Positions 1-64,000 are shown, numbered from the stretch's first letter. The stretch: DNA of 64,000 nt from Arachidicoccus rhizosphaerae (GCF_900107765.1 NZ_FNQY01000013.1:1-64000); one strand, 5' to 3'. The notes: generated by a model from the letters alone, not told the origin. Numbers and translations are program-made.

Positions 1-74
1 GATGACGTTGATAGGCTATAGATGTAAAGGTGGTAACATCAAAGTCGAGTAGTACTAATTGCCCGTAAGCTTTA
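1..74 (+). rRNA. rrl: 23S rRNA, 3' end (partial)
   Basis: The first ~74 bases match the conserved 3' end of bacterial 23S rRNA, including the stretch around GTCGAGTAGTACTAATTG and the closing GCCCGTAAGC. The gene begins outside the window. A 5S gene follows on the same strand after ~120 bases, as in an ordinary rRNA operon. The exact 3' end is approximate. Confidence 0.93.
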
Positions 75-194
75 TTTTTTAAATCTATATTTACTTCTGA
101 AATGGTAGGTATAGTTGCTCTTATGAGCTTTTCCAATATGACCTTATTTAAGTGTGTGATACCAAGAAGTATCCGAAGACAGCACACGACCTTT

Positions 195-309
195 TTATGG
201 TGGTTATTCCGAGGGTCTTCACCTCTTCCCATACCGAACAGAGTAGTTAAACCCCTCATGGCCGATGGTACTTGGGTATTATCCCTGGGAGAGTAGGTAG
301 CTGCCATAT
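195..309 (+). rRNA. rrf: 5S rRNA
   Basis: The sequence has the conserved 5S core: CCATACCGAACAG (loop B/C region), a TTAAACCC segment, GCCGATGGTACT, and GGGAGAGTAGGTAGCTGCC at the 3' side. The ends were set by pairing TATGG at 196-200 with CCATA at 304-308. It lies ~120 bases behind the 23S 3' end and is followed at once by a rho-independent terminator, so it closes the rRNA operon. Confidence 0.95.
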
Positions 310-316
310 TTATTTT

Positions 317-352
317 AAAAGTCTCAATAAGCAATTATTGAGACTTTTTTTA
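317..352 (+). terminator. rRNA operon terminator
   Basis: A perfect stem (AAAGTCTCAATAA with TTATTGAGACTTT, loop GCAA) is followed by a run of T. This is a textbook rho-independent terminator directly behind the 5S gene. The ~270 bases between it and the next gene hold nothing I recognise. Confidence 0.92.
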
Positions 353-621
353 TGCACATAGATCAAGGCTGAATAACAGCTTTTGATGGAACCGAACCAT
401 CTGAGAATCAGCTGAGGAAAATACTAAGGCACTGGTTTTTACCAGGCAGAATCCTTTTACCGGAATCTATTTTGAACCGAAATACCGAAAATTGTTAGCT
501 TTAAATGGATAACTTCGTTTATTTACGGATTAAGGATAACTATTTCTAGTAGATGATGTTTCTTTGAGGCAGATACTTTTGGGAATAGATCATAGGGTAT
601 ACGGATCGAAAAAAGGTAAAA

Positions 622-1440
622 ATGCACAAACAGAGTCCTATAGCGCTTTCCTGTTATTATAAAAGTAGTCGTGAAGGAGAAAATTATGTGGCGGATGATA
701 TCCTGCAACTTCAACTGTCTGGGTCTCTTATTCTTTATGACGGCAAGAAGGCCTATCCCAGCACTACAGGAGGCCTGAGGCTGGTGAGAAGAAACCGGCT
801 GATGAAATATTTTAAGGAGCCCGAAAAAAATCTTCCTTTTGAGTCTCTGTCTATCCATTTTGACTTGGATTTTCTGAAGACCTTTGCCCTGGAGTATCCT
901 GTTGCCAGTGCCGTATATGGTAAGACGCAGGATCCTGTTATTGATCTGAAGACAAACCCCCTGATGGAGGGGTACCTAAATTCTATCCTGGACTTTGAAA
1001 AGACAGACGCATTAAAAGATCCGGTGATGGCAGAAGCCAAGCTCCGGGAAGGACTATTATTGATATTGAAAAGCAATCCGGAACTAACCGCTGTATTATT
1101 TGACTTTTCAACGCCTTATAAAATTGGTCTTCGTGAATTTATGGAAGAAAATTACGTTTTTAATGTAAAAATTGACCGCTTTGCTTATTTAACAGGAAGA
1201 AGTCTGGCTGCGTTTAAAAGAGATTTTCAATTGGAATTCGGGATGTCCCCACGCAGATGGCTGACACAAAGAAGACTGGAACAGGCCTATAAATTATTAT
1301 CAACTCCGGAGTTGTCGGTTTCAGATATTTATATGGATCTGGGTTTTGAAGATCTGTCTCATTTTTCCCATGCGTTCAAAACAAAGTATGGCGTGGCACC
1401 CACGCATTTCCAAAAATCCATTCATTCCCCGGCTCATTAA
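622..1440 (+). CDS. AraC-family transcriptional regulator
   Basis: This 272-residue DNA-binding regulator has its AraC-type double helix-turn-helix in the last ~100 residues. The first helix pair is in the region FAYLTGRSLAAFKRDF. The second contains the typical LSVSDIYMDLGFEDLSHFSHAFKTKYG signature, broken here by my spacing as LSVSDIYMDLGFED and LSHFSHAFKTKYG, and is followed by a G-x-x-P-x-x-F/R ending. The N-terminal half is the variable effector part and gives no ligand clue. The aldehyde dehydrogenase gene begins ~165 bases downstream on the same strand, so control of that gene, perhaps in response to an aldehyde, is a reasonable inference. The ATG start at 622 gives the full domain. 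Confidence 0.9.
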   Translation: MHKQSPIALSCYYKSSREGENYVADDILQLQLSGSLILYDGKKAYPSTTGGLRLVRRNRLMKYFKEPEKNLPFESLSIHFDLDFLKTFALEYPVASAVYGKTQDPVIDLKTNPLMEGYLNSILDFEKTDALKDPVMAEAKLREGLLLILKSNPELTAVLFDFSTPYKIGLREFMEENYVFNVKIDRFAYLTGRSLAAFKRDFQLEFGMSPRRWLTQRRLEQAYKLLSTPELSVSDIYMDLGFEDLSHFSHAFKTKYGVAPTHFQKSIHSPAH

Positions 1441-1604
1441 GATATTCAGATTAAGTGGCTTGCTAATCGTTAATGCTGGATGGTTAGGAATATTTGGCTT
1501 CCTCCAAGAGAAAGACTGAGCTTTTCAGGCAAGTAAATTTGAGCTTTTAAGACAAGTTGATTCATTTGCTGCGTTTTAATTTTGCATTTATAAATGTAAA
1601 TAAA

Positions 1605-3026
1605 ATGGAAAAGATCAATCAACAGTACATCGGTGGTGCATGGACCCCTTCCACCGGTACGGAATGGATAAAAATGGTAAATCCCGCTACGAGTGAAGTA
1701 TTTGGGGAAGCCTTAATGGGAACCGAATGTGATGTGATAGCAGCTATAGGCGCTGCAAAAAATGCGTTTGCTGCATTTTCTGGGACTTCGGTTGCAGAAC
1801 GGAAGAGGTACCTACAAAATTTACATGATGCCCTTATTGAAAGAATAGAGGAATTGAAAGCAGCTACCATTGAAGAATACGGCGCTACGACCACAAGAGC
1901 TGAGTGGTCCAACCGTTACGCCGCGGATATTTTCCTTCAGTTCAAACGTCTTGTTGATCATTTTCAATTTGAACGGGAAATAGGCAAATCTAAATTAGTC
2001 ATGACGCCCATTGGCGTGAACGCTATTATGACCTCCTGGAATTCTAATGCAGGCTCTATATGTGTAAAACTGGCAGCTTCTATTGCAGCGGGTTGCACGG
2101 TAGTTATAAAGCCCAGTGAATGGAGCTGCCTACAGACCAGGATACTCACCGAGGCGTTTGATAAAGCAGGGTTACCGCCAGGTGTGATTAATGTTATCAA
2201 TGGTCGTGGCGAGATGATGGGTGAAATCTTATCTACGCATCCCGATATTGCAACACTTAGTTTTACCGGTTCTACGGCGGTGGGTAAAATAATCGCTAGG
2301 AATGCCGTAGAGACCATGAAACGAATGACACTTGAATTAAGCGGCAAGTCTCCGCATATCATTTTGGATGATGCTGATCTTGATAAAGCGACCACCCTTG
2401 CAATAAATGCCTGTTTTATGAATAGCGGACAGGCTTGTATTGCGGGTTCAAGATTATTGGTTCCGGCCCGGCTGATGACAAAGGTGGCGTCGATGCTGAA
2501 GGATAAAGTATCCGCCTTGCAGGTTGGTTTACCTACCCATCCCGGGACTTTTATTGGTCCCATGGCGAGCCAAAAGCAATACGACCGCATTCAGCAGTAT
2601 ATACGAACAGGCATACAGCAGGGCGCTACATTGTTAGTAGGCGGTGAAGGAAAACCGGATGGCCTTGAAGCGGGTTTTTTTGTGAAGCCGACGGTTTTTA
2701 TCCACGCCACCCCGGAAATGGTTATTGTAAAAGAAGAAATATTCGGACCGGTACTGACTGTATTGTCCTATGAAACGCAGCAGGAGGCCATTGCACTGGC
2801 CAATGATACGGATTATGGGTTACAGGCCTATGTAAGTGCTTCAGATACCCTGAGAGCTGAGAAAGTGGCGCGACAAATTAATGCCGGACGCGTCTCGATA
2901 AATACCCTTTGGCATGATGCAGAGGCTCCTTTCGGTGGCTTTAAACAATCCGGTGTGGGCAGAGAAGGCGGCGTATTCGGGCTGGAAGCCCTTTTGGAAC
3001 CTAAGGTGATATTAAAAGAAGGATAA
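1605..3026 (+). CDS. NAD(P)-dependent aldehyde dehydrogenase
   Basis: The 473-residue protein has the length of the ALDH superfamily. It oxidises an aldehyde to the acid with NAD(P)+ in the cytoplasm. The N-terminal YIGGAW motif is followed by the cofactor-domain segments VVIKPSEW and SFTGSTAVGK. The catalytic glutamate lies in LELSGKSP, the catalytic cysteine in NSGQACIAGSR, and the C-terminal EIFGPVL and PFGGFKQSGVGREGG motifs are present. I chose the ATG at 1605 because family members start just before the YIGG motif; the frame stays open to a TTG at 1557, but that adds a non-homologous leader. The substrate cannot be told from sequence. The AraC gene upstream is the probable regulator (inference). 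Confidence 0.93.
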   Translation: MEKINQQYIGGAWTPSTGTEWIKMVNPATSEVFGEALMGTECDVIAAIGAAKNAFAAFSGTSVAERKRYLQNLHDALIERIEELKAATIEEYGATTTRAEWSNRYAADIFLQFKRLVDHFQFEREIGKSKLVMTPIGVNAIMTSWNSNAGSICVKLAASIAAGCTVVIKPSEWSCLQTRILTEAFDKAGLPPGVINVINGRGEMMGEILSTHPDIATLSFTGSTAVGKIIARNAVETMKRMTLELSGKSPHIILDDADLDKATTLAINACFMNSGQACIAGSRLLVPARLMTKVASMLKDKVSALQVGLPTHPGTFIGPMASQKQYDRIQQYIRTGIQQGATLLVGGEGKPDGLEAGFFVKPTVFIHATPEMVIVKEEIFGPVLTVLSYETQQEAIALANDTDYGLQAYVSASDTLRAEKVARQINAGRVSINTLWHDAEAPFGGFKQSGVGREGGVFGLEALLEPKVILKEG

Positions 3027-3149
3027 CAATGACCGGTTTCAGATAGCGGATAGTGGCAGCGGTTTTTTGAATGACCAGTGCCGCTCCCTGCTGTGAGAAG
3101 CGTCTTTATACCATAAGAAGTGTTCTGAGAGTTGTTTATTTTTTGGATG

Positions 3150-3749
3150 TTATTTTTTCAGGATGCCTGACTGAACACTTTGTTCGATTACGGATTGGAC
3201 GTAGTGATCAATGGTAGTGGAACAGCAGGCATGCACATTTTGTATTTCCAGCACCTTTTGGTGTTGAACGTTATATTCCTGCCAGGTGCCGCCCTGGTTG
3301 GATGCGTTTTGTAAGAGCGGTTCCAACCGGTCCATGGACCGGGCAAATTTGGCTTCATAGGTCTGCCTGGCCTCAAATTCTTCCCAGATAGCTTTCAATT
3401 CCTCCGCCTGCTCGTCAGGAAGCATGCCGAATATACGGTCGGCAGCTAAGGATTCCTCGGCTGTATTGGTATGGTTTTTAGCGGCATCAAAAATAAAAGT
3501 GTCACCTGCATCGATCTCTACCAGGTCATGAATCAGCAGCATTTTAAGGACTTTAAGGATGTCTATAGGCTGATCGGCATGATTGGATAAAATAAGAGCC
3601 ATTACAGCTAAATGCCAGCTGTGTTCCGCATCATTTTCTCTTCGGTTACTATTGAATAGTTTTGTTCTGCGTTCAATATATTTGAGTTTATCAATTTCCT
3701 TGATGAACGCAATTTGTTGTAATAGATCGGGAGATATGGATGATTCCAT
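3150..3749 (-). CDS. HD-domain phosphohydrolase (YfbR/5'-nucleotidase-like)
   Basis: The ~200-residue cytoplasmic protein has the metal-binding HD pattern. An R-x-x-D-A-E-H-S-W-H segment supplies the first histidine. LLIHDLVEIDAGDT supplies the HD pair and the following E and GD seen in YfbR-like 5'-deoxynucleotidases and related HD proteins. Such enzymes remove phosphate from nucleoside monophosphates, but the substrate here is unproven. The start at 3749 gives MESSISPDLLQQ; the frame is open to 3809, but the extra 20 residues look unrelated. It is convergent with the aldehyde dehydrogenase gene, with ~120 bases between them. Confidence 0.82.
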   Translation of the reverse strand: MESSISPDLLQQIAFIKEIDKLKYIERRTKLFNSNRRENDAEHSWHLAVMALILSNHADQPIDILKVLKMLLIHDLVEIDAGDTFIFDAAKNHTNTAEESLAADRIFGMLPDEQAEELKAIWEEFEARQTYEAKFARSMDRLEPLLQNASNQGGTWQEYNVQHQKVLEIQNVHACCSTTIDHYVQSVIEQSVQSGILKK

Positions 3750-3912
3750 GATTGTTTTATTAAAGGTAATGCAATATTTGATGATAGATGTTCCATGTGG
3801 ATAGGACAAATGTAGTGTATCTTATGTTTGATCCTGTTTTATTGGAGATTTGTTTAGCATCCTGCTGAATACTACTTACCTGAATAAATAGAACAAGTGG
3901 CGTTTTATTGGG

Positions 3913-4080
3913 CAAACGTTTGACTGACAGAATTGCTGGTTTTAAATATATATTTGAAGTACAGGAATTTAAGTATGATGAGGTATAATTGCCGGACCAG
4001 TGGCTTATGTACTGTTTTATCCTGACAGGAGTATTATGAATAAGGTATAAAGCGGGATTTTATTTATCAGGCAATCGATT
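3913..4080. promoter_or_regulatory. LacI-type palindromes upstream of glycoside hydrolase gene
   Basis: The gap 3750-4111 holds two short CG-centred palindromes, CAAACGTTTG at 3913-3922 and AATCGATT at 4073-4080. The second lies ~30 bases before the glycoside hydrolase start. CG-centred palindromes of this kind are the usual form of LacI/GalR-family operators. No such regulator is adjacent; the only LacI-family gene in the window is at 52,257. Function is inference from shape and place only. Confidence 0.3.
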
Positions 4081-4111
4081 CGTTTCAAATATAATTTATC
4101 AGTATTTATTT

Positions 4112-7100
4112 ATGAGTAGAAAAAAAGACTTTACCGGTTTTTATGTAAACAAATGTTCGTTAAATATGCATTGGACGGGTTGTAGGCGAGGCTATTGTTT
4201 GGGGATTTTAATTTTGCTGTTGTTATTTGCAGATATGGGTAAGGCGCAGCTGTCAGGTAAGTCGGCGTCGTCACAGTCGACTTTGACGCCCGACTTTAAA
4301 GTCGCAGAGCGGCCATGGACAGATAGCCTGGGCAACCACCGTCTGGTGCTGCTAGTAGACCGTAAAGGTGGATCAAGCGACGCTGTGGCTGTACGGGTAA
4401 GGTGGCGCCGAAGGGACCAAAACGCTGACAAGAAAGTCCTGATCGTTACAGACAGTGCTGGCAGGCAGATTAAAAACATTTTTGTCAATCATATTGACCG
4501 GGAAGACGGAAGCTTTTTGTTTGAGCCGATCAGCGGGCAGGGAAAATATTATGTTTATTATATGCCCTGGTCGGGTCATAAATGGGAAGGTGGTTTTGAG
4601 GGAGATTATTTGCGTCATCAGCCCATGGCAGATCAGCGGTGGCTAGCGCAACTGGGCAAGGATAGCGTCCGCAAGCAAATGATGATGGCCAGCAATCTGG
4701 CTATCGAGGCTAGAACAGCTTTTGATAGTTTTTACCCGATGGAAGTCATAGCGACTCAAAAGGAGTCCGGCGAGCTGACTCATAAATACAAGAGCGCTTT
4801 TTTACTTTTTCCGGAAGACCGTAGTCATCCCATCAAGATGCTGGATGATTTACCCTTTCGATGGATTAAAAAAGGTCCTTACAGGACTGATGGGGCACAA
4901 AACACCGCTTTTAATATCTCCGCCGATCAAAACGAATATTATGTGTTTCAGGTTGGCGTATATGCAAGCAGAGAAAAGGTGCGGGATTTACGCATAAATT
5001 ACAAAAATGCCCCCTTTAAACTGAACTGTTTTAATACCGGAGGTATCGACAGTAAGGGCCAGCCATTTTTTAAACAGGTAGATGTCTCGCTGGGTCATAT
5101 CCAGCCTTTGTGGTTTGGTATTGATATACCCAAATCTGCAAAACCAGGCACTTATCCCTTTATTGTTCAGATAACTGATGGGGACGGTCACACGCAGGAA
5201 GTAAGAATTCAGTTAAAAATTAATGGTCATCTGTTACAAGACAGGGGCGACAGTGAACCCTGGCGCTTATCCAGGCTAAGGTGGCTAAATTCTAGAATAG
5301 GTATTGATAGCCTGAATACCCGGGAAACCGCGCCGTTAGTAGCGGATCAAAAAAGCGGAACCGTCAAAGCCGGCAGTGCAACGGTAAAGCTGGATACTTA
5401 CGGATTCCCGAAGCAAATCCTTATCGGAAACCAACAGCTGCTGACCGCACCCATCGCTTTTAACCTTGCCCAAGAGCTGGGGGCAGACGCATCCCAGCGG
5501 TTGCCCGAGGTGGGTAAGCTACATTTTACTACTGTGAAACCGGGCCTTATAAGTTGGGAAAATACCAGAGAAAACGAGGCACTGCGTATTGGCTATGAAG
5601 GTAGCATGGAATCGGATGGATACCTGCGGTATAAAATTGTGCTGAAGGCCAAAAAAGAGGTTCACTTCAAAGATATAAGTCTGGATATCCCGGTGGATAA
5701 GCAGCATGCGAAGTATTTTATGGGTATGGGCAGTGGGAAGCCTTTTGGCAGAAACGGCGGTTATCTGCCAAAATCTTATGACTGGAAATGGTCGGGGCCG
5801 CAGAATGCTTATTGGATCGGGGACTATAATGCTGGTATTTATTGCAAATTGCTGGGAGCCAGCTATGATGGCCCCATGCTGAATCTGTATCATCCGGCGC
5901 CACCGCCCAGTTGGTATAATAATAACAAAGGAGGTTTTAAAATTCGTACGGTAGCAACGCAAGCGGGGCAAACAGCGGTCATTGCCTCGGCCTTTACCTC
6001 TGCTTTTCATTTACAAAAAGACAGTACGCTCACCTTCTCCTTCTGCTTACTACTTACCCCCGTTAAAAAGTTAAATACGGAAAGCCAGTTCGCCAACAGG
6101 TATTACCAGAATTACGGCAACCCTTATCCACCGGCTGAAGACATCAAGGCGGGAGTGGGGGTGATCAATGTTCATCATGCTAACCGGGTTAATCCTTATA
6201 TCAATTATCCATTTGTAAGAGCGGATAGCATGCGTGCTTTTGTGGATCTGTATCATCAGCAAGGCGTTAAAACGAAGATCTATTATACGATACGGGAGCT
6301 TTCTGACCAGTGTACAGAAATCTGGGCCCTGCGCAGTCTGGGCACTGAAATATTCAGCGATGGTCAAGGGGGCGGATACCCCTGGCTTAGGGAGCATTTG
6401 GTCAATCATTATGATGTTCAGTGGTTTACGCCTATTGATGGGTATGAGGCCTGTGATGCGGCTATTAAAACCAGTGAGAACTCCAGGTGGTATAACTATT
6501 ATGTGGAAGGCTTAAGGTGGCTGGTGCAAAATGTGGGAATAGATGGGCTATACCTGGATGATGTAGCCTACGATCGGGACATGCTAAAAAGAATGCGTAA
6601 AGTAATGGATATGGTAAAGCCCGGTTGCATGATTGATCTGCATTCTAATACGGACTTTTCTAAAGGGCCTGCTACTCAATACACTGAATTTTTTCCCTAT
6701 ATTAATAAATTATGGTTCGGAGAGAATTTTCATTATGAGGACATGCAACCGGACAACTGGATGGTGGAGACTTCCGGCATACCCTTTGGCTTGATGGGCG
6801 ATATGCTGTTCAGCGGAGGCAACCCATGGCGTGGCCTGGTATATGGTATGACCAGCAGGGACGGCTGGCCGACGGACGGCAAATTGTGTAATCCGAAACC
6901 TATATGGGAGGAACTGGACCGTTTCGGAATAAAAAATGCGGCCATGCATGGCTATTGGGAACCTGATGCGGCGGTGATTACGGATAATAAAAAAGTGCTG
7001 GCCACCGCTTACAGTCATGGCCAAAAGGTGCTGATTGCACTGGCCAGCTGGGACAGTACCACTCAGCATGTGTCTTTGAAAATCAACTGGAAGACTTTAG

Positions 7101-7228
7101 CAGTGACACCAAGACAGGTAAAGCTTATCGCAAGGCCAATTCAGGATTTTCAAAAGGAAGCCGTTTTTGAGGACACATCAACTATAGAAGTAGCTCCCGG
7201 CAGGGGCTGGCTACTTGAACTTGAATAA
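4112..7228 (+). CDS. Large secreted glycoside hydrolase-like protein (GH123/DUF6067-like)
   Basis: The 1038-residue protein has a hydrophobic export segment at about residues 29-46 (LGILILLLLFADMGKAQ). The middle contains beta-rich modules, including the KPGTYPFIVQITDGDG segment and the RLSRLRWLNS motif. I associate these with the DUF6067/GH123-like family of Bacteroidota glycan-degrading proteins. A TIM-barrel-like part follows. The GIDGLYLDDVAYDRDM segment near residue 810 carries an Asp pair of the type used at glycosidase active sites, followed by IDLHSNT and a WFGENFHYED segment. The C-terminal ~80 residues look like a beta-sandwich. The target is probably a host or environmental glycan, acting in the periplasm or at the surface. 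The family is moderately sure; the substrate is unknown. Confidence 0.72.
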   Translation: MSRKKDFTGFYVNKCSLNMHWTGCRRGYCLGILILLLLFADMGKAQLSGKSASSQSTLTPDFKVAERPWTDSLGNHRLVLLVDRKGGSSDAVAVRVRWRRRDQNADKKVLIVTDSAGRQIKNIFVNHIDREDGSFLFEPISGQGKYYVYYMPWSGHKWEGGFEGDYLRHQPMADQRWLAQLGKDSVRKQMMMASNLAIEARTAFDSFYPMEVIATQKESGELTHKYKSAFLLFPEDRSHPIKMLDDLPFRWIKKGPYRTDGAQNTAFNISADQNEYYVFQVGVYASREKVRDLRINYKNAPFKLNCFNTGGIDSKGQPFFKQVDVSLGHIQPLWFGIDIPKSAKPGTYPFIVQITDGDGHTQEVRIQLKINGHLLQDRGDSEPWRLSRLRWLNSRIGIDSLNTRETAPLVADQKSGTVKAGSATVKLDTYGFPKQILIGNQQLLTAPIAFNLAQELGADASQRLPEVGKLHFTTVKPGLISWENTRENEALRIGYEGSMESDGYLRYKIVLKAKKEVHFKDISLDIPVDKQHAKYFMGMGSGKPFGRNGGYLPKSYDWKWSGPQNAYWIGDYNAGIYCKLLGASYDGPMLNLYHPAPPPSWYNNNKGGFKIRTVATQAGQTAVIASAFTSAFHLQKDSTLTFSFCLLLTPVKKLNTESQFANRYYQNYGNPYPPAEDIKAGVGVINVHHANRVNPYINYPFVRADSMRAFVDLYHQQGVKTKIYYTIRELSDQCTEIWALRSLGTEIFSDGQGGGYPWLREHLVNHYDVQWFTPIDGYEACDAAIKTSENSRWYNYYVEGLRWLVQNVGIDGLYLDDVAYDRDMLKRMRKVMDMVKPGCMIDLHSNTDFSKGPATQYTEFFPYINKLWFGENFHYEDMQPDNWMVETSGIPFGLMGDMLFSGGNPWRGLVYGMTSRDGWPTDGKLCNPKPIWEELDRFGIKNAAMHGYWEPDAAVITDNKKVLATAYSHGQKVLIALASWDSTTQHVSLKINWKTLAVTPRQVKLIARPIQDFQKEAVFEDTSTIEVAPGRGWLLELE

Positions 7229-7480
7229 CAGCATCATTGAAAGCAGTCCTTGGAACAATATCAGAATAAGGTAGTAAATGGGCATTGAGTGCCAGATACC
7301 GGAAACGCACAGTTTTAGTATACTGAAAAATTGAAAAGCTATACTTGGGAATTTCCATAAAGGCATATGAAGGTAGTGGTTCTGATCGCAATCCTTAACT
7401 GTTTTGCTATTATTATTGTACGTGAAATAGGCCAATAATTGGGAGGCTATTTTAAAGTGATGCCAGTAACACGGAAAAGA

Positions 7481-7528
7481 TAACCCGTAACCCCTATGCT
7501 TTTGAGCAGTAGGAGTTACGGGTTTTTT
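7481..7528 (+). terminator. Hairpin terminator behind glycoside hydrolase gene
   Basis: A 14-bp stem, AACCCGTAACCCCT with AGGAGTTACGGGTT, has one mismatch and is followed by TTTT. It stands ~250 bases behind the glycoside hydrolase stop. The rest of the gap 7229-7744 is AT-rich with no gene I can support, and contains the promoter region of the CotH gene. Confidence 0.7.
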
Positions 7529-7744
7529 AAGTAAATGATTAAATTGTTCCACGGGTTCTTTGTCAAATGAATTTAAATCTTTATTTTGCTAAACGGTCAG
7601 GTATTTTTTTATAAATTATTGATATTCAGTCTGGAATTGTTTACATCTTTTTCCTGGCTGCCGGGTTCAAATCATATCTAGTTTATTGGCCTTTTTATTA
7701 GGTTACAAAAATTAATTTGTTCGGATTTAGTAAAATAAAAATCA

Positions 7745-9292
7745 ATGCGGAAGAATCTCTCTATTGGTTATGCGTGGCTTTTAATGGTTGTAATGGGCTG
7801 TTCCTTAGCTTGCTCTAAAAGCCATACGGATACAACTACTCCGGTAGAACAATCCTCTGACAATGATCTGATTGGTTTTACCTTTAAAAAATCACAGAAC
7901 CCGGGGTTGTGGAACGATATTGAAACCGAAATAAAAAATGACACGGTTTATGCCCATACGCTGGTAGGAACCGATATTACCGGACTTGTGGCGGATTTTG
8001 AGTCAGAAGGTACTTCTGTAAGCGTCAATGGGGTGGAACAAAAAAGTGGCGATACCCGGCAGGACTTTTCCAACCTGGTCAAATATACCGTCACGGCAGA
8101 AAATGGGGACCAGCACACCTATGTCATTAAATTTTTTGATACAGGTATACCGGCAGTATATGTCAATACGAATGGTCAGCCTATTAATAGTAAAGATGAT
8201 TACGTAGATGGAGACATTAAAATTACCGAGGGGCTGGACGGAAAATTACAGTATGAAGGCGTTATGAAAATTAAAGGCAGGGGGAACTCTACCTGGGGAA
8301 TGCCTAAAAAACCCTACCGCATCAAGTTGGATAAAAAATCGGACCTTCTGGGTATGCCTTCTGATAAGAACTGGACCCTGCTGGCTAATTACGGGGATCA
8401 GTCATTACTTCGTAATGAAGTCGCCTTTGAAGTGAGCAGACGCATCGAATTGGAATACACGCCCAGACAGCAATTTGTAGAAATGTTTTTAAATGGAGAG
8501 TATATGGGGAATTATACCCTGACAGAACATGTCAAGGAGGGAAAAGACAGGGTGCCCATTGATGAGGATAACGGTGGTTATATCATAGAAGAAGACGGTT
8601 ATGCAAGTCAGGAACCGTCTCATTTCTTTACATCTAAGGGAATACCCATTACCATAAAATTCCCGGATGAGGATGATATCACAACAGATCAGTATAATTA
8701 TATCAAAGACTATGTAACTTCCTTTGAGACCAGTCTTTTCAGTGCCAGAGGGAGTGATGCAGGCGATTACCAGAAGTACTTTGATCTGAAGAGCTTTGTT
8801 GATTATTATTTGGTCAATGAAATTTGTGACAATCCGGATATGTTATGGAGCATGCGTATGTATAAAAAAAGCAGTCAAGATCCTAAAATATATGTAGGTC
8901 CGGTATGGGACTTTGATTTAGGATTTAATAATGATGTTCGCATTGGCAGAGAAGATGCCCAGGAAAAACTGATGCTGGATTATGCCCATGACCCAAGAGC
9001 CTGGATGGATCAGATTAAACAGGATCCGGCATTTAAGCAAATGGTACGCAGTAAATGGAATAAGGTGAAAGCCAGTCTGCAATCCCTGCCTGATTATCTG
9101 GATGAGAAAAATGATTTAATCAAATACAGTCAGATACCTAATTTTAAACGCTGGGCTGTACTTGGGACTAATATTAACCAGAGCTGGTTTACTGCCAGTA
9201 CGCATCAGGCCTATGTTGATTTTGTTCGGGATTTTTTAGTGAAAAGAATAGCGTGGCTGGACGGGGTGATTAACGGGGCAACCTTTGATTAA
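7745..9292 (+). CDS. CotH-kinase family lipoprotein
   Basis: The 515-residue exported protein is probably lipid-anchored. The signal segment ends in cysteines at 19 and 23, either of which could be the lipidated one. The first ~150 residues form a beta-rich domain. The CotH kinase domain starts near residue 173 with KIKGRGNSTWGMPKKPYRIKLD split around the GNSTW core. Later parts are LLANYGDQSLLRNEVAFE, the MFLNGEYMGNYTLTEHV segment, and VWDFDLGFNND near residue 390, where the metal-binding acidic residues sit. CotH proteins are atypical kinases first known from spore coat protein phosphorylation. In non-sporeforming Bacteroidota their targets are unknown. The start has no strong ribosome site, as is usual in this phylum. 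Confidence 0.88.
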   Translation: MRKNLSIGYAWLLMVVMGCSLACSKSHTDTTTPVEQSSDNDLIGFTFKKSQNPGLWNDIETEIKNDTVYAHTLVGTDITGLVADFESEGTSVSVNGVEQKSGDTRQDFSNLVKYTVTAENGDQHTYVIKFFDTGIPAVYVNTNGQPINSKDDYVDGDIKITEGLDGKLQYEGVMKIKGRGNSTWGMPKKPYRIKLDKKSDLLGMPSDKNWTLLANYGDQSLLRNEVAFEVSRRIELEYTPRQQFVEMFLNGEYMGNYTLTEHVKEGKDRVPIDEDNGGYIIEEDGYASQEPSHFFTSKGIPITIKFPDEDDITTDQYNYIKDYVTSFETSLFSARGSDAGDYQKYFDLKSFVDYYLVNEICDNPDMLWSMRMYKKSSQDPKIYVGPVWDFDLGFNNDVRIGREDAQEKLMLDYAHDPRAWMDQIKQDPAFKQMVRSKWNKVKASLQSLPDYLDEKNDLIKYSQIPNFKRWAVLGTNINQSWFTASTHQAYVDFVRDFLVKRIAWLDGVINGATFD

Positions 9293-9351
9293 AGAAGGAA
9301 CAGATTTATTTTTCTATCTTTATTGAGCATTTCCATGGTCAAATTGGATTT

Positions 9352-9837
9352 TTGATAAAATTTATTTTGGAAAAAAAATCAAGATTTGAGGAACTGATGG
9401 AGAACCCCTTTGATGGCTATGGCTTATTTTTTAAAACCAGGTATAAAAAGGTCAAGCCCGGTAAATTTTCACCAATTATTAGTGCCAATTTGACGAACGA
9501 TTTCACTGTTACACCTTCGACTCAAATAGGATTCAGCCTGTACTTTAAACCGACCTATTCTGACGGTTATTTTACCCATTACGGTCAGGGGAATATTAAT
9601 TTTGCGATCACTCAAAAATTAAAAAATACCAATATTTCCTTGAGCATATCTGGTAATGATGTATTCAAAAATGACCAATACAAAGAAATGGCATTATATC
9701 ATATACATTATTTAGAATCGGGGTATATGGACAGCAGGCAATTTGGCCTGAGCTTCGTTTGGAAATTCGGGAAACAAACCGTTGAAAACAAGAAACAGGA
9801 AAGGCTGGAATCTGATGATTCGAAAGATAGATTGTGA
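9352..9837 (+). pseudogene. C-terminal remnant of a TonB-dependent outer-membrane barrel protein
   Basis: The frame encodes only ~160 residues, but they look like the last strands of an outer-membrane beta-barrel of the OMP_b-brl_3 type. There are alternating aromatic strands (GFSLYFKPTYSDGYF), an SISGNDVFKND segment typical of the barrel end, and a closing FGLSFVWKFGK strand with a charged tail. No signal peptide, carboxypeptidase-like domain or plug is present. The open frame begins right behind the stop of the CotH gene with only a TTG as a possible start. I infer a gene that lost ~80% of its 5' part by deletion. Expression is doubtful. Confidence 0.72.
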
Positions 9838-10009
9838 GTTTTGTTGATTAACGACTGCTTAAAGGCGGCTTCCTGCTCCCGTGTCTGGGAAACTTAACTG
9901 TGTACATCAGGTTGGGTAATGGAATAGGGGACAGCAATAAGGGAAAGACGTTAAACATAAAAGTATAGAGGAGAGTAACCTGCCAGAAAAAAGAAGGCTG
10001 GATATAATA

Positions 10010-10054
10010 AAAGACAGGATATTCACTTTTGATATCCGTGAGTATCCTGTCTTT
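10010..10054. terminator. Bidirectional terminator downstream of katG
   Basis: Inverted repeat AAAGACAGGATATTCAC / GTGAGTATCCTGTCTTT with a short loop. Read on the minus strand the stem is followed by TTTTATTA, which fits termination of katG. The surrounding gap 9838-10083 holds no gene. Confidence 0.75.
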
Positions 10055-10083
10055 ATGCCGGTTTAATATGCTATTGCATTTGA

Positions 10084-12814
<2,731 letters not shown>

Positions 12815-13843
12815 ATGCAGGCATTGTTTGACATACAGAGCGCCGAGATTAGTGAGAAAATTTGGCAGCACGGAACTCCTTTTACCTATAAAACACCAGG
12901 GGGTACATCAGCCAATCCGTATATATTGCAAATGGGGCCAAGCAGTGGGCAGTTTATTCATTTGCCTTTAGAATACGTGACTATATGAAGTAATACCTAT
13001 AAATTCCACGACCATTGTACCATACATGCCAGAGCTCCTTACCGCTCTATAGAACTCTTATTTGTCAGATCCGGCAGATGCATTCATCACAGGTGGCCGT
13101 TTTTGCGTCGTCCATTGAAAACAGACTCCCTTAGTTTAACCCACAGTCTGGCAATAGATAATAAGACAACTTTTGAAAAAGACAGTTGCTATCAGACCCT
13201 TGATCTTCATTTTAATCCAAAAGGCCTGGAGCTGCTTTTAGAAAAGCAGCCCTGCCAGTTGGAAAGGGTAATGAATGCTTACGGGGCAGGCAGACAGTCC
13301 AGTTTTTTACATTCAGATTTTAAGCCGACAGCGGACATTTTAAAGGTGGCAGCTAAAATTGAACGGTACTTGTTGAATCCATACATGGAGCCTGCGATAA
13401 TGAATAATCTGGCCTTTAGTTTATTATTAAAAATACTTGCCTTACAGGAAGAACAATTTGGTCTTAAAAATCTGGACCCAAAATTACAAAAGCGGCTTAG
13501 GCTTATTGAGGCGGTATCCAATCTTTTATTACGGGAAATAGATAGACAAGGACATTCCCTAAAAGAACTGGCCCGAAGTGCAGAGACTAATCAAAAATAT
13601 TTTGCAGATGGGATTAAGTACCTGCATAATATGGGGATTAATCAATTTATCACCCAAAGGCGACTGGATAAGGCCCTTGAATTACTTTTAACGACTGACT
13701 TGCCTGTTAAGGAAATTGCTATACTGGCAGGTTATAATAATCCCAATCATTTATATCCTGCTTTTCGGGAGGTGTATGAGTATACACCGGAGCGATATCG
13801 AAGCTTCATGCACGAGCTTGCTGCAGCCTTATATTTACCATAG
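12815..13843 (+). pseudogene. AraC-family regulator interrupted by one in-frame TGA
   Basis: From the ATG at 12815 (MQALFDIQSAEISEK) the frame is open to 13843 apart from a single TGA at 12986-12988. The residues after this stop (SNTYKFHDHCTIHARAPY and then SIELLFVRSG) continue the effector domain in the same frame. The C-terminal part has a complete AraC DNA-binding domain, with a LKELARSAETNQKYF helix pair and VKEIAILAGYNNPNHLYPAF followed by TPERYR. The family usually has ~320 residues, which matches the full 342 codons. I infer a nonsense mutation (for example CGA to TGA) or a base-calling error. The distal part could still be made from the TTG at 13103 as a 246-residue fragment. Confidence 0.7.
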
Positions 13844-14255
13844 GTATAGAAAATTGCTTATTGATTGTAGTTTATATATGGTATTTTATATTATTCGTTT
13901 TTTAGTAGTCATATTATTTTGCTTAGTGAGAGATTTGATGCCAGGTGACATATTTCCAGCTTTTATGTAGATTTTGTCGTTGTGGCTTGATTGCGTGGTT
14001 ATACGAATACACCAAGGTAGGTGTTAAGTCGCTTAAATAGCAATGATAGCAGGTATATATAAAAGATAGACGTCCTGATTTTTTTAATTGGTACAGGGTA
14101 ATATCCTGGCCAATGACATCTGCAGTTAAAATAGGACAATTGTAAAAAGTTCTCTACCACCTTTTTCTGAGAATAAATAAAAGGGTCGGGTACCTTATGG
14201 AGACTTGAGTCCTGGATGGTGGGCTTTACTCTAATTAAATTTTAAATAAATAACG
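13844..14255 (+). other. Upstream region of mobilization genes, possible oriT
   Basis: No gene is visible in these ~410 AT-rich bases. It directly precedes the relaxase operon, the usual place for an origin of transfer. A short hairpin (ACACC/GGTGT at 14009-14024) and CAGG..CCTG near 14093-14107 are possible structural parts, but both are too short to identify a nic site. Confidence 0.3.
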
Positions 14256-14663
14256 ATGATCTCTGGTAAAAAAAAGCATAGAGGGAAACAATATTCGCAT
14301 AGAATATATTTAGGACTTACGGCATCCATGCATGAAGAATTGCTGCAATTGATGGCCCACTCGGAATACCAATACAAAAGTGATTTGATTCGGGATATCC
14401 TGGGCAATAAAAGAATAAAGGTGGTTTATCGGGATAAATCCATTGACATGGTCATGATGGCGTTTGGAGAATATTTGAAGGGTTTACAGCAGTTAATCCT
14501 TCAGATGGAGCAGATTACGCAAAAAGTAATGGAACTCTGTGATTTAGAGCAGATAGATTACCTTGAACAGAAAATCATTAAACTACTGGAAGATTATAAA
14601 TCTACCCTAGATAAGGCGGGCTATTTTATAAACGAATTAGGTATGCTATGGTTACAAAAGTAA
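14256..14663 (+). CDS. Mobilization accessory protein (MobA/relaxosome RHH-like)
   Basis: This basic-to-helical 135-residue protein begins with a lysine-rich segment (KKKHRGKQYSHRIYLGL). The segment has the look of a ribbon-helix-helix strand followed by a helical part with SDLIRDIL. The second half is probably a coiled coil rich in Q, E and L. The position directly before the relaxase, with a 16-base overlap, is that of the accessory protein that helps the relaxase bind oriT in Bacteroidota mobilizable elements. The assignment rests mainly on this context; the sequence motif alone is weak. Confidence 0.68.
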   Translation: MISGKKKHRGKQYSHRIYLGLTASMHEELLQLMAHSEYQYKSDLIRDILGNKRIKVVYRDKSIDMVMMAFGEYLKGLQQLILQMEQITQKVMELCDLEQIDYLEQKIIKLLEDYKSTLDKAGYFINELGMLWLQK

Positions 14664-15985
14664 ATTCCTCTAAATCAACCAGAGGGACATTAATGTATAA
14701 TGAAAAGAAGGTTGAGCTCGGACTGGGCAAGCTCTTACTGGCTGCAGGATTTCCCGTTTATCCGGAAAATTTGGATATAGCCTCTAAATTAATGGTTTTT
14801 AAGATGCTGACAGATCAAAACAGTAAATCCAGATATCATACGCTTCATCTTACCCTGAATTTTTCCTCCTATGATATATTGGATGAGCTTAAGCTAAAAA
14901 GGATTGCTCATCGTTACCTGTCTAAAGTCGGATTGGATAAACAGCCCTATTTAGTTTATCAGCATTATGATACGATGCATGCCCATTTACATATTGTTTC
15001 AGTGAAGCCGATAGATGGATCTAAGCTCTTACAGAATTTGTATCTGGGACATGGATTTACAAAAGCCAGTAAAGAAATTGAAGTTGAATTTGGACTACAG
15101 AAGGCGGCAGATTATAGTGTGCAAGAGCGTCCCTTACACAATCATTTAGTTCCAGGCCGGTTCCATTATGGGGATGATGATGCCATTCGTGGTATCTCCA
15201 GATGGGTAAATACCACTTTAATGAGTTATAGGTTTGGGGATATAATGGAATATGATGCTATTTTGAATCAATTCGGAATTAAGGTGGTGTATGGCAGGGA
15301 AGGCTCCCGGATGAAGGCCTTTAAAGGCTTAAGTTATGGAGTCATTAAAGAGGACGGAAATAGTACTTGCTGTCCCATAAAGGCTTATCATTTGAGTGGC
15401 CGGCCTTTGCTTAGAGAGGTGGAGAAGCGTTTTACCGCAAGTATAGATTCCAGAAGGTCTTATATGCCCAGAATGATGGCATTACTTGAAAATGCCTTTT
15501 TGCTGGGCAATAGAAAAGAATTTGAGGATTATTTGCAAAGGCGGGGGATTCGTCTGGTGTTTAACAAGAATCCGGAAGGTAAGGTATATGGAGCTGTTTA
15601 TATTGATAACGGTACCAAGGTTGCCTGGCATGATTTTAATCTGGGCGAAAACTATAAAGCAGCGGAAATACTGACAATTATTGAGGGCCTGCCTGCCATA
15701 ATAGGTTCTGAAATACAAGTGGGTGGTGAACTGGGAAAATTAAATGAACGAGATACGGTAGACAATTTCAAATTAGATTTACTCAGAAAAGAACTGAATA
15801 AACCAATTTACGAACAATACGTGGGCAGTGAGCTTCCTGTAGTTGACATTATAAAGGATAGCAGACCGTATAAATATGCCTCCTATCAGCAACTGGCAGA
15901 AATTCATGAAGCGCAGATAAAGAAATTGACCCAGGGGCAGCATCGGCAAAAGGGACTGGAATTAGACGTGGACTTGGACTTGTAA
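14648..15985 (+). CDS. mobB: Relaxase/mobilization nuclease (MobB)
   Basis: The 445-residue relaxase nicks one DNA strand at oriT and pilots it into the recipient. The N-terminal RGTLMYNEKKV segment contains a likely catalytic tyrosine (Tyr17). The HUH-type metal site is seen as His106 followed by HAHLH (His111, His113, His115) in the HYDTMHAHLHIV stretch. Both are typical of the MOBP-like relaxases of Bacteroidota. The start overlaps the accessory gene by 16 bases, implying translational coupling. It is followed by a G-rich spacer and the coupling protein gene. The gene seems intact in length and motifs. Confidence 0.88.
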   Translation: MVTKVNSSKSTRGTLMYNEKKVELGLGKLLLAAGFPVYPENLDIASKLMVFKMLTDQNSKSRYHTLHLTLNFSSYDILDELKLKRIAHRYLSKVGLDKQPYLVYQHYDTMHAHLHIVSVKPIDGSKLLQNLYLGHGFTKASKEIEVEFGLQKAADYSVQERPLHNHLVPGRFHYGDDDAIRGISRWVNTTLMSYRFGDIMEYDAILNQFGIKVVYGREGSRMKAFKGLSYGVIKEDGNSTCCPIKAYHLSGRPLLREVEKRFTASIDSRRSYMPRMMALLENAFLLGNRKEFEDYLQRRGIRLVFNKNPEGKVYGAVYIDNGTKVAWHDFNLGENYKAAEILTIIEGLPAIIGSEIQVGGELGKLNERDTVDNFKLDLLRKELNKPIYEQYVGSELPVVDIIKDSRPYKYASYQQLAEIHEAQIKKLTQGQHRQKGLELDVDLDL

Positions 15986-16033
15986 TAGGGTTGAGTAGTA
16001 ATGGAGAATGGCTGTAATTGGTAGGATCTGCAA

Positions 16034-16084
16034 GGGGGGAGAGGAGGGCGGAGGGCGGAGGGGGTTGGGTGGTATGGGGTTGGG
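16034..16084 (+). other. G-run tract with G-quadruplex potential
   Basis: The spacer between relaxase and coupling protein genes holds at least seven runs of three or more G within ~50 bases on the plus strand, with short purine-rich loops. Its base composition is unlike the AT-rich surroundings. Such a tract can form an intramolecular quadruplex in DNA or in the mob transcript. It lies ~85 bases before the coupling protein ATG. Role unknown. Confidence 0.6.
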
Positions 16085-16169
16085 CAGTATGGAGGTGATT
16101 GAAACTGAGAGAAGAAGGCATGGAAAATGGCTGCGTTTTTATTAATTCGGTTATAAAACGCTTGAAATT

Positions 16170-18167
16170 ATGAATACCGGTGAAAATTTACAAAGCCTTC
16201 GACGTATCCATGACTGGATGCTAAGGGCTGGCTTTGTGCTGTTGCTGCTGCATTTTTATATGAGTTGCTATAACCTGTTCCAGGTGTTGCATTGGACACA
16301 TCCCTTCCTCTTTAGGATTTTCAACAGAAGGTTCTTTATTGATTTTTTTATCGGACAGTATAAGCCCCGAATTTGGCCCCTGGTGCTTTTGATAGTGGCG
16401 CAACTGGCCATCAGAGGCAGGAAAAATGAGAAGTTGAGGGCAGGCTGGGTAATGGGGCTTATCATATCCGGTCTATGCCTTTATTTTATCAATGGGAACT
16501 TCCTCATGGGCTGGATGGGGATGTTCAATGCTGAATGTGTGTACATAGCACTTTCTTTATTGGGTTATTGGCTGATGATGATCGGTATGGCGAAGGTTTC
16601 CAGGATTATTTGGTCAAAGATCGGTAGAGATGTATTTAATCAGTTAAATGAGTCTTTTCCACAACAAGAGCAGCTGGTGGATAATCCTTATAGCATCAAT
16701 CTGCCGGCCCTGTATAAACTCAGAGGGAAAACACGTCAATGCTGGATTAATATTATCAACCCGTTTAGGGGGATCCTGGTAGCAGGATCCCCCGGTTCCG
16801 GGAAGAGTTATTTTGTCATCCGGCATATTATCGGTCAGCATATCCGTAAGGGCCTTACTATGTTTGTGTATGATTTTAAGTTTGATGATTTATCAAAGAT
16901 CGCCTACAATGCTTTTTTACGCAATAAAGGCAAATACCCTGTTGTTCCCAAGTTTTATGTGATTGATTTTGATCATTTGAACGTCAGTAGCAGATGTAAT
17001 CCACTGGACCCGGATCTGATGACCGATATTACCGACGCTTTGGAAGCAGCCCGTACCATCATGTTAGGGCTGAACAGGGAATGGATCCAGAAGCAAGGAG
17101 AGTTTTTTGTAGAATCTCCTATTAATTTTCTGACGGCCATTATCTGGTTTTTAAAAAAATATGCACAGGGCAGATATTGCACGTTGCCGCATGTAATGGA
17201 ACTGATGAATGAGGAGTACGAAAAACTGTTTTCGGTATTGAAAACAGAGCCCGAGATCAGCGTATTAATTAATCCATTTGTCAGCGCTTTTGTCAATGGG
17301 GCCGTGAAACAGCTGGAAGGGCAGATCGGCTCTGCCAAGATCGCCCTTGCCAGGCTCAGCTCCCCCAGATTGTATTATGTGCTTTCAGGTAACGATTTTA
17401 GTCTGGATATTAATAATCCTGAGGAACCTAAAATTGTCTGCATAGGCAATAACCCGATGAAACTCTCCGTGTATGGAGCCGTTTTGTCCTTATTTGCCGC
17501 AAGAATGGTAAAACTGGTGAACAGACGGGGGCAGTTACCGTCTAGTTTAATTTTTGATGAATTTCCGACGATTTATTTTAGTGGCATGGATAGCCTGATG
17601 GCTACGGGCCGTAGCAACCTGGTATCCTGTACTATCTGTGTGCAGGACTTTTCGCAGTTGCAAAGGGATTATGGTAAGAATCAGGCGGATGTTATTACAG
17701 GGATCGCCGGTAATATAATTTCTGGTCAGGTGGTGGGCGAGACCGCCAGGTTACTTTCTGATCGTTTTGGCAGAATACAACAAGACAGAAGTAGTGTGTC
17801 TGTTAATTCCTCAGATAGGTCAATAACGCAGTCCTTTCAATTGGATGCAGCTGTTCCAGCTGCTAAAATTTCCCGGTTATCTTCCGGGGAAATGGTTGGC
17901 ATCATTGCAGACACTCCGGATCAGCCAATTGAACTCAAAGGGTTTCATGCGAAAATTCAAATAGATAGGCAGATGATTGAAAGGGAGGAGGCGGGTTTTG
18001 TGCCCATCCCGGAAATAAGAAAGGTAAGTGAGGCGGATATAGAAAGAAGTTTTCTTCAGATTCAAACGGAGGTTCATCAAATAGTGGAATCTATCTGGAT
18101 AAAAATGTCAGAGTCTACTGAGCAGGCAAGCCTCCTGGTGAAGAAAAAAGGAATGATAGATATTTAA
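16170..18167 (+). CDS. mobC: VirD4/TraG-like coupling protein (MobC)
   Basis: The 665-residue inner-membrane ATPase links the relaxase-DNA complex to a type IV secretion channel. Four hydrophobic segments occupy about residues 18-36, 68-82, 92-110 and 122-142; the first carries the YMSCYNLF variant of the YWFCY domain. Walker A is GSPGSGKS (residues 206-213) and a Walker B-like LIFDEFPTIYF lies near residue 455. The FYVIDF segment and NPLDPDLM also match this family. No mating-pore genes lie nearby, so the element would depend on another element's channel. The protein appears full length. Confidence 0.9.
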   Translation: MNTGENLQSLRRIHDWMLRAGFVLLLLHFYMSCYNLFQVLHWTHPFLFRIFNRRFFIDFFIGQYKPRIWPLVLLIVAQLAIRGRKNEKLRAGWVMGLIISGLCLYFINGNFLMGWMGMFNAECVYIALSLLGYWLMMIGMAKVSRIIWSKIGRDVFNQLNESFPQQEQLVDNPYSINLPALYKLRGKTRQCWINIINPFRGILVAGSPGSGKSYFVIRHIIGQHIRKGLTMFVYDFKFDDLSKIAYNAFLRNKGKYPVVPKFYVIDFDHLNVSSRCNPLDPDLMTDITDALEAARTIMLGLNREWIQKQGEFFVESPINFLTAIIWFLKKYAQGRYCTLPHVMELMNEEYEKLFSVLKTEPEISVLINPFVSAFVNGAVKQLEGQIGSAKIALARLSSPRLYYVLSGNDFSLDINNPEEPKIVCIGNNPMKLSVYGAVLSLFAARMVKLVNRRGQLPSSLIFDEFPTIYFSGMDSLMATGRSNLVSCTICVQDFSQLQRDYGKNQADVITGIAGNIISGQVVGETARLLSDRFGRIQQDRSSVSVNSSDRSITQSFQLDAAVPAAKISRLSSGEMVGIIADTPDQPIELKGFHAKIQIDRQMIEREEAGFVPIPEIRKVSEADIERSFLQIQTEVHQIVESIWIKMSESTEQASLLVKKKGMIDI

Positions 18168-18278
18168 AATAGGCATTTGTGAAAATTTGATGGCGACCCA
18201 TAGGTAGGTAGGGTTGGCCCTCAAAAGGGCCCTGGCCCTAATGGAGATTTTTATTTAGGGAGCAAAAAAAATCTACAA

Positions 18279-18380
18279 ATGAAAGGATTATTCAATTTTA
18301 CAGCAAAAGACTATCTGTATGCCGAGTGGTGTGAGTCAATTCCAAAATCTTGTTCCGGCTATGGTGTTGCAGTAAGTTAA
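18279..18380 (+). CDS. Small ORF (33 aa) behind mobC, unrecognised
   Basis: This short frame starts MKGLFNFTAKDYLYAEWCES and has a GGGAG-like site upstream. It could be a truncated start of a longer mobile-element gene or a chance ORF. I do not recognise it. It lies in the otherwise empty gap 18168-18803. Little supports it beyond the ribosome site and the plausible composition. Confidence 0.18.
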   Translation: MKGLFNFTAKDYLYAEWCESIPKSCSGYGVAVS

Positions 18381-18642
18381 TGCTCTTTTTATTGTAAAAA
18401 CGTGAATTTTATTTTCGGTGATTCTCCGAATTAATTCATTGTTGTACAATGTAGAGAAGAATTAGCTAAATGATGCATAATCTCCCCCCGCAACCCTCTT
18501 CTTTAATAAGAAGAGAATTCACGATTTTTTTGAAAATAAAGTAGTCTTCAGATTAAATGACTTGTCCAAGTCAGGTAGTGCTATTGGGGTTTTGGCCAAG
18601 AAAGTAGCTCTAGTGATTATTTGCGTTGATTTATGAATATGA

Positions 18643-18685
18643 TTAAATGATTCAATGTTTGAAAAAGCAACATTGAATCATTTAA
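18643..18685. repeat. Perfect 17-bp inverted repeat
   Basis: TTAAATGATTCAATGTT pairs perfectly with its inverted copy at 18669-18685 around a 9-base loop. There is no T-run on the plus side. It may be a transcription end for the minus-strand XRE gene or a remnant end of a mobile element. Confidence 0.65.
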
Positions 18686-18732
18686 ATTTAGGAGGATAGA
18701 TATTTATCCAAAATAAATACGGAAACTGAAAT

Positions 18733-18758
18733 AGATTTCCACTGGAAAGTGGAAATCT
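18733..18758 (-). terminator. Hairpin downstream of XRE gene
   Basis: An 11-bp perfect stem (AGATTTCCACT / AGTGGAAATCT) with a GGAA loop stands ~45 bases past the stop of the minus-strand XRE gene. It lacks a strong T-run, so its role as terminator is likely but not certain. Confidence 0.5.
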
Positions 18759-18803
18759 GAAAAAACAACATATCCTAACCCGCTTATTTTAGAACAAAGA
18801 CCT

Positions 18804-19055
18804 CTAACTATCGCTTTTAGTTTCTGGATCATTCCCTTTGTTTGGATCCAGTTTGATATCAACAAAAAACTTATTGAATTCCTCACCTGGGTTCAGGCCA
18901 ATTGCCAGAAAAATTTTATACAAAACGACTGCCTCAAGATGTATGGATTCATGAAGGCAAAGTTTATTTATTTTATCTCTTTTACAGCCTATTTTACGAG
19001 CAAGCTCTGATTGGTTTATAGACTTACCATACAAATATTCACCTAATCTAGTCAT
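18804..19055 (-). CDS. Small XRE-family DNA-binding protein
   Basis: The 83-residue protein has a Cro/C1-type helix-turn-helix at about residues 13-33 (INQSELARKIGCKRDKIN). A hydrophobic helix follows, and the tail is charged. Stand-alone XRE proteins of this size are common in mobile elements as repressors or antitoxins. No partner toxin gene is next to it. It sits between the mob cassette and the redox/Sus cluster. Which of the two it serves, if either, cannot be seen. Confidence 0.75.
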   Translation of the reverse strand: MTRLGEYLYGKSINQSELARKIGCKRDKINKLCLHESIHLEAVVLYKIFLAIGLNPGEEFNKFFVDIKLDPNKGNDPETKSDS

Positions 19056-19348
19056 TTGTTTTGTTTATATGATTAAGACATGAAACTAGGCTACTTTCTT
19101 CATGTAAAAAATATTTTTTGGAAAATAGATTTAAATATTATACATTTGTATAGAATTTAAAGACAAAATAATTGTTTTTCGTTATTTTGTAATGCCGTAT
19201 TGAAAGTTTAGCCGTATTGAATGAAAAAATCAAGCCAGAAAACATCTCTATTTTGCCAGGATAACTGGATTTATTGATTGAAATGTTGTATGCTATGGAC
19301 TAATTATATTTTATTTTGATTGCATGTGTTTTTGGTAATATTATCACA

Positions 19349-19489
19349 ATGAAAATAACTGAATTAAATTCTTTTGAAATCAAGGAGCTGAAGGGTGCTG
19401 TTATATGGCTTATAGCCATTCCCCCACGATTTGCTTTAAATGAAAATTCCCGTAACCTGTTTGCTATAAAGCCCAAGAGTCCTATTTAA
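19349..19489 (+). CDS. Small ORF (46 aa) with leader-peptide-like start
   Basis: The frame starts MKITELNSFEIKELKGAV. The charged start with spaced hydrophobic residues ending in ELKGA resembles the double-glycine-like leaders of small secreted peptides in Bacteroidota. The core that follows (IWLIAIPPRFAL and a basic tail) has no Cys. The ORF stands ~105 bases before the TlpA-like gene, in the gap 19056-19594, which otherwise holds nothing I recognise. The ribosome site is weak. It could be a chance ORF or a remnant. Confidence 0.25.
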   Translation: MKITELNSFEIKELKGAVIWLIAIPPRFALNENSRNLFAIKPKSPI

Positions 19490-19594
19490 TATTAAAAAGG
19501 AAGGGTAGTGTATTCTTGATTTTTTATAATAGGATGCAACTGCTCCTCCGCGTTTTGATTCGAAGTCTTTATAATCATTTAAAAATCAATTAGT

Positions 19595-20155
19595 ATGAAA
19601 AAGCTGTTATGCTTAACGGGCGGAGCTATGCTCATGTTAAGCGCATTCAGTCAAGAAATTAAACCTTTATATATAGATGATCCTTTTCCAAATATTTCTT
19701 TTGGAAAAATAATCAATTATAAATGCTCAACTGCTTCTCTTAAAGATTTTAAAGGCAAATCAATTCTACTTGATTTTTGGTTTACCCATTGCGGAACATG
19801 CATAGAAGCAATGCCCGAATTAGATTCAATGCAAAAAATGTATGGGGATAAGTTACAAATTATAATGGTAGCACACGAATCGGATAGTGCTGTGACACAA
19901 TTTCTAAAAAGTTATGAAACAAAACATAATATCAAATGGAGTATTCCATGTATAGTAGAAGACACCATTTTACATAAGTATTTTAGACATCTTTATGAAC
20001 CAAATTATGCTATACTAGATCCTGAGAACAGACTTGTAGCCAAATGCTCATTTTTCTTTATGAATAAAGAACTAATTGGGGCATATCTTAAACAGTTACC
20101 TGAAGAGTTATACCAAACAGGGTACATAGACGACACTTCAAAAAAAACTAACTAA
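19595..20155 (+). CDS. TlpA-like periplasmic thioredoxin
   Basis: The 186-residue exported protein has a signal peptide at residues 1-19 (LMLSAFSQ end). The thioredoxin fold carries the active-site pair Cys66-Cys69 in FWFTHCGTCIEAMPEL, which is the TlpA/ResA style of motif. A later cis-proline-like turn is present near YEPNYAILDPENR. Such proteins reduce or exchange disulfides in the periplasm. It is the first gene of a tight operon: SusC starts five bases after its stop. The nearby MauE-like gene is a likely electron or disulfide partner (inference). Confidence 0.88.
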   Translation: MKKLLCLTGGAMLMLSAFSQEIKPLYIDDPFPNISFGKIINYKCSTASLKDFKGKSILLDFWFTHCGTCIEAMPELDSMQKMYGDKLQIIMVAHESDSAVTQFLKSYETKHNIKWSIPCIVEDTILHKYFRHLYEPNYAILDPENRLVAKCSFFFMNKELIGAYLKQLPEELYQTGYIDDTSKKTN

Positions 20156-20160
20156 TCAAA

Positions 20161-23100
20161 ATGAGGAATATCACTTTACTAATACTAGCATTGATTTTAA
20201 GTAAATCAATAACCGCACAAAATAGTTTTGTATTTAAAGGAAATGTGACAAACACCGTTTCTGATAAACCTATAGAAAATGTATCAATACATTCAATTGA
20301 AAACGGGAGTACGGTTAATTCTGATTCTCTTGGTAATTTCAGCATAAAGGTTAAAAGAACAGATACACTTTTATTGTCACATATTGGATTTCAAACAAAA
20401 AAAATTATTACATACCCGAATACACCGTTTCTTCAAATTGGTTTAGTTCCTAAAAATAACTCCTTGGAAGATGTTACTATTAATACCGGCTACCAACAAT
20501 TGAAACCTAATGAAGTAAATGGTTCATATGAAGTTATAGACAATAACAAACTTAATCAGCAGACAGGAATGAAAATTTTAGACAGACTTAATGGTGTAAC
20601 CAACAGTCTACTGTTTAATGTTGGGAAACATAATAACAATTCTCAGAATACAACAGGAATAACTATTAGGGGATTAAGTACAATTAACGGTCCCTTAGAT
20701 CCGCTAATTGTCATAGATAACTTTATCTATGATGGTGATTTAAACAATATTAACCCAAATGACGTGCAAAGCATTACTATATTAAAAGACGCTGCGGCGG
20801 CAAGTATTTGGGGCGCCAGAGCGGGAAATGGAGTGATAGTCATAACCACTAAAAAAGGGAACTTTAATTCAAAATTGCAAATAGATTTTAATTCAAATAT
20901 CATTATAACGAATAAGCCAGATTTATATTATAATCCCCAAATCTCTTCCTCTGATTATATAGACTTTGAACAAATGCTATTTAATAAGGGTTACTATAAT
21001 TCTCAATTTACTAACCGATCGCATCCAGCTATTTCTCCTGCGGTTCAGATTTTCCAGGATAAAAAGGATGGGATAATTTCAGCTGAAGATTCGGCAACTA
21101 AAATTAATGCATTAAAGAAAATAGACAACCGTGAACAGTATAATAAATATTATTACAAAAGAGGGCTAACTAAACAATATGCTATAAATCTTAGAGGTGG
21201 TAGTTCAAATCTAGCATGGCTGTTATCTGGCACATTTGATGAAAGTATTTCAAATTTAAGAAATGAATATAAAAAAGCTAACCTTAGATTTGATAACAGA
21301 TATAAACCGATTAGCCAGTTAAGCATTGATGTAGGTGTTTATTATACAAATTCAAATAGTAAATCTGGTTTAGCTGATTATAACTCAACCTCTCAAATTA
21401 ATTCAAAGCAAATTATTCCATATTTAAGCTTGATTGGAGAGAATGGCCAATCCATCGCTGTTCCGTCTTACTATAATCAACGATTTTTGGATACTTTAGG
21501 ACAAAATCGGTTATTGAGTTGGAATTATTATCCTCTAGAGGAGTATAAACATTCTTATAGTACAACAAATACTGAGGATATTTTGGCGCATATCAAGCTT
21601 GAGTATAAAATATGTCAAGGACTGAATTTAAGTATAATGTACCAATATGAGAAGCAGAACTCCGAAGTAAATAGAATTTCCGACACCTCGAGCTATTTTG
21701 CTAGAAATTTGATAAATTCCTTTAGTCAAATTGACAGAAATACTGGTATTATAAATTATATTGTCCCACTAGGTGGTATATTGAATAAAAGCCAATCTTC
21801 ATTAAACTCTTACACCTTTAGGGGGCAGCTAAATTACGACCGCTCATTTAAACGTCATAGGTTCTCTGCAATTGGCGGGTATGAAATTAGGGATTCTTGG
21901 TCAAACAATTCTGCAATGACACTTTATGGTTATAATGGCGACCCCCTAACGGCAGTAAGTAATTTAAACTATGCTACTTACTATCCTAATTTGGTTACAA
22001 AAGGTAATTCTATGATACCCTTTAGCAGCGGAATTGGTTCCACGGATAACCGATTTGTCTCATTATTTGCTAATTTCTCATATTCTTACCAAAATAAGTA
22101 CACGATTTCTGGAAGTTTACGTCGAGATGGTTCTAATATCTTTGGAGCTAAAGAAAATGATAAGTGGAAGCCACTATGGTCTACGGGGATAGGATGGAAT
22201 CTTTCAAAGGAGAAATTTTATAGCCTTGATTGGCTGCCGTTTGTTAGGGTATCTGCAACTTATGGTGTAAGTGGAAATGTAGATTTAAGCAAATCAGCAC
22301 TTCCTGTAGGCATTTATTACCAGGGAATGCTTGGAACGTTAAGGATGCCAACGATGACAATAACCAAAATAAATAATCCCGAACTAAGCTGGGAACGTTC
22401 TTATCAAACAAACTTCAAAATTGCTTTTTCTTCCAAAAAGAATATAATAAACGGTTCTTTAGAATATTATTTAAAAAAGGGGACAAATCTTTATGCGCCA
22501 ACACCTTACGATTACACTGCTTGGGGCGCGAGCTCTACGATTACCTCTAACGCAGCTGATATGAAAGGTCGTGGTATTGATATATCCATACATACCAAAA
22601 ATATAAATCGAGCATTTTCATGGACTACAGACTTTATTTATAATTATAATAAATCGACTACAACTAAATATTTTGCAACGACTGCAACGTCGGTTTCGTC
22701 ATTTTTAGGGGGTGGTAATATTATTACACCTGTTATTGGAAAGCCCCTATATGCTATCGCAGCTTATAGGTTTGGAGGTTTAGATGCCTCCGGTAACCCA
22801 ATGGGTTATATAGATGACACTCTAACCTCCGACTATAATTCACTTGCAAAAAATGCAATAGGCGAGGGACTTAAGGGAGGAACAATTACCTACATCGGTT
22901 CGGCAACACCGACAACTTATGGCTCAATCATGAATTCTTTTGCTTACAAAGGTTTTTCACTGTCTTTTAATATAGTATATAAATTTGGTTATTATTTATG
23001 GAAGCCCACTATTAATTACTATGCTCTAGCAGTAAATGGTATAGGGAATCCTGACTATAAGAACCGATGGCAAAATCCAGGTGATGAAGCCACCACCTCA

Positions 23101-23388
23101 ATTCCTTCATTTAGCTATCCATTAGATCAAAAACGAGATGCCTTTTATAATGGCTCAGATATAAATGTGATAAAAGGGGATCATATTCGACTACAATTTA
23201 TTAATCTGTCATATTCATTTCTTAATGACAAGGCCTTAAGGCTGCCATTTAATGGACTTCAACTATATTTTAACGCTTCAAATATTGGAATAATTTGGAG
23301 GAGTAATAAATATGAGGTGGACCCCGATGTAACAAATGGAATACCAGCCCCAAAAACATACACTATTGGAATTAAAGCAAATTTTTAA
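20161..23388 (+). CDS. SusC/RagA-type TonB-dependent outer-membrane transporter
   Basis: This 1075-residue barrel protein has a signal peptide (residues 1-19). A carboxypeptidase-like beta domain follows (FKGNVTNTVSDKPIENVS to LLLSHIGFQ). The plug domain contains the SusC hallmarks TTGITIRGLSTINGPLDPL, then ITILKDAAAASIWGARAGNGVIVI and TTKKG. About 22 barrel strands follow, ending in an aromatic residue (KANF). It lies between TlpA and SusD in one operon. It imports or exports a TonB-energised cargo. No typical sugar enzymes are nearby, so a glycan role is not supported. Its codons are markedly more AT-rich than those of the flanking core genes, which suggests transfer. Confidence 0.95.
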   Translation: MRNITLLILALILSKSITAQNSFVFKGNVTNTVSDKPIENVSIHSIENGSTVNSDSLGNFSIKVKRTDTLLLSHIGFQTKKIITYPNTPFLQIGLVPKNNSLEDVTINTGYQQLKPNEVNGSYEVIDNNKLNQQTGMKILDRLNGVTNSLLFNVGKHNNNSQNTTGITIRGLSTINGPLDPLIVIDNFIYDGDLNNINPNDVQSITILKDAAAASIWGARAGNGVIVITTKKGNFNSKLQIDFNSNIIITNKPDLYYNPQISSSDYIDFEQMLFNKGYYNSQFTNRSHPAISPAVQIFQDKKDGIISAEDSATKINALKKIDNREQYNKYYYKRGLTKQYAINLRGGSSNLAWLLSGTFDESISNLRNEYKKANLRFDNRYKPISQLSIDVGVYYTNSNSKSGLADYNSTSQINSKQIIPYLSLIGENGQSIAVPSYYNQRFLDTLGQNRLLSWNYYPLEEYKHSYSTTNTEDILAHIKLEYKICQGLNLSIMYQYEKQNSEVNRISDTSSYFARNLINSFSQIDRNTGIINYIVPLGGILNKSQSSLNSYTFRGQLNYDRSFKRHRFSAIGGYEIRDSWSNNSAMTLYGYNGDPLTAVSNLNYATYYPNLVTKGNSMIPFSSGIGSTDNRFVSLFANFSYSYQNKYTISGSLRRDGSNIFGAKENDKWKPLWSTGIGWNLSKEKFYSLDWLPFVRVSATYGVSGNVDLSKSALPVGIYYQGMLGTLRMPTMTITKINNPELSWERSYQTNFKIAFSSKKNIINGSLEYYLKKGTNLYAPTPYDYTAWGASSTITSNAADMKGRGIDISIHTKNINRAFSWTTDFIYNYNKSTTTKYFATTATSVSSFLGGGNIITPVIGKPLYAIAAYRFGGLDASGNPMGYIDDTLTSDYNSLAKNAIGEGLKGGTITYIGSATPTTYGSIMNSFAYKGFSLSFNIVYKFGYYLWKPTINYYALAVNGIGNPDYKNRWQNPGDEATTSIPSFSYPLDQKRDAFYNGSDINVIKGDHIRLQFINLSYSFLNDKALRLPFNGLQLYFNASNIGIIWRSNKYEVDPDVTNGIPAPKTYTIGIKANF

Positions 23389-23398
23389 AGTGATTTTT

Positions 23399-24775
23399 AT
23401 GAAATTGAACAACTTTTTTATTCTTTTTGTGATACTCAGTTGTGTTATATCGAGTTCATGCAAAAAGTTTTTGTCAAAAAAACAAAATGCTTCTTCGGTT
23501 GTACCTTCTAAACTTAGCGATTTACAGGCCTTGATGGATAATGGCTACTCTGTTTATTCGGTCACTCCCTCATATATGGAAGCTTCATCGGACGAATATT
23601 TCTTAAGCGATGATCTATATAATTCCTTTTATATCAATGCCCAGAAAATATACACATGGGCTAAGTTTTTATCTCAGGAGGGAAGCGCAAATGATTGGGG
23701 TACAGTATACAATGGCGTATATTATGCAAATCTTGTACTTGATTTAATAAAAGATATTAATAGAAATGAACAAAACGAAGGCGAGTGGGATAATATTAAA
23801 GGAAGTGCTTTGCTATATAGAGCTTATGACTTCTTAAATTTATTATGGAATTATGCAAAGGCTTATGATAGTAATGATGGTAGTAATGACTATGGCATCG
23901 TTTTAAGAATGACCTCGAATTTTAATGAGAAATCTGTGAGGGCGACAAATTATGATTCATATATGCAGGTTATAAGAGATGCTAAAGAGGCAATACCGTT
24001 ATTACCAGATTATCCACTCATTTCTTTAAGGCCTTCAAAAGGAGCAGCTTATGGACTATTAGCTCGGTGTTATCTGTCGATGAGAGATTACAACAGTGCT
24101 AAACTATATGCAGATTCTTGCCTACAATTATACAATCGATTAATTGACTTTAATGAAGATGAAGACATAGTTGGAAGTATTGAAAATAGTGCGCCGTTTA
24201 TTCAATATAATAAAGAAACCATCTTTTATTCTTCTATGAATTCAAACTACGATATATTTACACAAGTTGGGTTCATTGATACCACTATATTAAAATTGTA
24301 TGAACCCGGGGATTTACGCCTCACAGCTTACTTTTCTGATAATGGCTATGGATATAAATTTTTTAAGGCTAGTTATTCAAATAACATTTATTCAAATTTT
24401 ACAGGGATTGCTACAGACGAAGTCCTTCTTATTAGAGCAGAATGTTGCATTAGGACGGGTGAAATTCAAAAGGGCTTAAATGACATCAATACTTTACTGG
24501 TTAAACGATATAAAACAGGAACCTTTACAGATTTAAAAGATTTAAGTGCATCGGAGGCGTTAGATAGGGTTTTGCAGGAGAGAAGAAAAGAACTAATTAT
24601 GCGAGGTACGCGGTGGATGGATATTAAACGACTCAATAAAGAAGGCCGAAGTATTAATTTGAAAAGAGTTATTGATCACAATACGTTTTCTTTGGAGCCA
24701 AATAGTAATTTTTATGCATTGCCATTACCAGATGATTTAATTACGATATCTGGCATTCCCCCAAATGAACCTTAA
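23399..24775 (+). CDS. SusD/RagB-type outer-membrane lipoprotein
   Basis: The 458-residue surface lipoprotein forms the lid of the SusC channel. The lipobox ends at Cys21 (VISSSCKK). Tetratricopeptide-like helices occupy the first half, with AYGLLARCYLSMRDYNSAKLYAD as a clear example in pieces. The C-terminal half has LIRAECCIRTGEIQKGLNDIN and the conserved LQERRKELIMRGTRWMDIKRLN region, again in pieces. The start at 23399 lies 10 bases behind the SusC stop; the frame is open further upstream inside SusC, but the signal peptide begins at this ATG. Confidence 0.93.
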   Translation: MKLNNFFILFVILSCVISSSCKKFLSKKQNASSVVPSKLSDLQALMDNGYSVYSVTPSYMEASSDEYFLSDDLYNSFYINAQKIYTWAKFLSQEGSANDWGTVYNGVYYANLVLDLIKDINRNEQNEGEWDNIKGSALLYRAYDFLNLLWNYAKAYDSNDGSNDYGIVLRMTSNFNEKSVRATNYDSYMQVIRDAKEAIPLLPDYPLISLRPSKGAAYGLLARCYLSMRDYNSAKLYADSCLQLYNRLIDFNEDEDIVGSIENSAPFIQYNKETIFYSSMNSNYDIFTQVGFIDTTILKLYEPGDLRLTAYFSDNGYGYKFFKASYSNNIYSNFTGIATDEVLLIRAECCIRTGEIQKGLNDINTLLVKRYKTGTFTDLKDLSASEALDRVLQERRKELIMRGTRWMDIKRLNKEGRSINLKRVIDHNTFSLEPNSNFYALPLPDDLITISGIPPNEP

Positions 24776-24783
24776 ATAATTAA

Positions 24784-24811
24784 GAGGGCGAAATTTAAGA
24801 ATTTCGCCCTC
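24784..24811. terminator. Shared hairpin between convergent Sus and DUF6520 units
   Basis: A perfect 12-bp stem, GAGGGCGAAATT / AATTTCGCCCTC with loop TAAG, sits exactly between the SusD stop and the stop of the minus-strand small protein gene. It has no long T-run but is placed to end both convergent transcripts. Confidence 0.72.
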
Positions 24812-24825
24812 CATGGCCTCCAATA

Positions 24826-25248
24826 TTAATTATTTCGATTTGAAATATTTTCTGATGTTGAAGGGTTTGACAAAGAGCCATCATCTGTAGATGATACATA
24901 TGCTGAGTTTGTTGTTGTATTCAGAGTAGCTGATATCGCTTCTGAAGATAACAATACGGGTTCTGACCCAGAGGCATCAACATTTCCAGCTGATGCATAA
25001 ATCTTGCATGCTTTGAAATTTGTATTCGTACAGGGAGTTGCATCTGTAGTAGATGTCCAATGTGAAACATCCTGTACGTTAGCTACGCTGTACGGTTCCG
25101 GATCACTCTCCGGTGGGTTGTATTCAAATACATACATTTCCCTTCCGTTACCATTTTTAGGTGCATCTTTAAAAGCGCTGGTGATGCCTATCAGGGCTAC
25201 CGCAATTACGAATCCGCAAGCCGGTAGCATTTTAGATAACTGTGTCAT
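24826..25248 (-). CDS. DUF6520-like small secreted protein with two cysteines
   Basis: The 140-residue protein has a signal segment at residues 1-26 (ACGFVIAVALIGITSAF). After a short linker comes a Trp64 and then Cys73 and Cys81 in TPCTNTNFKACKIYA. This W...C-x7-C arrangement recalls the DUF6520 family of small Bacteroidota secreted proteins. The tail is rich in Ser, Thr and Asn and probably disordered. The two cysteines could form a disulfide after export. It is the third gene of a minus-strand set behind AraC and MauE, a neighbourhood I associate with DUF6520. Function unknown; the family call rests on pattern, not on a search. Confidence 0.68.
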   Translation of the reverse strand: MTQLSKMLPACGFVIAVALIGITSAFKDAPKNGNGREMYVFEYNPPESDPEPYSVANVQDVSHWTSTTDATPCTNTNFKACKIYASAGNVDASGSEPVLLSSEAISATLNTTTNSAYVSSTDDGSLSNPSTSENISNRNN

Positions 25249-25405
25249 AAATTTACAATTTTGTTATTAAAAATTAAATTCCATGCTTTCGCCCGTCGCT
25301 CGATTTTATAGCGGCGCAGGTACTGGGTTAGAAAAATGGAACCTACTTTTTTGTACAGGTGTTCGGCTACATACCTGATTCTATCCGGCCAGATAAAAAA
25401 TATCT

Positions 25406-25852
25406 TTAAATTGAAATTGTTTGTTTAGAATAATTTTTCTGTTTTTGATATTTTAGGAGGACAATTCCTAGGTAACTTAATAGTGTGAACAGAGTATTGA
25501 ATACAAGATGCCCCGTCCATCCAAGTTTAGAAATTAATCCTGCACATGAGCATGGGATCTCGCCAAATGCCCCTGTGAGAGCAAATAATACATATAAGGT
25601 AAAGATGGTCATCAAAATGGATGAAAGAATCAACCCTGCTTTACGTGTTTTTTGAATATTAATTAAAATTGCAATAGTTATTTCGAGTGGTGGCAAACCC
25701 CATTGCAACCATTTGAGTGACCAAATTGGCAGAGGCTGTCGTTTTAACTGAGATCCGAATGTGGCGAATTCTATAACCTTACTAATTGCAGCATAACTCC
25801 AAAGAGCGATTAGAAGTACACAAATAATTGTTATGATAATTTCCCTTTTCAT
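25406..25852 (-). CDS. MauE/DoxX-like redox membrane protein
   Basis: The 148-residue inner-membrane protein has four hydrophobic segments, at about residues 5-28, 51-66, 74-95 and 115-134. Between the third and fourth lies the motif Pro-Cys101-Ser-Cys103-Ala-Gly followed by a W-x-G-x-x-x-x-N helix start. This is the MauE signature. MauE helps methylamine dehydrogenase gain its disulfides in methylotrophs. In Bacteroidota its relatives stand next to small secreted proteins and thioredoxins. Here it probably exchanges electrons across the membrane for the two-cysteine protein or for TlpA (inference). Confidence 0.85.
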   Translation of the reverse strand: MKREIIITIICVLLIALWSYAAISKVIEFATFGSQLKRQPLPIWSLKWLQWGLPPLEITIAILINIQKTRKAGLILSSILMTIFTLYVLFALTGAFGEIPCSCAGLISKLGWTGHLVFNTLFTLLSYLGIVLLKYQKQKNYSKQTISI

Positions 25853-26086
25853 TGCCCAATTTTTGATCTTTTATTAGGTATAATTTTTAAGGGCGATAAA
25901 TTCTGTATTCGTTTTAATTAGATTTATTTAAAATCTAAAGGCCCTCATTTGTTCATTCCTAACTCAAAGATGGATTGATTTTAATTCACTATCAATAGCC
26001 AAGTGGACGTACTTTAGAACTAGAGAAAAGGTTAATGTGTATTGTCGTTAGTTTTAAATGGTTATATAAAACGTGAGTGGGGTTAT

Positions 26087-27088
26087 TTATCCATGATTTA
26101 TTAATTTTCTAAGAAAGAATGGAGTATTATGGAAGTATTTCTTGAAGCTTTTATAAAAAGTTGGGGAATCAGGAAAATTAAACTCTAAAGCTATTTCATC
26201 CATGGTTTTTTGAGAAAAAACAACTTCGATAAAAACGCTTCTCATTTTGTGATCCAGCCAATACTGTTTGGTGCCCATGCCGTAAAGGTTGTGGAATTGC
26301 TTCTTTAATGATGTGGGGCTCATGTTTATTTTTTCTGCATAGTATGCAGTTTTCATATATTTCTTTTCTGAAATCAGCAGATTTGCAAGTCCTCTTAAAT
26401 CTTCTCTTATTTCTAATTTGCGGTTATAACTGATCTTGTCAATATTGGTTTCAAGTTTGCAAATTATTGCGAAACCAAAAAGTGTAACTACTGCTAAATC
26501 CAACAGGAATGTATTGATTGGTGATTCTTTGATTAATTCCAGGATTAGTTCACTTAATTGTATCATTGGGTATGTAAGCGTTAAGGGCTTTTTAAAGTAC
26601 CTATACACCTTGTGTCCATAAACCGCATTTAGCAAGGGTTCTATGATTTCTGGGTAAAGATGAAAAAGGTTTTCAACTAATTCTATTTTGGGATGGATGT
26701 CTAGGGTGCTATATATGGCTCCTCTTTCGAACTGTACGTAGCAATCCAGGTCAATGGTATTAAAAATATTGAATTGACCTCTATTCTGATATGTTCTTCC
26801 TAGATTGTTTGGGAAAATATAGGCCGCATTTTGCTCAAGAAAAATACTGAGTTCTAGAAAAGAGCTATCTGCGGTTGCATGTGTTTTTAGCCTCTCCAAA
26901 CATTGATAATGACTTAGCCAAAGAGCATACCGTGGTCTTACCAGTTCCTGGAAGGAAAAGTCCCCGAATCCTCCTTGGACCGAATGAAAATTAGCCTGCG
27001 GGATAATAATTCCATTGAAATTTTGTGACGGGCCTTTGAACCATTCAAATAAATGCCCACGATTTGATGTTAAATTAATCATTTCCAT
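26087..27088 (-). CDS. AraC-family regulator of the redox cluster
   Basis: The ~334-residue protein has a C-terminal AraC double helix-turn-helix: YYAEKINMSPTSLKKQFHNL, then MDEIALEFNFPDSPTFYKSF and a short basic tail. The N-terminal ~200 residues form a sensor part without a recognisable ligand motif. The start is taken at the ATG at 27088 (MEMINLTSNRG); an upstream in-frame ATG at 27136 adds 16 residues. It is the first of three minus-strand genes, and likely controls MauE and the DUF6520-like gene and perhaps the convergent Sus operon (inference). Confidence 0.85.
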   Translation of the reverse strand: MEMINLTSNRGHLFEWFKGPSQNFNGIIIPQANFHSVQGGFGDFSFQELVRPRYALWLSHYQCLERLKTHATADSSFLELSIFLEQNAAYIFPNNLGRTYQNRGQFNIFNTIDLDCYVQFERGAIYSTLDIHPKIELVENLFHLYPEIIEPLLNAVYGHKVYRYFKKPLTLTYPMIQLSELILELIKESPINTFLLDLAVVTLFGFAIICKLETNIDKISYNRKLEIREDLRGLANLLISEKKYMKTAYYAEKINMSPTSLKKQFHNLYGMGTKQYWLDHKMRSVFIEVVFSQKTMDEIALEFNFPDSPTFYKSFKKYFHNTPFFLRKLINHG

Positions 27089-27862
27089 TTTTGACGTTTT
27101 TAATTGGTTTTTGAATGAATAACATAACTTGGCCAACTAGAGGTTTCACCTCATAGCGTTCAATATGTTATGTATATATTGTTATAATGTACCCTTAAGT
27201 CCGAAGCGTCGAAAAATGAATCTTAATTCAGTTTATTTGCAGGCAACCTGATTGCTAATACTGACAAGATTTTTCCAAAAATAAGTAATTATTCAAAACC
27301 AATATAAATTTGTTGCAATTTTTCCTTGTATACAATGTACTATGGTGTAAAAATTATGCATCCTCTAAATTAGAAACCTTAAGTACTTTATTTGAAAAAT
27401 CATTGTTTTGAAGTAGGAGAATGGGATTATGCTTAATTAAATTATAACTGGAACTAGATATTAATCGCTAGGATAGGCAATAATGCCCCTGTGGCATGTG
27501 GAAGTGAGAAGAACGGCAGGAGAAGTTTAAGTACATCGTTTTAGATCATCATGCCGCTGGAGATAGATAATAATGTCTATCATATCTGTGGCTGCCTGCT
27601 GGTTATGTTCAAGGGAAATGTAAAAGGAGCCGCCGATACCATGGCTGTGGCTTCAATCTCAGCCGTCTGCATTGGGGAGATGTTCACGGAGTGCGCTAAG
27701 GATATTCATACCGTTAGCACCCCTCTAAAATCCTCTTTGGCTGTAATCCGGTCATCAGGCCTACGGTAGTAGAGTTCAAAATGATCCAATATACGTTGGT
27801 CCCATAAATTTTATGAGTGCTAGGTAGCTGTCTTGCATATGATTTTTAAATATTCGACAAAT
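27089..27862. other. Gene-poor stretch with decayed coding traces
   Basis: No intact gene is seen in ~770 bases. Reading the minus strand between about 27,540 and 27,790 gives protein-like pieces: one reads ILDHFELYYRRPDDRIT, another MNILSALREHLPNADG, then after two stops a SLEHNQQAATDMIDIIIY piece. They lie in different frames and are broken by stops. This looks like a degraded gene, which I cannot name. A plus-strand 72-codon frame (27551-27769) over the same bases appears to be its antisense shadow. Confidence 0.35.
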
Positions 27863-28011
27863 TTAAAAATTTATGCTCGTTCCAGAAGTTTTTGCGTTGA
27901 TCCCGTTTTGTATTGATCCATTGGGGATCAACTTGATCCGGGTTATCCGTATGCGCACATTGTAGGTGCCGTCTGCCCGTTTATTTTGTACTTCTGCTTT
28001 AAAGTTGCCAT
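27863..28011 (-). pseudogene. N-terminal remnant of a tyrosine recombinase (integrase)
   Basis: From the ATG at 28011 the minus strand reads MATLK. With one base restored after the fifth codon it then reads EVQNKRADGTYNVRIRIT. This matches the start of phage-type integrases of Bacteroidota, which begin with a basic beta-strand (arm-binding) domain of this pattern. The frame then runs to a TAA at 27863 without the core-binding or catalytic domains, so no R-H-R-Y residues are present. It begins ~130 bases from the 3' end of tRNA-Phe, where an integrase of a tRNA-inserted element would stand. I infer deletion plus frameshift. Confidence 0.62.
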
Positions 28012-28104
28012 GTCAAATATATGTCAACTTTGGGAGGTCAAATGTAATTAAAAGTAGGGACAAGTAACCGGGGTTTTGGCAAAAGCAAAGGTCTATACAA
28101 CGAA

Positions 28105-28127
28105 AAACGCCCGAAACGTGGGCGTTT
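28105..28127 (-). terminator. tRNA-Phe terminator
   Basis: Stem AAACGCCC / GGGCGTTT (as read on either strand) with a 7-base loop, followed on the minus strand by TTT. It stands ~18 bases past the 3' end of tRNA-Phe. Confidence 0.8.
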
Positions 28128-28144
28128 CAGGCGTTAAACCTTTG

Positions 28145-28217
28145 TGGTGTGGGCCGGGATCGAACCGGCGACACAAGGATTTTCAGTCCTTTGCTCTACC
28201 GACTGAGCTACCGCACC
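28145..28217 (-). tRNA. tRNA-Phe (GAA)
   Basis: The 73-base cloverleaf has an anticodon loop CTGAAAA within the AAGGA/TCCTT stem, giving anticodon GAA (Phe). The T-stem is GCCGG/CCGGC. The acceptor 5' strand GGTGCGG pairs with 3' CCACACC except for a C5/A68 mismatch. The discriminator is A, and CCA is not encoded. The 3' end faces the mobile island. The mismatch may mean that the 3' part came with an integrating element (see findings). Confidence 0.95.
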
Positions 28218-28286
28218 TCTGTAAGGGAGTGCAAATGTAAACTGCAAATAATTAAAAACAAAATTCTTGAAGAATTATTTTAAAAA

Positions 28287-29741
28287 TTATTTTTCAATGG
28301 AGTGTTTTAGCTCCAACAGAAAGCCTTTGAATTCCGTGAGGGATTGAATTAAGTGCATATTCACTTCTGTTTGCTCTCTGTAGGAGTTTAAATGTTTAAT
28401 GGCGCCATTGATGGTTAATTTTTTTTGTCTCAGCAGGTAATAAATCAGTTGAAGATTTTTGACGTCTTCCGGCCTGAAATATCTATCTCCTTTTTTATTC
28501 TTTTTGGGCTTTAAGATTTTGAATTCATTTTCCCAGAATCGCAGCAGTGAGTTATTAACCCGGAACCATTTAGCCACTACGCTGATCGGGTAATATTGTT
28601 TTTGGAAGAGTTCTTCATCTGGTGGTACTTGGATAAGGTCAACTTCTGCATCAATCTGCTTAAAAGACATCCTGCCTCTTTTTCTAATTGGTACCGTTTG
28701 GTCTTCTATATAATAAGGCTTTTTGGGATCATTTTCAGATTCAATTGATTGACCATTAGCGTGTTGACCCTTTTGAGGCTCTTCTTTTTCAATCGCATTT
28801 ATTGGTTGTTCAGCGCCTTCGTTATTTGTAACTTCTTTGTTTTCAGATACTTGAGATGGAATGGACTCCGGAGATTGGCTTTCATTTTGCTGAATATTAT
28901 CCTCTGAAACTTCATTATTGGTTATTTCTTTTTCAGAAGCTGTCTTTTCAACAAGAGATCCAGGTGACCCAAAGTCTTCCAAGTCTTCTGGGGAGAAGGA
29001 GGTATCCATGGATGCTGCTTCTGTCCCTTCATGAAAGGGATTATTCTGCCCGGTTGATGATTGGTTGCCCGGATCTTCTACAATTTCATTGGACGCTGCC
29101 TGGTTATCAGTTAAGCTGTTATTTGGATTGGAAGTATTGCGCATAACCACCTTTACCCCAAACTGCTCATTGGCAAATACGACCTCTTTTGTTGTTGCTA
29201 CGTCCTGAGGATCCTCGGAAGGATCGGTTAGGGGAGAGGATGGTGTTTCAGGCTTCAGTTCTGTTTCAGAAAAAGAGGAAGGTGTATGGAGTGCCTCCGC
29301 TTGTTCGTATTCAAACGAATCTATTTCGGAATGAACATCCTGGTTCAAGCCCTGAATTTGAATTTCAGAGGCTGTTACAGGTGCAGATGAATTAGACGCA
29401 ACGGTTGTATCTTCTTCAAAGGCGTGCACTGCCGTCTGTGGCTGTTGAGCATTGGCCTCGGGCTGAGGAACAGCAGGAAGGTTCCCGTCAGGTATTGTTG
29501 CCTCTGCTGAAACAATGGGAGTTATTTCCTCTAATGAACCGGAGTCTTCCTTTGGCTCATTGGTAGCAGGCTCTTTTAATTGGATAGGGGCATCAGAAGG
29601 CTTCTGCTCGGGATCGCCATCAGGAGTTTTTTCATTATTTGTGACTTCCATGGATTTTTCCGTCACCTCTTTAGAAGCTTTCTTTTTCTTTTCTGGTTTG
29701 GGTGCTTCTTCCCCAAAATCAAATAGGGACAACTGCTGCAT
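28287..29741 (-). CDS. MerR-family regulator with long acidic disordered N-terminal part
   Basis: The 484-residue protein starts MQQLSLFDFGEE. It then runs for ~330 residues through a low-complexity acidic stretch rich in E, S, P, Q and N with no predicted fold. Three similar pieces (EVTNNEKTPD, EITNNEVSED, EVTNNEGAEQ) recur in it. A basic KRGRMSFKQID bridge leads to the MerR-type winged helix (YYPISVVAKWFRVNNSLLRFW and GDRYFRPEDVKNLQLIYYLL, in pieces), where the wing residues are conserved. A C-terminal helix follows. MerR proteins bind promoters with long spacers; no effector site is visible here. Confidence 0.85.
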   Translation of the reverse strand: MQQLSLFDFGEEAPKPEKKKKASKEVTEKSMEVTNNEKTPDGDPEQKPSDAPIQLKEPATNEPKEDSGSLEEITPIVSAEATIPDGNLPAVPQPEANAQQPQTAVHAFEEDTTVASNSSAPVTASEIQIQGLNQDVHSEIDSFEYEQAEALHTPSSFSETELKPETPSSPLTDPSEDPQDVATTKEVVFANEQFGVKVVMRNTSNPNNSLTDNQAASNEIVEDPGNQSSTGQNNPFHEGTEAASMDTSFSPEDLEDFGSPGSLVEKTASEKEITNNEVSEDNIQQNESQSPESIPSQVSENKEVTNNEGAEQPINAIEKEEPQKGQHANGQSIESENDPKKPYYIEDQTVPIRKRGRMSFKQIDAEVDLIQVPPDEELFQKQYYPISVVAKWFRVNNSLLRFWENEFKILKPKKNKKGDRYFRPEDVKNLQLIYYLLRQKKLTINGAIKHLNSYREQTEVNMHLIQSLTEFKGFLLELKHSIEK

Positions 29742-29837
29742 ATTGTAAAAATAATAATCCTGAACAATTTTACCCTAAATTTATGCCGATTTGCGGCTTG
29801 AATAGCTTTAATTTGTGCAAACTTTAGCAGGATAGAG

Positions 29838-30827
29838 GTGAATTTAAATCCAAAAGAAACTATTTTAATTACAGGAGCTACTGGTCTGGTAGGCAGCGAG
29901 ATAATTAATCAGTTGGACTGCTCCAGGTATCATATTATTGGCATGGCCAGAAATATACCTGAAAATGCACCCAAGGGTATTAAGTGGGTATCCTGTGATA
30001 TTTTGGATGTAGTTGCCTTGGAAGAGGCCTTAAAAGGCGTTACCCAGGTTTATCATTGTGCTGGTTTCGTTTCCTTTGACCCGAAATTAAAAGATCAAGT
30101 TCTAAAAATAAATATAGAAGGAACGGCTAATCTGGTCAACTGCTGTATTAAAAATGGCGTCAAAAAACTCCTGCATGTCAGTTCTGTTGCCGCAATAGGA
30201 GAGGCCAAGGGAGCAAAGCGTACCATAGATGAAAAAGTGGAATGGCATGAAAAAGGAGCTTCTGATTATGGAAAATCAAAGTATTTAGGGGAAATTGAGG
30301 TATGGCGTGGTCTATGTGAAGGTTTGGACGCTGTTATTATAAATCCATCTATTATTATTGGAGCTGGTGATTGGAATAGGGGATCAACAGCCATGTTTAA
30401 ATCTGTTTATGATAGATTCCCATGGTATACAGAAGGAATACATGGGTTTGTAGATGTAAAGGATGTTGCCCAAGCAGCTGTTTTATTAATGAATAGTCCC
30501 ATTAGCGGGGAGCGGTTTATTGTGAATGGGGCAAATATTTCCTATAAAATGTTATTTGATTTAATGGCTGCTGGTTTTAATGTGCCTGAACCAAAGAAAA
30601 AAGTGACCCCGCTTATGGCAGAATTTGTTTGGAGATTAAAATATTTAAAAAGCAAACTGACAGGTAAATCTTCTATATTAAATAAAAGTACAGCTCGTAC
30701 TGCACTAATTATCTGTGAGTATGATAGCTCAAAGTTGAAAAATGCACTACCTGAATTTCATTATACAAGTATTGAAAATACAATTTCCAGAACCTGCAAA
30801 GCCCTTCAGAAAAAATATGGATTATAG
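29838..30827 (+). CDS. NAD-dependent epimerase/dehydratase (SDR family)
   Basis: The 329-residue extended short-chain dehydrogenase has a Rossmann N-terminus with the dinucleotide motif ITGATGLVGSEI. The catalytic Tyr-x-x-x-Lys is in SDYGKSKYLGE, preceded by a serine in HVSSVAAIGE. A NPSIIIGAGDW segment follows, as in dihydroflavonol reductase and sugar epimerase-like enzymes. The substrate is not evident. The start is a GTG at 29838 with AGGATAGAG upstream. It is divergent from the MerR gene (96-base gap), so the two may share a promoter region. Confidence 0.88.
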   Translation: MNLNPKETILITGATGLVGSEIINQLDCSRYHIIGMARNIPENAPKGIKWVSCDILDVVALEEALKGVTQVYHCAGFVSFDPKLKDQVLKINIEGTANLVNCCIKNGVKKLLHVSSVAAIGEAKGAKRTIDEKVEWHEKGASDYGKSKYLGEIEVWRGLCEGLDAVIINPSIIIGAGDWNRGSTAMFKSVYDRFPWYTEGIHGFVDVKDVAQAAVLLMNSPISGERFIVNGANISYKMLFDLMAAGFNVPEPKKKVTPLMAEFVWRLKYLKSKLTGKSSILNKSTARTALIICEYDSSKLKNALPEFHYTSIENTISRTCKALQKKYGL

Positions 30828-31084
30828 AATATTTTAACAGTTTTGCCTCGAATTTTATTTAACCTTTAGCCTTCCTGCCCATCAAATTAGGCTAAATTTG
30901 CCTCAATTCTTGAAAAATATTCATGAATTTTTTGGATTAAAGCAATTTTATTCCGAAAATTACATTTATAATTTAGTGATTTGTTGAATGCTAACGGAGT
31001 TTCAACAGGTCTTCAGATAAAATTATTCGTTTTTCTAGTCTTTGCAGAAAATCAATACTGCGGACATAAAACAAGTTAGAAATA

Positions 31085-31954
31085 GTGAAAAAATTCTTAT
31101 TCCTAAGTGTTGTGGGGTTAGTAATGTGCGCATTCACCACACCCATGACCAAAATCTCCAGCGCAAATATCGTGCATCCAGTAGATAAGGATTTTCCTTC
31201 TTTACTTCCGAATAAGCCCGTAGGTCAGACAATGGCAAATAAATATGTTGATTCTGTGTATAACAGAATTAACCTGGCGAATGTCGGTCTAAAAAAAGAG
31301 GTCTTTTTTAAAGCCTTTAAAGGGTATCAATACCTGGAAAGTAAAGGAATGTTAGATAAGCCAGATTTGCTAACGATTGTGGATTATAGTCAGAGCAGTT
31401 CTCAAAAGCGCTTGTATGTGATAGATCTTAAAGCGGGAAAAGTTTTATTTAATACTTATGTATCCCATGGAAAACGGTCTGGCGGTGAATATGCCACTTC
31501 TTTTTCTAATGTAGAGGATTCTCATAAAAGTTCATTGGGTTTTATCGTTACCGGTAAATCATATAGCGGAGGATCTGGTTACAGCATGCATTTAAATGGA
31601 GTAGAGCCAGGGATTAACGATAATGTTTACAGCAGATATATTGTTATGCATGGCAGTCACTATGTGAATGCACGTAGAGCTGATGAAAATGAAACTGGAC
31701 GCAGTTTCGGCTGTCCAGCAGTTCCTTACGGACAGCAATATGCCATCATCAATAAAATAAAAGAAGGTAGTTGCTTATTTATCTGGGCCCCTGATAATCA
31801 TTACCAGGTTTCCTCTAGAATTTTAAATGCCGCCTTTCAATGGCCGGTTTTAAAGAAAGATGGTAAGTTTAAGGAATTATTGGCGCCTCTTAATAATACG
31901 GCTAGTAGCGTATTGGATGGGGCTCCTGATTTGAATGATAACAAAAATAGTTAG
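31085..31954 (+). CDS. L,D-transpeptidase-like murein protein (YkuD_2 family)
   Basis: The 289-residue exported protein has a signal peptide of ~22 residues and a GTG start (31085) giving MKKFLFLSVVG. The catalytic domain holds the pattern IVMHGSHYVNARRADENETG split before RSFGCPAV. His190 or so and Cys210 are the likely catalytic pair of the L,D-transpeptidase catalytic fold. The variant fits the 'murein L,D-transpeptidase catalytic domain' family of Gram-negatives. It probably acts on peptidoglycan in the periplasm. It stands alone, with a terminator ~50 bases downstream. Confidence 0.85.
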   Translation: MKKFLFLSVVGLVMCAFTTPMTKISSANIVHPVDKDFPSLLPNKPVGQTMANKYVDSVYNRINLANVGLKKEVFFKAFKGYQYLESKGMLDKPDLLTIVDYSQSSSQKRLYVIDLKAGKVLFNTYVSHGKRSGGEYATSFSNVEDSHKSSLGFIVTGKSYSGGSGYSMHLNGVEPGINDNVYSRYIVMHGSHYVNARRADENETGRSFGCPAVPYGQQYAIINKIKEGSCLFIWAPDNHYQVSSRILNAAFQWPVLKKDGKFKELLAPLNNTASSVLDGAPDLNDNKNS

Positions 31955-32003
31955 AACTTATATTAATGGAGATTATAGCAGCTTAAGCTGCTATTCTTAT
32001 TTT

Positions 32004-32038
32004 AAATGTCCGGTCTTTTTAAGATCGGACATTTGTTT
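32004..32038 (+). terminator. Terminator behind L,D-transpeptidase gene
   Basis: Stem AAATGTCCGGTCT / AGATCGGACATTT with one G-T wobble is followed by GTTTG. A smaller palindrome, AGCAGCTTAAGCTGCT, lies just before it at about 31978. Confidence 0.75.
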
Positions 32039-32137
32039 GATTAAAAGTTTAGAAAAGTGGATATTGGCAGATTATTGGAATTGGGCTAACTTGCCCCTGA
32101 ATGATTATCGTCAATAATTTTAAAATAACGTATAAAA

Positions 32138-32521
32138 ATGGGGAAAGAAATTATTAATACCAGTAATGCACCAGCACCAGTAGGTCCATATAATCAAGCG
32201 ATAAAAGCTGGTGGTGTGCTTTATGTTAGTGGCCAGATTGCCATTGATCCGGCAAGTAATCAGTTATACTCTGGTGATTTAGCAGGGGAAACGCATCTGG
32301 TTTTTAAAAATCTGGAAGCAGTCTTAAAAGAAGCTGGATATGGTTTTGACGATGTTGTCAAAGCCAGTGTCTTTTTAAGCGATATGGGATTATTTGGGCA
32401 GATTAATGAAATTTATGGAACATATTTTCATACAAATCCTCCTGCCAGGGAGTGCGTGGCAGTTAAAACATTGCCTAAAAATGTGAATGTAGAAATTAGT
32501 GTTATTGCTTATAAAGATTAG
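32138..32521 (+). CDS. ridA: RidA-family enamine/imine deaminase
   Basis: The 127-residue protein matches RidA from end to end: APVGPYNQAIKAGGVLYVSGQI at the start in pieces, an ASVFLSDM middle, and the closing PARECVAVKTLPKNVNVEI with the substrate-binding Arg and Glu of the family. RidA hydrolyses reactive enamines/imines formed by PLP enzymes and so protects the cell. The protein is cytoplasmic and trimeric in known members. It is a single-gene unit with terminators on both sides. Confidence 0.96.
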   Translation: MGKEIINTSNAPAPVGPYNQAIKAGGVLYVSGQIAIDPASNQLYSGDLAGETHLVFKNLEAVLKEAGYGFDDVVKASVFLSDMGLFGQINEIYGTYFHTNPPARECVAVKTLPKNVNVEISVIAYKD

Positions 32522-32559
32522 CAATGAATCCTTTGCTCTAAGTCATCAGCAATAAAAGT

Positions 32560-32593
32560 AGAAGTCTGTGATTTTATATGATCACAGACTTCT
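32560..32593. terminator. Bidirectional terminator between ridA and DUF1508 gene
   Basis: A perfect 13-bp stem, AGAAGTCTGTGAT / ATCACAGACTTCT, stands between two convergent genes. It can end both transcripts. Confidence 0.85.
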
Positions 32594-32614
32594 GCTTGTT
32601 AGGTGTGTGATGTA

Positions 32615-32941
32615 CTATTCTTCAGTGACTTCTGCATCCGGTGCATTTTTCTTGACAGACTCAATGCCATTTTCCATAGCGGCGGCACTTTCATATAATT
32701 CACTGTTGCCTATAACCTGTCCATTTCCAGCCCTAAGGTTAAAATAAGGCTTTCCGTTAGTGGAAGTTTTTCGTTCATACCTGCTATCATCTTGTGAATT
32801 GGTCTTGACAGAAGAAATCCCATTTTGGCAGGCCGGCTTGGTGGTATAACCTTCGCTGGTTAAAATAATTTGTCCATTACCTGCTTTAAGGTTAAAACGG
32901 AATTGACCGTCCTTACCGGTTTTAACAACAAACTTTCCCAT
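32615..32941 (-). CDS. DUF1508/YegP family protein, two repeats
   Basis: The 108-residue protein consists of two copies of the ~50-residue YegP repeat: FRFNLKAGNGQIILTSEGY then YFNLRAGNGQVIGNSELYES. Each is followed by a helix with the NGI-x-SVK ending. YegP-like proteins are small cytoplasmic folds found in many bacteria, with no agreed function. The tail is acidic. Confidence 0.92.
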   Translation of the reverse strand: MGKFVVKTGKDGQFRFNLKAGNGQIILTSEGYTTKPACQNGISSVKTNSQDDSRYERKTSTNGKPYFNLRAGNGQVIGNSELYESAAAMENGIESVKKNAPDAEVTEE

Positions 32942-33015
32942 CTGTTTATTATTTTGAAGTGAATAGATATTCTAAGTTAAGCAATATTCAAAAGATTGCC
33001 AATTTTGAAAAGAAA

Positions 33016-34083
33016 TTATTCATTGACGATGTTGTTCTGTGCAATCGTGTCAGTAACCTCTAAAGTCGTTATCGTTATTATTTTATAAAGGGAAAGATTT
33101 GGAAGTAGGGTTAATAATCCATCTTTACTTTTCAGACGTAATTGGTTTGCTGAAAATCCAGTTCTTAATTTTATGCTTCGGGTAAATGCTGTAAATTCTG
33201 AAAACCCATGATCCATCGCAATGTCTTGTAAACTGTCATTTGTGTACATTATTTTATAAAGACAACTCTTAAACTGTAATTCGGTCTGGAAAACTTTAAG
33301 GCTTGAAGGAGCAACTGACCTAATTTGCGCTTCGAAATTTCTTTTTGTTGAATTGGTAAATTTTCTAATATCCTTTTTTGTTGGATAATTAAAATTATCA
33401 TTAATCATGGATTCAATTAATTTTTCGAGACCAGTCAAGGTTGGATGAATTGTTGCTATTTGATAATTAGTATTAAAAGTTTTCTTTAAAATAATCCTTG
33501 AAATAAGACATATGCATTTGTATACAACTTCCGGAATAATGAATTTATTAGAAAGGATAAATACAATATTCTCAAGTAAATAAACGTCCTGAGTGTGTAT
33601 ATAGCCACAGATCTTGCCTTTCTGAAGGTATAGGTCATTTTTGAATACCTCACGTAGAGAATTGATGGCTTCAAACTGTTCTTTTATTGTAAAAACATTA
33701 AATAGGTTCTTGGGGTACTGCAATACAAGTGTATCTGGAGGGATATCATTTAAATGCCTTTCAAATAGTAAATTTGAATTCTTTATATAAAACAGGACAA
33801 AGGGAGTATGTTCACTAATACCAGGGGCATCCAAATGAATATGCTTCGTATTAATATGGAGCTCATAATCATACCGCAATTCGCTGCCAATTCTAATAAT
33901 CTGTTTTTCATTATGGGTATTACAATATATAATCTGTAATCCAAGAATGGATGACTGAAAATACATTTTTGAATTATTCATATCGTTTCTAATTAAAGCA
34001 TTATTGCCATTAATGAAATAATTACCAGATAAAATGATTAACTGGTCAAGACAATTAGATTCATATATATTAGGATAAAACAA
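33016..34083 (-). CDS. AraC-family regulator, AT-rich
   Basis: The 355-residue protein has an AraC-like DNA-binding end: KKDIRKFTNSTKRNFEAQIR for the first helix pair and LQDIAMDHGFSEFTAFTRSI for the second. The N-terminal ~220 residues are a sensor of unknown ligand. The true start may be this ATG or the one at 33981 (MNNSKMYF). The gene is very AT-rich compared with its neighbours, so lateral transfer is possible. No obvious target adjoins it except the divergent membrane protein gene at 34,298. Confidence 0.78.
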   Translation of the reverse strand: MFYPNIYESNCLDQLIILSGNYFINGNNALIRNDMNNSKMYFQSSILGLQIIYCNTHNEKQIIRIGSELRYDYELHINTKHIHLDAPGISEHTPFVLFYIKNSNLLFERHLNDIPPDTLVLQYPKNLFNVFTIKEQFEAINSLREVFKNDLYLQKGKICGYIHTQDVYLLENIVFILSNKFIIPEVVYKCICLISRIILKKTFNTNYQIATIHPTLTGLEKLIESMINDNFNYPTKKDIRKFTNSTKRNFEAQIRSVAPSSLKVFQTELQFKSCLYKIMYTNDSLQDIAMDHGFSEFTAFTRSIKLRTGFSANQLRLKSKDGLLTLLPNLSLYKIITITTLEVTDTIAQNNIVNE

Positions 34084-34297
34084 ATGTACTGGATGTCAAG
34101 TTTGCAAATATGTAATAAATGCATTTTGCATTTGTGTTTATCATAGGATAGAACTAAGATAATTATTTTTTCAATAAATACAAAAGGAGGTGACAATGAA
34201 ACGCTATTGATAAGAAGTCCTATTAGCAAGCGCATGGTATATAATTTATTAACAATGTATATATTATAAATTAAATAATTATTTAAAGTCTGAAAAT

Positions 34298-35380
34298 ATG
34301 AAATCAAGGGATTTGACTATTGATTTGGCTAGAGGATTTATTGTGTTTATTATGCCAGCTACTCATGCTACACTCTATTATAGCCAGATGGATGTACAAA
34401 AAAGCGCTTGGGGGATTTTTTTAAGAATTTTTGCGGAGGGTGCAGGTGCTCAGGTATTTATGTTTTTATTGGGGTTTTCCTTTTATTTGGGGCGCAAGAA
34501 ATCCTTGGAATCTATTTTAAAACGATCACTTTCCATTTTCCTGTTAGCCTATTTATTAAACTTCATAAAATTCGTGATTCCTTCGATTCTGGGGTGGATT
34601 CCTTCAACTTTTTTTTCCTATTATCATTTATCATCAGATTTCTGGGGAACCGTAGATTTATTAATGGTGGGCGATATTTTCCAATTTGCCGCTTTGGCAT
34701 ATTTAACCTGTGGGGTTATTTATCATTTCAAATTGAAATGGTGGTTGCCGCTCGCTGTTTCCATTTTAACCGCAATTGTGTCGCCGTTTATCTGGGGAAA
34801 TAGAGTGACTAATATCTTTTTTGATTATTTACTAAAATTCCTGAATGGCGCACCACCCGCGGTATTTTTTCCTGTTTTTCCCTGGTTGGCGTATCCTTTA
34901 ATGGGGCTTAGTTTTGGATTTCTCTATAACGCGCTATTGGAGGAAGAGTTTTATAAATTGTGTTTTAAAGTTGGCCTGTTGTTTTTTGCCATTGGGATGG
35001 GGATTATGTGGTTTGAGCCCGTTGTTTTTAAATCTAATTTCTATCGTTTAGGGCCAGGAGGCACATTCTTTCATGCAGGTTTAGTGTTATTATGGCTATG
35101 CTTATGCCATTTATTGGTTGTAAGGTTTAAAGAAAACTACTTTAATCAAGGGATAAATTTAATGTCCTGGTATAGCAGTAATATAACATTGATTTATCTG
35201 GTTCAATGGATTATTGTTATTTACTGTTTGCCGTTATTCGGGTTTATGGATCTAGGGATAGGAAGTACGATCATCGCAGTTAGCCTGGTAAGTTTAATGA
35301 CATTTTTGTTGGTGAAGTTACTTAAACTTTTTAAGGGTAAACATTATATACAAAATGTCGAAGGGAAAGCAACTCAATAG
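34298..35380 (+). CDS. DUF1624/heparan-alpha-glucosaminide acetyltransferase-like membrane protein
   Basis: The 360-residue polytopic membrane protein has about nine to ten hydrophobic segments. Its first lines, RDLTIDLARGFIVFIMPATHA, fit the R-x-x-x-x-D-x-x-R-G start and following His of the DUF1624/HGSNAT acyltransferase superfamily. Members acetylate sugars across the membrane using a cytoplasmic acetyl donor. The substrate here is unknown. A terminator that also serves tRNA-Val stands ~20 bases behind the stop. Confidence 0.72.
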   Translation: MKSRDLTIDLARGFIVFIMPATHATLYYSQMDVQKSAWGIFLRIFAEGAGAQVFMFLLGFSFYLGRKKSLESILKRSLSIFLLAYLLNFIKFVIPSILGWIPSTFFSYYHLSSDFWGTVDLLMVGDIFQFAALAYLTCGVIYHFKLKWWLPLAVSILTAIVSPFIWGNRVTNIFFDYLLKFLNGAPPAVFFPVFPWLAYPLMGLSFGFLYNALLEEEFYKLCFKVGLLFFAIGMGIMWFEPVVFKSNFYRLGPGGTFFHAGLVLLWLCLCHLLVVRFKENYFNQGINLMSWYSSNITLIYLVQWIIVIYCLPLFGFMDLGIGSTIIAVSLVSLMTFLLVKLLKLFKGKHYIQNVEGKATQ

Positions 35381-35399
35381 TTGAAAAGGATGGGGTAAA

Positions 35400-35428
35400 A
35401 AAGACCCTAAGTTGCTCTTAGGGTCTTT
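35400..35428. terminator. Shared terminator (acyltransferase gene and tRNA-Val)
   Basis: A perfect 12-bp stem, AAAGACCCTAAG / CTTAGGGTCTTT, has a 5-base loop. A-rich and T-rich flanks let it act in both directions. Confidence 0.85.
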
Positions 35429-35432
35429 ACTG

Positions 35433-35506
<74 letters not shown>

Positions 35507-35855
35507 ATTGGTTGGCAAATGTATAGCAATTTATTTAAATTCGTCAGATTGACTTAAAAATTTTTATTTTTTAATATGTTGAGCTATTCGGTTGATTATG
35601 CTTTAGAAATAAACAATAATAAATGAGTGTTATTTTATTAAAAAATATTAAAAATGAATATATTATTTAGTTTCTTCAGACTTATTATTCGTCTTCTCAT
35701 TTCATTGCTGAAAAAAATAATGAAATATTCCTGTAAATTAATAACGGAACAAATACGGAATTAGATTTCTAAATTTAATGCAGTGTGCTTAGGTTAAATG
35801 GCTATATTCTGCTATTTTAGTGAAATCATTTTTTTTATAATATAAAAGGGTTATA
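35507..35855. other. AT-rich gap before GH36 gene
   Basis: About 350 very AT-rich bases hold no gene or RNA I can support. It must contain the promoters of tRNA-Val (minus) and of the alpha-galactosidase gene (plus). A short antisense frame over the GH36 start looks like a shadow. Confidence 0.5.
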
Positions 35856-38075
35856 ATGTCACAATATTCAATTCTAAAACAAAAAATGCTTTTAAAAGCA
35901 TTTGCAGGAACCATTTCTTGCTTTTGCTTGCTGACCAGTTCTGTATTTGCGCAGGACATCCCGATTGAAACAAATAATTCAGCTATGGTTTTGCAGGTGG
36001 ATAAAAACAAGATGATACATGTAGGTTATTTTGGAGTGAGATTAAAGGACCCTAAAGAATATGGACAATTTGATAATCAACTGCAACAAAATGGAGATCC
36101 CAGCGGGGTTGCCAATAGTGCGTATTCATCTTCCGGATCCAGGAACCTTTTTGAACCCGCTATCAGTGTCATCCATGCTGATGGAAATACCTCACTGGCT
36201 TTAAGATATATTTCCAGTAAGGTCAGCAAAGAAGCGGATGGTGTAATACTAACTGAAGTCTTGCTAAAAGATCCGGTTTATGACTTTAATGTCCGGCTTT
36301 TTTATAAGGCTTATCAGAATTTTGATGTAGTGGAGCAATGGGCGGAGATGGAACATCATGAAAAAGGAAATGTCAGGCTTAATAAATTTGCTTCGGCTAA
36401 TTTATATTGGAATAGATCCAATTTTTGGCTTAAACAATATCATGGAGACTGGGCTAGAGAAATGCAACCGGAAGTAACTGAATTAACACACGGAATTAAA
36501 ACATTAGATTCAAAACTCGGCACCAGGGCTGATTTATTTCAGCCGCCTATTTTTGTGGTTGGTGCAAACCGTTCTCCTGAGGAGGATTTTGGAGAAGTGA
36601 TGTTGGGGTCTATTGAGTGGAGCGGAAATTACCGCATTGATTTGGAGGTTGATAATCAAAATAACCTGCGCATTATTGCTGGGGTTAATAATTTTGCGGA
36701 TAGCTATGAACTCGCGCCCGATAAGTCATTTACGACGCCAAAATTTTTATATACCTTATCAGAGAATGGGACAGGGGCAGCAAGCCGAAATTTGCAGGCA
36801 TGGGCCAGAAAATATAGGATTCTAGATGGTCAGGGAGAAAGGCTGACCCTACTTAATAACTGGGAGTCTACTTATTTTAATTTCAATGAAGAGAAATTGA
36901 AAAGCCTTTTGGAAGATACTAAAAATCTGGGGGTGGACCTGTTTTTATTAGATGATGGCTGGTTCGGTAATAAATATCCTAGAAATGATGATCACGCAGG
37001 ACTCGGAGATTGGCAGGCCAATAAGAAAAAACTGCCTAATGGAATAGAAGCTGTCGTCCAACAGGCTGATAAGGTGGGAACCAAATTCGGAATCTGGCTT
37101 GAACCTGAAATGGTTAATCCTAAAAGTGAATTATATGAAAAACATCCTGATTGGGTAATAAAACAACCCAATCGTCCTGAATACTATTTTAGAAACCAGC
37201 TGGTTTTGGACTTGAGCAATCCTAAGGTACAGGATTTTGTATTTAATATCGTGGATAGCCTTTTTATTAAGAATCCAACACTTGCCTACATTAAATGGGA
37301 TTGTAATGCTGTAATATACAATGCCTATTCTTCTTATTTGACCCACCAGTCTGAACTTTATATTGAATATGTCAGAGGCTTATATAAAGTACTTGAAAGG
37401 ATTCGGGCTAAATATCCTAAGGTTCCGATGATGTTATGTTCTGGAGGCGGGGGCAGGGTCGATTATGCTGCCTTGCAATATTTCACAGAATTCTGGCCTA
37501 GCGACAATACGGATCCGTTAGAGCGGGTCTTTTTGCAATGGGAGTATTCCTACTTTTATCCGGCCATTGCTACCGCTGCGCATGTAACCAATTGGGGCCG
37601 GCAGCCTTTAAAATATAAAGTTGATGTCGCAATGATGGGCAAGCTGGGATTTGATATCGCTGTAAATAAGCTCAAACCCGAAGAATTAAGCTTTTGTCAG
37701 TCTGCCATTAAATTATATGACCAAATTAAAGATGTAATCTGGCATGGTGATCAATATCGTTTAGTGAGCCCATGGAATCATGATTTTGCTTCCATTATGT
37801 ATGTGGCACCCGAAAAGACCAAAGCCGTTATTTTTAATTATCTGGTATCCAATAGATATGCTGCCGGAAGCACTTTACCTGTGAAGCTTAAGGGACTGGA
37901 TCCCGAAAAACATTATCGTATCCAGGAGGTGAATCTGTATAATGGGGCAACTTCTAAATTACAACTGAATGCCGCCAATCGTTATTCAGGTGCATTTTTA
38001 ATGCAGGTAGGATTTAATCCGGTGGTAAATGCAGGAAGGACAAGTGTCGTATTGATAGCCTCTGCAATTGATTAG
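35856..38075 (+). CDS. Alpha-galactosidase, GH36 family
   Basis: The 739-residue exported enzyme hydrolyses terminal alpha-1,6-galactosides such as melibiose or raffinose. A signal peptide ends near residue 32 (SSVFAQD). The N-terminal beta-supersandwich spans ~residues 40-310. The TIM barrel starts at LFLLDDGWFGNKYPRNDDH. Nucleophile Asp482 is in YIKWDCN, and the acid/base Asp550 in FWPSDNTDP. The LEPEMVNP and CSGGGGRVD motifs also fit the family. A C-terminal beta domain closes it. An internal ATG at 35886 (MLLKAF) is an alternative start. It is convergent with a GH27 enzyme of the same probable activity. Confidence 0.93.
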   Translation: MSQYSILKQKMLLKAFAGTISCFCLLTSSVFAQDIPIETNNSAMVLQVDKNKMIHVGYFGVRLKDPKEYGQFDNQLQQNGDPSGVANSAYSSSGSRNLFEPAISVIHADGNTSLALRYISSKVSKEADGVILTEVLLKDPVYDFNVRLFYKAYQNFDVVEQWAEMEHHEKGNVRLNKFASANLYWNRSNFWLKQYHGDWAREMQPEVTELTHGIKTLDSKLGTRADLFQPPIFVVGANRSPEEDFGEVMLGSIEWSGNYRIDLEVDNQNNLRIIAGVNNFADSYELAPDKSFTTPKFLYTLSENGTGAASRNLQAWARKYRILDGQGERLTLLNNWESTYFNFNEEKLKSLLEDTKNLGVDLFLLDDGWFGNKYPRNDDHAGLGDWQANKKKLPNGIEAVVQQADKVGTKFGIWLEPEMVNPKSELYEKHPDWVIKQPNRPEYYFRNQLVLDLSNPKVQDFVFNIVDSLFIKNPTLAYIKWDCNAVIYNAYSSYLTHQSELYIEYVRGLYKVLERIRAKYPKVPMMLCSGGGGRVDYAALQYFTEFWPSDNTDPLERVFLQWEYSYFYPAIATAAHVTNWGRQPLKYKVDVAMMGKLGFDIAVNKLKPEELSFCQSAIKLYDQIKDVIWHGDQYRLVSPWNHDFASIMYVAPEKTKAVIFNYLVSNRYAAGSTLPVKLKGLDPEKHYRIQEVNLYNGATSKLQLNAANRYSGAFLMQVGFNPVVNAGRTSVVLIASAID

Positions 38076-38096
38076 GTGGTAGAAAATATTGAAAAT

Positions 38097-38135
38097 AAAA
38101 ATCCGGTAAGTTGAAAATTGGCTTACCGGATTTTT
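38097..38135. terminator. Bidirectional terminator between the two alpha-galactosidase genes
   Basis: Stem AAAATCCGGTAAG / CTTACCGGATTTTT with a loop of ~11 bases. A- and T-runs at the outer edges allow termination of both convergent genes. Confidence 0.85.
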
Positions 38136-38166
38136 ATTATACTACAACACTCAATGGAGCCGCAAT

Positions 38167-39414
38167 CTATTGCTTCAGTTTCAAAACGATTGTTTCATGC
38201 GCTTTGACTTCATACATTAATTTTGATTGATTCTTTTTTTGCTCGCCGGTCCAGACATTCAGCGTAGTATATTTTCCTGATAATCCGATTTGGCTAAGTG
38301 CCAGGTTGTATTTTCTAGCGGTTGAATCCGTATTTAATATGCCGATTGCGTATGAGCCATCTGACAGCGTCTTTAAATAGACCTGCCAGTTATTGTCATT
38401 AATTTTTCTTTCAGCTTGTTTGCCCAGCGGATCCTGATCTATCGCCAGAATTTCTTTGTTGGTTAAAATGCGCTTTGTTGCTGCATTCATATTGGCCACA
38501 TCACAGGTAATCATCAAAGGAGCTGCCTGTAAACACCATAAGGACATTTGAGATTGGTATTCAATATCATTGCAACCTATGCCTCCCAGATCTCCGGATG
38601 GTCCTTTTTTGCCATATAATCCCACCACCAGCATATCTGGGTCATTCCACGCCCCTGGCTTGGCATAAGCTACCAGGTCTGCATTCCTATTGACTGCATC
38701 CAGAATGCCGATACCTCCTGTAGGTGTACCTGGGGCGTCAAAACTGGCAGACCATTTATCCCTGATATCCCCGTCAATACGCCAAAGATTACCACCTACT
38801 TCGCTGCCCCAAGTCCAGGGTTGTCTTCCGCCCCACTCACAAATTCCAAAAACGATGTCTCTGCCTGAGTTAGAAAGGGCATCGGCCATTGTTTTATAGC
38901 GCTTCATGGCCGTTTCTTTATCAGAGGGAGCCCCGCAATAATCATATTTTAAATAATCTATTCCCCAGGATGCAAACGTTTTGGCGTCCTGTTGCTCAAA
39001 ATGAAGGCTAGCGGTATAACCTGCACAGGTTAACGGGGCGGCATCGGAATAAATACCCAATTTAATACCTTTACTATGTACGTAGTCCGCTAATGCTTTT
39101 ATCCCGGAAGGGAATTTAATGGGGTCCGGAATTATATTATTTCTGTTATCGCGACCGCCCTGCCAGCCGTCATCAATGAAGATATAATCATAACCCAACC
39201 TAACCAGTCCATTGGTCACCATTGCGTCAGCAATACTTTTCACATCCTGTTCTGTAATGTGATCAGCATAAAAGTTCCAGGTCATATATCCCATTGGAGG
39301 TGTAGGTGCTAGATGACTTCTTTGACTAAAACCAGTAATGCCTGTAAAACAAAGGGCGGCCGCCATTAAAAAAGCTTTTGTTTTCAGCTTGATATCCCAG
39401 CTAGGAAAATGCAT
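38167..39414 (-). CDS. Alpha-galactosidase, GH27 family
   Basis: The ~415-residue exported enzyme has a signal peptide ending near FTGITGFSQ. The TIM barrel begins TPPMGYMTWNFYADHI. Nucleophile Asp (in YLKYDYC, ~residue 158) and acid/base Asp (in LWRIDGDIRDKW) are in place, and the motifs IDDGWQGGRD and KPGAWNDPDML are typical for GH27. A short beta domain at the end follows. The start is taken at the ATG 39414; an upstream in-frame ATG at 39450 adds 12 residues. GH27 and GH36 belong to the same clan but are distinct families, and here they share a terminator. Confidence 0.93.
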   Translation of the reverse strand: MHFPSWDIKLKTKAFLMAAALCFTGITGFSQRSHLAPTPPMGYMTWNFYADHITEQDVKSIADAMVTNGLVRLGYDYIFIDDGWQGGRDNRNNIIPDPIKFPSGIKALADYVHSKGIKLGIYSDAAPLTCAGYTASLHFEQQDAKTFASWGIDYLKYDYCGAPSDKETAMKRYKTMADALSNSGRDIVFGICEWGGRQPWTWGSEVGGNLWRIDGDIRDKWSASFDAPGTPTGGIGILDAVNRNADLVAYAKPGAWNDPDMLVVGLYGKKGPSGDLGGIGCNDIEYQSQMSLWCLQAAPLMITCDVANMNAATKRILTNKEILAIDQDPLGKQAERKINDNNWQVYLKTLSDGSYAIGILNTDSTARKYNLALSQIGLSGKYTTLNVWTGEQKKNQSKLMYEVKAHETIVLKLKQ

Positions 39415-39649
39415 ATTTAAAAAATTATGGTGGAAAAATAAGTTGGACATAAAGTTATTTTATTTTTAGTGAACTGCACAAAGGAATTCCATAATAATAT
39501 TCAGGTCACAATAATTGCAAGTCTTTTTATATTCAAGCCAGGTCTGTTGGTGCAATCAGTTTTGCTTTTAAAATCAACTAAATCTTATTTTGAACTGCCA
39601 GATGTATTGCTCAGATATTATATTCACTGAGTCGCTAATTGCATAAAAA

Positions 39650-39679
39650 AATAGGGACAGAATAACGTGCCCCTATTTG
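39650..39679 (-). terminator. Terminator of M3 peptidase gene
   Basis: Stem AAATAGGG / CCCTATTT, followed on the minus strand by a run of T. It lies ~35 bases past the stop of the M3 peptidase gene. Confidence 0.78.
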
Positions 39680-39712
39680 GTATGGTTAAATCCTGATAAA
39701 GAACCTCAATTT

Positions 39713-41869
39713 TTAATTCAATAATCCTCTGTTTTCTTCCATGGGTTTAATGCTAGGTTTTTGTCCCCTGAAATCTTCATAGATTTTTTCGAGATCTTCA
39801 GTATTGCCTTTTGAAAGAATCATATCTCTGAATCTTTGTCCATTTGCTCTGCTCAGACCGCCATGTTCCTTAAACCACTCAAACGCGTCATCGTCTAGCA
39901 TCTCTGTCCAGAGGTAGGCATAATAACCTGCAGCGTATCCGTTGGACCATATATGCAGAAAATAACTTGAACGGTAACGAGGAGGTACGGTATTTAAATA
40001 TAACCCGGTTTGTTCAAGAGCGTGCAATTCAAAACTATCAACATCTTTTATGGGATCTTCTGGCTTTAATTTGTGCCACTTCATATCCAATGCTGCTGCT
40101 GCCAGAAGTTCGGTTAACATATACCCTTGATTAAAAGTGCTGGCTTTTTTAATTTTATCCACCAGCTCCACACTTATTGGCTGCCCTGTTTTGTAATGAA
40201 TGGCATAATGCTTCAGGATGGCGGGGTCAAGTGCCCAGTGCTCGTTGAATTGTGAAGGGAATTCAACAAAATCCCTGGCCACATTTGTCCCTGATAAGCT
40301 AGGATATTGTTGACTGGCAAAAAAGCCGTGTAATGCATGACCAAATTCATGAAACATAGTGGTTACATCATCGAAACTGATTAGTGCAGGCTGGCCGGGG
40401 GCCGGTTTCGTAAAATTACAAACATTATAAATGACGGGTTTTGTGCCTAATAGTTTGGATTGAGTTACGAGATTGTCCATCCAGGCACCCCCTGATTTAT
40501 TGTCCCGCTTGAAGTAATCGAAATAAAAAAGCCCGATAGAGGTTTTATCCTGATCAAATACTTCAAATACTCTTACATCTTTTTGATAGACAGGTATATC
40601 TTTTCTTTCTTTAAAAGTAATCCCGTAAAGTTGTGTGGCTGCATAAAATACGCCGTCTTCCAGTACCTTATTTAGCTCAAAGTAAGGCTTGATCTCATTT
40701 TCATCCAGATTATACCTGGCTTTTCTGACTTTATCGGCATAATAATCCCAATCATAAGGTGCTAACTGAAATCCTGCATGACTGGAGTCGATGACTGCCT
40801 GAATATCGGACGCTTCCTGCCTTGCTTTTTTTACTGCAGCGGGAACCAGATCGGCAAAGAATTTATCTACTGCCTCAGGCGTTTTGGCCATCTGGTCTTG
40901 CAGCTTCCAGGCGGCATAATTAGCATAGCCCATTAATGCGGCTTTTTGTGCTCTGATTTGTGCGATTGCCTTAATCGTCTTTCGGGTATCATTACTGTCA
41001 TTTTTTTCTGCTCGGTTCCATGAAAGTTCAAATAATTTTTCTCTGGTAGTACGATTAGTAAGTGAGCCCAAAGCAGGCTGCTGAGTGGTGTTTTGCAAGG
41101 GGAGCAACCATTTTCCGGAAAGGTTCGCTGTTTTGGCATCTTCTGCAGCTGCCTCCAAGGCACCTTCTGATAAACCGGCAAGTTCTTCTTTACTGTTAGC
41201 GATATAGGCTCCTGCTTTAGCTGCTGCCAGTAACTGGTTGGTAAATTTGGCGCTCAGTGAGGCTTCCTGTTCATTGTATTGTTTCAGCAATATTTTATTC
41301 TGATCAGATAGTTTGGCCCCGGCGAGCATAAATTCCTGGTAATAATATGCGACCAGTCTTTTGGATTCACTGTCCAGATTGGATTTATCCAAGTGATTAT
41401 ATACTGTTGTAATTCTGTCGAACAATGCCTTATTTAAATGAATAGCATCACTGTGGGCTGCCTGGAGCGGTGCTAGTTCTTCCTGGACCTTTTGTAAATA
41501 TTCATTGGTATTGGCTCCTGTTAATAAGTTAAATACAGCAGCAGCTCTTTTTAGTACCGAACCACTTTGCTCAAGTGGCACCAGGGTGTTAAGAAAAGTG
41601 GCTGAATCGGGATTATCCGTTATTTTTTTTATTTCATCCAGCTGTAAACGCATGCCTTCAATAATGGCTGGTTTGAAGTCCTCGTCTTTGATTTTGGTGA
41701 AATCCGGCGCCTCATAGGGCAAGGTACTCGTCTTTAAAAAAGGGTTATCACTTGCTAAAGTATCCACTTTGTTATTATTTTTTGTTTGCTGTTTGTTATT
41801 GCCACAACTGCTGCTTAATACAATTGCCGCTGCAACCGGAAGTAAAGAAAGCATTTTAATTGTTTTCAT
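39713..41869 (-). CDS. dcp: M3 family metallopeptidase (peptidyl-dipeptidase Dcp-like), lipoprotein
   Basis: The 718-residue zinc peptidase has a lipobox ending at Cys22 (VLSSSCGNN) and an Asn/Lys-rich linker. The C-terminal catalytic domain has HEXXH in MFHEFGHALHGFF (near residue 500) and the following glutamate in the family's helix (FVEFPSQFNEHW). The N-terminal helical half fits Dcp and oligopeptidase A. It cuts dipeptides or short peptides from the C-terminus, here probably in the periplasm or at the outer membrane because of the lipid anchor. The symbol dcp reflects the closest subfamily by length and motif; the exact specificity is untested. Confidence 0.92.
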   Translation of the reverse strand: MKTIKMLSLLPVAAAIVLSSSCGNNKQQTKNNNKVDTLASDNPFLKTSTLPYEAPDFTKIKDEDFKPAIIEGMRLQLDEIKKITDNPDSATFLNTLVPLEQSGSVLKRAAAVFNLLTGANTNEYLQKVQEELAPLQAAHSDAIHLNKALFDRITTVYNHLDKSNLDSESKRLVAYYYQEFMLAGAKLSDQNKILLKQYNEQEASLSAKFTNQLLAAAKAGAYIANSKEELAGLSEGALEAAAEDAKTANLSGKWLLPLQNTTQQPALGSLTNRTTREKLFELSWNRAEKNDSNDTRKTIKAIAQIRAQKAALMGYANYAAWKLQDQMAKTPEAVDKFFADLVPAAVKKARQEASDIQAVIDSSHAGFQLAPYDWDYYADKVRKARYNLDENEIKPYFELNKVLEDGVFYAATQLYGITFKERKDIPVYQKDVRVFEVFDQDKTSIGLFYFDYFKRDNKSGGAWMDNLVTQSKLLGTKPVIYNVCNFTKPAPGQPALISFDDVTTMFHEFGHALHGFFASQQYPSLSGTNVARDFVEFPSQFNEHWALDPAILKHYAIHYKTGQPISVELVDKIKKASTFNQGYMLTELLAAAALDMKWHKLKPEDPIKDVDSFELHALEQTGLYLNTVPPRYRSSYFLHIWSNGYAAGYYAYLWTEMLDDDAFEWFKEHGGLSRANGQRFRDMILSKGNTEDLEKIYEDFRGQKPSIKPMEENRGLLN

Positions 41870-41971
41870 CAGCTTACATTGTTTTGTTTATGCTGTGAAA
41901 ATACAAAAAATACACCAAAAGCCAACGAGCATTGGTTTTAATAGAATTGACATCTATCAAAGAGCATGGCC

Positions 41972-42859
41972 CTAAAAAATATCTTTAAAGATTATGTCCA
42001 GTGCGATATGGTGCATGGTATAACTTGGGTTACTACCAACAAGGTTGTTCATGTAACCAATTTCTGCATAAAAAGGCAGGGCGGCAGGGGCGTATCTGTA
42101 GAAGCCGCAGAAATAACTATCTTCATAGCCGAACCCTGACCAATTATTCTTTGAGTTGATTGCATCCGGCTGTTGGGTATTATTACCAGCATCATCCTTT
42201 GGTTTTATTTTGGTCATTTTATTCTGGAAAAGACTTTCGGCATAAAAAATCAACGTGTGCTCCCGGTTTGCCGTTAAAGGGATCATGGATCTTAACTTGA
42301 ACCTGGCTCTGAATGCCTTTCGGGTATCAGTAGAGGAAAACTCCGGCATATAAAATGTTCTGTATTCAGGTCTGAAATCCAGGTTCCATTTAATGGGAGA
42401 GCGGCTCCATCCATAAGAAAGGATTCCATAGAGCATCAGCTCCTTTTTTATATCAGAGGCGGCTTTATGATATGGAGCCGTTTTTTCGTATATATATTGT
42501 TTTCTGAGACTTAAACCACCTGTTACATTGAAATGCTTGGATAATTTTCTTTTAATCTCTTCATTTAGAACCCAGATAGAAGGTTTTTTAAAAAGGTCGT
42601 AAGAGCCTTCGGGATTACTCATGCGGCCGTATCCGATAAAAGAGTTGGACTGCCAGTTTTGAGCTGAATCTATGGATTGTTCCAGGCCTACTGCCATCCA
42701 GGAGATAATTTTGGTATTACTGAGTCCCGGAGGAGTAATCTGAGCACTGATTCTTTGAACTCCTGCCAAAAGTAGGATTCCAGTCATTATTATTAACAGC
42801 CAGGATGCGTTGATTGTTTCTACAATGGTCTTTATTGAAAAAGGGCTGAAATACCTCAT
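41972..42859 (-). CDS. DUF2490-like outer-membrane protein
   Basis: The 295-residue exported protein has a long positively charged start and a hydrophobic segment ending in ...ISAQIT (about residues 20-42). The rest shows amphipathic strands with aromatic ends, such as YGRMSNPEGSYDLF and WNLDFRPEYRTFY, typical of a small barrel of the DUF2490 group. It has a Y-x-x-N and NW pattern near the end and a hydrophobic terminal residue (Phe). Role unknown. It is the upstream neighbour of the M3 peptidase on the same strand, ~100 bases away. Confidence 0.6.
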   Translation of the reverse strand: MRYFSPFSIKTIVETINASWLLIIMTGILLLAGVQRISAQITPPGLSNTKIISWMAVGLEQSIDSAQNWQSNSFIGYGRMSNPEGSYDLFKKPSIWVLNEEIKRKLSKHFNVTGGLSLRKQYIYEKTAPYHKAASDIKKELMLYGILSYGWSRSPIKWNLDFRPEYRTFYMPEFSSTDTRKAFRARFKLRSMIPLTANREHTLIFYAESLFQNKMTKIKPKDDAGNNTQQPDAINSKNNWSGFGYEDSYFCGFYRYAPAALPFYAEIGYMNNLVGSNPSYTMHHIALDIIFKDIF

Positions 42860-42984
42860 AAGCTGTTAACTTAAAAGTTGCTTAATCACTTAATTAAATG
42901 AATAAGGCCTTAAACTGTTATCTGATTGAAAAAATAAGGAAGAGGCGCAAACGTAAAAAAAGTTTTTTTGTGCTGACATCCGTT

Positions 42985-43827
42985 TTACATTGGCATATAA
43001 GTATACATACTATAATGGCCTGACAGCATTCCCTTTATCGCTGCTTTGTAGACTTCATTTTGAGATTTTTCAACGCCGGAGAATTCTCTGCCTAACATAA
43101 AATCGCTAAAATAAGTGGACCAGTCGTTATATTTTTCCTGGGCTGTTTTAAGTTGTTCTATTACAAGGGATTTAGCATTAATGGGGTCAATATATTCCGC
43201 GCTATAACCGAGGTTGACGATATAAACATAAAGTCCTATGTTCCATGCTTTTATGCCCGCAGGAGAAAACTTATCGTAATTATCTTTTACAAACTTAAGT
43301 AAAATGTCAGAACCTTCGGGTAAGTTATTGGTTTGTAGGTTGATGGAGCTGATATTGGCATTTTTGCCGCCGTTTGCATCCAGTACTTTGCGGCAAGCTT
43401 CATAATGTGCCTGGAATCCGCTGTCTTTCAAATTATTCAAAAAGAGAAAAAAGTCGTGTTGGTTTGCGATTTGAAACCAGTTTGAAAGCGTATTTCTGGA
43501 ATCCACTTTTTCGCCGGCTGACCGTCCAAAAGGAAAAACCATGGTTTTGTGATAGGCGCTGTCCAATAATGTCAAAAATGGTGATTGAGATCTGTCCTGA
43601 TTTATTAAGGATTTTAGCTTACTTTCAAATTTATCGGCACCGCCATAGCCCTGGACAAAATATACGCCTGCCAGCATAAAGCCTTTTAACGTATCGTCTT
43701 TGATTTGGACATTGGCTTTATCTATGCCAGAATTTGGCTGATTGCCTTTGTTATTACCCGACCCGCAACCAGACAACAAGGCTACAACGAATGAGGCTGC
43801 AAATAAACTAGATAGAACTCCTTTCAT
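42985..43827 (-). CDS. DUF1266-like lipoprotein
   Basis: The 280-residue lipoprotein has its lipobox at Cys21 (VALLSGCGSG) and then a flexible Gly/Asn linker. Near the C-terminus the segment AWNIGLYVYIVNLGYSAEYID followed by a W-S-T-Y-F-S-D-F-M-L-G-R-E-F run fits the Trp-Asp/Asn-x-x-R...SW-x-x-F...G-R pattern of DUF1266 proteins, though the expected first-position residues deviate. No function is known. It stands alone on the minus strand. The family call is moderate. Confidence 0.55.
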   Translation of the reverse strand: MKGVLSSLFAASFVVALLSGCGSGNNKGNQPNSGIDKANVQIKDDTLKGFMLAGVYFVQGYGGADKFESKLKSLINQDRSQSPFLTLLDSAYHKTMVFPFGRSAGEKVDSRNTLSNWFQIANQHDFFLFLNNLKDSGFQAHYEACRKVLDANGGKNANISSINLQTNNLPEGSDILLKFVKDNYDKFSPAGIKAWNIGLYVYIVNLGYSAEYIDPINAKSLVIEQLKTAQEKYNDWSTYFSDFMLGREFSGVEKSQNEVYKAAIKGMLSGHYSMYTYMPM

Positions 43828-44072
43828 GAATAAATTTGGTTATACTTTCAAATGTGGCAAATATCCTTCTTCCTGCCCATAAAAACAGCTACAATCTGTT
43901 ATTGTTTGTCTAATGTGAAAAGGAAGGATTAGGAATGTTGCGAATAAAAATATTGATTATCAATTGATTATTTTTACAGGAGCAAAATAGTTTTATAAAT
44001 AAATACAAAGTTTCCGGCGCAAATACAGTTTAAAAAGGATAATTTTGATGCCTATTGTAAATCATTTCATGT

Positions 44073-45239
44073 ATGCGTAAGCTTTTAAAAATATTGGGTG
44101 TTGGCCTGATTGTCTCCATGACGATGCAACACTGTCAATCCAAAAAGATGATAGAGAATAAATACTTTTTACTCGTGGGTACATATACTGATGGTAATGC
44201 CAGTGAAGGAATTTATGTATACGATTTTGAGGATACCAGTGGCCAAATGACCGAAGTAGCTCATACAAATCATGTCGTCAATCCGTCTTATCTGGCATTA
44301 TCAAAAAATGGCAAGTATCTGTATGCCGTAAATGAGAATACAGACGATAAAACCAAGGGAATGATTTCTGCTTTTGCCTTCGATAATAAAACAGGGCAAA
44401 TGGACTTTTTAAATACGCAGCCAACAAATGGCGATGCGCCTTGTTATGTGGCCATTGATTCTTTGGGGAAAAATGTAGCAGAAGCCAACTATAATGGTGC
44501 TAATTTTTCGATCTACAAGACAGACACCAGCGGTAAACTCTGGCCTGCGACACAGATTATAGCACATACGGGAACTAGTGCCAATAAGAAAATTCAGACG
44601 CAGTCACATGTTCACTCCACTGTGTTTTCTCCTGACCAACAGTTCTTATTTGTATGTGATTTAGGTAATGATACGCTTTATCAATATCCCTTTAAAATCA
44701 ATAATTTATTACCGGTAGATATAGCCGGCGCCATTAAGTATAAAGTACCTGCCGGTTATGGACCACGTCATATTACATTTTCTCCGGATCATAAATACGC
44801 CTACTTATTAAATGAACTGGATGCTCAACTAATGGTTTACCGTTGGCAAAATGATTCTCTGACCTATTTACAGACGCTGGTTTCTACTGCAGTAGAAGAT
44901 ACGGCAAATGCGGATAAAGGGGCGTCTGCCATCCGGGTTTCTCCTGATGGAAAATTCGTTTATACCTCCAATAGAGGAAAGGCCAATGATTTGGCCATTT
45001 TCGAAGTTCAGTCAGATGGTCTTTTAAAAGAAGTGGGCCATCAGCCTACCGGTCCACATCCAAGAGATTTTATCCTGGACCCTACCGGCCATTTTTTACT
45101 GGTGGCAACCAGGGATAACAATAAAGTGAGCGTTTTTAAAAGAGATATAAAGACGGGGTTGCTTACAGAAACCATGCAGTCAATTACATTACCTAAGCCA
45201 GTGGCATTGATTTTTGCAGAAAAAAATAAAGGCAATTAG
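44073..45239 (+). CDS. Lactonase-family beta-propeller lipoprotein
   Basis: The 388-residue exported protein has a lipobox at Cys21 (MTMQHCQSK). Seven-bladed propeller repeats of the 6-phosphogluconolactonase/lactonase family follow. Repeat ends read LLVGTYTDGNASEGIYVYDFE, NPSYLALSKNGKYLYAVNE (in pieces), HVHSTVFSPDQQFLFVCDLG, GPRHITFSPDHKYAYLLNE, and IRVSPDGKFVYTSNRGKAND. The last is the classic G-N-R-like blade of this family. It likely opens sugar lactones in the periplasm. Substrate unproven. Confidence 0.88.
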   Translation: MRKLLKILGVGLIVSMTMQHCQSKKMIENKYFLLVGTYTDGNASEGIYVYDFEDTSGQMTEVAHTNHVVNPSYLALSKNGKYLYAVNENTDDKTKGMISAFAFDNKTGQMDFLNTQPTNGDAPCYVAIDSLGKNVAEANYNGANFSIYKTDTSGKLWPATQIIAHTGTSANKKIQTQSHVHSTVFSPDQQFLFVCDLGNDTLYQYPFKINNLLPVDIAGAIKYKVPAGYGPRHITFSPDHKYAYLLNELDAQLMVYRWQNDSLTYLQTLVSTAVEDTANADKGASAIRVSPDGKFVYTSNRGKANDLAIFEVQSDGLLKEVGHQPTGPHPRDFILDPTGHFLLVATRDNNKVSVFKRDIKTGLLTETMQSITLPKPVALIFAEKNKGN

Positions 45240-45300
45240 TAAAATTTATTGTACTTTGAAAGGTAGAATTTTAATTGTTCACTTTTAATTCTTTAAAACA

Positions 45301-45867
45301 ATGTTAGATGAAATTGTAAACCTGATTAAAAATGCCGCTGGGGAAGCTGTTCAGGCACACCCTGATGTACCTAACGAACAGGCAAGTGCTGTCGCTGAAG
45401 AAGCTTCACATTCCATTTTAGGAGATTTGGAAAATGGGTTGAAAGGTTGTGGTATCTCTGATATCCTTGGTATGTTGACGGGTAAAAAATCAGATATTGC
45501 CGGTAACAGCACGACGCAATCCATGACCGGGAATCTGGCCAGCAAATTAACGGAAAAGCTTGGGATCAGTCCTGCAGCAGCCAGCGCTCTAGGGGCTTCA
45601 ATTATCCCGACAGTGTTAAGTAAATTAACTGGTAAAGTAAATGACCCTAGCGATAATAGCCTGGACTTACAGGGAGTTATTAACCAATTGACAGGTGGTA
45701 AAACAGCCGGAATTGATCTAAAAAGCATCCTTGACCGCAACGGAGATGGAGAAATTAATCTGGGAGATGCCGTTTCCATGTTTACAGGGGGAGACAGCAA
45801 TGCTACCGGTCAGCAACAAAGTGGCGGTGGAATTTTAGACAAATTAAAAGGTATGTTCGGGGCATAA
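45301..45867 (+). CDS. DUF937-like protein with calcium-loop motif
   Basis: The 188-residue protein has no signal peptide. The N-terminal ~110 residues form helical repeats of small residues (AEEASHSILGDLENGLKG and ALGASIIPTVLSKLTGKV), as in DUF937 and similar YidB-like proteins. Then comes an EF-hand/dockerin-like loop, DRNGDGEINLGD, with Asp, Asn, Asp and Asn at the metal positions and a final Asp. The Gly-rich tail ends in ILDKLKGMFG. It stands alone; its terminator follows. Role unknown. Confidence 0.7.
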   Translation: MLDEIVNLIKNAAGEAVQAHPDVPNEQASAVAEEASHSILGDLENGLKGCGISDILGMLTGKKSDIAGNSTTQSMTGNLASKLTEKLGISPAAASALGASIIPTVLSKLTGKVNDPSDNSLDLQGVINQLTGGKTAGIDLKSILDRNGDGEINLGDAVSMFTGGDSNATGQQQSGGGILDKLKGMFGA

Positions 45868-45905
45868 TTTTTATCGTTTTCAAATATACGAACCAAAAAT
45901 ACTGT

Positions 45906-45962
45906 TTCGGCAAGGCGAATGGCGATTAATTAGTAGTCGCTATACACTTGCCGAATTTTTTT
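45906..45962 (+). terminator. Terminator of DUF937-like gene
   Basis: Outer stem TTCGGCAAG / CTTGCCGAA with a smaller GCGA/TCGC inner pairing is followed by seven T. Confidence 0.82.
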
Positions 45963-46072
45963 AATATGACAGTGCCTAGTCCATCTAATAAAATTTTTAC
46001 GCTAAATTTAGTTGATTTGTAAAATTCCTTATAGCTTTAAGGCCAATAATAAAACATCTAATAAAAATCAAC

Positions 46073-46915
46073 ATGCGCATGGCAATGAATAATCTGTTGG
46101 CAAAAGCTGCACTTAGTTTATCTGTAGTAGCACTTTTAGCCAGCTGTAAAGGAGAGGGGGCAAAAGATAAAAAGGCAGATAAGCCAGCCAAAGACAGTGT
46201 AGCCCAAGTATTAACACCAGGATCCTCTATCAAACTGGATCCAGCCAAGAAGTATATATATATAACCTGGGATGATGGTCCTCAGCCTCCCGGAACCACA
46301 AATTGCGAAGAGGTCTTCAGAGAAGAAGGGATTAAGGCTACTTTTTTTATGGTGGGCATGCATCAGTTTAGTCCATCCAGAGAAAGAATTGTAGATACCA
46401 TCCGCAATAGCTATCCCCAGTTTCTGTTAGCTAACCATAGTCATTCTCATGGTTTTAGAGATCATTATAAAGAATTCTACGCACATCCGGACAGTGCAAT
46501 GCAGGATATTTATCAGGCAGAAAAAGAGCTGAAGGTACCGGTCAAGATTGTGCGACTGCCGGGGATGAATTCCTGGGTGGAAAATGGAAAAATCAAAGGC
46601 CCGCAATCTTCATTGGAAGTCTGTAAACGTTTAGGCAGTGCCGGTTACAACGCTGTCGGCTGGGATTTGGAATGGCGTTTTGGTAAACGTTCTGTACCTA
46701 TTCAAGGGGCCGAACAAATGGCACAGGAAGTAAATGATATGTTCGCCAATCAAAATACTTATGCGGCCAACTCTGTAGTTATTCTGGCTCATGACAGAAT
46801 GTTCAGAGATCAATATAAAGATAGCCTGCGTAAATTTATTCAGATTTTGAAACAGAATCCTGATTATGTCTTTGAAACAATTGACCATTATCCGTTAATT
46901 CAGAAAGGTAAATAG
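46073..46915 (+). CDS. Polysaccharide deacetylase (NodB-homology) lipoprotein
   Basis: The 280-residue lipoprotein has its lipobox at Cys25 (VVALLASCKG) with a Lys/Asp-rich linker. The NodB domain has the catalytic base and metal Asp in TWDDGP (Asp67, Asp68), metal histidines in ANHSHSHGF (His122, His126), the Arg motif RLPG (Arg161), and a final H near ILAHDR. All five motifs are recognisable, so activity on an N- or O-acetylated sugar polymer is expected. Peptidoglycan or chitin-type substrates are known in the family; the target here is unknown. Confidence 0.9.
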   Translation: MRMAMNNLLAKAALSLSVVALLASCKGEGAKDKKADKPAKDSVAQVLTPGSSIKLDPAKKYIYITWDDGPQPPGTTNCEEVFREEGIKATFFMVGMHQFSPSRERIVDTIRNSYPQFLLANHSHSHGFRDHYKEFYAHPDSAMQDIYQAEKELKVPVKIVRLPGMNSWVENGKIKGPQSSLEVCKRLGSAGYNAVGWDLEWRFGKRSVPIQGAEQMAQEVNDMFANQNTYAANSVVILAHDRMFRDQYKDSLRKFIQILKQNPDYVFETIDHYPLIQKGK

Positions 46916-46950
46916 GGATATCCGGTCGAATTCATCAGGATATCTTAAAA

Positions 46951-46997
46951 AGGTAAAGGGGTGGTTATTGATAACTTCAATAACCACCCCTTTACCT
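46951..46997. terminator. Bidirectional terminator, 19-bp stem
   Basis: A perfect 19-bp stem (AGGTAAAGGGGTGGTTATT and its inverse) with a 9-base loop. On the minus strand it is followed by TTTT, so it can end both the deacetylase gene and the convergent 47,111 gene. Confidence 0.88.
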
Positions 46998-47110
46998 TAC
47001 TCGTTAGACCCAGTAATTGGGGATGAAGGTTGGTTTGATAAAAGGAATTTGATTAAGTAATGAAATAATTACTGTTTTGGCCATTTTTCCTTTGAAAGAC
47101 TAGGTCTCAT

Positions 47111-47635
47111 TTAATAAAGGCCATTTTTTCTTATATAATAAAGACGCTTATTCTTTGGGCAGAATAAGAAGAAATATTGATTTCCTTCATCAAAATATAA
47201 ATAACTATAGTAGTTATCTTGATTGGATAATTCAGTGGTAAATTTTTTGAGCCATTGTTCTTTAGACTTTGAAAGCACTTCCAATAATGATTTATTTAAT
47301 TTCGCGGATAGTGAATCTGTGGGGCATTTAGTCCATTTGCCAATTATTGTATTCGAGTCAATTTGGTGTTTTTCCCATTTTTGATGGATTCGCGGAAAGG
47401 CGCTACTTATTATGACATCATCAAAATGATAAAGATAAATGTCATAATAATCGCCGTGTGTTGAGAGGCCAATTAAGTCTTCACTTTTGGTTTTATGATA
47501 TTTTCCATTAAATCCTTTAAAAATTTCTTTTGCCTGGCCGGATGTTAGCGGATCATATGTGGTCTCATTCCAAATCAAAAAGACCCCAAGTAATACAATG
47601 ATTATTGCAAGTATTAAGAATAATATTTTTCTCAT
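47111..47635 (-). CDS. Hypothetical membrane-anchored protein
   Basis: The 174-residue protein has one strong N-terminal membrane segment (residues 4-21, LFLILAIIIVLLGVFLIW) and a polar rest with several Tyr/Trp and Lys/Glu residues. I recognise no domain. The short Lys-rich C-terminus (FCPKNKRLYYIRKN) suggests a soluble periplasmic part. It lies between the deacetylase and the alpha/beta hydrolase genes on the minus strand, with a 65-base gap to the latter. Confidence 0.72.
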   Translation of the reverse strand: MRKILFLILAIIIVLLGVFLIWNETTYDPLTSGQAKEIFKGFNGKYHKTKSEDLIGLSTHGDYYDIYLYHFDDVIISSAFPRIHQKWEKHQIDSNTIIGKWTKCPTDSLSAKLNKSLLEVLSKSKEQWLKKFTTELSNQDNYYSYLYFDEGNQYFFLFCPKNKRLYYIRKNGLY

Positions 47636-47699
47636 TTAGGGAAATGAATGTTTGACTTCATTCAATAAATAGCATCATAACAAAGTTAATCATTTATCT

Positions 47700-48635
47700 T
47701 TATTTGATAATATTCATTTCTGTAAGCCACTGCTCACACAGCACGGTCCATAGATTGGTGGAACCCGGATTATTTCTAAGTCCAATACTATGCCCGCCTT
47801 GTGGAAAGGCATGGAAACTGACCGGTATTTTATGTTTCAGTAGTGCCTCATAGTATAAAAGGCTGTTCATGGGATTTACGGTTTTATCATTCACCGCATC
47901 TGTAATAAAACAGGGGGGCGTCTGGTCTGTTACTTGTAATTCTGGAGAGAATAAACGTTTCAGGCTATCAGTTGGGTTTTCTCCTAATAGATTTTTTTTA
48001 CTTCCCAAATGCGCATAGGAGGTAAACATGTCTATGACAGCTGAGACCAGGATGGTAAAATTAGGCCTGAATGAATAGCGGTCTAGTGAATCCTTGCACC
48101 GGGAGACATCCAGGCTAAGTACGCTGGCACAGGCGGCTAGATGACCACCTGCAGAGCATCCCATGATTCCAATCTTTTCCGGATTAAGATGCCATTCAGC
48201 GGCGTGTGACCTTATATGACGAATGGCTCTTTGGGCATCCATGAGGGGCGCTATTTCCCTGTGTATTAGATCCGGGGAATTGGGTAATCTGTAATTCAAT
48301 ACAAAGGCTGAAATGCCCATCGTGTTAAACCATTTTGCCAGTTGGAGTCCGCTGCTTACGTAAGATAAGTGGTTGTATCCGCCTCCAGGACAGATGACGA
48401 CCCCGGCCTGTTTATTTTCCGCTGCCCCTGGGAAAAAGGCAAAAATACCAGGAGTCATTACCCGGTAATAACGTTCATTATAGAGGCTATCCTTTATGGG
48501 AAGGTGTCTGGAGTTGGGAACGCTTGTTTTCGGCCATATGGGTAAAAAATCCTGTGCGCTGGCACTGGAAAAAATAAAGGATAAGGCAAAAAGACTGAAA
48601 ACTATAAATGTATTAATAGGGAGCTTGGATGCCAT
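47700..48635 (-). CDS. Secreted alpha/beta hydrolase (esterase-like)
   Basis: The ~311-residue exported serine esterase has a signal peptide ending near SSASAQ. The oxyanion-hole motif is VVICPGGGYNHLS. The nucleophile elbow is Gly-Cys-Ser-Ala-Gly-Gly-His (GIMGCSAGGHLAA), followed by a C-terminal acid region and a catalytic His in FPQGGHSIGLRNN. This pattern fits the acetyl-xylan esterase-like and BD-FAE-like group. The start is taken at the ATG at 48635 with the signal peptide; a longer frame overlaps the upstream gene. It follows a related hydrolase with a 34-base gap, so the two form an operon. Confidence 0.85.
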   Translation of the reverse strand: MASKLPINTFIVFSLFALSFIFSSASAQDFLPIWPKTSVPNSRHLPIKDSLYNERYYRVMTPGIFAFFPGAAENKQAGVVICPGGGYNHLSYVSSGLQLAKWFNTMGISAFVLNYRLPNSPDLIHREIAPLMDAQRAIRHIRSHAAEWHLNPEKIGIMGCSAGGHLAACASVLSLDVSRCKDSLDRYSFRPNFTILVSAVIDMFTSYAHLGSKKNLLGENPTDSLKRLFSPELQVTDQTPPCFITDAVNDKTVNPMNSLLYYEALLKHKIPVSFHAFPQGGHSIGLRNNPGSTNLWTVLCEQWLTEMNIIK

Positions 48636-48669
48636 CGTAAATGATTTATAAATGATTAAACAGAATCTG

Positions 48670-49776
48670 TTATTTGTCTGAATAAAGATCATTCAGAAAT
48701 GTGTTCACGGCATTCACTACATCAGGGAACCAGGGGCGGTACAGGCAAAAAGAATGTGGTGTATTAGGGAACTCTATTATTTTCACTTTAACCTTTTGCT
48801 GATCCATCAGCTTTTTAAAATCATCCCTTCCGGCATGCATTCTGGCAAGTGAACTGTTTAAAAATAAAAAAGGCACGCTGTTATTGTTTGCATAGGTGAG
48901 GGGAGAGGCGGCTTTCCACAGATCCAGTCTTTCTGTTCTTGGATATCCCAGCCACCAGGCAGAAGCGCCTATTTTATCCGGATGCTGCGTCTCAGAGGCC
49001 TCAGGATGTACAAAAGATAAAGTACCATCAATGTCCAGGACGGCGTTTACTCGGCTTGAGTGTCCCTCATTACCCTCATCGCCTTCAAATTTTTGGATTC
49101 CATTGGTCATGCCGATAAAGGCTGCCAGCTCACCACCTGCGGAAAAACCCATGACACTGATTTTATTGGTGTCAATATTAAATTGCCTGTTTTGAGCACG
49201 GAGCCACCGGATAGCTGCTTTGAGGTCGTAAATGGCCGCCGGGAAAAAGGCTTCAGTAGATAAACGGTATTGAACGGTAAAACAGGCGTACCCCCTGGCT
49301 GCCAGATGTTGGGCAAGCGGTATATGCTGAGAAGGGCTGCCGGATCTCCATCCGCCGCCATGAATAATTAAAATGGCCGGAGTCTTCTTTAAAGCTGAGG
49401 TCTTTTTCGGTTGTGGTAAAAATGCATCTATATGTAGATTCCTTTGATTGGCCGTCGCATAGACCAGATTGCGCTTTTCTATTACATTTTTAAAACTGGA
49501 GTCGGGTACCAGCTCGATAAACGGGTAATGCTTTAAGTTCTTCTTATAATCAGATAAGCTGTTGTAGGAAGTGTCAGTAGTACCGGTCAGCCATTCTATA
49601 TGCTGTCCTGGCTGAGTGGTGTCTTTTAAGCGGAGCGGTTGAGCAGTACAGCTATTTATAATGGAAAGTAAAATGACGGGTAGAGAAACCGGGAGCTGTA
49701 TCAGGCGCCTTAACGAGATAGACTTCCTGCAATATCCGGACAGATAACTTTGTTGCTGGTCTGCTTTTATGAACAT
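48670..49776 (-). CDS. Secreted alpha/beta hydrolase, probable lipoprotein
   Basis: The ~368-residue protein has a basic start and a hydrophobic segment ending in SIINSC, which may be a lipobox. The oxyanion motif is ILIIHGGGWRSGSPSQ and the nucleophile elbow SVMGFSAGGELAAFIG. The catalytic His lies in FPNTPHSFCLYRPW. The length and motifs fit the same esterase clan as the next gene. The substrate is probably a small ester or an acetylated glycan; unproven. The ATG at 49776 is chosen over the one at 49809 because the signal segment then begins near residue 30. Confidence 0.83.
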   Translation of the reverse strand: MFIKADQQQSYLSGYCRKSISLRRLIQLPVSLPVILLSIINSCTAQPLRLKDTTQPGQHIEWLTGTTDTSYNSLSDYKKNLKHYPFIELVPDSSFKNVIEKRNLVYATANQRNLHIDAFLPQPKKTSALKKTPAILIIHGGGWRSGSPSQHIPLAQHLAARGYACFTVQYRLSTEAFFPAAIYDLKAAIRWLRAQNRQFNIDTNKISVMGFSAGGELAAFIGMTNGIQKFEGDEGNEGHSSRVNAVLDIDGTLSFVHPEASETQHPDKIGASAWWLGYPRTERLDLWKAASPLTYANNNSVPFLFLNSSLARMHAGRDDFKKLMDQQKVKVKIIEFPNTPHSFCLYRPWFPDVVNAVNTFLNDLYSDK

Positions 49777-50011
49777 GATCCCCTTGTTTATAATAACCGC
49801 CTGAAACAACTAGCGGACTTATGATTGTTAGAATAATTGAAAAGCTGATCTATCTAATTTAAACCTTTTTATGTCTGCAGGGGTATAATTTTTAAAAAGA
49901 CAATAATTAAGGCATAAAATAGATAATATCCGCAAGGATTAAGGATAATTTCTTGATGCGACAGCCCTTGCTTTAAGTGCGCGTTTGTTATTTAATGGAC
50001 CGGGTTGAAGC

Positions 50012-50929
50012 TCACTTTTCCTTCAAGATAACCGATTTTTTCCCGATATTCAGATCGTACTGAACGCCGCATTTTAAGGTTATATTGGCTGGCTGATGCC
50101 CTACGGGGATATGGAAGGCAACAGGCAGTCCCTGGGGGATAACATCTTTTATAATCTGTTCCATTGATTTGCCGAAGGGTTGGGTGGTATCTTTGGTGGT
50201 GGAGAAATCGCCCACTAATAGTGCTGCTATTTTGTCCATCCAGCCGGCTCTTTTTAGCTGCCATAAAAAACGGTCGATGGTATAAAAATGTTCTCCTACA
50301 TCTTCAATAAAGAGGATTTTACCTTTTACGTCAGGTTCGGACGGACTGCCGACGCTATGCGCCAATAGGCAAAGATTGCCCCCGATTAACTCACCGGTTA
50401 CATGACCTGTATTATTGTCCGGCTGGGGAGAAAATTTATACTGGCTAAGGCTGCCTTTTAGCGCCTTTTGTAAGTAAAGTAAATAGCTGGTGTCTTCGCT
50501 TTTCATAAAAGCAGCCGCCATGGGAGCGTGCAGAGAGGAAATTTTGACGCGGCGGTTTAAATGCAGATGTAGTAAGGTGATGTCACTAAATCCGATAATC
50601 CACTTGGGGTGTTTTTTGAATTTTTTAAAATCCAGTTGGTCGATAATTCTACTCATGCCGTATCCGCCTCTGGCACAGAGGATGGCTTTTACATCCGGGT
50701 TGTCCAGGGCCCGCTGCATGGCCTCTGTACGCTCCAGGTCAGAGCCTGCAAAATAATTACCTCTGTATACTCCTACCGTCTCGGGATCAACCATCACCTG
50801 ATAGCCCCACTGTTGCAGCGTCTGCAAACAATCCGTGATTTTCCCCGGATCCAAATAACCGGAAGGGCCTATCATGGCAATAAGGTCATTTTTTTTTAGT
50901 GCGGCCGGTTGAACAGGTTTGCTAGGCAT
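50012..50929 (-). CDS. ldcA: S66 LD-carboxypeptidase (LdcA-like), cytoplasmic
   Basis: The 305-residue enzyme removes the terminal D-Ala from the tetrapeptide of recycled murein. It has the LIAMIGPSG start, the AILCARGGYGMSRII loop and GFSDIT with the nucleophile Ser115, at the same number as in the Pseudomonas enzyme. Downstream are a Glu in LFIEDVGEHFYTIDRF and His in FHIPVGHQPANI. It has no signal peptide. A secreted-type paralogue lies 54 bases upstream in the same direction. Confidence 0.9.
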   Translation of the reverse strand: MPSKPVQPAALKKNDLIAMIGPSGYLDPGKITDCLQTLQQWGYQVMVDPETVGVYRGNYFAGSDLERTEAMQRALDNPDVKAILCARGGYGMSRIIDQLDFKKFKKHPKWIIGFSDITLLHLHLNRRVKISSLHAPMAAAFMKSEDTSYLLYLQKALKGSLSQYKFSPQPDNNTGHVTGELIGGNLCLLAHSVGSPSEPDVKGKILFIEDVGEHFYTIDRFLWQLKRAGWMDKIAALLVGDFSTTKDTTQPFGKSMEQIIKDVIPQGLPVAFHIPVGHQPANITLKCGVQYDLNIGKKSVILKEK

Positions 50930-50983
50930 GAGTTATAGTGTTGATGGTGTCAAAGATTTTGCTATTGGAATTTGATAGATGCA

Positions 50984-52039
50984 TCAGGATTCAATTAAGG
51001 TGGTGCCCACAGTGGTGACTTCCAGGCGGTGGGGGACCCCACATTTAAGGGCATAATTCTCTACGATATGGCCCACCGGAAAGTCAAACGTTACCGGATA
51101 ATCATATGCCTTTACTTTTTCCATGACCAGTTCGTAAATAGATTTATTCATTTCATCATTCGGGTCACGCTGAGGGGTACGAATCATAGCGCCAATGATT
51201 AATCCTTTTAAATGTCTGAGCTGATCGGTTCTGGCAAGATTCCAAAGCATTCTGTCCATATTATACAGATATTCATGTGTCTCTTCCAAAAAGAGAATCT
51301 TGCCGGCAGCCTGCAGCGCAGAGCGCGTCCCTGATAAGTTTTCAATAGTGCGCATATTACCGCCAATTAATTCCCCTTCCGCCCGTCCGGTTCGGTTCAT
51401 CGGATTTTTAAGGCTCTGGTAACTCATTTTTTTTGTATTCATCAGGGCGTCCCTGATGGAATTAATGGTCGCCTGCTGCTCGGGTGTTGCGCTGGACCAG
51501 TTATCGGGAAAGCTATTACACATTTTGGAATGCAGGGTGGCCAAATGGTAATTATGAGCAATGTGGATATGAAAAACGGTGGCATCACTGAAGCCGATGA
51601 TCCATTTAGGATGATGGTTCAGGCTGGAAAAGTCAATCTGGTCAATGATCCGAACGGCGCCATATCCGCCCCGGGCACATAAAATAGCCTTGATAGAAGG
51701 GTCATCCAGCATCTGTTGAAAATCTGCCGCCCGTTGCTGGTCGGTTCCTCCAAAGGTGCCGTCTTTAAGACCTATGGTCTGGCCGGTTTTAAAGGTTAAG
51801 CCCCAGGATTTGATCTGATTTATGGCAGGCAGTAATTCTTTATACTGAATATGTCCGGAGGGGCTGGCGATACCTATACAGTCTCCTTTTTGCAGATAAG
51901 GCGGGATTTTTGAGTCAGCGCTTAGCCACTTATCTGGTTGATCCATATTCGAGGGCCTGCCTGCCAGTACTGCCTTATTATTAAGTAAGGACAGCGGCAG
52001 TAAGGCCCCCGCCGTCTTGATAAATTTCGATCTATCCAT
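50984..52039 (-). CDS. S66 LD-carboxypeptidase paralogue with export-like N-terminus
   Basis: The 351-residue protein is a second member of the S66 family. Its N-terminus (MDRSKFIKTAGALLPLSLL then NNKAVLAG) looks like a signal peptide with a weak twin-arginine-like pattern. The family motifs are complete: CIGIASPSGHI, AILCARGGYGAVRII, GFSDAT with the nucleophile Ser, ILFLEETHEYLYNMDR with the Glu, and FPVGHIVENYALKCG with the His. If exported it would act on periplasmic murein rather than on recycled fragments. It sits just upstream of the cytoplasmic-type copy. A LacI-family gene stands divergently upstream. Confidence 0.88.
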   Translation of the reverse strand: MDRSKFIKTAGALLPLSLLNNKAVLAGRPSNMDQPDKWLSADSKIPPYLQKGDCIGIASPSGHIQYKELLPAINQIKSWGLTFKTGQTIGLKDGTFGGTDQQRAADFQQMLDDPSIKAILCARGGYGAVRIIDQIDFSSLNHHPKWIIGFSDATVFHIHIAHNYHLATLHSKMCNSFPDNWSSATPEQQATINSIRDALMNTKKMSYQSLKNPMNRTGRAEGELIGGNMRTIENLSGTRSALQAAGKILFLEETHEYLYNMDRMLWNLARTDQLRHLKGLIIGAMIRTPQRDPNDEMNKSIYELVMEKVKAYDYPVTFDFPVGHIVENYALKCGVPHRLEVTTVGTTLIES

Positions 52040-52195
52040 AATGAATCATGATATTAAATGTATTGCACTCAGGAAGTGAAGGTAGTGAAAATATAAATGA
52101 GCGCTTGCCTATACTTGATAAAAGATTAATTATCAATGCAAAGTGGTCTTTAAGTATTTATTCTTACAAATGTTTGTTTTAATTTAAAATGCATT

Positions 52196-52211
52196 TACGC
52201 AAATTTGCGTA
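52196..52211. promoter_or_regulatory. Perfect 16-bp palindrome upstream of LacI-family gene
   Basis: TACGCAAATTTGCGTA lies 46 bases before the ATG of the LacI-family gene and ~157 bases before the S66 gene on the other strand. Its size and full symmetry fit an operator for a LacI-type dimer, so autoregulation is likely (inference). Confidence 0.55.
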
Positions 52212-52256
52212 TCTTTCGCCATCCAACTGAGAACTCCAAATTTTCTAGTATTAATA

Positions 52257-53267
52257 ATGAGTAAACAAGCTACTATTAAAGAAATCGCCAAAAAACTTGG
52301 CGTCTCCATATCAACGGTCTCCAGGGCCCTGCATGATCACCCCAGTATAGGGCTCAGAACAAAAATGCGGGTCCAGGAAGTTGCCAAAGAGTTAAATTAT
52401 GAGCCTAACCAGGCGGCGATTCAGTTTAAAATGGGCAAAACATTTACCCTCGGCGTTATTTTGCCTGAGCTGACAGAGAATTTTTTCTCTCAGGCTATCA
52501 GTGGGATAGAGGATGTTGCCTTTGAGAATAATTATAACGTCCTGTTTGGTCAGAGCCATGATGATGTTGAAAAAGAGAAGCAGATAGTGGCCACTTTTAT
52601 TAAAAACAGAATTGACGGGCTGTTGGTCTCCTTGTCAAAATCTACCAGAAACATCGAGCATTTTCAGAAACTGGCCAATTTTAATATTCCGGTCGTATTT
52701 TTTGATCGTGTCCCCAAGGAAGAGGATTGTTATACGGTTTCCTGTGATCTGTTTAAGAGTTCGGTAAAAATTGTAGATTTCCTGTGGGAGCAGGGGCATC
52801 GCCATATTGCCTTGTTAAAGGGCCCTCAGACTTTAACGGCGACCAATGAAAGAATGCGTGGTTTCATGGAAGGGCTGAGCCGTAAGCGTGCAAAAACAGA
52901 TCCGTCTTTATTTTCATCTTCGGATCTGACCAAAGAAAGCAGCTGGGGTGCCATGAAAGATATTCTAAGTCAGAAGAACAGGCCCACCGCTGTCATCGCC
53001 TTTAATGATTATGTGGCTCTGGATGCCATGCAATATGTGAAACGACATACGGATTTGGTGATCAATAAGGATATCTGCTTTGTCAGTTATTCAAATCTGC
53101 CGATGCGTACCTACCTGGACACACCACCTTTGGTATCCATTGAACAATTTCCTTATGAACAGGGGCGCAAAGCCACAGAAATGCTGATGGCTATTTTAAA
53201 TGGAGAAGAATTAGAGAACCGGCAAATTGTCCTGGATGGTGAGTTGATCGCTCTTACCGAGGAATAG
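52257..53267 (+). CDS. LacI/GalR-family transcriptional regulator
   Basis: The 336-residue repressor-type protein has a helix-turn-helix at residues 5-27 (TIKEIAKKLGVSISTVSRAL) with the hinge helix in NYEPNQAAIQFK. The periplasmic-binding-like effector core follows, with FTLGVILPEL and DNQR-like IALLKGP segments, and a VFFDRVPKEED region. Such proteins sense a sugar or related metabolite and release DNA. The target genes are not adjacent except perhaps the divergent S66 gene. The perfect palindrome upstream is a candidate for its own operator. Confidence 0.93.
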   Translation: MSKQATIKEIAKKLGVSISTVSRALHDHPSIGLRTKMRVQEVAKELNYEPNQAAIQFKMGKTFTLGVILPELTENFFSQAISGIEDVAFENNYNVLFGQSHDDVEKEKQIVATFIKNRIDGLLVSLSKSTRNIEHFQKLANFNIPVVFFDRVPKEEDCYTVSCDLFKSSVKIVDFLWEQGHRHIALLKGPQTLTATNERMRGFMEGLSRKRAKTDPSLFSSSDLTKESSWGAMKDILSQKNRPTAVIAFNDYVALDAMQYVKRHTDLVINKDICFVSYSNLPMRTYLDTPPLVSIEQFPYEQGRKATEMLMAILNGEELENRQIVLDGELIALTEE

Positions 53268-53297
53268 CCGGCTGAACTTTCAAAATATTAAATAAAC

Positions 53298-53319
53298 AGG
53301 GGGCCCCCAAAGGCCCCCT
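53298..53319. terminator. Bidirectional terminator between LacI and MscS genes
   Basis: An 8-bp GC-rich stem, AGGGGGCC / GGCCCCCT, with loop CCCAAA lies between two convergent genes. AT-rich flanks follow on both sides. Confidence 0.75.
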
Positions 53320-53339
53320 AATTTGTCTAATAATACCTG

Positions 53340-55712
53340 TCAGGATAGTGGACGGTTCTGAAGCGCAATGCCTGCGCCTGCCAGAGATCGTTTGGTGTCC
53401 GCCATAACCCCTGAACGGACGGAACCGGCCTGGCTCAGATCTGCGATCCAGAACTGGATTTTAATGATAACGGAATAATCTCCGAACTGTTCAATGGAAA
53501 TAGAGGGCTTGGGCTGTTGCTGTACATTTTTATTTGCTGTCAGGACGTTTTCAATAATTGCAAACACTTCATCCAAATCCGCGGCATAAGCGACTCCTAT
53601 GGTAAATTCCGCGCGCTTGCGTCTGTCCTGCAGGGTCCAGTTGATCAGCTGTTCACTTAAAAGATTACCATTAGGGATAATGATATCAGCACCTTCGGAA
53701 TTACTTAGTTTACTGGAGCGGACACCGATCTCTTTAACCGTACCGGAACGGCCACTGATTTCTATCTGGTCTCCCACCTGAATAGGACGTTCAAAAGCCA
53801 GGATAATACCGGATACCAGGTTGTTGGCAATGTTTTGAAGGCCAAAGCCGATACCCACACCCAGGGCGCCGAGCATTACGGAGAGCTTATCCAGCGGAAT
53901 GCCGGCGATGGCCACTGCAATCAGAAAACCAAATACCCAGATGATTAACCTGAACAGTAAGACCATGGAATTCACGGAACTCCGTTCTCCACTGGAGAGT
54001 ACCTTCTCACTGTCAAAGAAGAATTTAATGGCCCTGGATATGATGGAAGAGATAAATATGATAAAGAAAAAGATGATCACGCTTCCAAGGGTAAAACTGT
54101 ATTGGCCGATAACCCTTGGATGATTAAGAAAATGTCCCAGGCCTCCAAACAATAAATCATTGACCATGAAGTTTCTTGAAATAGCTACCAGCCAGATAAG
54201 GATGGCCACAAAAAGAAAATTCCGTTTATAGCGTGTATGCTGCTTTTCAAAGTTAATAAATGCGGAAAACCGGCTTGCATGATAGGCTTCTGATTGAAGG
54301 TAAATACACTGTAAAAAGATTGAACAAAGAATGATAAGAGAAATGCCTAAATACATACTCTCCAAGGCGGCACCGCCAAATATTTTGGTGATATTCACCC
54401 GGCCGGTGAGATTAAAAAACAGCGATAGTATACTCAGGGCGATGGAAAATATGCTAAGTGTTTTAAGAATGCCGGAATTGCTTAAATCCCCAGCCAGCCA
54501 TTGAGCTCTGATCAGCATCAAAAGACAGATAAGGACTAAAAAAAGACCTGCTGCCAGTAATAACCATCTTTCCGCATAGGTGGAATCTATTAATAAATCT
54601 TCCAGCGCATAAAATAGCCATAACAGGCAAAAGCCAGCCCAGAGCCATTTACCCTTTTTGGTGATAAAGGGAATGATTAAATAAGTCAGGGTAATCAGCC
54701 GCAACAATTCAAAGAAATGGAGTGCCTGCGTAGTGGGATCACCAAATAATAAGGGGGCATAGACGAAGTAGGCGAGCAGGTTCGCCGCAATCACACTTCT
54801 TTTTAAATAAGGAGCATTATTTAAGATGCGGTCCTTGTCCGGGCTCTTTTTAATGCGGCGCAGGTTCAGCAGCGCCCAGCTGGTCAGTATAATTAATATC
54901 AGAAAACTTAAGGTAATCATATTGACTTTAGAACTGAAAAATATCTTTAACGTCAGCGTTGTCCTGGAAAGGGCACTGGACACCGCCTCAAAATAGCCCT
55001 TAGTGAATGTATCAGGGCTTGTTTTAAAAAGAGGCTTTTCTTCTGCGGTCCAGATATTTACTTTTTTATTAATGGCTAAAAAAGTCATATCTGAACTAAG
55101 ATCCTTTGCCTGTAAAATACAAAGAGAAATTCTGCTTCTCCATAAATTAACGGTAGCCATTGTCCTTTCCTGGAGGTTGTTTAATGATTTGGCCTCAGAC
55201 AATAGTTCGTTTACCTGGTTATTTAAAGCAGAATCCGGCACTTTAATGGTCAGGGCAGGATCGTTCAGTATTTTCTGTATTTCTTTATTGCTTTTGGTCA
55301 GCCGGTCGCCATATTCTGTCATCAGCTCCTGATAGGTCTTCAGCTTACCAGACACTTCGCCCAGCAAAATGACCATCGTATTGAGGCTATTGAGATTGAG
55401 TGTTTTACTGGTTTTTTCGAATTTCTTTTTAAAAGCGCCTAATTTCTCCTCGATGGGCGGGATTTGTTCCTGAACTGGCCCCAGGTCATAGTTCATCTTC
55501 ATGGAGAAACTGCTGCGATCCACCATAAAATTGTAGGTTTCTACCTTATTGACCAGATAGGGAACGATCGTATCGCTGAGCGATTGGATTTTTACCTTTT
55601 TAAATTGCAGATTGCCTTTTTTCTGGGCCTGTGTGTTACAGAGCAGTACCATAAACGACAAGGCCATAAGAGACAACGCCCGCATATAGCGTTTGGTTAC
55701 TATGAAAGACAT
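53340..55712 (-). CDS. MscS-type mechanosensitive channel, large
   Basis: The 790-residue protein starts with a signal peptide ending near LCNTQAQ. A ~230-residue periplasmic helical part follows, then about ten membrane segments. The last part has the MscS pore and beta domain: LDKLSVMLGALGVGIGFGLQNIANNL with pore glycines and alanines, in pieces, then VSGIILAFERPIQVGDQIEI, SGRSGTVKEIGVRSSKL and the conserved IIIPNGNLLSEQLINW. It opens under membrane tension to release solutes in osmotic downshock. The size and architecture are MscK/MscM-like. Confidence 0.9.
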   Translation of the reverse strand: MSFIVTKRYMRALSLMALSFMVLLCNTQAQKKGNLQFKKVKIQSLSDTIVPYLVNKVETYNFMVDRSSFSMKMNYDLGPVQEQIPPIEEKLGAFKKKFEKTSKTLNLNSLNTMVILLGEVSGKLKTYQELMTEYGDRLTKSNKEIQKILNDPALTIKVPDSALNNQVNELLSEAKSLNNLQERTMATVNLWRSRISLCILQAKDLSSDMTFLAINKKVNIWTAEEKPLFKTSPDTFTKGYFEAVSSALSRTTLTLKIFFSSKVNMITLSFLILIILTSWALLNLRRIKKSPDKDRILNNAPYLKRSVIAANLLAYFVYAPLLFGDPTTQALHFFELLRLITLTYLIIPFITKKGKWLWAGFCLLWLFYALEDLLIDSTYAERWLLLAAGLFLVLICLLMLIRAQWLAGDLSNSGILKTLSIFSIALSILSLFFNLTGRVNITKIFGGAALESMYLGISLIILCSIFLQCIYLQSEAYHASRFSAFINFEKQHTRYKRNFLFVAILIWLVAISRNFMVNDLLFGGLGHFLNHPRVIGQYSFTLGSVIIFFFIIFISSIISRAIKFFFDSEKVLSSGERSSVNSMVLLFRLIIWVFGFLIAVAIAGIPLDKLSVMLGALGVGIGFGLQNIANNLVSGIILAFERPIQVGDQIEISGRSGTVKEIGVRSSKLSNSEGADIIIPNGNLLSEQLINWTLQDRRKRAEFTIGVAYAADLDEVFAIIENVLTANKNVQQQPKPSISIEQFGDYSVIIKIQFWIADLSQAGSVRSGVMADTKRSLAGAGIALQNRPLS

Positions 55713-55973
55713 GATGGGTTATTAAGGTGGTTATTTGCTGAGTGAATGGATCCTGGTAAAACGGTGCGTGAAGGCTGTTTGTAATGACGCCTATGTCTGC
55801 TTTTCCTTATTCAATAAAAAGGAAGCCGCAGGCAGGGTCGGTTCTTGTCGTCATTTAAATTAAATCCAGCTATTAAGCATCCGTTATATTCATAAAGGGC
55901 TTTTTCTTTTGAAATATCTGTATTTTTACAATATGTATGCCAAATGAGTCAGCAAATGTAGATATAAATATAA

Positions 55974-55998
55974 AAAGGACACTTAAAAAGTGCCCTTT
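55974..55998 (-). terminator. Terminator of pcrA
   Basis: Stem AAAGGACACTT / AAGTGCCCTTT with one mismatch, followed on the minus strand by TTTTTATA. It lies ~55 bases past the pcrA stop. The remaining gap 55713-56052 holds no gene. Confidence 0.78.
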
Positions 55999-56052
55999 AA
56001 TCCGGTTTCCATAAATGATATTCATTTATGCTGATTGTCAATCCGTTGAGTC

Positions 56053-58470
56053 TTACAGGATTCTTAGTTTGGCATAGTTCAGCATGATTTTCTTTTCGCC
56101 GTTTGTTTTAAAGTCAACAGTGGCGATGCGGTTATGGGCAGCGCCTTCCATCTTAATGACCGTTCCGAACCCGAATTTTAGATGTTCCACTTCCATGCCT
56201 TCTGTAAGTCCGGTGGTATCGCTGGGCACAAAATCGCCTTTGGGCACATGCACCTGAACTTTTTGCTGGGGAGGTGCCTGCGTAGGCAGTACGGTACTTT
56301 TATAAGGCTGTTGTTTTTTAGCAGGAGGGGGGCCGTATTTTCTGGCGGCTGCCGCGGCGTCATTTTGGGAGCCGAAGCCGGAACCCCTGGAAAAGCCGCC
56401 TGCGCCAAATCCGCCGCCAAAATGTTGATCACCTCGGCCAAATCCGCTACCTGTGCCTCCCGAAAAACTACGGTCGATATAATCTTTAGGCAACTCCTCC
56501 AAAAAACGACTGGCATCATTGGCCACCACATTGCCGAAGCGGTATCTGCTGTTGGCATGCGTCAGCCATAGTTTTTCTTTGGCTCTGGTAATGGCCACAT
56601 AAAAAAGCCGGCGTTCTTCTTCCAGCTCCTCCCTGGTATTGATGCTAAGACCGCTGGGGAATATCGTTTCTTCCACGCCTCCCACAAATACAACCGGGAA
56701 CTCCAGGCCTTTGGCCGCATGGATGGTCATTAATTTGACCACGTCGGCGTCTTCCTTGTCATTATCGGCGTCCGTTAACAGCGTAATTTGTTGTAAATAC
56801 AGTCCGAGGGTGGTGGCATTTTGCAGTGTCTGATCGGTGATACCCTCCTGAACGGTGCCTTCTTCGTCAATCTGAGAAAGATTTTCCTGCTGGTCTGTCC
56901 ATTCCTTAATGGAGTTGAGCAGTTCCTGCACGTTTTCATAACGCGCCAGACCTTCCACGGTTTTGTCATTAAAGAGCTCTTTGACCAGACCGGTATGTTT
57001 ACCTACTTCAAAGGCAATTTCATAGGCATTTTTATGAGTCTGCAGACTCTGGAAGTACTGCATCATCGTGATGAACTTGCGGATGGCCTCCAATGCGGCA
57101 CCTTTAAGTCCTGTTTCCGGTGCCCGCAAAATGACATCCCAGAGCGTCATATTGTGTTGATTGGCAATCGTCTGGAGTCTTTCCATGGACGTCTTGCCGA
57201 TGCCTCTGACGGGATAATTGATAATTCTTTTTAAAGCTTCCTCGTCCCGGGTATTGGCAATGACCCGTAAGTAGGCTATATAATCCTTTACCTCTTTACG
57301 CTGATAGAAGCTAAGGCCGCCGTATATTTTATAGGCGATGCCACCCCTTCTTAAGTTTTCTTCATAGGCCCTGCTTTGGGCATTGGTCCGGTATAAGATA
57401 GCAAAGTCATGGTTGTGATAGTGGTCACGGAGTTTCAGCTCCTGAATCATGGTCGACACATATTTCCCTTCCTCGTTATCTGTCATGGTCGCCACCACCT
57501 TAATCTTATCCCCCTGATCCTTATCTGTCCACAGATCCTTCGGTATCTGGCCTTTATTTTGGCGGATGACCGTATTGGCCACTTCAATGATGTTTTTGGA
57601 ACTGCGGTAGTTCTGCTCCAGTTTTACCACTTTGACATCGTCATAATCCTTTTGGAATTGGAGGATATTTTCAATAGTAGCTCCCCGAAAGCTATAAATA
57701 CTCTGAGCGTCATCACCCACCACGCAAATATTCTCATGTGCGGCTGCCAGTAATTTGGTAATCTGATACTGGACCGCATTGGTATCCTGATATTCGTCAA
57801 TGAGTACATATCGGAATTTATGCTGGTACTTCAGCAGCACCTCGGGAAAAGTATTCAGGAGCTCATACATTTTCAGTAGTAGATCGTCAAAATCCATGGC
57901 GCCGTTCTTAAAGCACTGATCTGCATAGCGTTTGTAGATTTTGCCGATAGCCGGCCGGTTGGTACGCTGGTCTTCCTGCTGCAGGTAATAATCCTCCTGA
58001 TACTGTAGTGGTCCGATCAGTGAGCTTTTTGCCTGGGAAATCCTGCCCAGGACGACATTGGGCTTATACTGTTTTTCGTCCAGCTCCATTTCTTTAACGA
58101 TGGATTTGATAACGCTTTTAGAATCGTCCGAGTCGTAAATGGTAAAACTGTTCGGGTAGCCCAGTCTATGGGCTTCGCCTCTCAGTATTCTGGCAAATAC
58201 ACTGTGAAAGGTTCCGATATACAGGTTGCGGGCTTCATTATTGCCCAGCATTTTTTCGATACGCTCTTTCATTTCGGCGGCTGCCTTATTGGTAAAGGTC
58301 AGGGCGAGTATATTAAAAGCGTCCACACCTTTTGCCATTAAATGAGCAATCCGGGTAGTCAGTACTTTGGTCTTACCGCTACCGGCACCGGCTACAATCA
58401 TCAGAGGCCCGTTAATGTGTGTGGCTGCTTCGTATTGTCTGTCGTTGAGTCCTTTTAAATAATCTTGCAT
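56053..58470 (-). CDS. pcrA: ATP-dependent DNA helicase PcrA/UvrD
   Basis: The ~805-residue superfamily 1A helicase unwinds DNA 3' to 5' in repair and replication restart. Walker A is AGAGSGKT (residues 28-35), then motif Ia LALTFTNKAAAEMKER, motif II YVLIDEYQDTN, motif III VVGDDAQSIYSFRGA, motif IV KLEQNYRSS, motif V LMTIHAAKGLEFP and motif VI RRLFYVAITRAKEKLW. After ~residue 680 comes a Gly/Phe-rich linker, then a small beta domain beginning VEHLKFGFGTVIKMEG, as in PcrA of other bacteria. The start is set at the ATG at 58470 (MQDYLKGLNDRQYEA); the frame is open to 58554, but the extra part is unrelated. Confidence 0.96.
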   Translation of the reverse strand: MQDYLKGLNDRQYEAATHINGPLMIVAGAGSGKTKVLTTRIAHLMAKGVDAFNILALTFTNKAAAEMKERIEKMLGNNEARNLYIGTFHSVFARILRGEAHRLGYPNSFTIYDSDDSKSVIKSIVKEMELDEKQYKPNVVLGRISQAKSSLIGPLQYQEDYYLQQEDQRTNRPAIGKIYKRYADQCFKNGAMDFDDLLLKMYELLNTFPEVLLKYQHKFRYVLIDEYQDTNAVQYQITKLLAAAHENICVVGDDAQSIYSFRGATIENILQFQKDYDDVKVVKLEQNYRSSKNIIEVANTVIRQNKGQIPKDLWTDKDQGDKIKVVATMTDNEEGKYVSTMIQELKLRDHYHNHDFAILYRTNAQSRAYEENLRRGGIAYKIYGGLSFYQRKEVKDYIAYLRVIANTRDEEALKRIINYPVRGIGKTSMERLQTIANQHNMTLWDVILRAPETGLKGAALEAIRKFITMMQYFQSLQTHKNAYEIAFEVGKHTGLVKELFNDKTVEGLARYENVQELLNSIKEWTDQQENLSQIDEEGTVQEGITDQTLQNATTLGLYLQQITLLTDADNDKEDADVVKLMTIHAAKGLEFPVVFVGGVEETIFPSGLSINTREELEEERRLFYVAITRAKEKLWLTHANSRYRFGNVVANDASRFLEELPKDYIDRSFSGGTGSGFGRGDQHFGGGFGAGGFSRGSGFGSQNDAAAAARKYGPPPAKKQQPYKSTVLPTQAPPQQKVQVHVPKGDFVPSDTTGLTEGMEVEHLKFGFGTVIKMEGAAHNRIATVDFKTNGEKKIMLNYAKLRIL

Positions 58471-58817
58471 AGGGCGTGCAAGATACAAAAAGATCGGCAG
58501 CCTGCCTTGAACCGCAGTGGGTTCACACACGCAATCCGGCCAATATTTATACACATGAAAAAAAATGATAAATACTGCTTTGTCTGGAAGTCAGAAAGGA
58601 GGAAAGGGTTGTCTTATATTATTTAAAATCAGTAAACTATGTATTTATTAAAATTGAAGTTTATTATAGGCCGGTTTTAAGCAATCGTCAAATAGCGGTG
58701 AATTTTAATAGGAACCATCTTATTGGATTTCTACCGGGAATTTACGGGTTTTAATCTCCCGCCAATCCGTGATGCAGGTAAGTCAGAGCGGCACCTGCAT
58801 GGCTGGCGTTTTAAAAA

Positions 58818-58856
58818 GCCTGCCCGGGTAAGGACGTTTCCCCGTTAAAGGCAGGC
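58818..58856 (-). terminator. Terminator of 58,917 gene
   Basis: GCCTGCC / GGCAGGC outer stem with a CGGG/CCCG inner stem. Read on the minus strand it is followed by TTTTTAAAA. It stands ~60 bases past the stop of the minus-strand gene. The gap 58471-58916 shows nothing else. Confidence 0.75.
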
Positions 58857-58916
58857 CGTTTTTGTAAAACTGAAAAAGCGTAAAGTCATAATAACTGCTG
58901 GCGGATGGTAAGCGTC

Positions 58917-59405
58917 TTAGTTGAAAGAAAGTTTTTCTACGGTAAATTTAAGATACTCGGGAAGACGCGTTGTGGATACTTTGCCATCTTTGGATTTTGA
59001 TTGGCTCGCTCTGATGTGAATGACATGATCCTTTAATTCATATTTATACGTTGAGATCAGCTCAACGATCTCTTCAGGCGTAAAAACATCTTTATAGATG
59101 GGGAATTCTGCTACCTCCGTTATTTTATACATGGCTGTGTAAAAGGCATAATTGGCCGGGTATAGTCCGATGGTTTTCCCTTTATACCTGAGTACCCAAA
59201 AATATACCGGAATGCCCGTTCCATCAGCAGCCACATGAATCGTTGTTTTATTAATGGCAGGATAGCCCATAAAAGAGCCTGGTGCCAGATAATGGTGCTT
59301 TGGGATCTTAACGGCCTTCCCCGAAGCTTCGCTGTCAGTAGATTGCGCAATGGCAGTCAGGGTGCTTAAAGTCAATAAACAAAATAAAAATCTTCTTTTA
59401 TTCAT
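58917..59405 (-). CDS. Hypothetical small exported protein
   Basis: The ~162-residue protein has a signal peptide at residues 1-20 (LFCLLTLSTLTAIAQ). The mature part reads HHYLAPGSFMGYPAINKT and then beta-rich polar segments with a FPIYKDVFTPEEIVELIS helix. No domain is recognised. It is the last of three short exported-protein genes on this strand, ~65 bases downstream of the next one. The start is taken at the ATG at 59405; the frame is open to 59468 but the signal peptide begins at the later ATG. Confidence 0.72.
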   Translation of the reverse strand: MNKRRFLFCLLTLSTLTAIAQSTDSEASGKAVKIPKHHYLAPGSFMGYPAINKTTIHVAADGTGIPVYFWVLRYKGKTIGLYPANYAFYTAMYKITEVAEFPIYKDVFTPEEIVELISTYKYELKDHVIHIRASQSKSKDGKVSTTRLPEYLKFTVEKLSFN

Positions 59406-59470
59406 TTTTACGGCTGTTTTAAATTGAAAAATGCTTCCCACACAGTCGTGTGGGAAGCGGGCATCCATTT

Positions 59471-59983
59471 TTACTCATCACTTTCATCAGTACTTGCTTT
59501 AAGGGAAATCTCAACGATGCCGTCATCCATGTTTTCAATATTTTTATCCGTAAATATGCTCTTGGAGGATTTCTCTACCGCTGTGAGCAGATTTTCTGTG
59601 CTGCCTTTATGGGCTACATAAATTTTAGAGACGCCTTCACCACTATATTTTATTTTGGTTTCAGTGACGTCCTTACAGGCCTTTACGTTTTCGTTCAGGG
59701 TTTTGAGTTTAGCCAGCGTGATGCCCTCGATGCTAAATAAAGTATTGAAGTCACCCAGATCTTCTTTCTTTGTCGCCTTGGCACCTTTTTTCTTCTTAAA
59801 AAGGCCGCCTATTTTTTTAATGGTCGCCCCGGCAGCAGAAGCAGACTCCACTGCATTGTCAACGGAGGTGCTGGCGTGATTGACTTTATAATTGGCTTTA
59901 TCAATGGCACTTTGTGCATGGGCCGCCGCGAGACCCAGAAAAAAACAGCCAAAAACCATAACGGCAATGATAATGTTTTTCAT
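59471..59983 (-). CDS. Hypothetical exported protein with lysine-rich patch
   Basis: The 170-residue protein has a signal peptide ending at LAAAHAQS. A helix with A/S/N-rich residues (VDNAVESASAAGATIKKIG) follows, then a KKKKGAKATKKED patch. The C-terminal ~90 residues alternate beta and polar segments (VTETKIKYSGEGVSKIYVAHK). I recognise no family. It is the middle gene of three exported-protein genes. Confidence 0.7.
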   Translation of the reverse strand: MKNIIIAVMVFGCFFLGLAAAHAQSAIDKANYKVNHASTSVDNAVESASAAGATIKKIGGLFKKKKGAKATKKEDLGDFNTLFSIEGITLAKLKTLNENVKACKDVTETKIKYSGEGVSKIYVAHKGSTENLLTAVEKSSKSIFTDKNIENMDDGIVEISLKASTDESDE

Positions 59984-60046
59984 ATTTTGAATTTTTGTTG
60001 GATAATCTTATGTGAGCGTAGTAGATACCGGAATGAACAAGTCTGA

Positions 60047-60466
60047 TCAGAAATTATAGGTGGCAGCTGCCGTTAGTGTCTTGCCGGTTCCCTTACCTTC
60101 TTTTTTAAGCGCTCCATCTACATAAATCTGAACCGTGAGTTCAGAAGAAGCGCTAAGGCCGTCAGCGGTTGCCCCGATGACGGCTACAATGGTACCTGCT
60201 GGAGCTGTTATTTCTTCACTGGTCCAGGTGGTGCCACTTAAACTTGTTTTACTGGTCATGTTATTATCTGGCCCATATCCATAGGTGACACTCTCCAGTT
60301 CCACATCCGAAGAGCCAATGGCTTTAAAAACCAGTTTATGTGATTTTGAAGGAGAACTATTATCTTTGTCTTTACTGCAGGAGAATAGAAGAGCAGTACT
60401 CATAAGCAGTAAACTTGCCAGTACTAAGGTTTTAAAAGAGAAAAGATTTTGTGTTTTGTTTTTCAT
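60047..60466 (-). CDS. Small lipoprotein with beta-sandwich-like domain
   Basis: The 139-residue lipoprotein has a long signal segment and a lipobox at Cys30 (TALLFSCSKD). The mature part is Ser/Thr-rich and beta-rich, with segments such as LVFKAIGSSDVELESVTYG and ITAPAGTIVAVIGATADG, which resemble the small MmpS/Ig-like folds. No function is known. It is the first gene of the minus-strand set and lies divergent from the histidine kinase gene, ~165 bases away. Confidence 0.72.
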   Translation of the reverse strand: MKNKTQNLFSFKTLVLASLLLMSTALLFSCSKDKDNSSPSKSHKLVFKAIGSSDVELESVTYGYGPDNNMTSKTSLSGTTWTSEEITAPAGTIVAVIGATADGLSASSELTVQIYVDGALKKEGKGTGKTLTAAATYNF

Positions 60467-60630
60467 AAAATAAGGTTTTGTTGTAATTTTCCATACAAAG
60501 ATATTTTGCCTACTATAGATTCACAATGCCAAGAAATGAGGGATTATTTCTACCTAGTTTTAGGTATTTTGGGCAGGGCATCAGAAAATTTTAATGATAA
60601 GCGGTAAATTGCTTTTAAAAGTTGACCTGG

Positions 60631-62658
60631 ATGAAATACCTTACTCCTTTGTTTTCCTTGCTGGTGATTTTCTTGTTTAAAGCAAGCGCGCAGGTAATTG
60701 ATCTGGATCAAAAGGGATATGAAGATAGTCTCAGCGCAAAGCTTGGCCAGCCATTGTCTGATAGCGAAAGAGCCGTTGTTAATTTTTATTTATCTAATTA
60801 TTGGTCGGAAAAAGATACACTTAAATCCAAAAATTATTTGCAGGCTGGCAGAAAGTTAATGGGAAGTAACCGGTTTTTATCAGCGCTTTATCAATTTTAC
60901 CGGGCAGGCCTTATTTTTGATAAAGATATTCAGTTAAGCCAGTCTCTTTATCTGCGAACGGATAGTCTGTTGGCAGGATATACCACCACGGAAGCTTACA
61001 CTTTTCGTTCCAGACTCTGGAGCAATATCGCAGTGCTGAAACAATACCAGGATGATAAGCAGGGGTATATGGATCTTCAGTTAAATAAATCGCTGCCTTA
61101 CGCCAAATTGTCAAAAAATCCATTACAGCTGGCGCTGGTTTACTCAAACATAGGGTTGATGTTTAATAATCTGGACGAATTTAAAAAGGCCCAACACTAT
61201 GACTCCTTAGCGCTTACTGCCCTGCAGGATGTAAAGCGCAAAGCCAATATTAATAGCGTAGGTATTTTACGCAATGTGATCCGAAACCGCTTGTTTCAGG
61301 GGGACTTACCCGGGGCAAAACAAATACTGAACAGCTTATATAAGGTGGTAGCTCCCTATCCGGATAATATTAACTTTCTGGATTATTATGAATTGGCCGG
61401 AGCGTATTATTGCGACATAAAAGACTATGATACTGCGATACACTTGTTGGATAAGGGGATCCGGCTGGCGGATAAGCTCGGTCAGGGATTTTTGAAAATC
61501 AGCATCCAGTTTCAAAAGTACCGGGTCTATGCCTTCCAGAAGGATTATAAGAAGGCACTGGCTTTGCTGTTGGAGATTTTAAAATTTACAGATGTATCCC
61601 TGGCTGGCAACCGGGTCATTCTTTTTAAAGAAATTGCCAATACCTATGAGAAACTGGGAGACTATAAAAATGGAATGATCTGGTTAAGAAAGATGGCTGA
61701 GTTAAGTGATAGTCTTTCTGAGGCCAACGTCACTAATAATATCAATGAACTGGAGGCTAAATATCAGAGTTCAGAAAAAGAAAAGAAGATTTTTGCATTA
61801 AAGAGCCAGCAGAGCAAAGCTGCTTTAATCCAGGAAAAACAACAGGCTGCTAATCGGTTATTATTGCTGGGTTGTCTTTTTTTGCTGGCTGTCGTGGGAG
61901 GCGCTGTTTTTTATTACCGAAAGCTTACTGGTCAAAAAGAGATAAACCATGCACAGAAACTAAAAGAAATTGAACAGCTGCATGAGTTAGGCGTGGCGCA
62001 GGCGATGCTGGAGGCGGAAGAAAGGGAGCGTAACAGAGTAGCCAGGGAGTTGCATGACGGACTAGGAGGGATGCTTGCCGGTGTAAAATTAAATTTATCG
62101 GTAATGGAAATGGGAAATGAAGGGTTAGAATCCAAAAATGAGAATCAGGTGCATATGGAAGAGAATATGGAACAGACCTTAAATAAAGTGATCGGGCAAC
62201 TGGATAGTTCTATTTCGGAGCTCAGGCGCATTGCCCGCAATATGATGCCGGAATCTTTACTTAGATTAGGTCTTGAGAAGGCGCTTAAAGATCTGTGTGA
62301 TTATTACTGCAGCCCGAAATGTCAGGTGCATTTCCAGGGAATGGATATCGCTAAGGATATGCCTATTGTGAATCAGGTATATATCTACCGGATTATCCAG
62401 GAATTGGTTTCCAACGCAGTCAGACACGGCGCTGCAAAATCCATATTTGTACAGTGTAGTCAAAATAACGAACTTTTTTTAATTACCGTAGAGGATGACG
62501 GCAAGGGATTTGATACAGGGATTTTAGCGCAACAAAAAGGTCTTGGCTGGCATAATATCCAAACCAGGGTCGCCTTTTTGAAAGGTAAATTGGATATTCA
62601 CTCAGAAATGGGACAAGGAACCACCGTAAATATTGAACTCAATGGCTATACAGGATAA
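60631..62658 (+). CDS. Sensor histidine kinase, NarL-type, with TPR sensor
   Basis: The ~675-residue protein has a signal peptide or first membrane segment (LTPLFSLLVIFLFKASAQ), then about seven TPR-like helical repeats (residues ~50-390). A membrane segment (RLLLLGCLFLLAVVGGAVFYY) follows near residue 413. A coiled coil leads to the HisKA_3 dimer domain with phospho-acceptor His475 in ARELHDGLGGML, and the HATPase part has the N box (QELVSNAVRHG) and G boxes (VEDDGKGFDTG, GLGWHNIQTR). It is followed by, and overlaps, its response regulator. The ATG at 60631 is chosen; an in-frame TTG stands just before it. Confidence 0.9.
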   Translation: MKYLTPLFSLLVIFLFKASAQVIDLDQKGYEDSLSAKLGQPLSDSERAVVNFYLSNYWSEKDTLKSKNYLQAGRKLMGSNRFLSALYQFYRAGLIFDKDIQLSQSLYLRTDSLLAGYTTTEAYTFRSRLWSNIAVLKQYQDDKQGYMDLQLNKSLPYAKLSKNPLQLALVYSNIGLMFNNLDEFKKAQHYDSLALTALQDVKRKANINSVGILRNVIRNRLFQGDLPGAKQILNSLYKVVAPYPDNINFLDYYELAGAYYCDIKDYDTAIHLLDKGIRLADKLGQGFLKISIQFQKYRVYAFQKDYKKALALLLEILKFTDVSLAGNRVILFKEIANTYEKLGDYKNGMIWLRKMAELSDSLSEANVTNNINELEAKYQSSEKEKKIFALKSQQSKAALIQEKQQAANRLLLLGCLFLLAVVGGAVFYYRKLTGQKEINHAQKLKEIEQLHELGVAQAMLEAEERERNRVARELHDGLGGMLAGVKLNLSVMEMGNEGLESKNENQVHMEENMEQTLNKVIGQLDSSISELRRIARNMMPESLLRLGLEKALKDLCDYYCSPKCQVHFQGMDIAKDMPIVNQVYIYRIIQELVSNAVRHGAAKSIFVQCSQNNELFLITVEDDGKGFDTGILAQQKGLGWHNIQTRVAFLKGKLDIHSEMGQGTTVNIELNGYTG

Positions 62659-63286
62659 CCGGATAAAGATTGCATTTGTAGATGATCATCCCCTGATTAC
62701 ACAGGGGCTGAAGACACTTCTTGAAAGAGATGATCAGTTGGATATTGTAGGTCTTTTTGACAACGGCGCATCCTTTCTGGAATTTATAGTTGGTCATGAA
62801 GTCGATGTAGTGCTGCTGGATATAGGCCTGCCCGATATAAACGGAATGGAACTGTGTAAACAGATTAAAACAGAGAATCCCGGTGTTGTCATTATTTTAT
62901 TGAGTAATCATACGGAGCGTAGCATTATTTTGCAGACCATGCAAAACGGGGCCAATGGCTATTTGCTTAAAAATGCCTCCTTGCCTAAATTAAAAGAAGC
63001 TATTTTTAAAGCCATTGCCGGCCAGATTGTATACAGTGAGGAAGTGAGTCAGATTCTAAGTCAACCTTCCCAAAAGCAGTTACAGGGGATCCCTAAGTTA
63101 ACCAAAAGGGAAATGGAGATTCTGCAGTTCATTGCAGAGGGTAAAACCAGCGGGCAGATTGCGGCAGAATTATATCTGAGCGTGCTGACGGTGGATACGC
63201 ACCGCAAGAACCTGATGCAGAAGCTGGAAGTAAAAAATGCTGCAGAGCTGATCCGGGCAGCTGTGCAGCATCAACTATTAAGTTAA
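62642..63286 (+). CDS. NarL/LuxR-family response regulator
   Basis: The 214-residue regulator has a receiver domain (residues 5-120) with acidic pocket FVDDHP, phospho-acceptor Asp60 in VVLLDIGLPD, the Ser/Thr switch in ILLSNH and the Lys in GYLLKNAS. The C-terminal LuxR helix-turn-helix includes LTKREMEILQFIAEGKTSGQIA in pieces and LSVLTVDTHRKNLMQKL. It overlaps the kinase gene by 17 bases, so both are made together. The targets are unknown; the divergent small exported-protein genes are candidates. Confidence 0.93.
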   Translation: MAIQDNRIKIAFVDDHPLITQGLKTLLERDDQLDIVGLFDNGASFLEFIVGHEVDVVLLDIGLPDINGMELCKQIKTENPGVVIILLSNHTERSIILQTMQNGANGYLLKNASLPKLKEAIFKAIAGQIVYSEEVSQILSQPSQKQLQGIPKLTKREMEILQFIAEGKTSGQIAAELYLSVLTVDTHRKNLMQKLEVKNAAELIRAAVQHQLLS

Positions 63287-63330
63287 ATAAAGGCTTATGG
63301 GCTTTGCTGATCAACAGCGGGAAGACCGGT

Positions 63331-63831
63331 TTATGGCGTAGCGTCCGTTTCTACTGTAACAACGGTCTGTTTATTGGCGTCAGCAGGCATGTCTGTTTTG
63401 ATTTTTTCGCTGCCTTTTGTGGTTGAGGTACCGTTTTGCTTTTTAGCCGTTTTGCCGGCTTTGCTTTTGCGATTGGCAAAATAACTGGCAACCGCTCTGG
63501 CCGTGCCGGCAAAACTTAACTGACTCAAAACCGCAGCCAGTCCCTTTTTAAATCCTCCGCCTTTTTTACCTGCGACAAAGGCGGCAATCAGTCCGCTGAC
63601 AATAGTCTGAGCGGTCTCGAATGCCTTTTGCGCGGGTGTGTCTTTTTTAAATAAGGGGATAAAGGAACCCAGGGAAGCTTTTACGGCCTCTTTCGGTATT
63701 TTTTTAAAATCTTCCCCCAATTCATGTTCCCGTTCCCGGATCCTTCTTTTTAAGGTACGAATTTCCTGGTCAATGTCCTCCAGGCTATTGATATGCGACA
63801 AATCCACTTTTTGATTGCGTAAATTAATCAT
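63331..63831 (-). CDS. Hypothetical protein with hydrophobic middle, holin-cluster neighbour
   Basis: The 166-residue protein starts with an acidic/basic helical part (LEDIDQEIRTLKRRIRERE, a probable coiled coil). In the middle (residues 75-120) lies a Gly/Ala-rich hydrophobic stretch with TIVSGLIAAFVAGKKGGG, and then a Lys/Thr-rich tail. It overlaps the next upstream gene by eight bases, so the two are co-translated. I do not recognise the family; similar pairs of small membrane proteins are found around stress-related YtxH/holin-like genes in many bacteria, which is weak evidence. It is convergent with the response regulator gene. Confidence 0.65.
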   Translation of the reverse strand: MINLRNQKVDLSHINSLEDIDQEIRTLKRRIREREHELGEDFKKIPKEAVKASLGSFIPLFKKDTPAQKAFETAQTIVSGLIAAFVAGKKGGGFKKGLAAVLSQLSFAGTARAVASYFANRKSKAGKTAKKQNGTSTTKGSEKIKTDMPADANKQTVVTVETDATP

Positions 63832-64000
63832 CGTCTTCCTTTTTGTCTAGTATGATGTCGATAATACCACTGATTACCTTTCTCATTAATTTTTTTCTAA
63901 ATACGATAGAAAAAATAAAGGTCAGGATAAACAGCAGGGTCACAATACCAAAACCAGCATAATAAGAATCAAGCAGGTGGCCCAGATAGAACCCCAGCAT
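63824..64000 (-). CDS. Small membrane protein, cut by the window edge
   Basis: The minus strand reads 58 codons to a TAA at 63824, beginning at or before position 64000. The residues include two hydrophobic parts (LGFYLGHLL and FGIVTLLFILTFIFSIVF) and end in an acidic tail. This may be a holin-like or DUF1469-type two-helix membrane protein. An ATG lies exactly at the edge, but the true start may be outside. It overlaps the 63,831 gene by eight bases. Confidence 0.55.
   Translation of the reverse strand: MLGFYLGHLLDSYYAGFGIVTLLFILTFIFSIVFRKKLMRKVISGIIDIILDKKEDDD

Follow-up and report, generated by a model that had tools for sequence, protein, structure and literature searches.

Genomes of the Bacteroidota carry dozens of SusC/SusD pairs each, which are usually assumed to be glycan importers. 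The locus of Arachidicoccus rhizosphaerae (Chitinophagaceae) considered here raises the question of what such a pair may do when its neighbours are thiol-bearing proteins, and the gene set offers a testable lead on the role of many uncharacterised SusC/SusD pairs. It lies in a stretch of 64,000 nucleotides, hereafter referred to as the window. The original prediction had placed six genes in it and read them as a dedicated disulfide relay; coordinates and profile scores bear out all six, the small secreted protein being the one without a profile match.

A plus-strand operon encoding TlpA, SusC and SusD converges on minus-strand genes for the small protein, a MauE-family protein and an AraC-type regulator. 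The operon opens with a TlpA/ResA-like periplasmic thioredoxin (19595..20155; Redoxin, 45.8 bits against a cut-off of 26.6), which has the redoxin domain, a signal peptide and the C-x-x-C motif (Cys66/Cys69, bases 19790-19801), and whose profile is matched by ResA structures. It is followed by a SusC-type TonB-dependent outer-membrane transporter (20161..23388), which passes the TIGR04056 cut-off of 368 with 466 bits, and by a SusD-type surface lipoprotein (23396..24775) with a SusD-like domain (SusD-like_3, 101 bits) and a lipobox; its ATG is taken at 23396, and a longer ORF begins at 23336. A terminator-like hairpin with a 13-bp stem and a T tail (24783..24812) separates the two operons. On the minus strand lie the small secreted protein of 140 aa (24826..25248; about 115 aa and acidic when mature), with Cys73 and Cys81 at bases 25030-25032 and 25006-25008; the MauE-family inner-membrane protein (25406..25852), assigned on its Pfam score (PF07291, 97.7 bits, cut-off 27) and its paired cysteines, a P-C-x-C motif (Cys101/Cys103, bases 25544-25552) whose loop is predicted to face the periplasm; and the AraC-type regulator (HTH_18; 26087..27088). 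The three thiol pairs are as originally described, and each is invariant in genus-level alignments. Divergent from tlpA, a minus-strand gene encodes an XRE/Cro-type HTH protein of 83 aa (18804..19055; Pfam HTH_26, 23.1 bits), and similar small HTH genes recur upstream of tlpA in many Arachidicoccus copies.

No carbohydrate-active enzyme is encoded inside the cluster, which therefore does not class as a polysaccharide utilisation locus. The earlier statement that glycan enzymes are lacking nearby is thus right for the cluster and too wide for its surroundings, since alpha-galactosidase-like genes (judged from their sequences) lie 9-12 kb off, at 35856-39450. Genes for methylamine dehydrogenase subunits, the mark of a mau cluster, were absent from the ORFs read around the cluster, and no RiPP-modifying enzyme (LanM, radical SAM, ATP-grasp and the like) was recognised among its genes.

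The association of these genes was assessed in 80 loci in named genomes. MauE was the only search criterion, and the loci are those whose MauE is closest to that of the window; a single-sequence pattern scan of the genome contigs with the small protein had yielded no relatives, and MauE served as the query instead. SusD and SusC converge on MauE in 74 of the 80 loci. Of the other six, three are truncated at a contig boundary (L170, L180, L198), one holds just a short S9 piece (L182) and two carry MauE genes of another context (L168, L200), MauE standing without a module in L106 as well. Directly downstream of MauE, an ORF with a signal peptide and a C-x5-8-C motif is found in 69 of 79 loci. 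As the small-ORF finder is heuristic (it chose a wrong ORF in L169 and doubtful ones in L168), its background rate was measured, and such ORFs occur in 2.5% of random windows and in 1.3% of windows downstream of SusC, SusD, TlpA, S9 or AraC genes. In the reverse test, seven proteins in 295 genomes exceed the Pfam cut-off for DUF6520, and 7/7 adjoin a MauE gene that came from an independent search, in the same position as the small protein of the window. The convergent set is kept across the Chitinophagaceae, Sphingobacteriaceae, Flavobacteriaceae, Weeksellaceae and Cyclobacteriaceae. The neighbours of the MauE/small-protein pair are not random, and the linkage of MauE, the small protein and SusCD is not due to chance.

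The description of the small protein as DUF6520-like (PF20130) holds for its relatives, not for the protein itself. The window protein has no Pfam or NCBIfam match and finds nothing in DUF6520 at E<=10; it is longer than the members of that family and has two rather than four cysteines. The family is matched by 11 of 14 Chitinophagaceae-type relatives, most of them weakly, and these relatives bridge the window protein to the family, while the small proteins of the flavobacterial modules pass its Pfam cut-off. The module thereby gives DUF6520, an unstudied family, a genomic place.

The transporter was likewise compared with its paralogues. The genome has at least 58 SusCs (56 scored, and the two of the modules, a second full module being present on contig C43). 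The SusC of the window is not closest to the ordinary ones; its nearest relative is that of the second module, at 833 bits, and the next paralogue scores 149 bits. In a tree of 126 SusCs, the 96 module SusCs, which form two deep lineages, part in one change from 30 others of the same genome, these controls being its top TIGR04056 scorers. On this comparison, the SusC of the window belongs to a separate, module-specific lineage, and the closest PDB chains reach only about 200 bits. Neither of the two outcomes that the original prediction had named as refuting it, random neighbours and a SusC of the ordinary kind, was obtained.

The gene beside SusCD varies, being TlpA in 31 loci (commonly carrying a DUF3738-type part at its C-terminus, and in one locus accompanied by an S8 peptidase), an S9 peptidase in 37 and a met-zincin in two. 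AraC, which had been proposed as the regulator of the set, is not a constant member, as it was recognised by profile beside MauE in 24 of 77 loci, an underestimate. The flavobacterial loci mostly encode MauE with a beta-propeller fused to its C-terminus, or else have the propeller as a gene of its own (L103, L128, L138, L149). In L149 (10001-15371), genes for an ABC-2-type permease and an ATPase stand between the small protein and SusD, the usual position of TlpA or the peptidase.

Cysteine columns were compared over 69 full modules, 36 of the TlpA type and 33 of the S9 type. The C-x-C of MauE and the core Cys pair of the small protein are each present in 69/69 (36/36 and 33/33), whereas SusC has no conserved cysteine and the lipid-anchor cysteine of the lipobox is the sole invariant one of SusD. 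MauE and the small protein thus bear the only conserved Cys pairs of the universal set, which supports thiol chemistry with the small protein at its centre. This part of the proposed relay stands; an obligatory TlpA does not, since a peptidase takes its place in roughly half of the modules. At equal SusC distance the small protein diverges faster than SusC, SusD and MauE, and, taken with the cysteine conservation, this indicates that the thiol chemistry concerns the small protein and not the transporter. The number of cysteines may also follow the form of MauE: the two agree in 69 of 75 cases, but the supported branches show no more than 2-4 independent changes. Of the six exceptions, four seem to be due to a frame-split MauE, to cysteines in the signal sequence region or to an ORF called wrongly.

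The three thiol pairs are predicted to share one compartment. The fused MauE-propeller was modelled confidently with AlphaFold2 (pLDDT 88), with TM1 at 2-33, TM2 at 52-71, TM3 at 73-100, TM4 at 117-138 and TM5 at 142-174, the propeller following. The C-x-C, at 106-108, falls between TM3 and TM4 and hence, as the propeller comes after TM5, on the propeller's side of the membrane; if the propeller is periplasmic, so is the loop. Structurally the propeller comes closest to 3s9j, a DUF4221 protein from Bacteroides vulgatus (Z 19.7 over 292 residues, rmsd 3.7). MauE itself has no sequence relative in the PDB, and in the window protein the basic loops (TM2-TM3 and the C-terminus) fit an orientation with a periplasmic C-x-C. 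This orientation, together with the Sec signals of the small protein and of TlpA, forms the basis of the prediction.

The reading preferred here, to which a probability of about 0.5 is assigned, is that MauE, assisted by TlpA in modules that have it, forms or isomerises the small protein's disulfide, and that the product is a cargo or partner of SusCD. The small protein would be exported by Sec and fold in the periplasm around one disulfide (C-x6-8-C), or two in its flavobacterial form; the periplasmic C-x-C of MauE would oxidise or isomerise its Cys pair; TlpA, in the form seen in the window, would assist as a soluble protein, as MauD assists MauE when methylamine dehydrogenase matures; and the finished protein would become the cargo or the dedicated partner of the TonB-dependent SusCD of the module. 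Action of MauE on the predicted disulfide is well supported by inference, because of the exclusive co-conservation and of the role reported for MauE (PMC7794033) in the maturation of methylamine dehydrogenase and in candidate RiPP clusters that contain MauE. A role of the small protein as SusCD cargo or partner is a guess, prompted by the linkage, by the separate SusC lineage and by the fact that the partner usually left over is the TonB receptor. It is likewise a guess that this SusCD handles peptides or proteins, made because thioredoxins and peptidases, but in the loci tallied no recognised glycan enzymes, occupy the variable position beside it. It is inferred where the reaction takes place, that it is an oxidation and, most of all, that it is connected with transport; the small protein might instead be kept reduced, as the original prediction allowed. 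The Sec signal would bring it to the periplasm, and nothing was identified that would take it on through the outer membrane. The confident beta fold predicted for the small protein also speaks for the preferred reading, as does locus L119, which keeps MauE and a C-x6-C protein beside an ordinary TonB receptor, whereas L111, where such a receptor is missing, and the MauE genes outside modules speak against it. More tentatively, SusCD could be a dedicated transporter or receptor, not a nutrient importer, of a self-made, disulfide-bonded secreted polypeptide matured by MauE, and uptake of self-made peptides might then be Bacteroidota-wide; this wider form is considered less likely than not. For a class of SusCD without a known substrate, the module at any rate offers a concrete client (the small protein), an enzyme (MauE) and a simple genetic test.

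The small protein could alternatively be a redox carrier, its Cys pair being charged by MauE and moving electrons between the inner membrane on one side and, on the other, TlpA or peptides with disulfides that SusCD has imported. MauE and the small protein indeed keep a constant thiol pair while TlpA varies, and the C-x6-8-C is invariant, a spacing of 6-8 residues being found in 34 of 35 two-cysteine small proteins across the phylum. However, in those 35 proteins only the Cys pair and the start Met exceed 75% conservation, and so unconserved a remainder, diverging faster than SusC, SusD or MauE, is unlike a catalyst. A further point against a carrier is that the second pair of the flavobacterial proteins looks structural; small proteins of the S9 type have four regularly spaced cysteines, and in nearly all of them the last lies 7-11 residues before the end of the chain. 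A carrier role is therefore considered unlikely.

Somewhat less probable again is a small protein that is released as a signal, a scavenger (e.g. a metal chelator) or an antagonist, to be re-imported or sensed by SusCD. Fast divergence with the cysteines alone kept would suit such a role, as would the number of copies, since all six genus genomes searched have one to four small-protein matches and some loci have tandem copies; in L128 (11681-12546) and L139 (11657-12337), the small secreted protein is duplicated in tandem and near-identical. The peptidase beside SusCD in many modules and the FecR-like/sigma genes that adjoin the transporter in L032 and L035 (judged from their sequences) point the same way. 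Against it, the cluster has no export system and no recognised immunity gene, and the mature small protein is acidic (net -8 in the window; the median is -3), unlike cationic bacteriocins; a bacteriocin was considered in its own right and lowered on account of this charge.

Slightly poorer still are the prospects of a conventional SusCD locus for nutrient uptake. On that view the small protein would assist the transporter, or the peptidase/TlpA, in the periplasm; its disulfide would have no more than a structural role, and MauE would serve it alone as a folding factor. The SusCD pair, the lipoprotein anchor and the variable enzyme do resemble a substrate-specific uptake locus, and the confident fold predicted for the small protein would agree with an accessory. 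The structure prediction called for at the outset gave, with 14 relatives in AlphaFold2, a beta-rich domain with a mean pLDDT of 81.7 and a pTM of 0.71, the ten-residue blocks between positions 40 and 120 having pLDDT 85-97 and mostly above 90; on this model it would be a folded protein rather than a short peptide, and fold searches with the model returned no PDB or viral structure. Two convergent operons held together phylum-wide would, however, be unusual for a dispensable accessory, and the small gene also occurs apart from SusCD: in L111 (8426-9342), MauE and a C-x7-C secreted protein have no TonB receptor within several kb, and in L119 (8699-13215) MauE, a 353-aa protein in the propeller position, a C-x6-C secreted protein and an ordinary non-SusC TonB receptor lie on one strand, without SusCD and behind mobilisation genes. 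Lastly, the notion that unrelated genes are adjacent by chance, for which it could be said that with so many SusC genes in the genome one is often near any gene, is refuted by the neighbourhood counts, the persistence of the convergent set in five families and the reverse test, and its probability is negligible.

Maturation of the small protein by MauE, the preferred reading, has its nearest precedent in MauE and MauD, the maturation pair of methylamine dehydrogenase in the Paracoccus mau cluster (as cited in PMC7794033). In both, a MauE-family membrane protein and a TlpA/thioredoxin-like helper stand beside a secreted disulfide-bearing protein, the disulfide being predicted here; the module differs in having no other recognised mau gene, a small uncharacterised protein as the client, an often absent TlpA and a tie to a TonB transporter. 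The Streptomyces MauE-containing candidate RiPP clusters found by decRiPPter likewise place MauE beside a small cysteine-bearing precursor; according to that source, the precursors have at least 8 of a residue type, taken here as Cys, in contrast to two or four Cys and a Sec signal in the module, which has an outer-membrane transporter instead of any recognised RiPP-modifying enzyme. The RagAB/SusCD peptide and glycan importers share the SusC barrel, the SusD lid lipoprotein and often an adjoining peptidase, but the module SusC is of a separate lineage and nearly always faces MauE and the small Cys protein. A further likeness is to the NVEALA (PF14055) arrays of Bacteroidales, in which small secreted Cys proteins alternate with DUF5128 propellers of six blades and, here and there, with C-x-x-C lipoproteins; the loci read have no MauE, SusC or SusD, and the likeness is one of arrangement. 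In four such loci (L283, L284, L285, L287), NVEALA proteins alternate with DUF5128 propeller lipoproteins, C-x-x-C/DUF1573 lipoproteins and signal-peptidase-like genes, an arrangement that may parallel the set of MauE, propeller and small protein. Searches of the open-licence literature found no paper naming DUF6520 or NVEALA and nothing relevant that joins MauE with SusC/SusD or TlpA; each part of the module is of a known family or close to one, while the set itself is undescribed in the open-licence literature searched.

Within the genus, most small-protein matches belong to the convergent TlpA-SusC-SusD and small protein-MauE set, and decayed copies are also seen, L028 and L030 retaining the small gene with little or nothing else and L034 being a fragment. 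The genome of the window has a third strong MauE-family match (65.6 bits) inside a 411-aa ORF outside any module (L022, contig C27:347489-347878). The cluster was also considered as cargo of a mobile element at the tRNA-Phe gene (28144-28217), and this was rejected, as no att-like repeat was found in the window and a search of plasmids gave no MauE relative. Genes for a MobC-like protein, a relaxase and a YWFCY/T4CP coupling protein (14256-18167) lie 1.4 kb upstream of the module; the genome has only three relaxases, and relaxase genes are also near modules L023, L026 and L070, with L119 apparently likewise. The G+C content is 30-37% across TlpA-SusC-SusD (19000-25000), compared with 36-45% in the upstream mobilisation genes.
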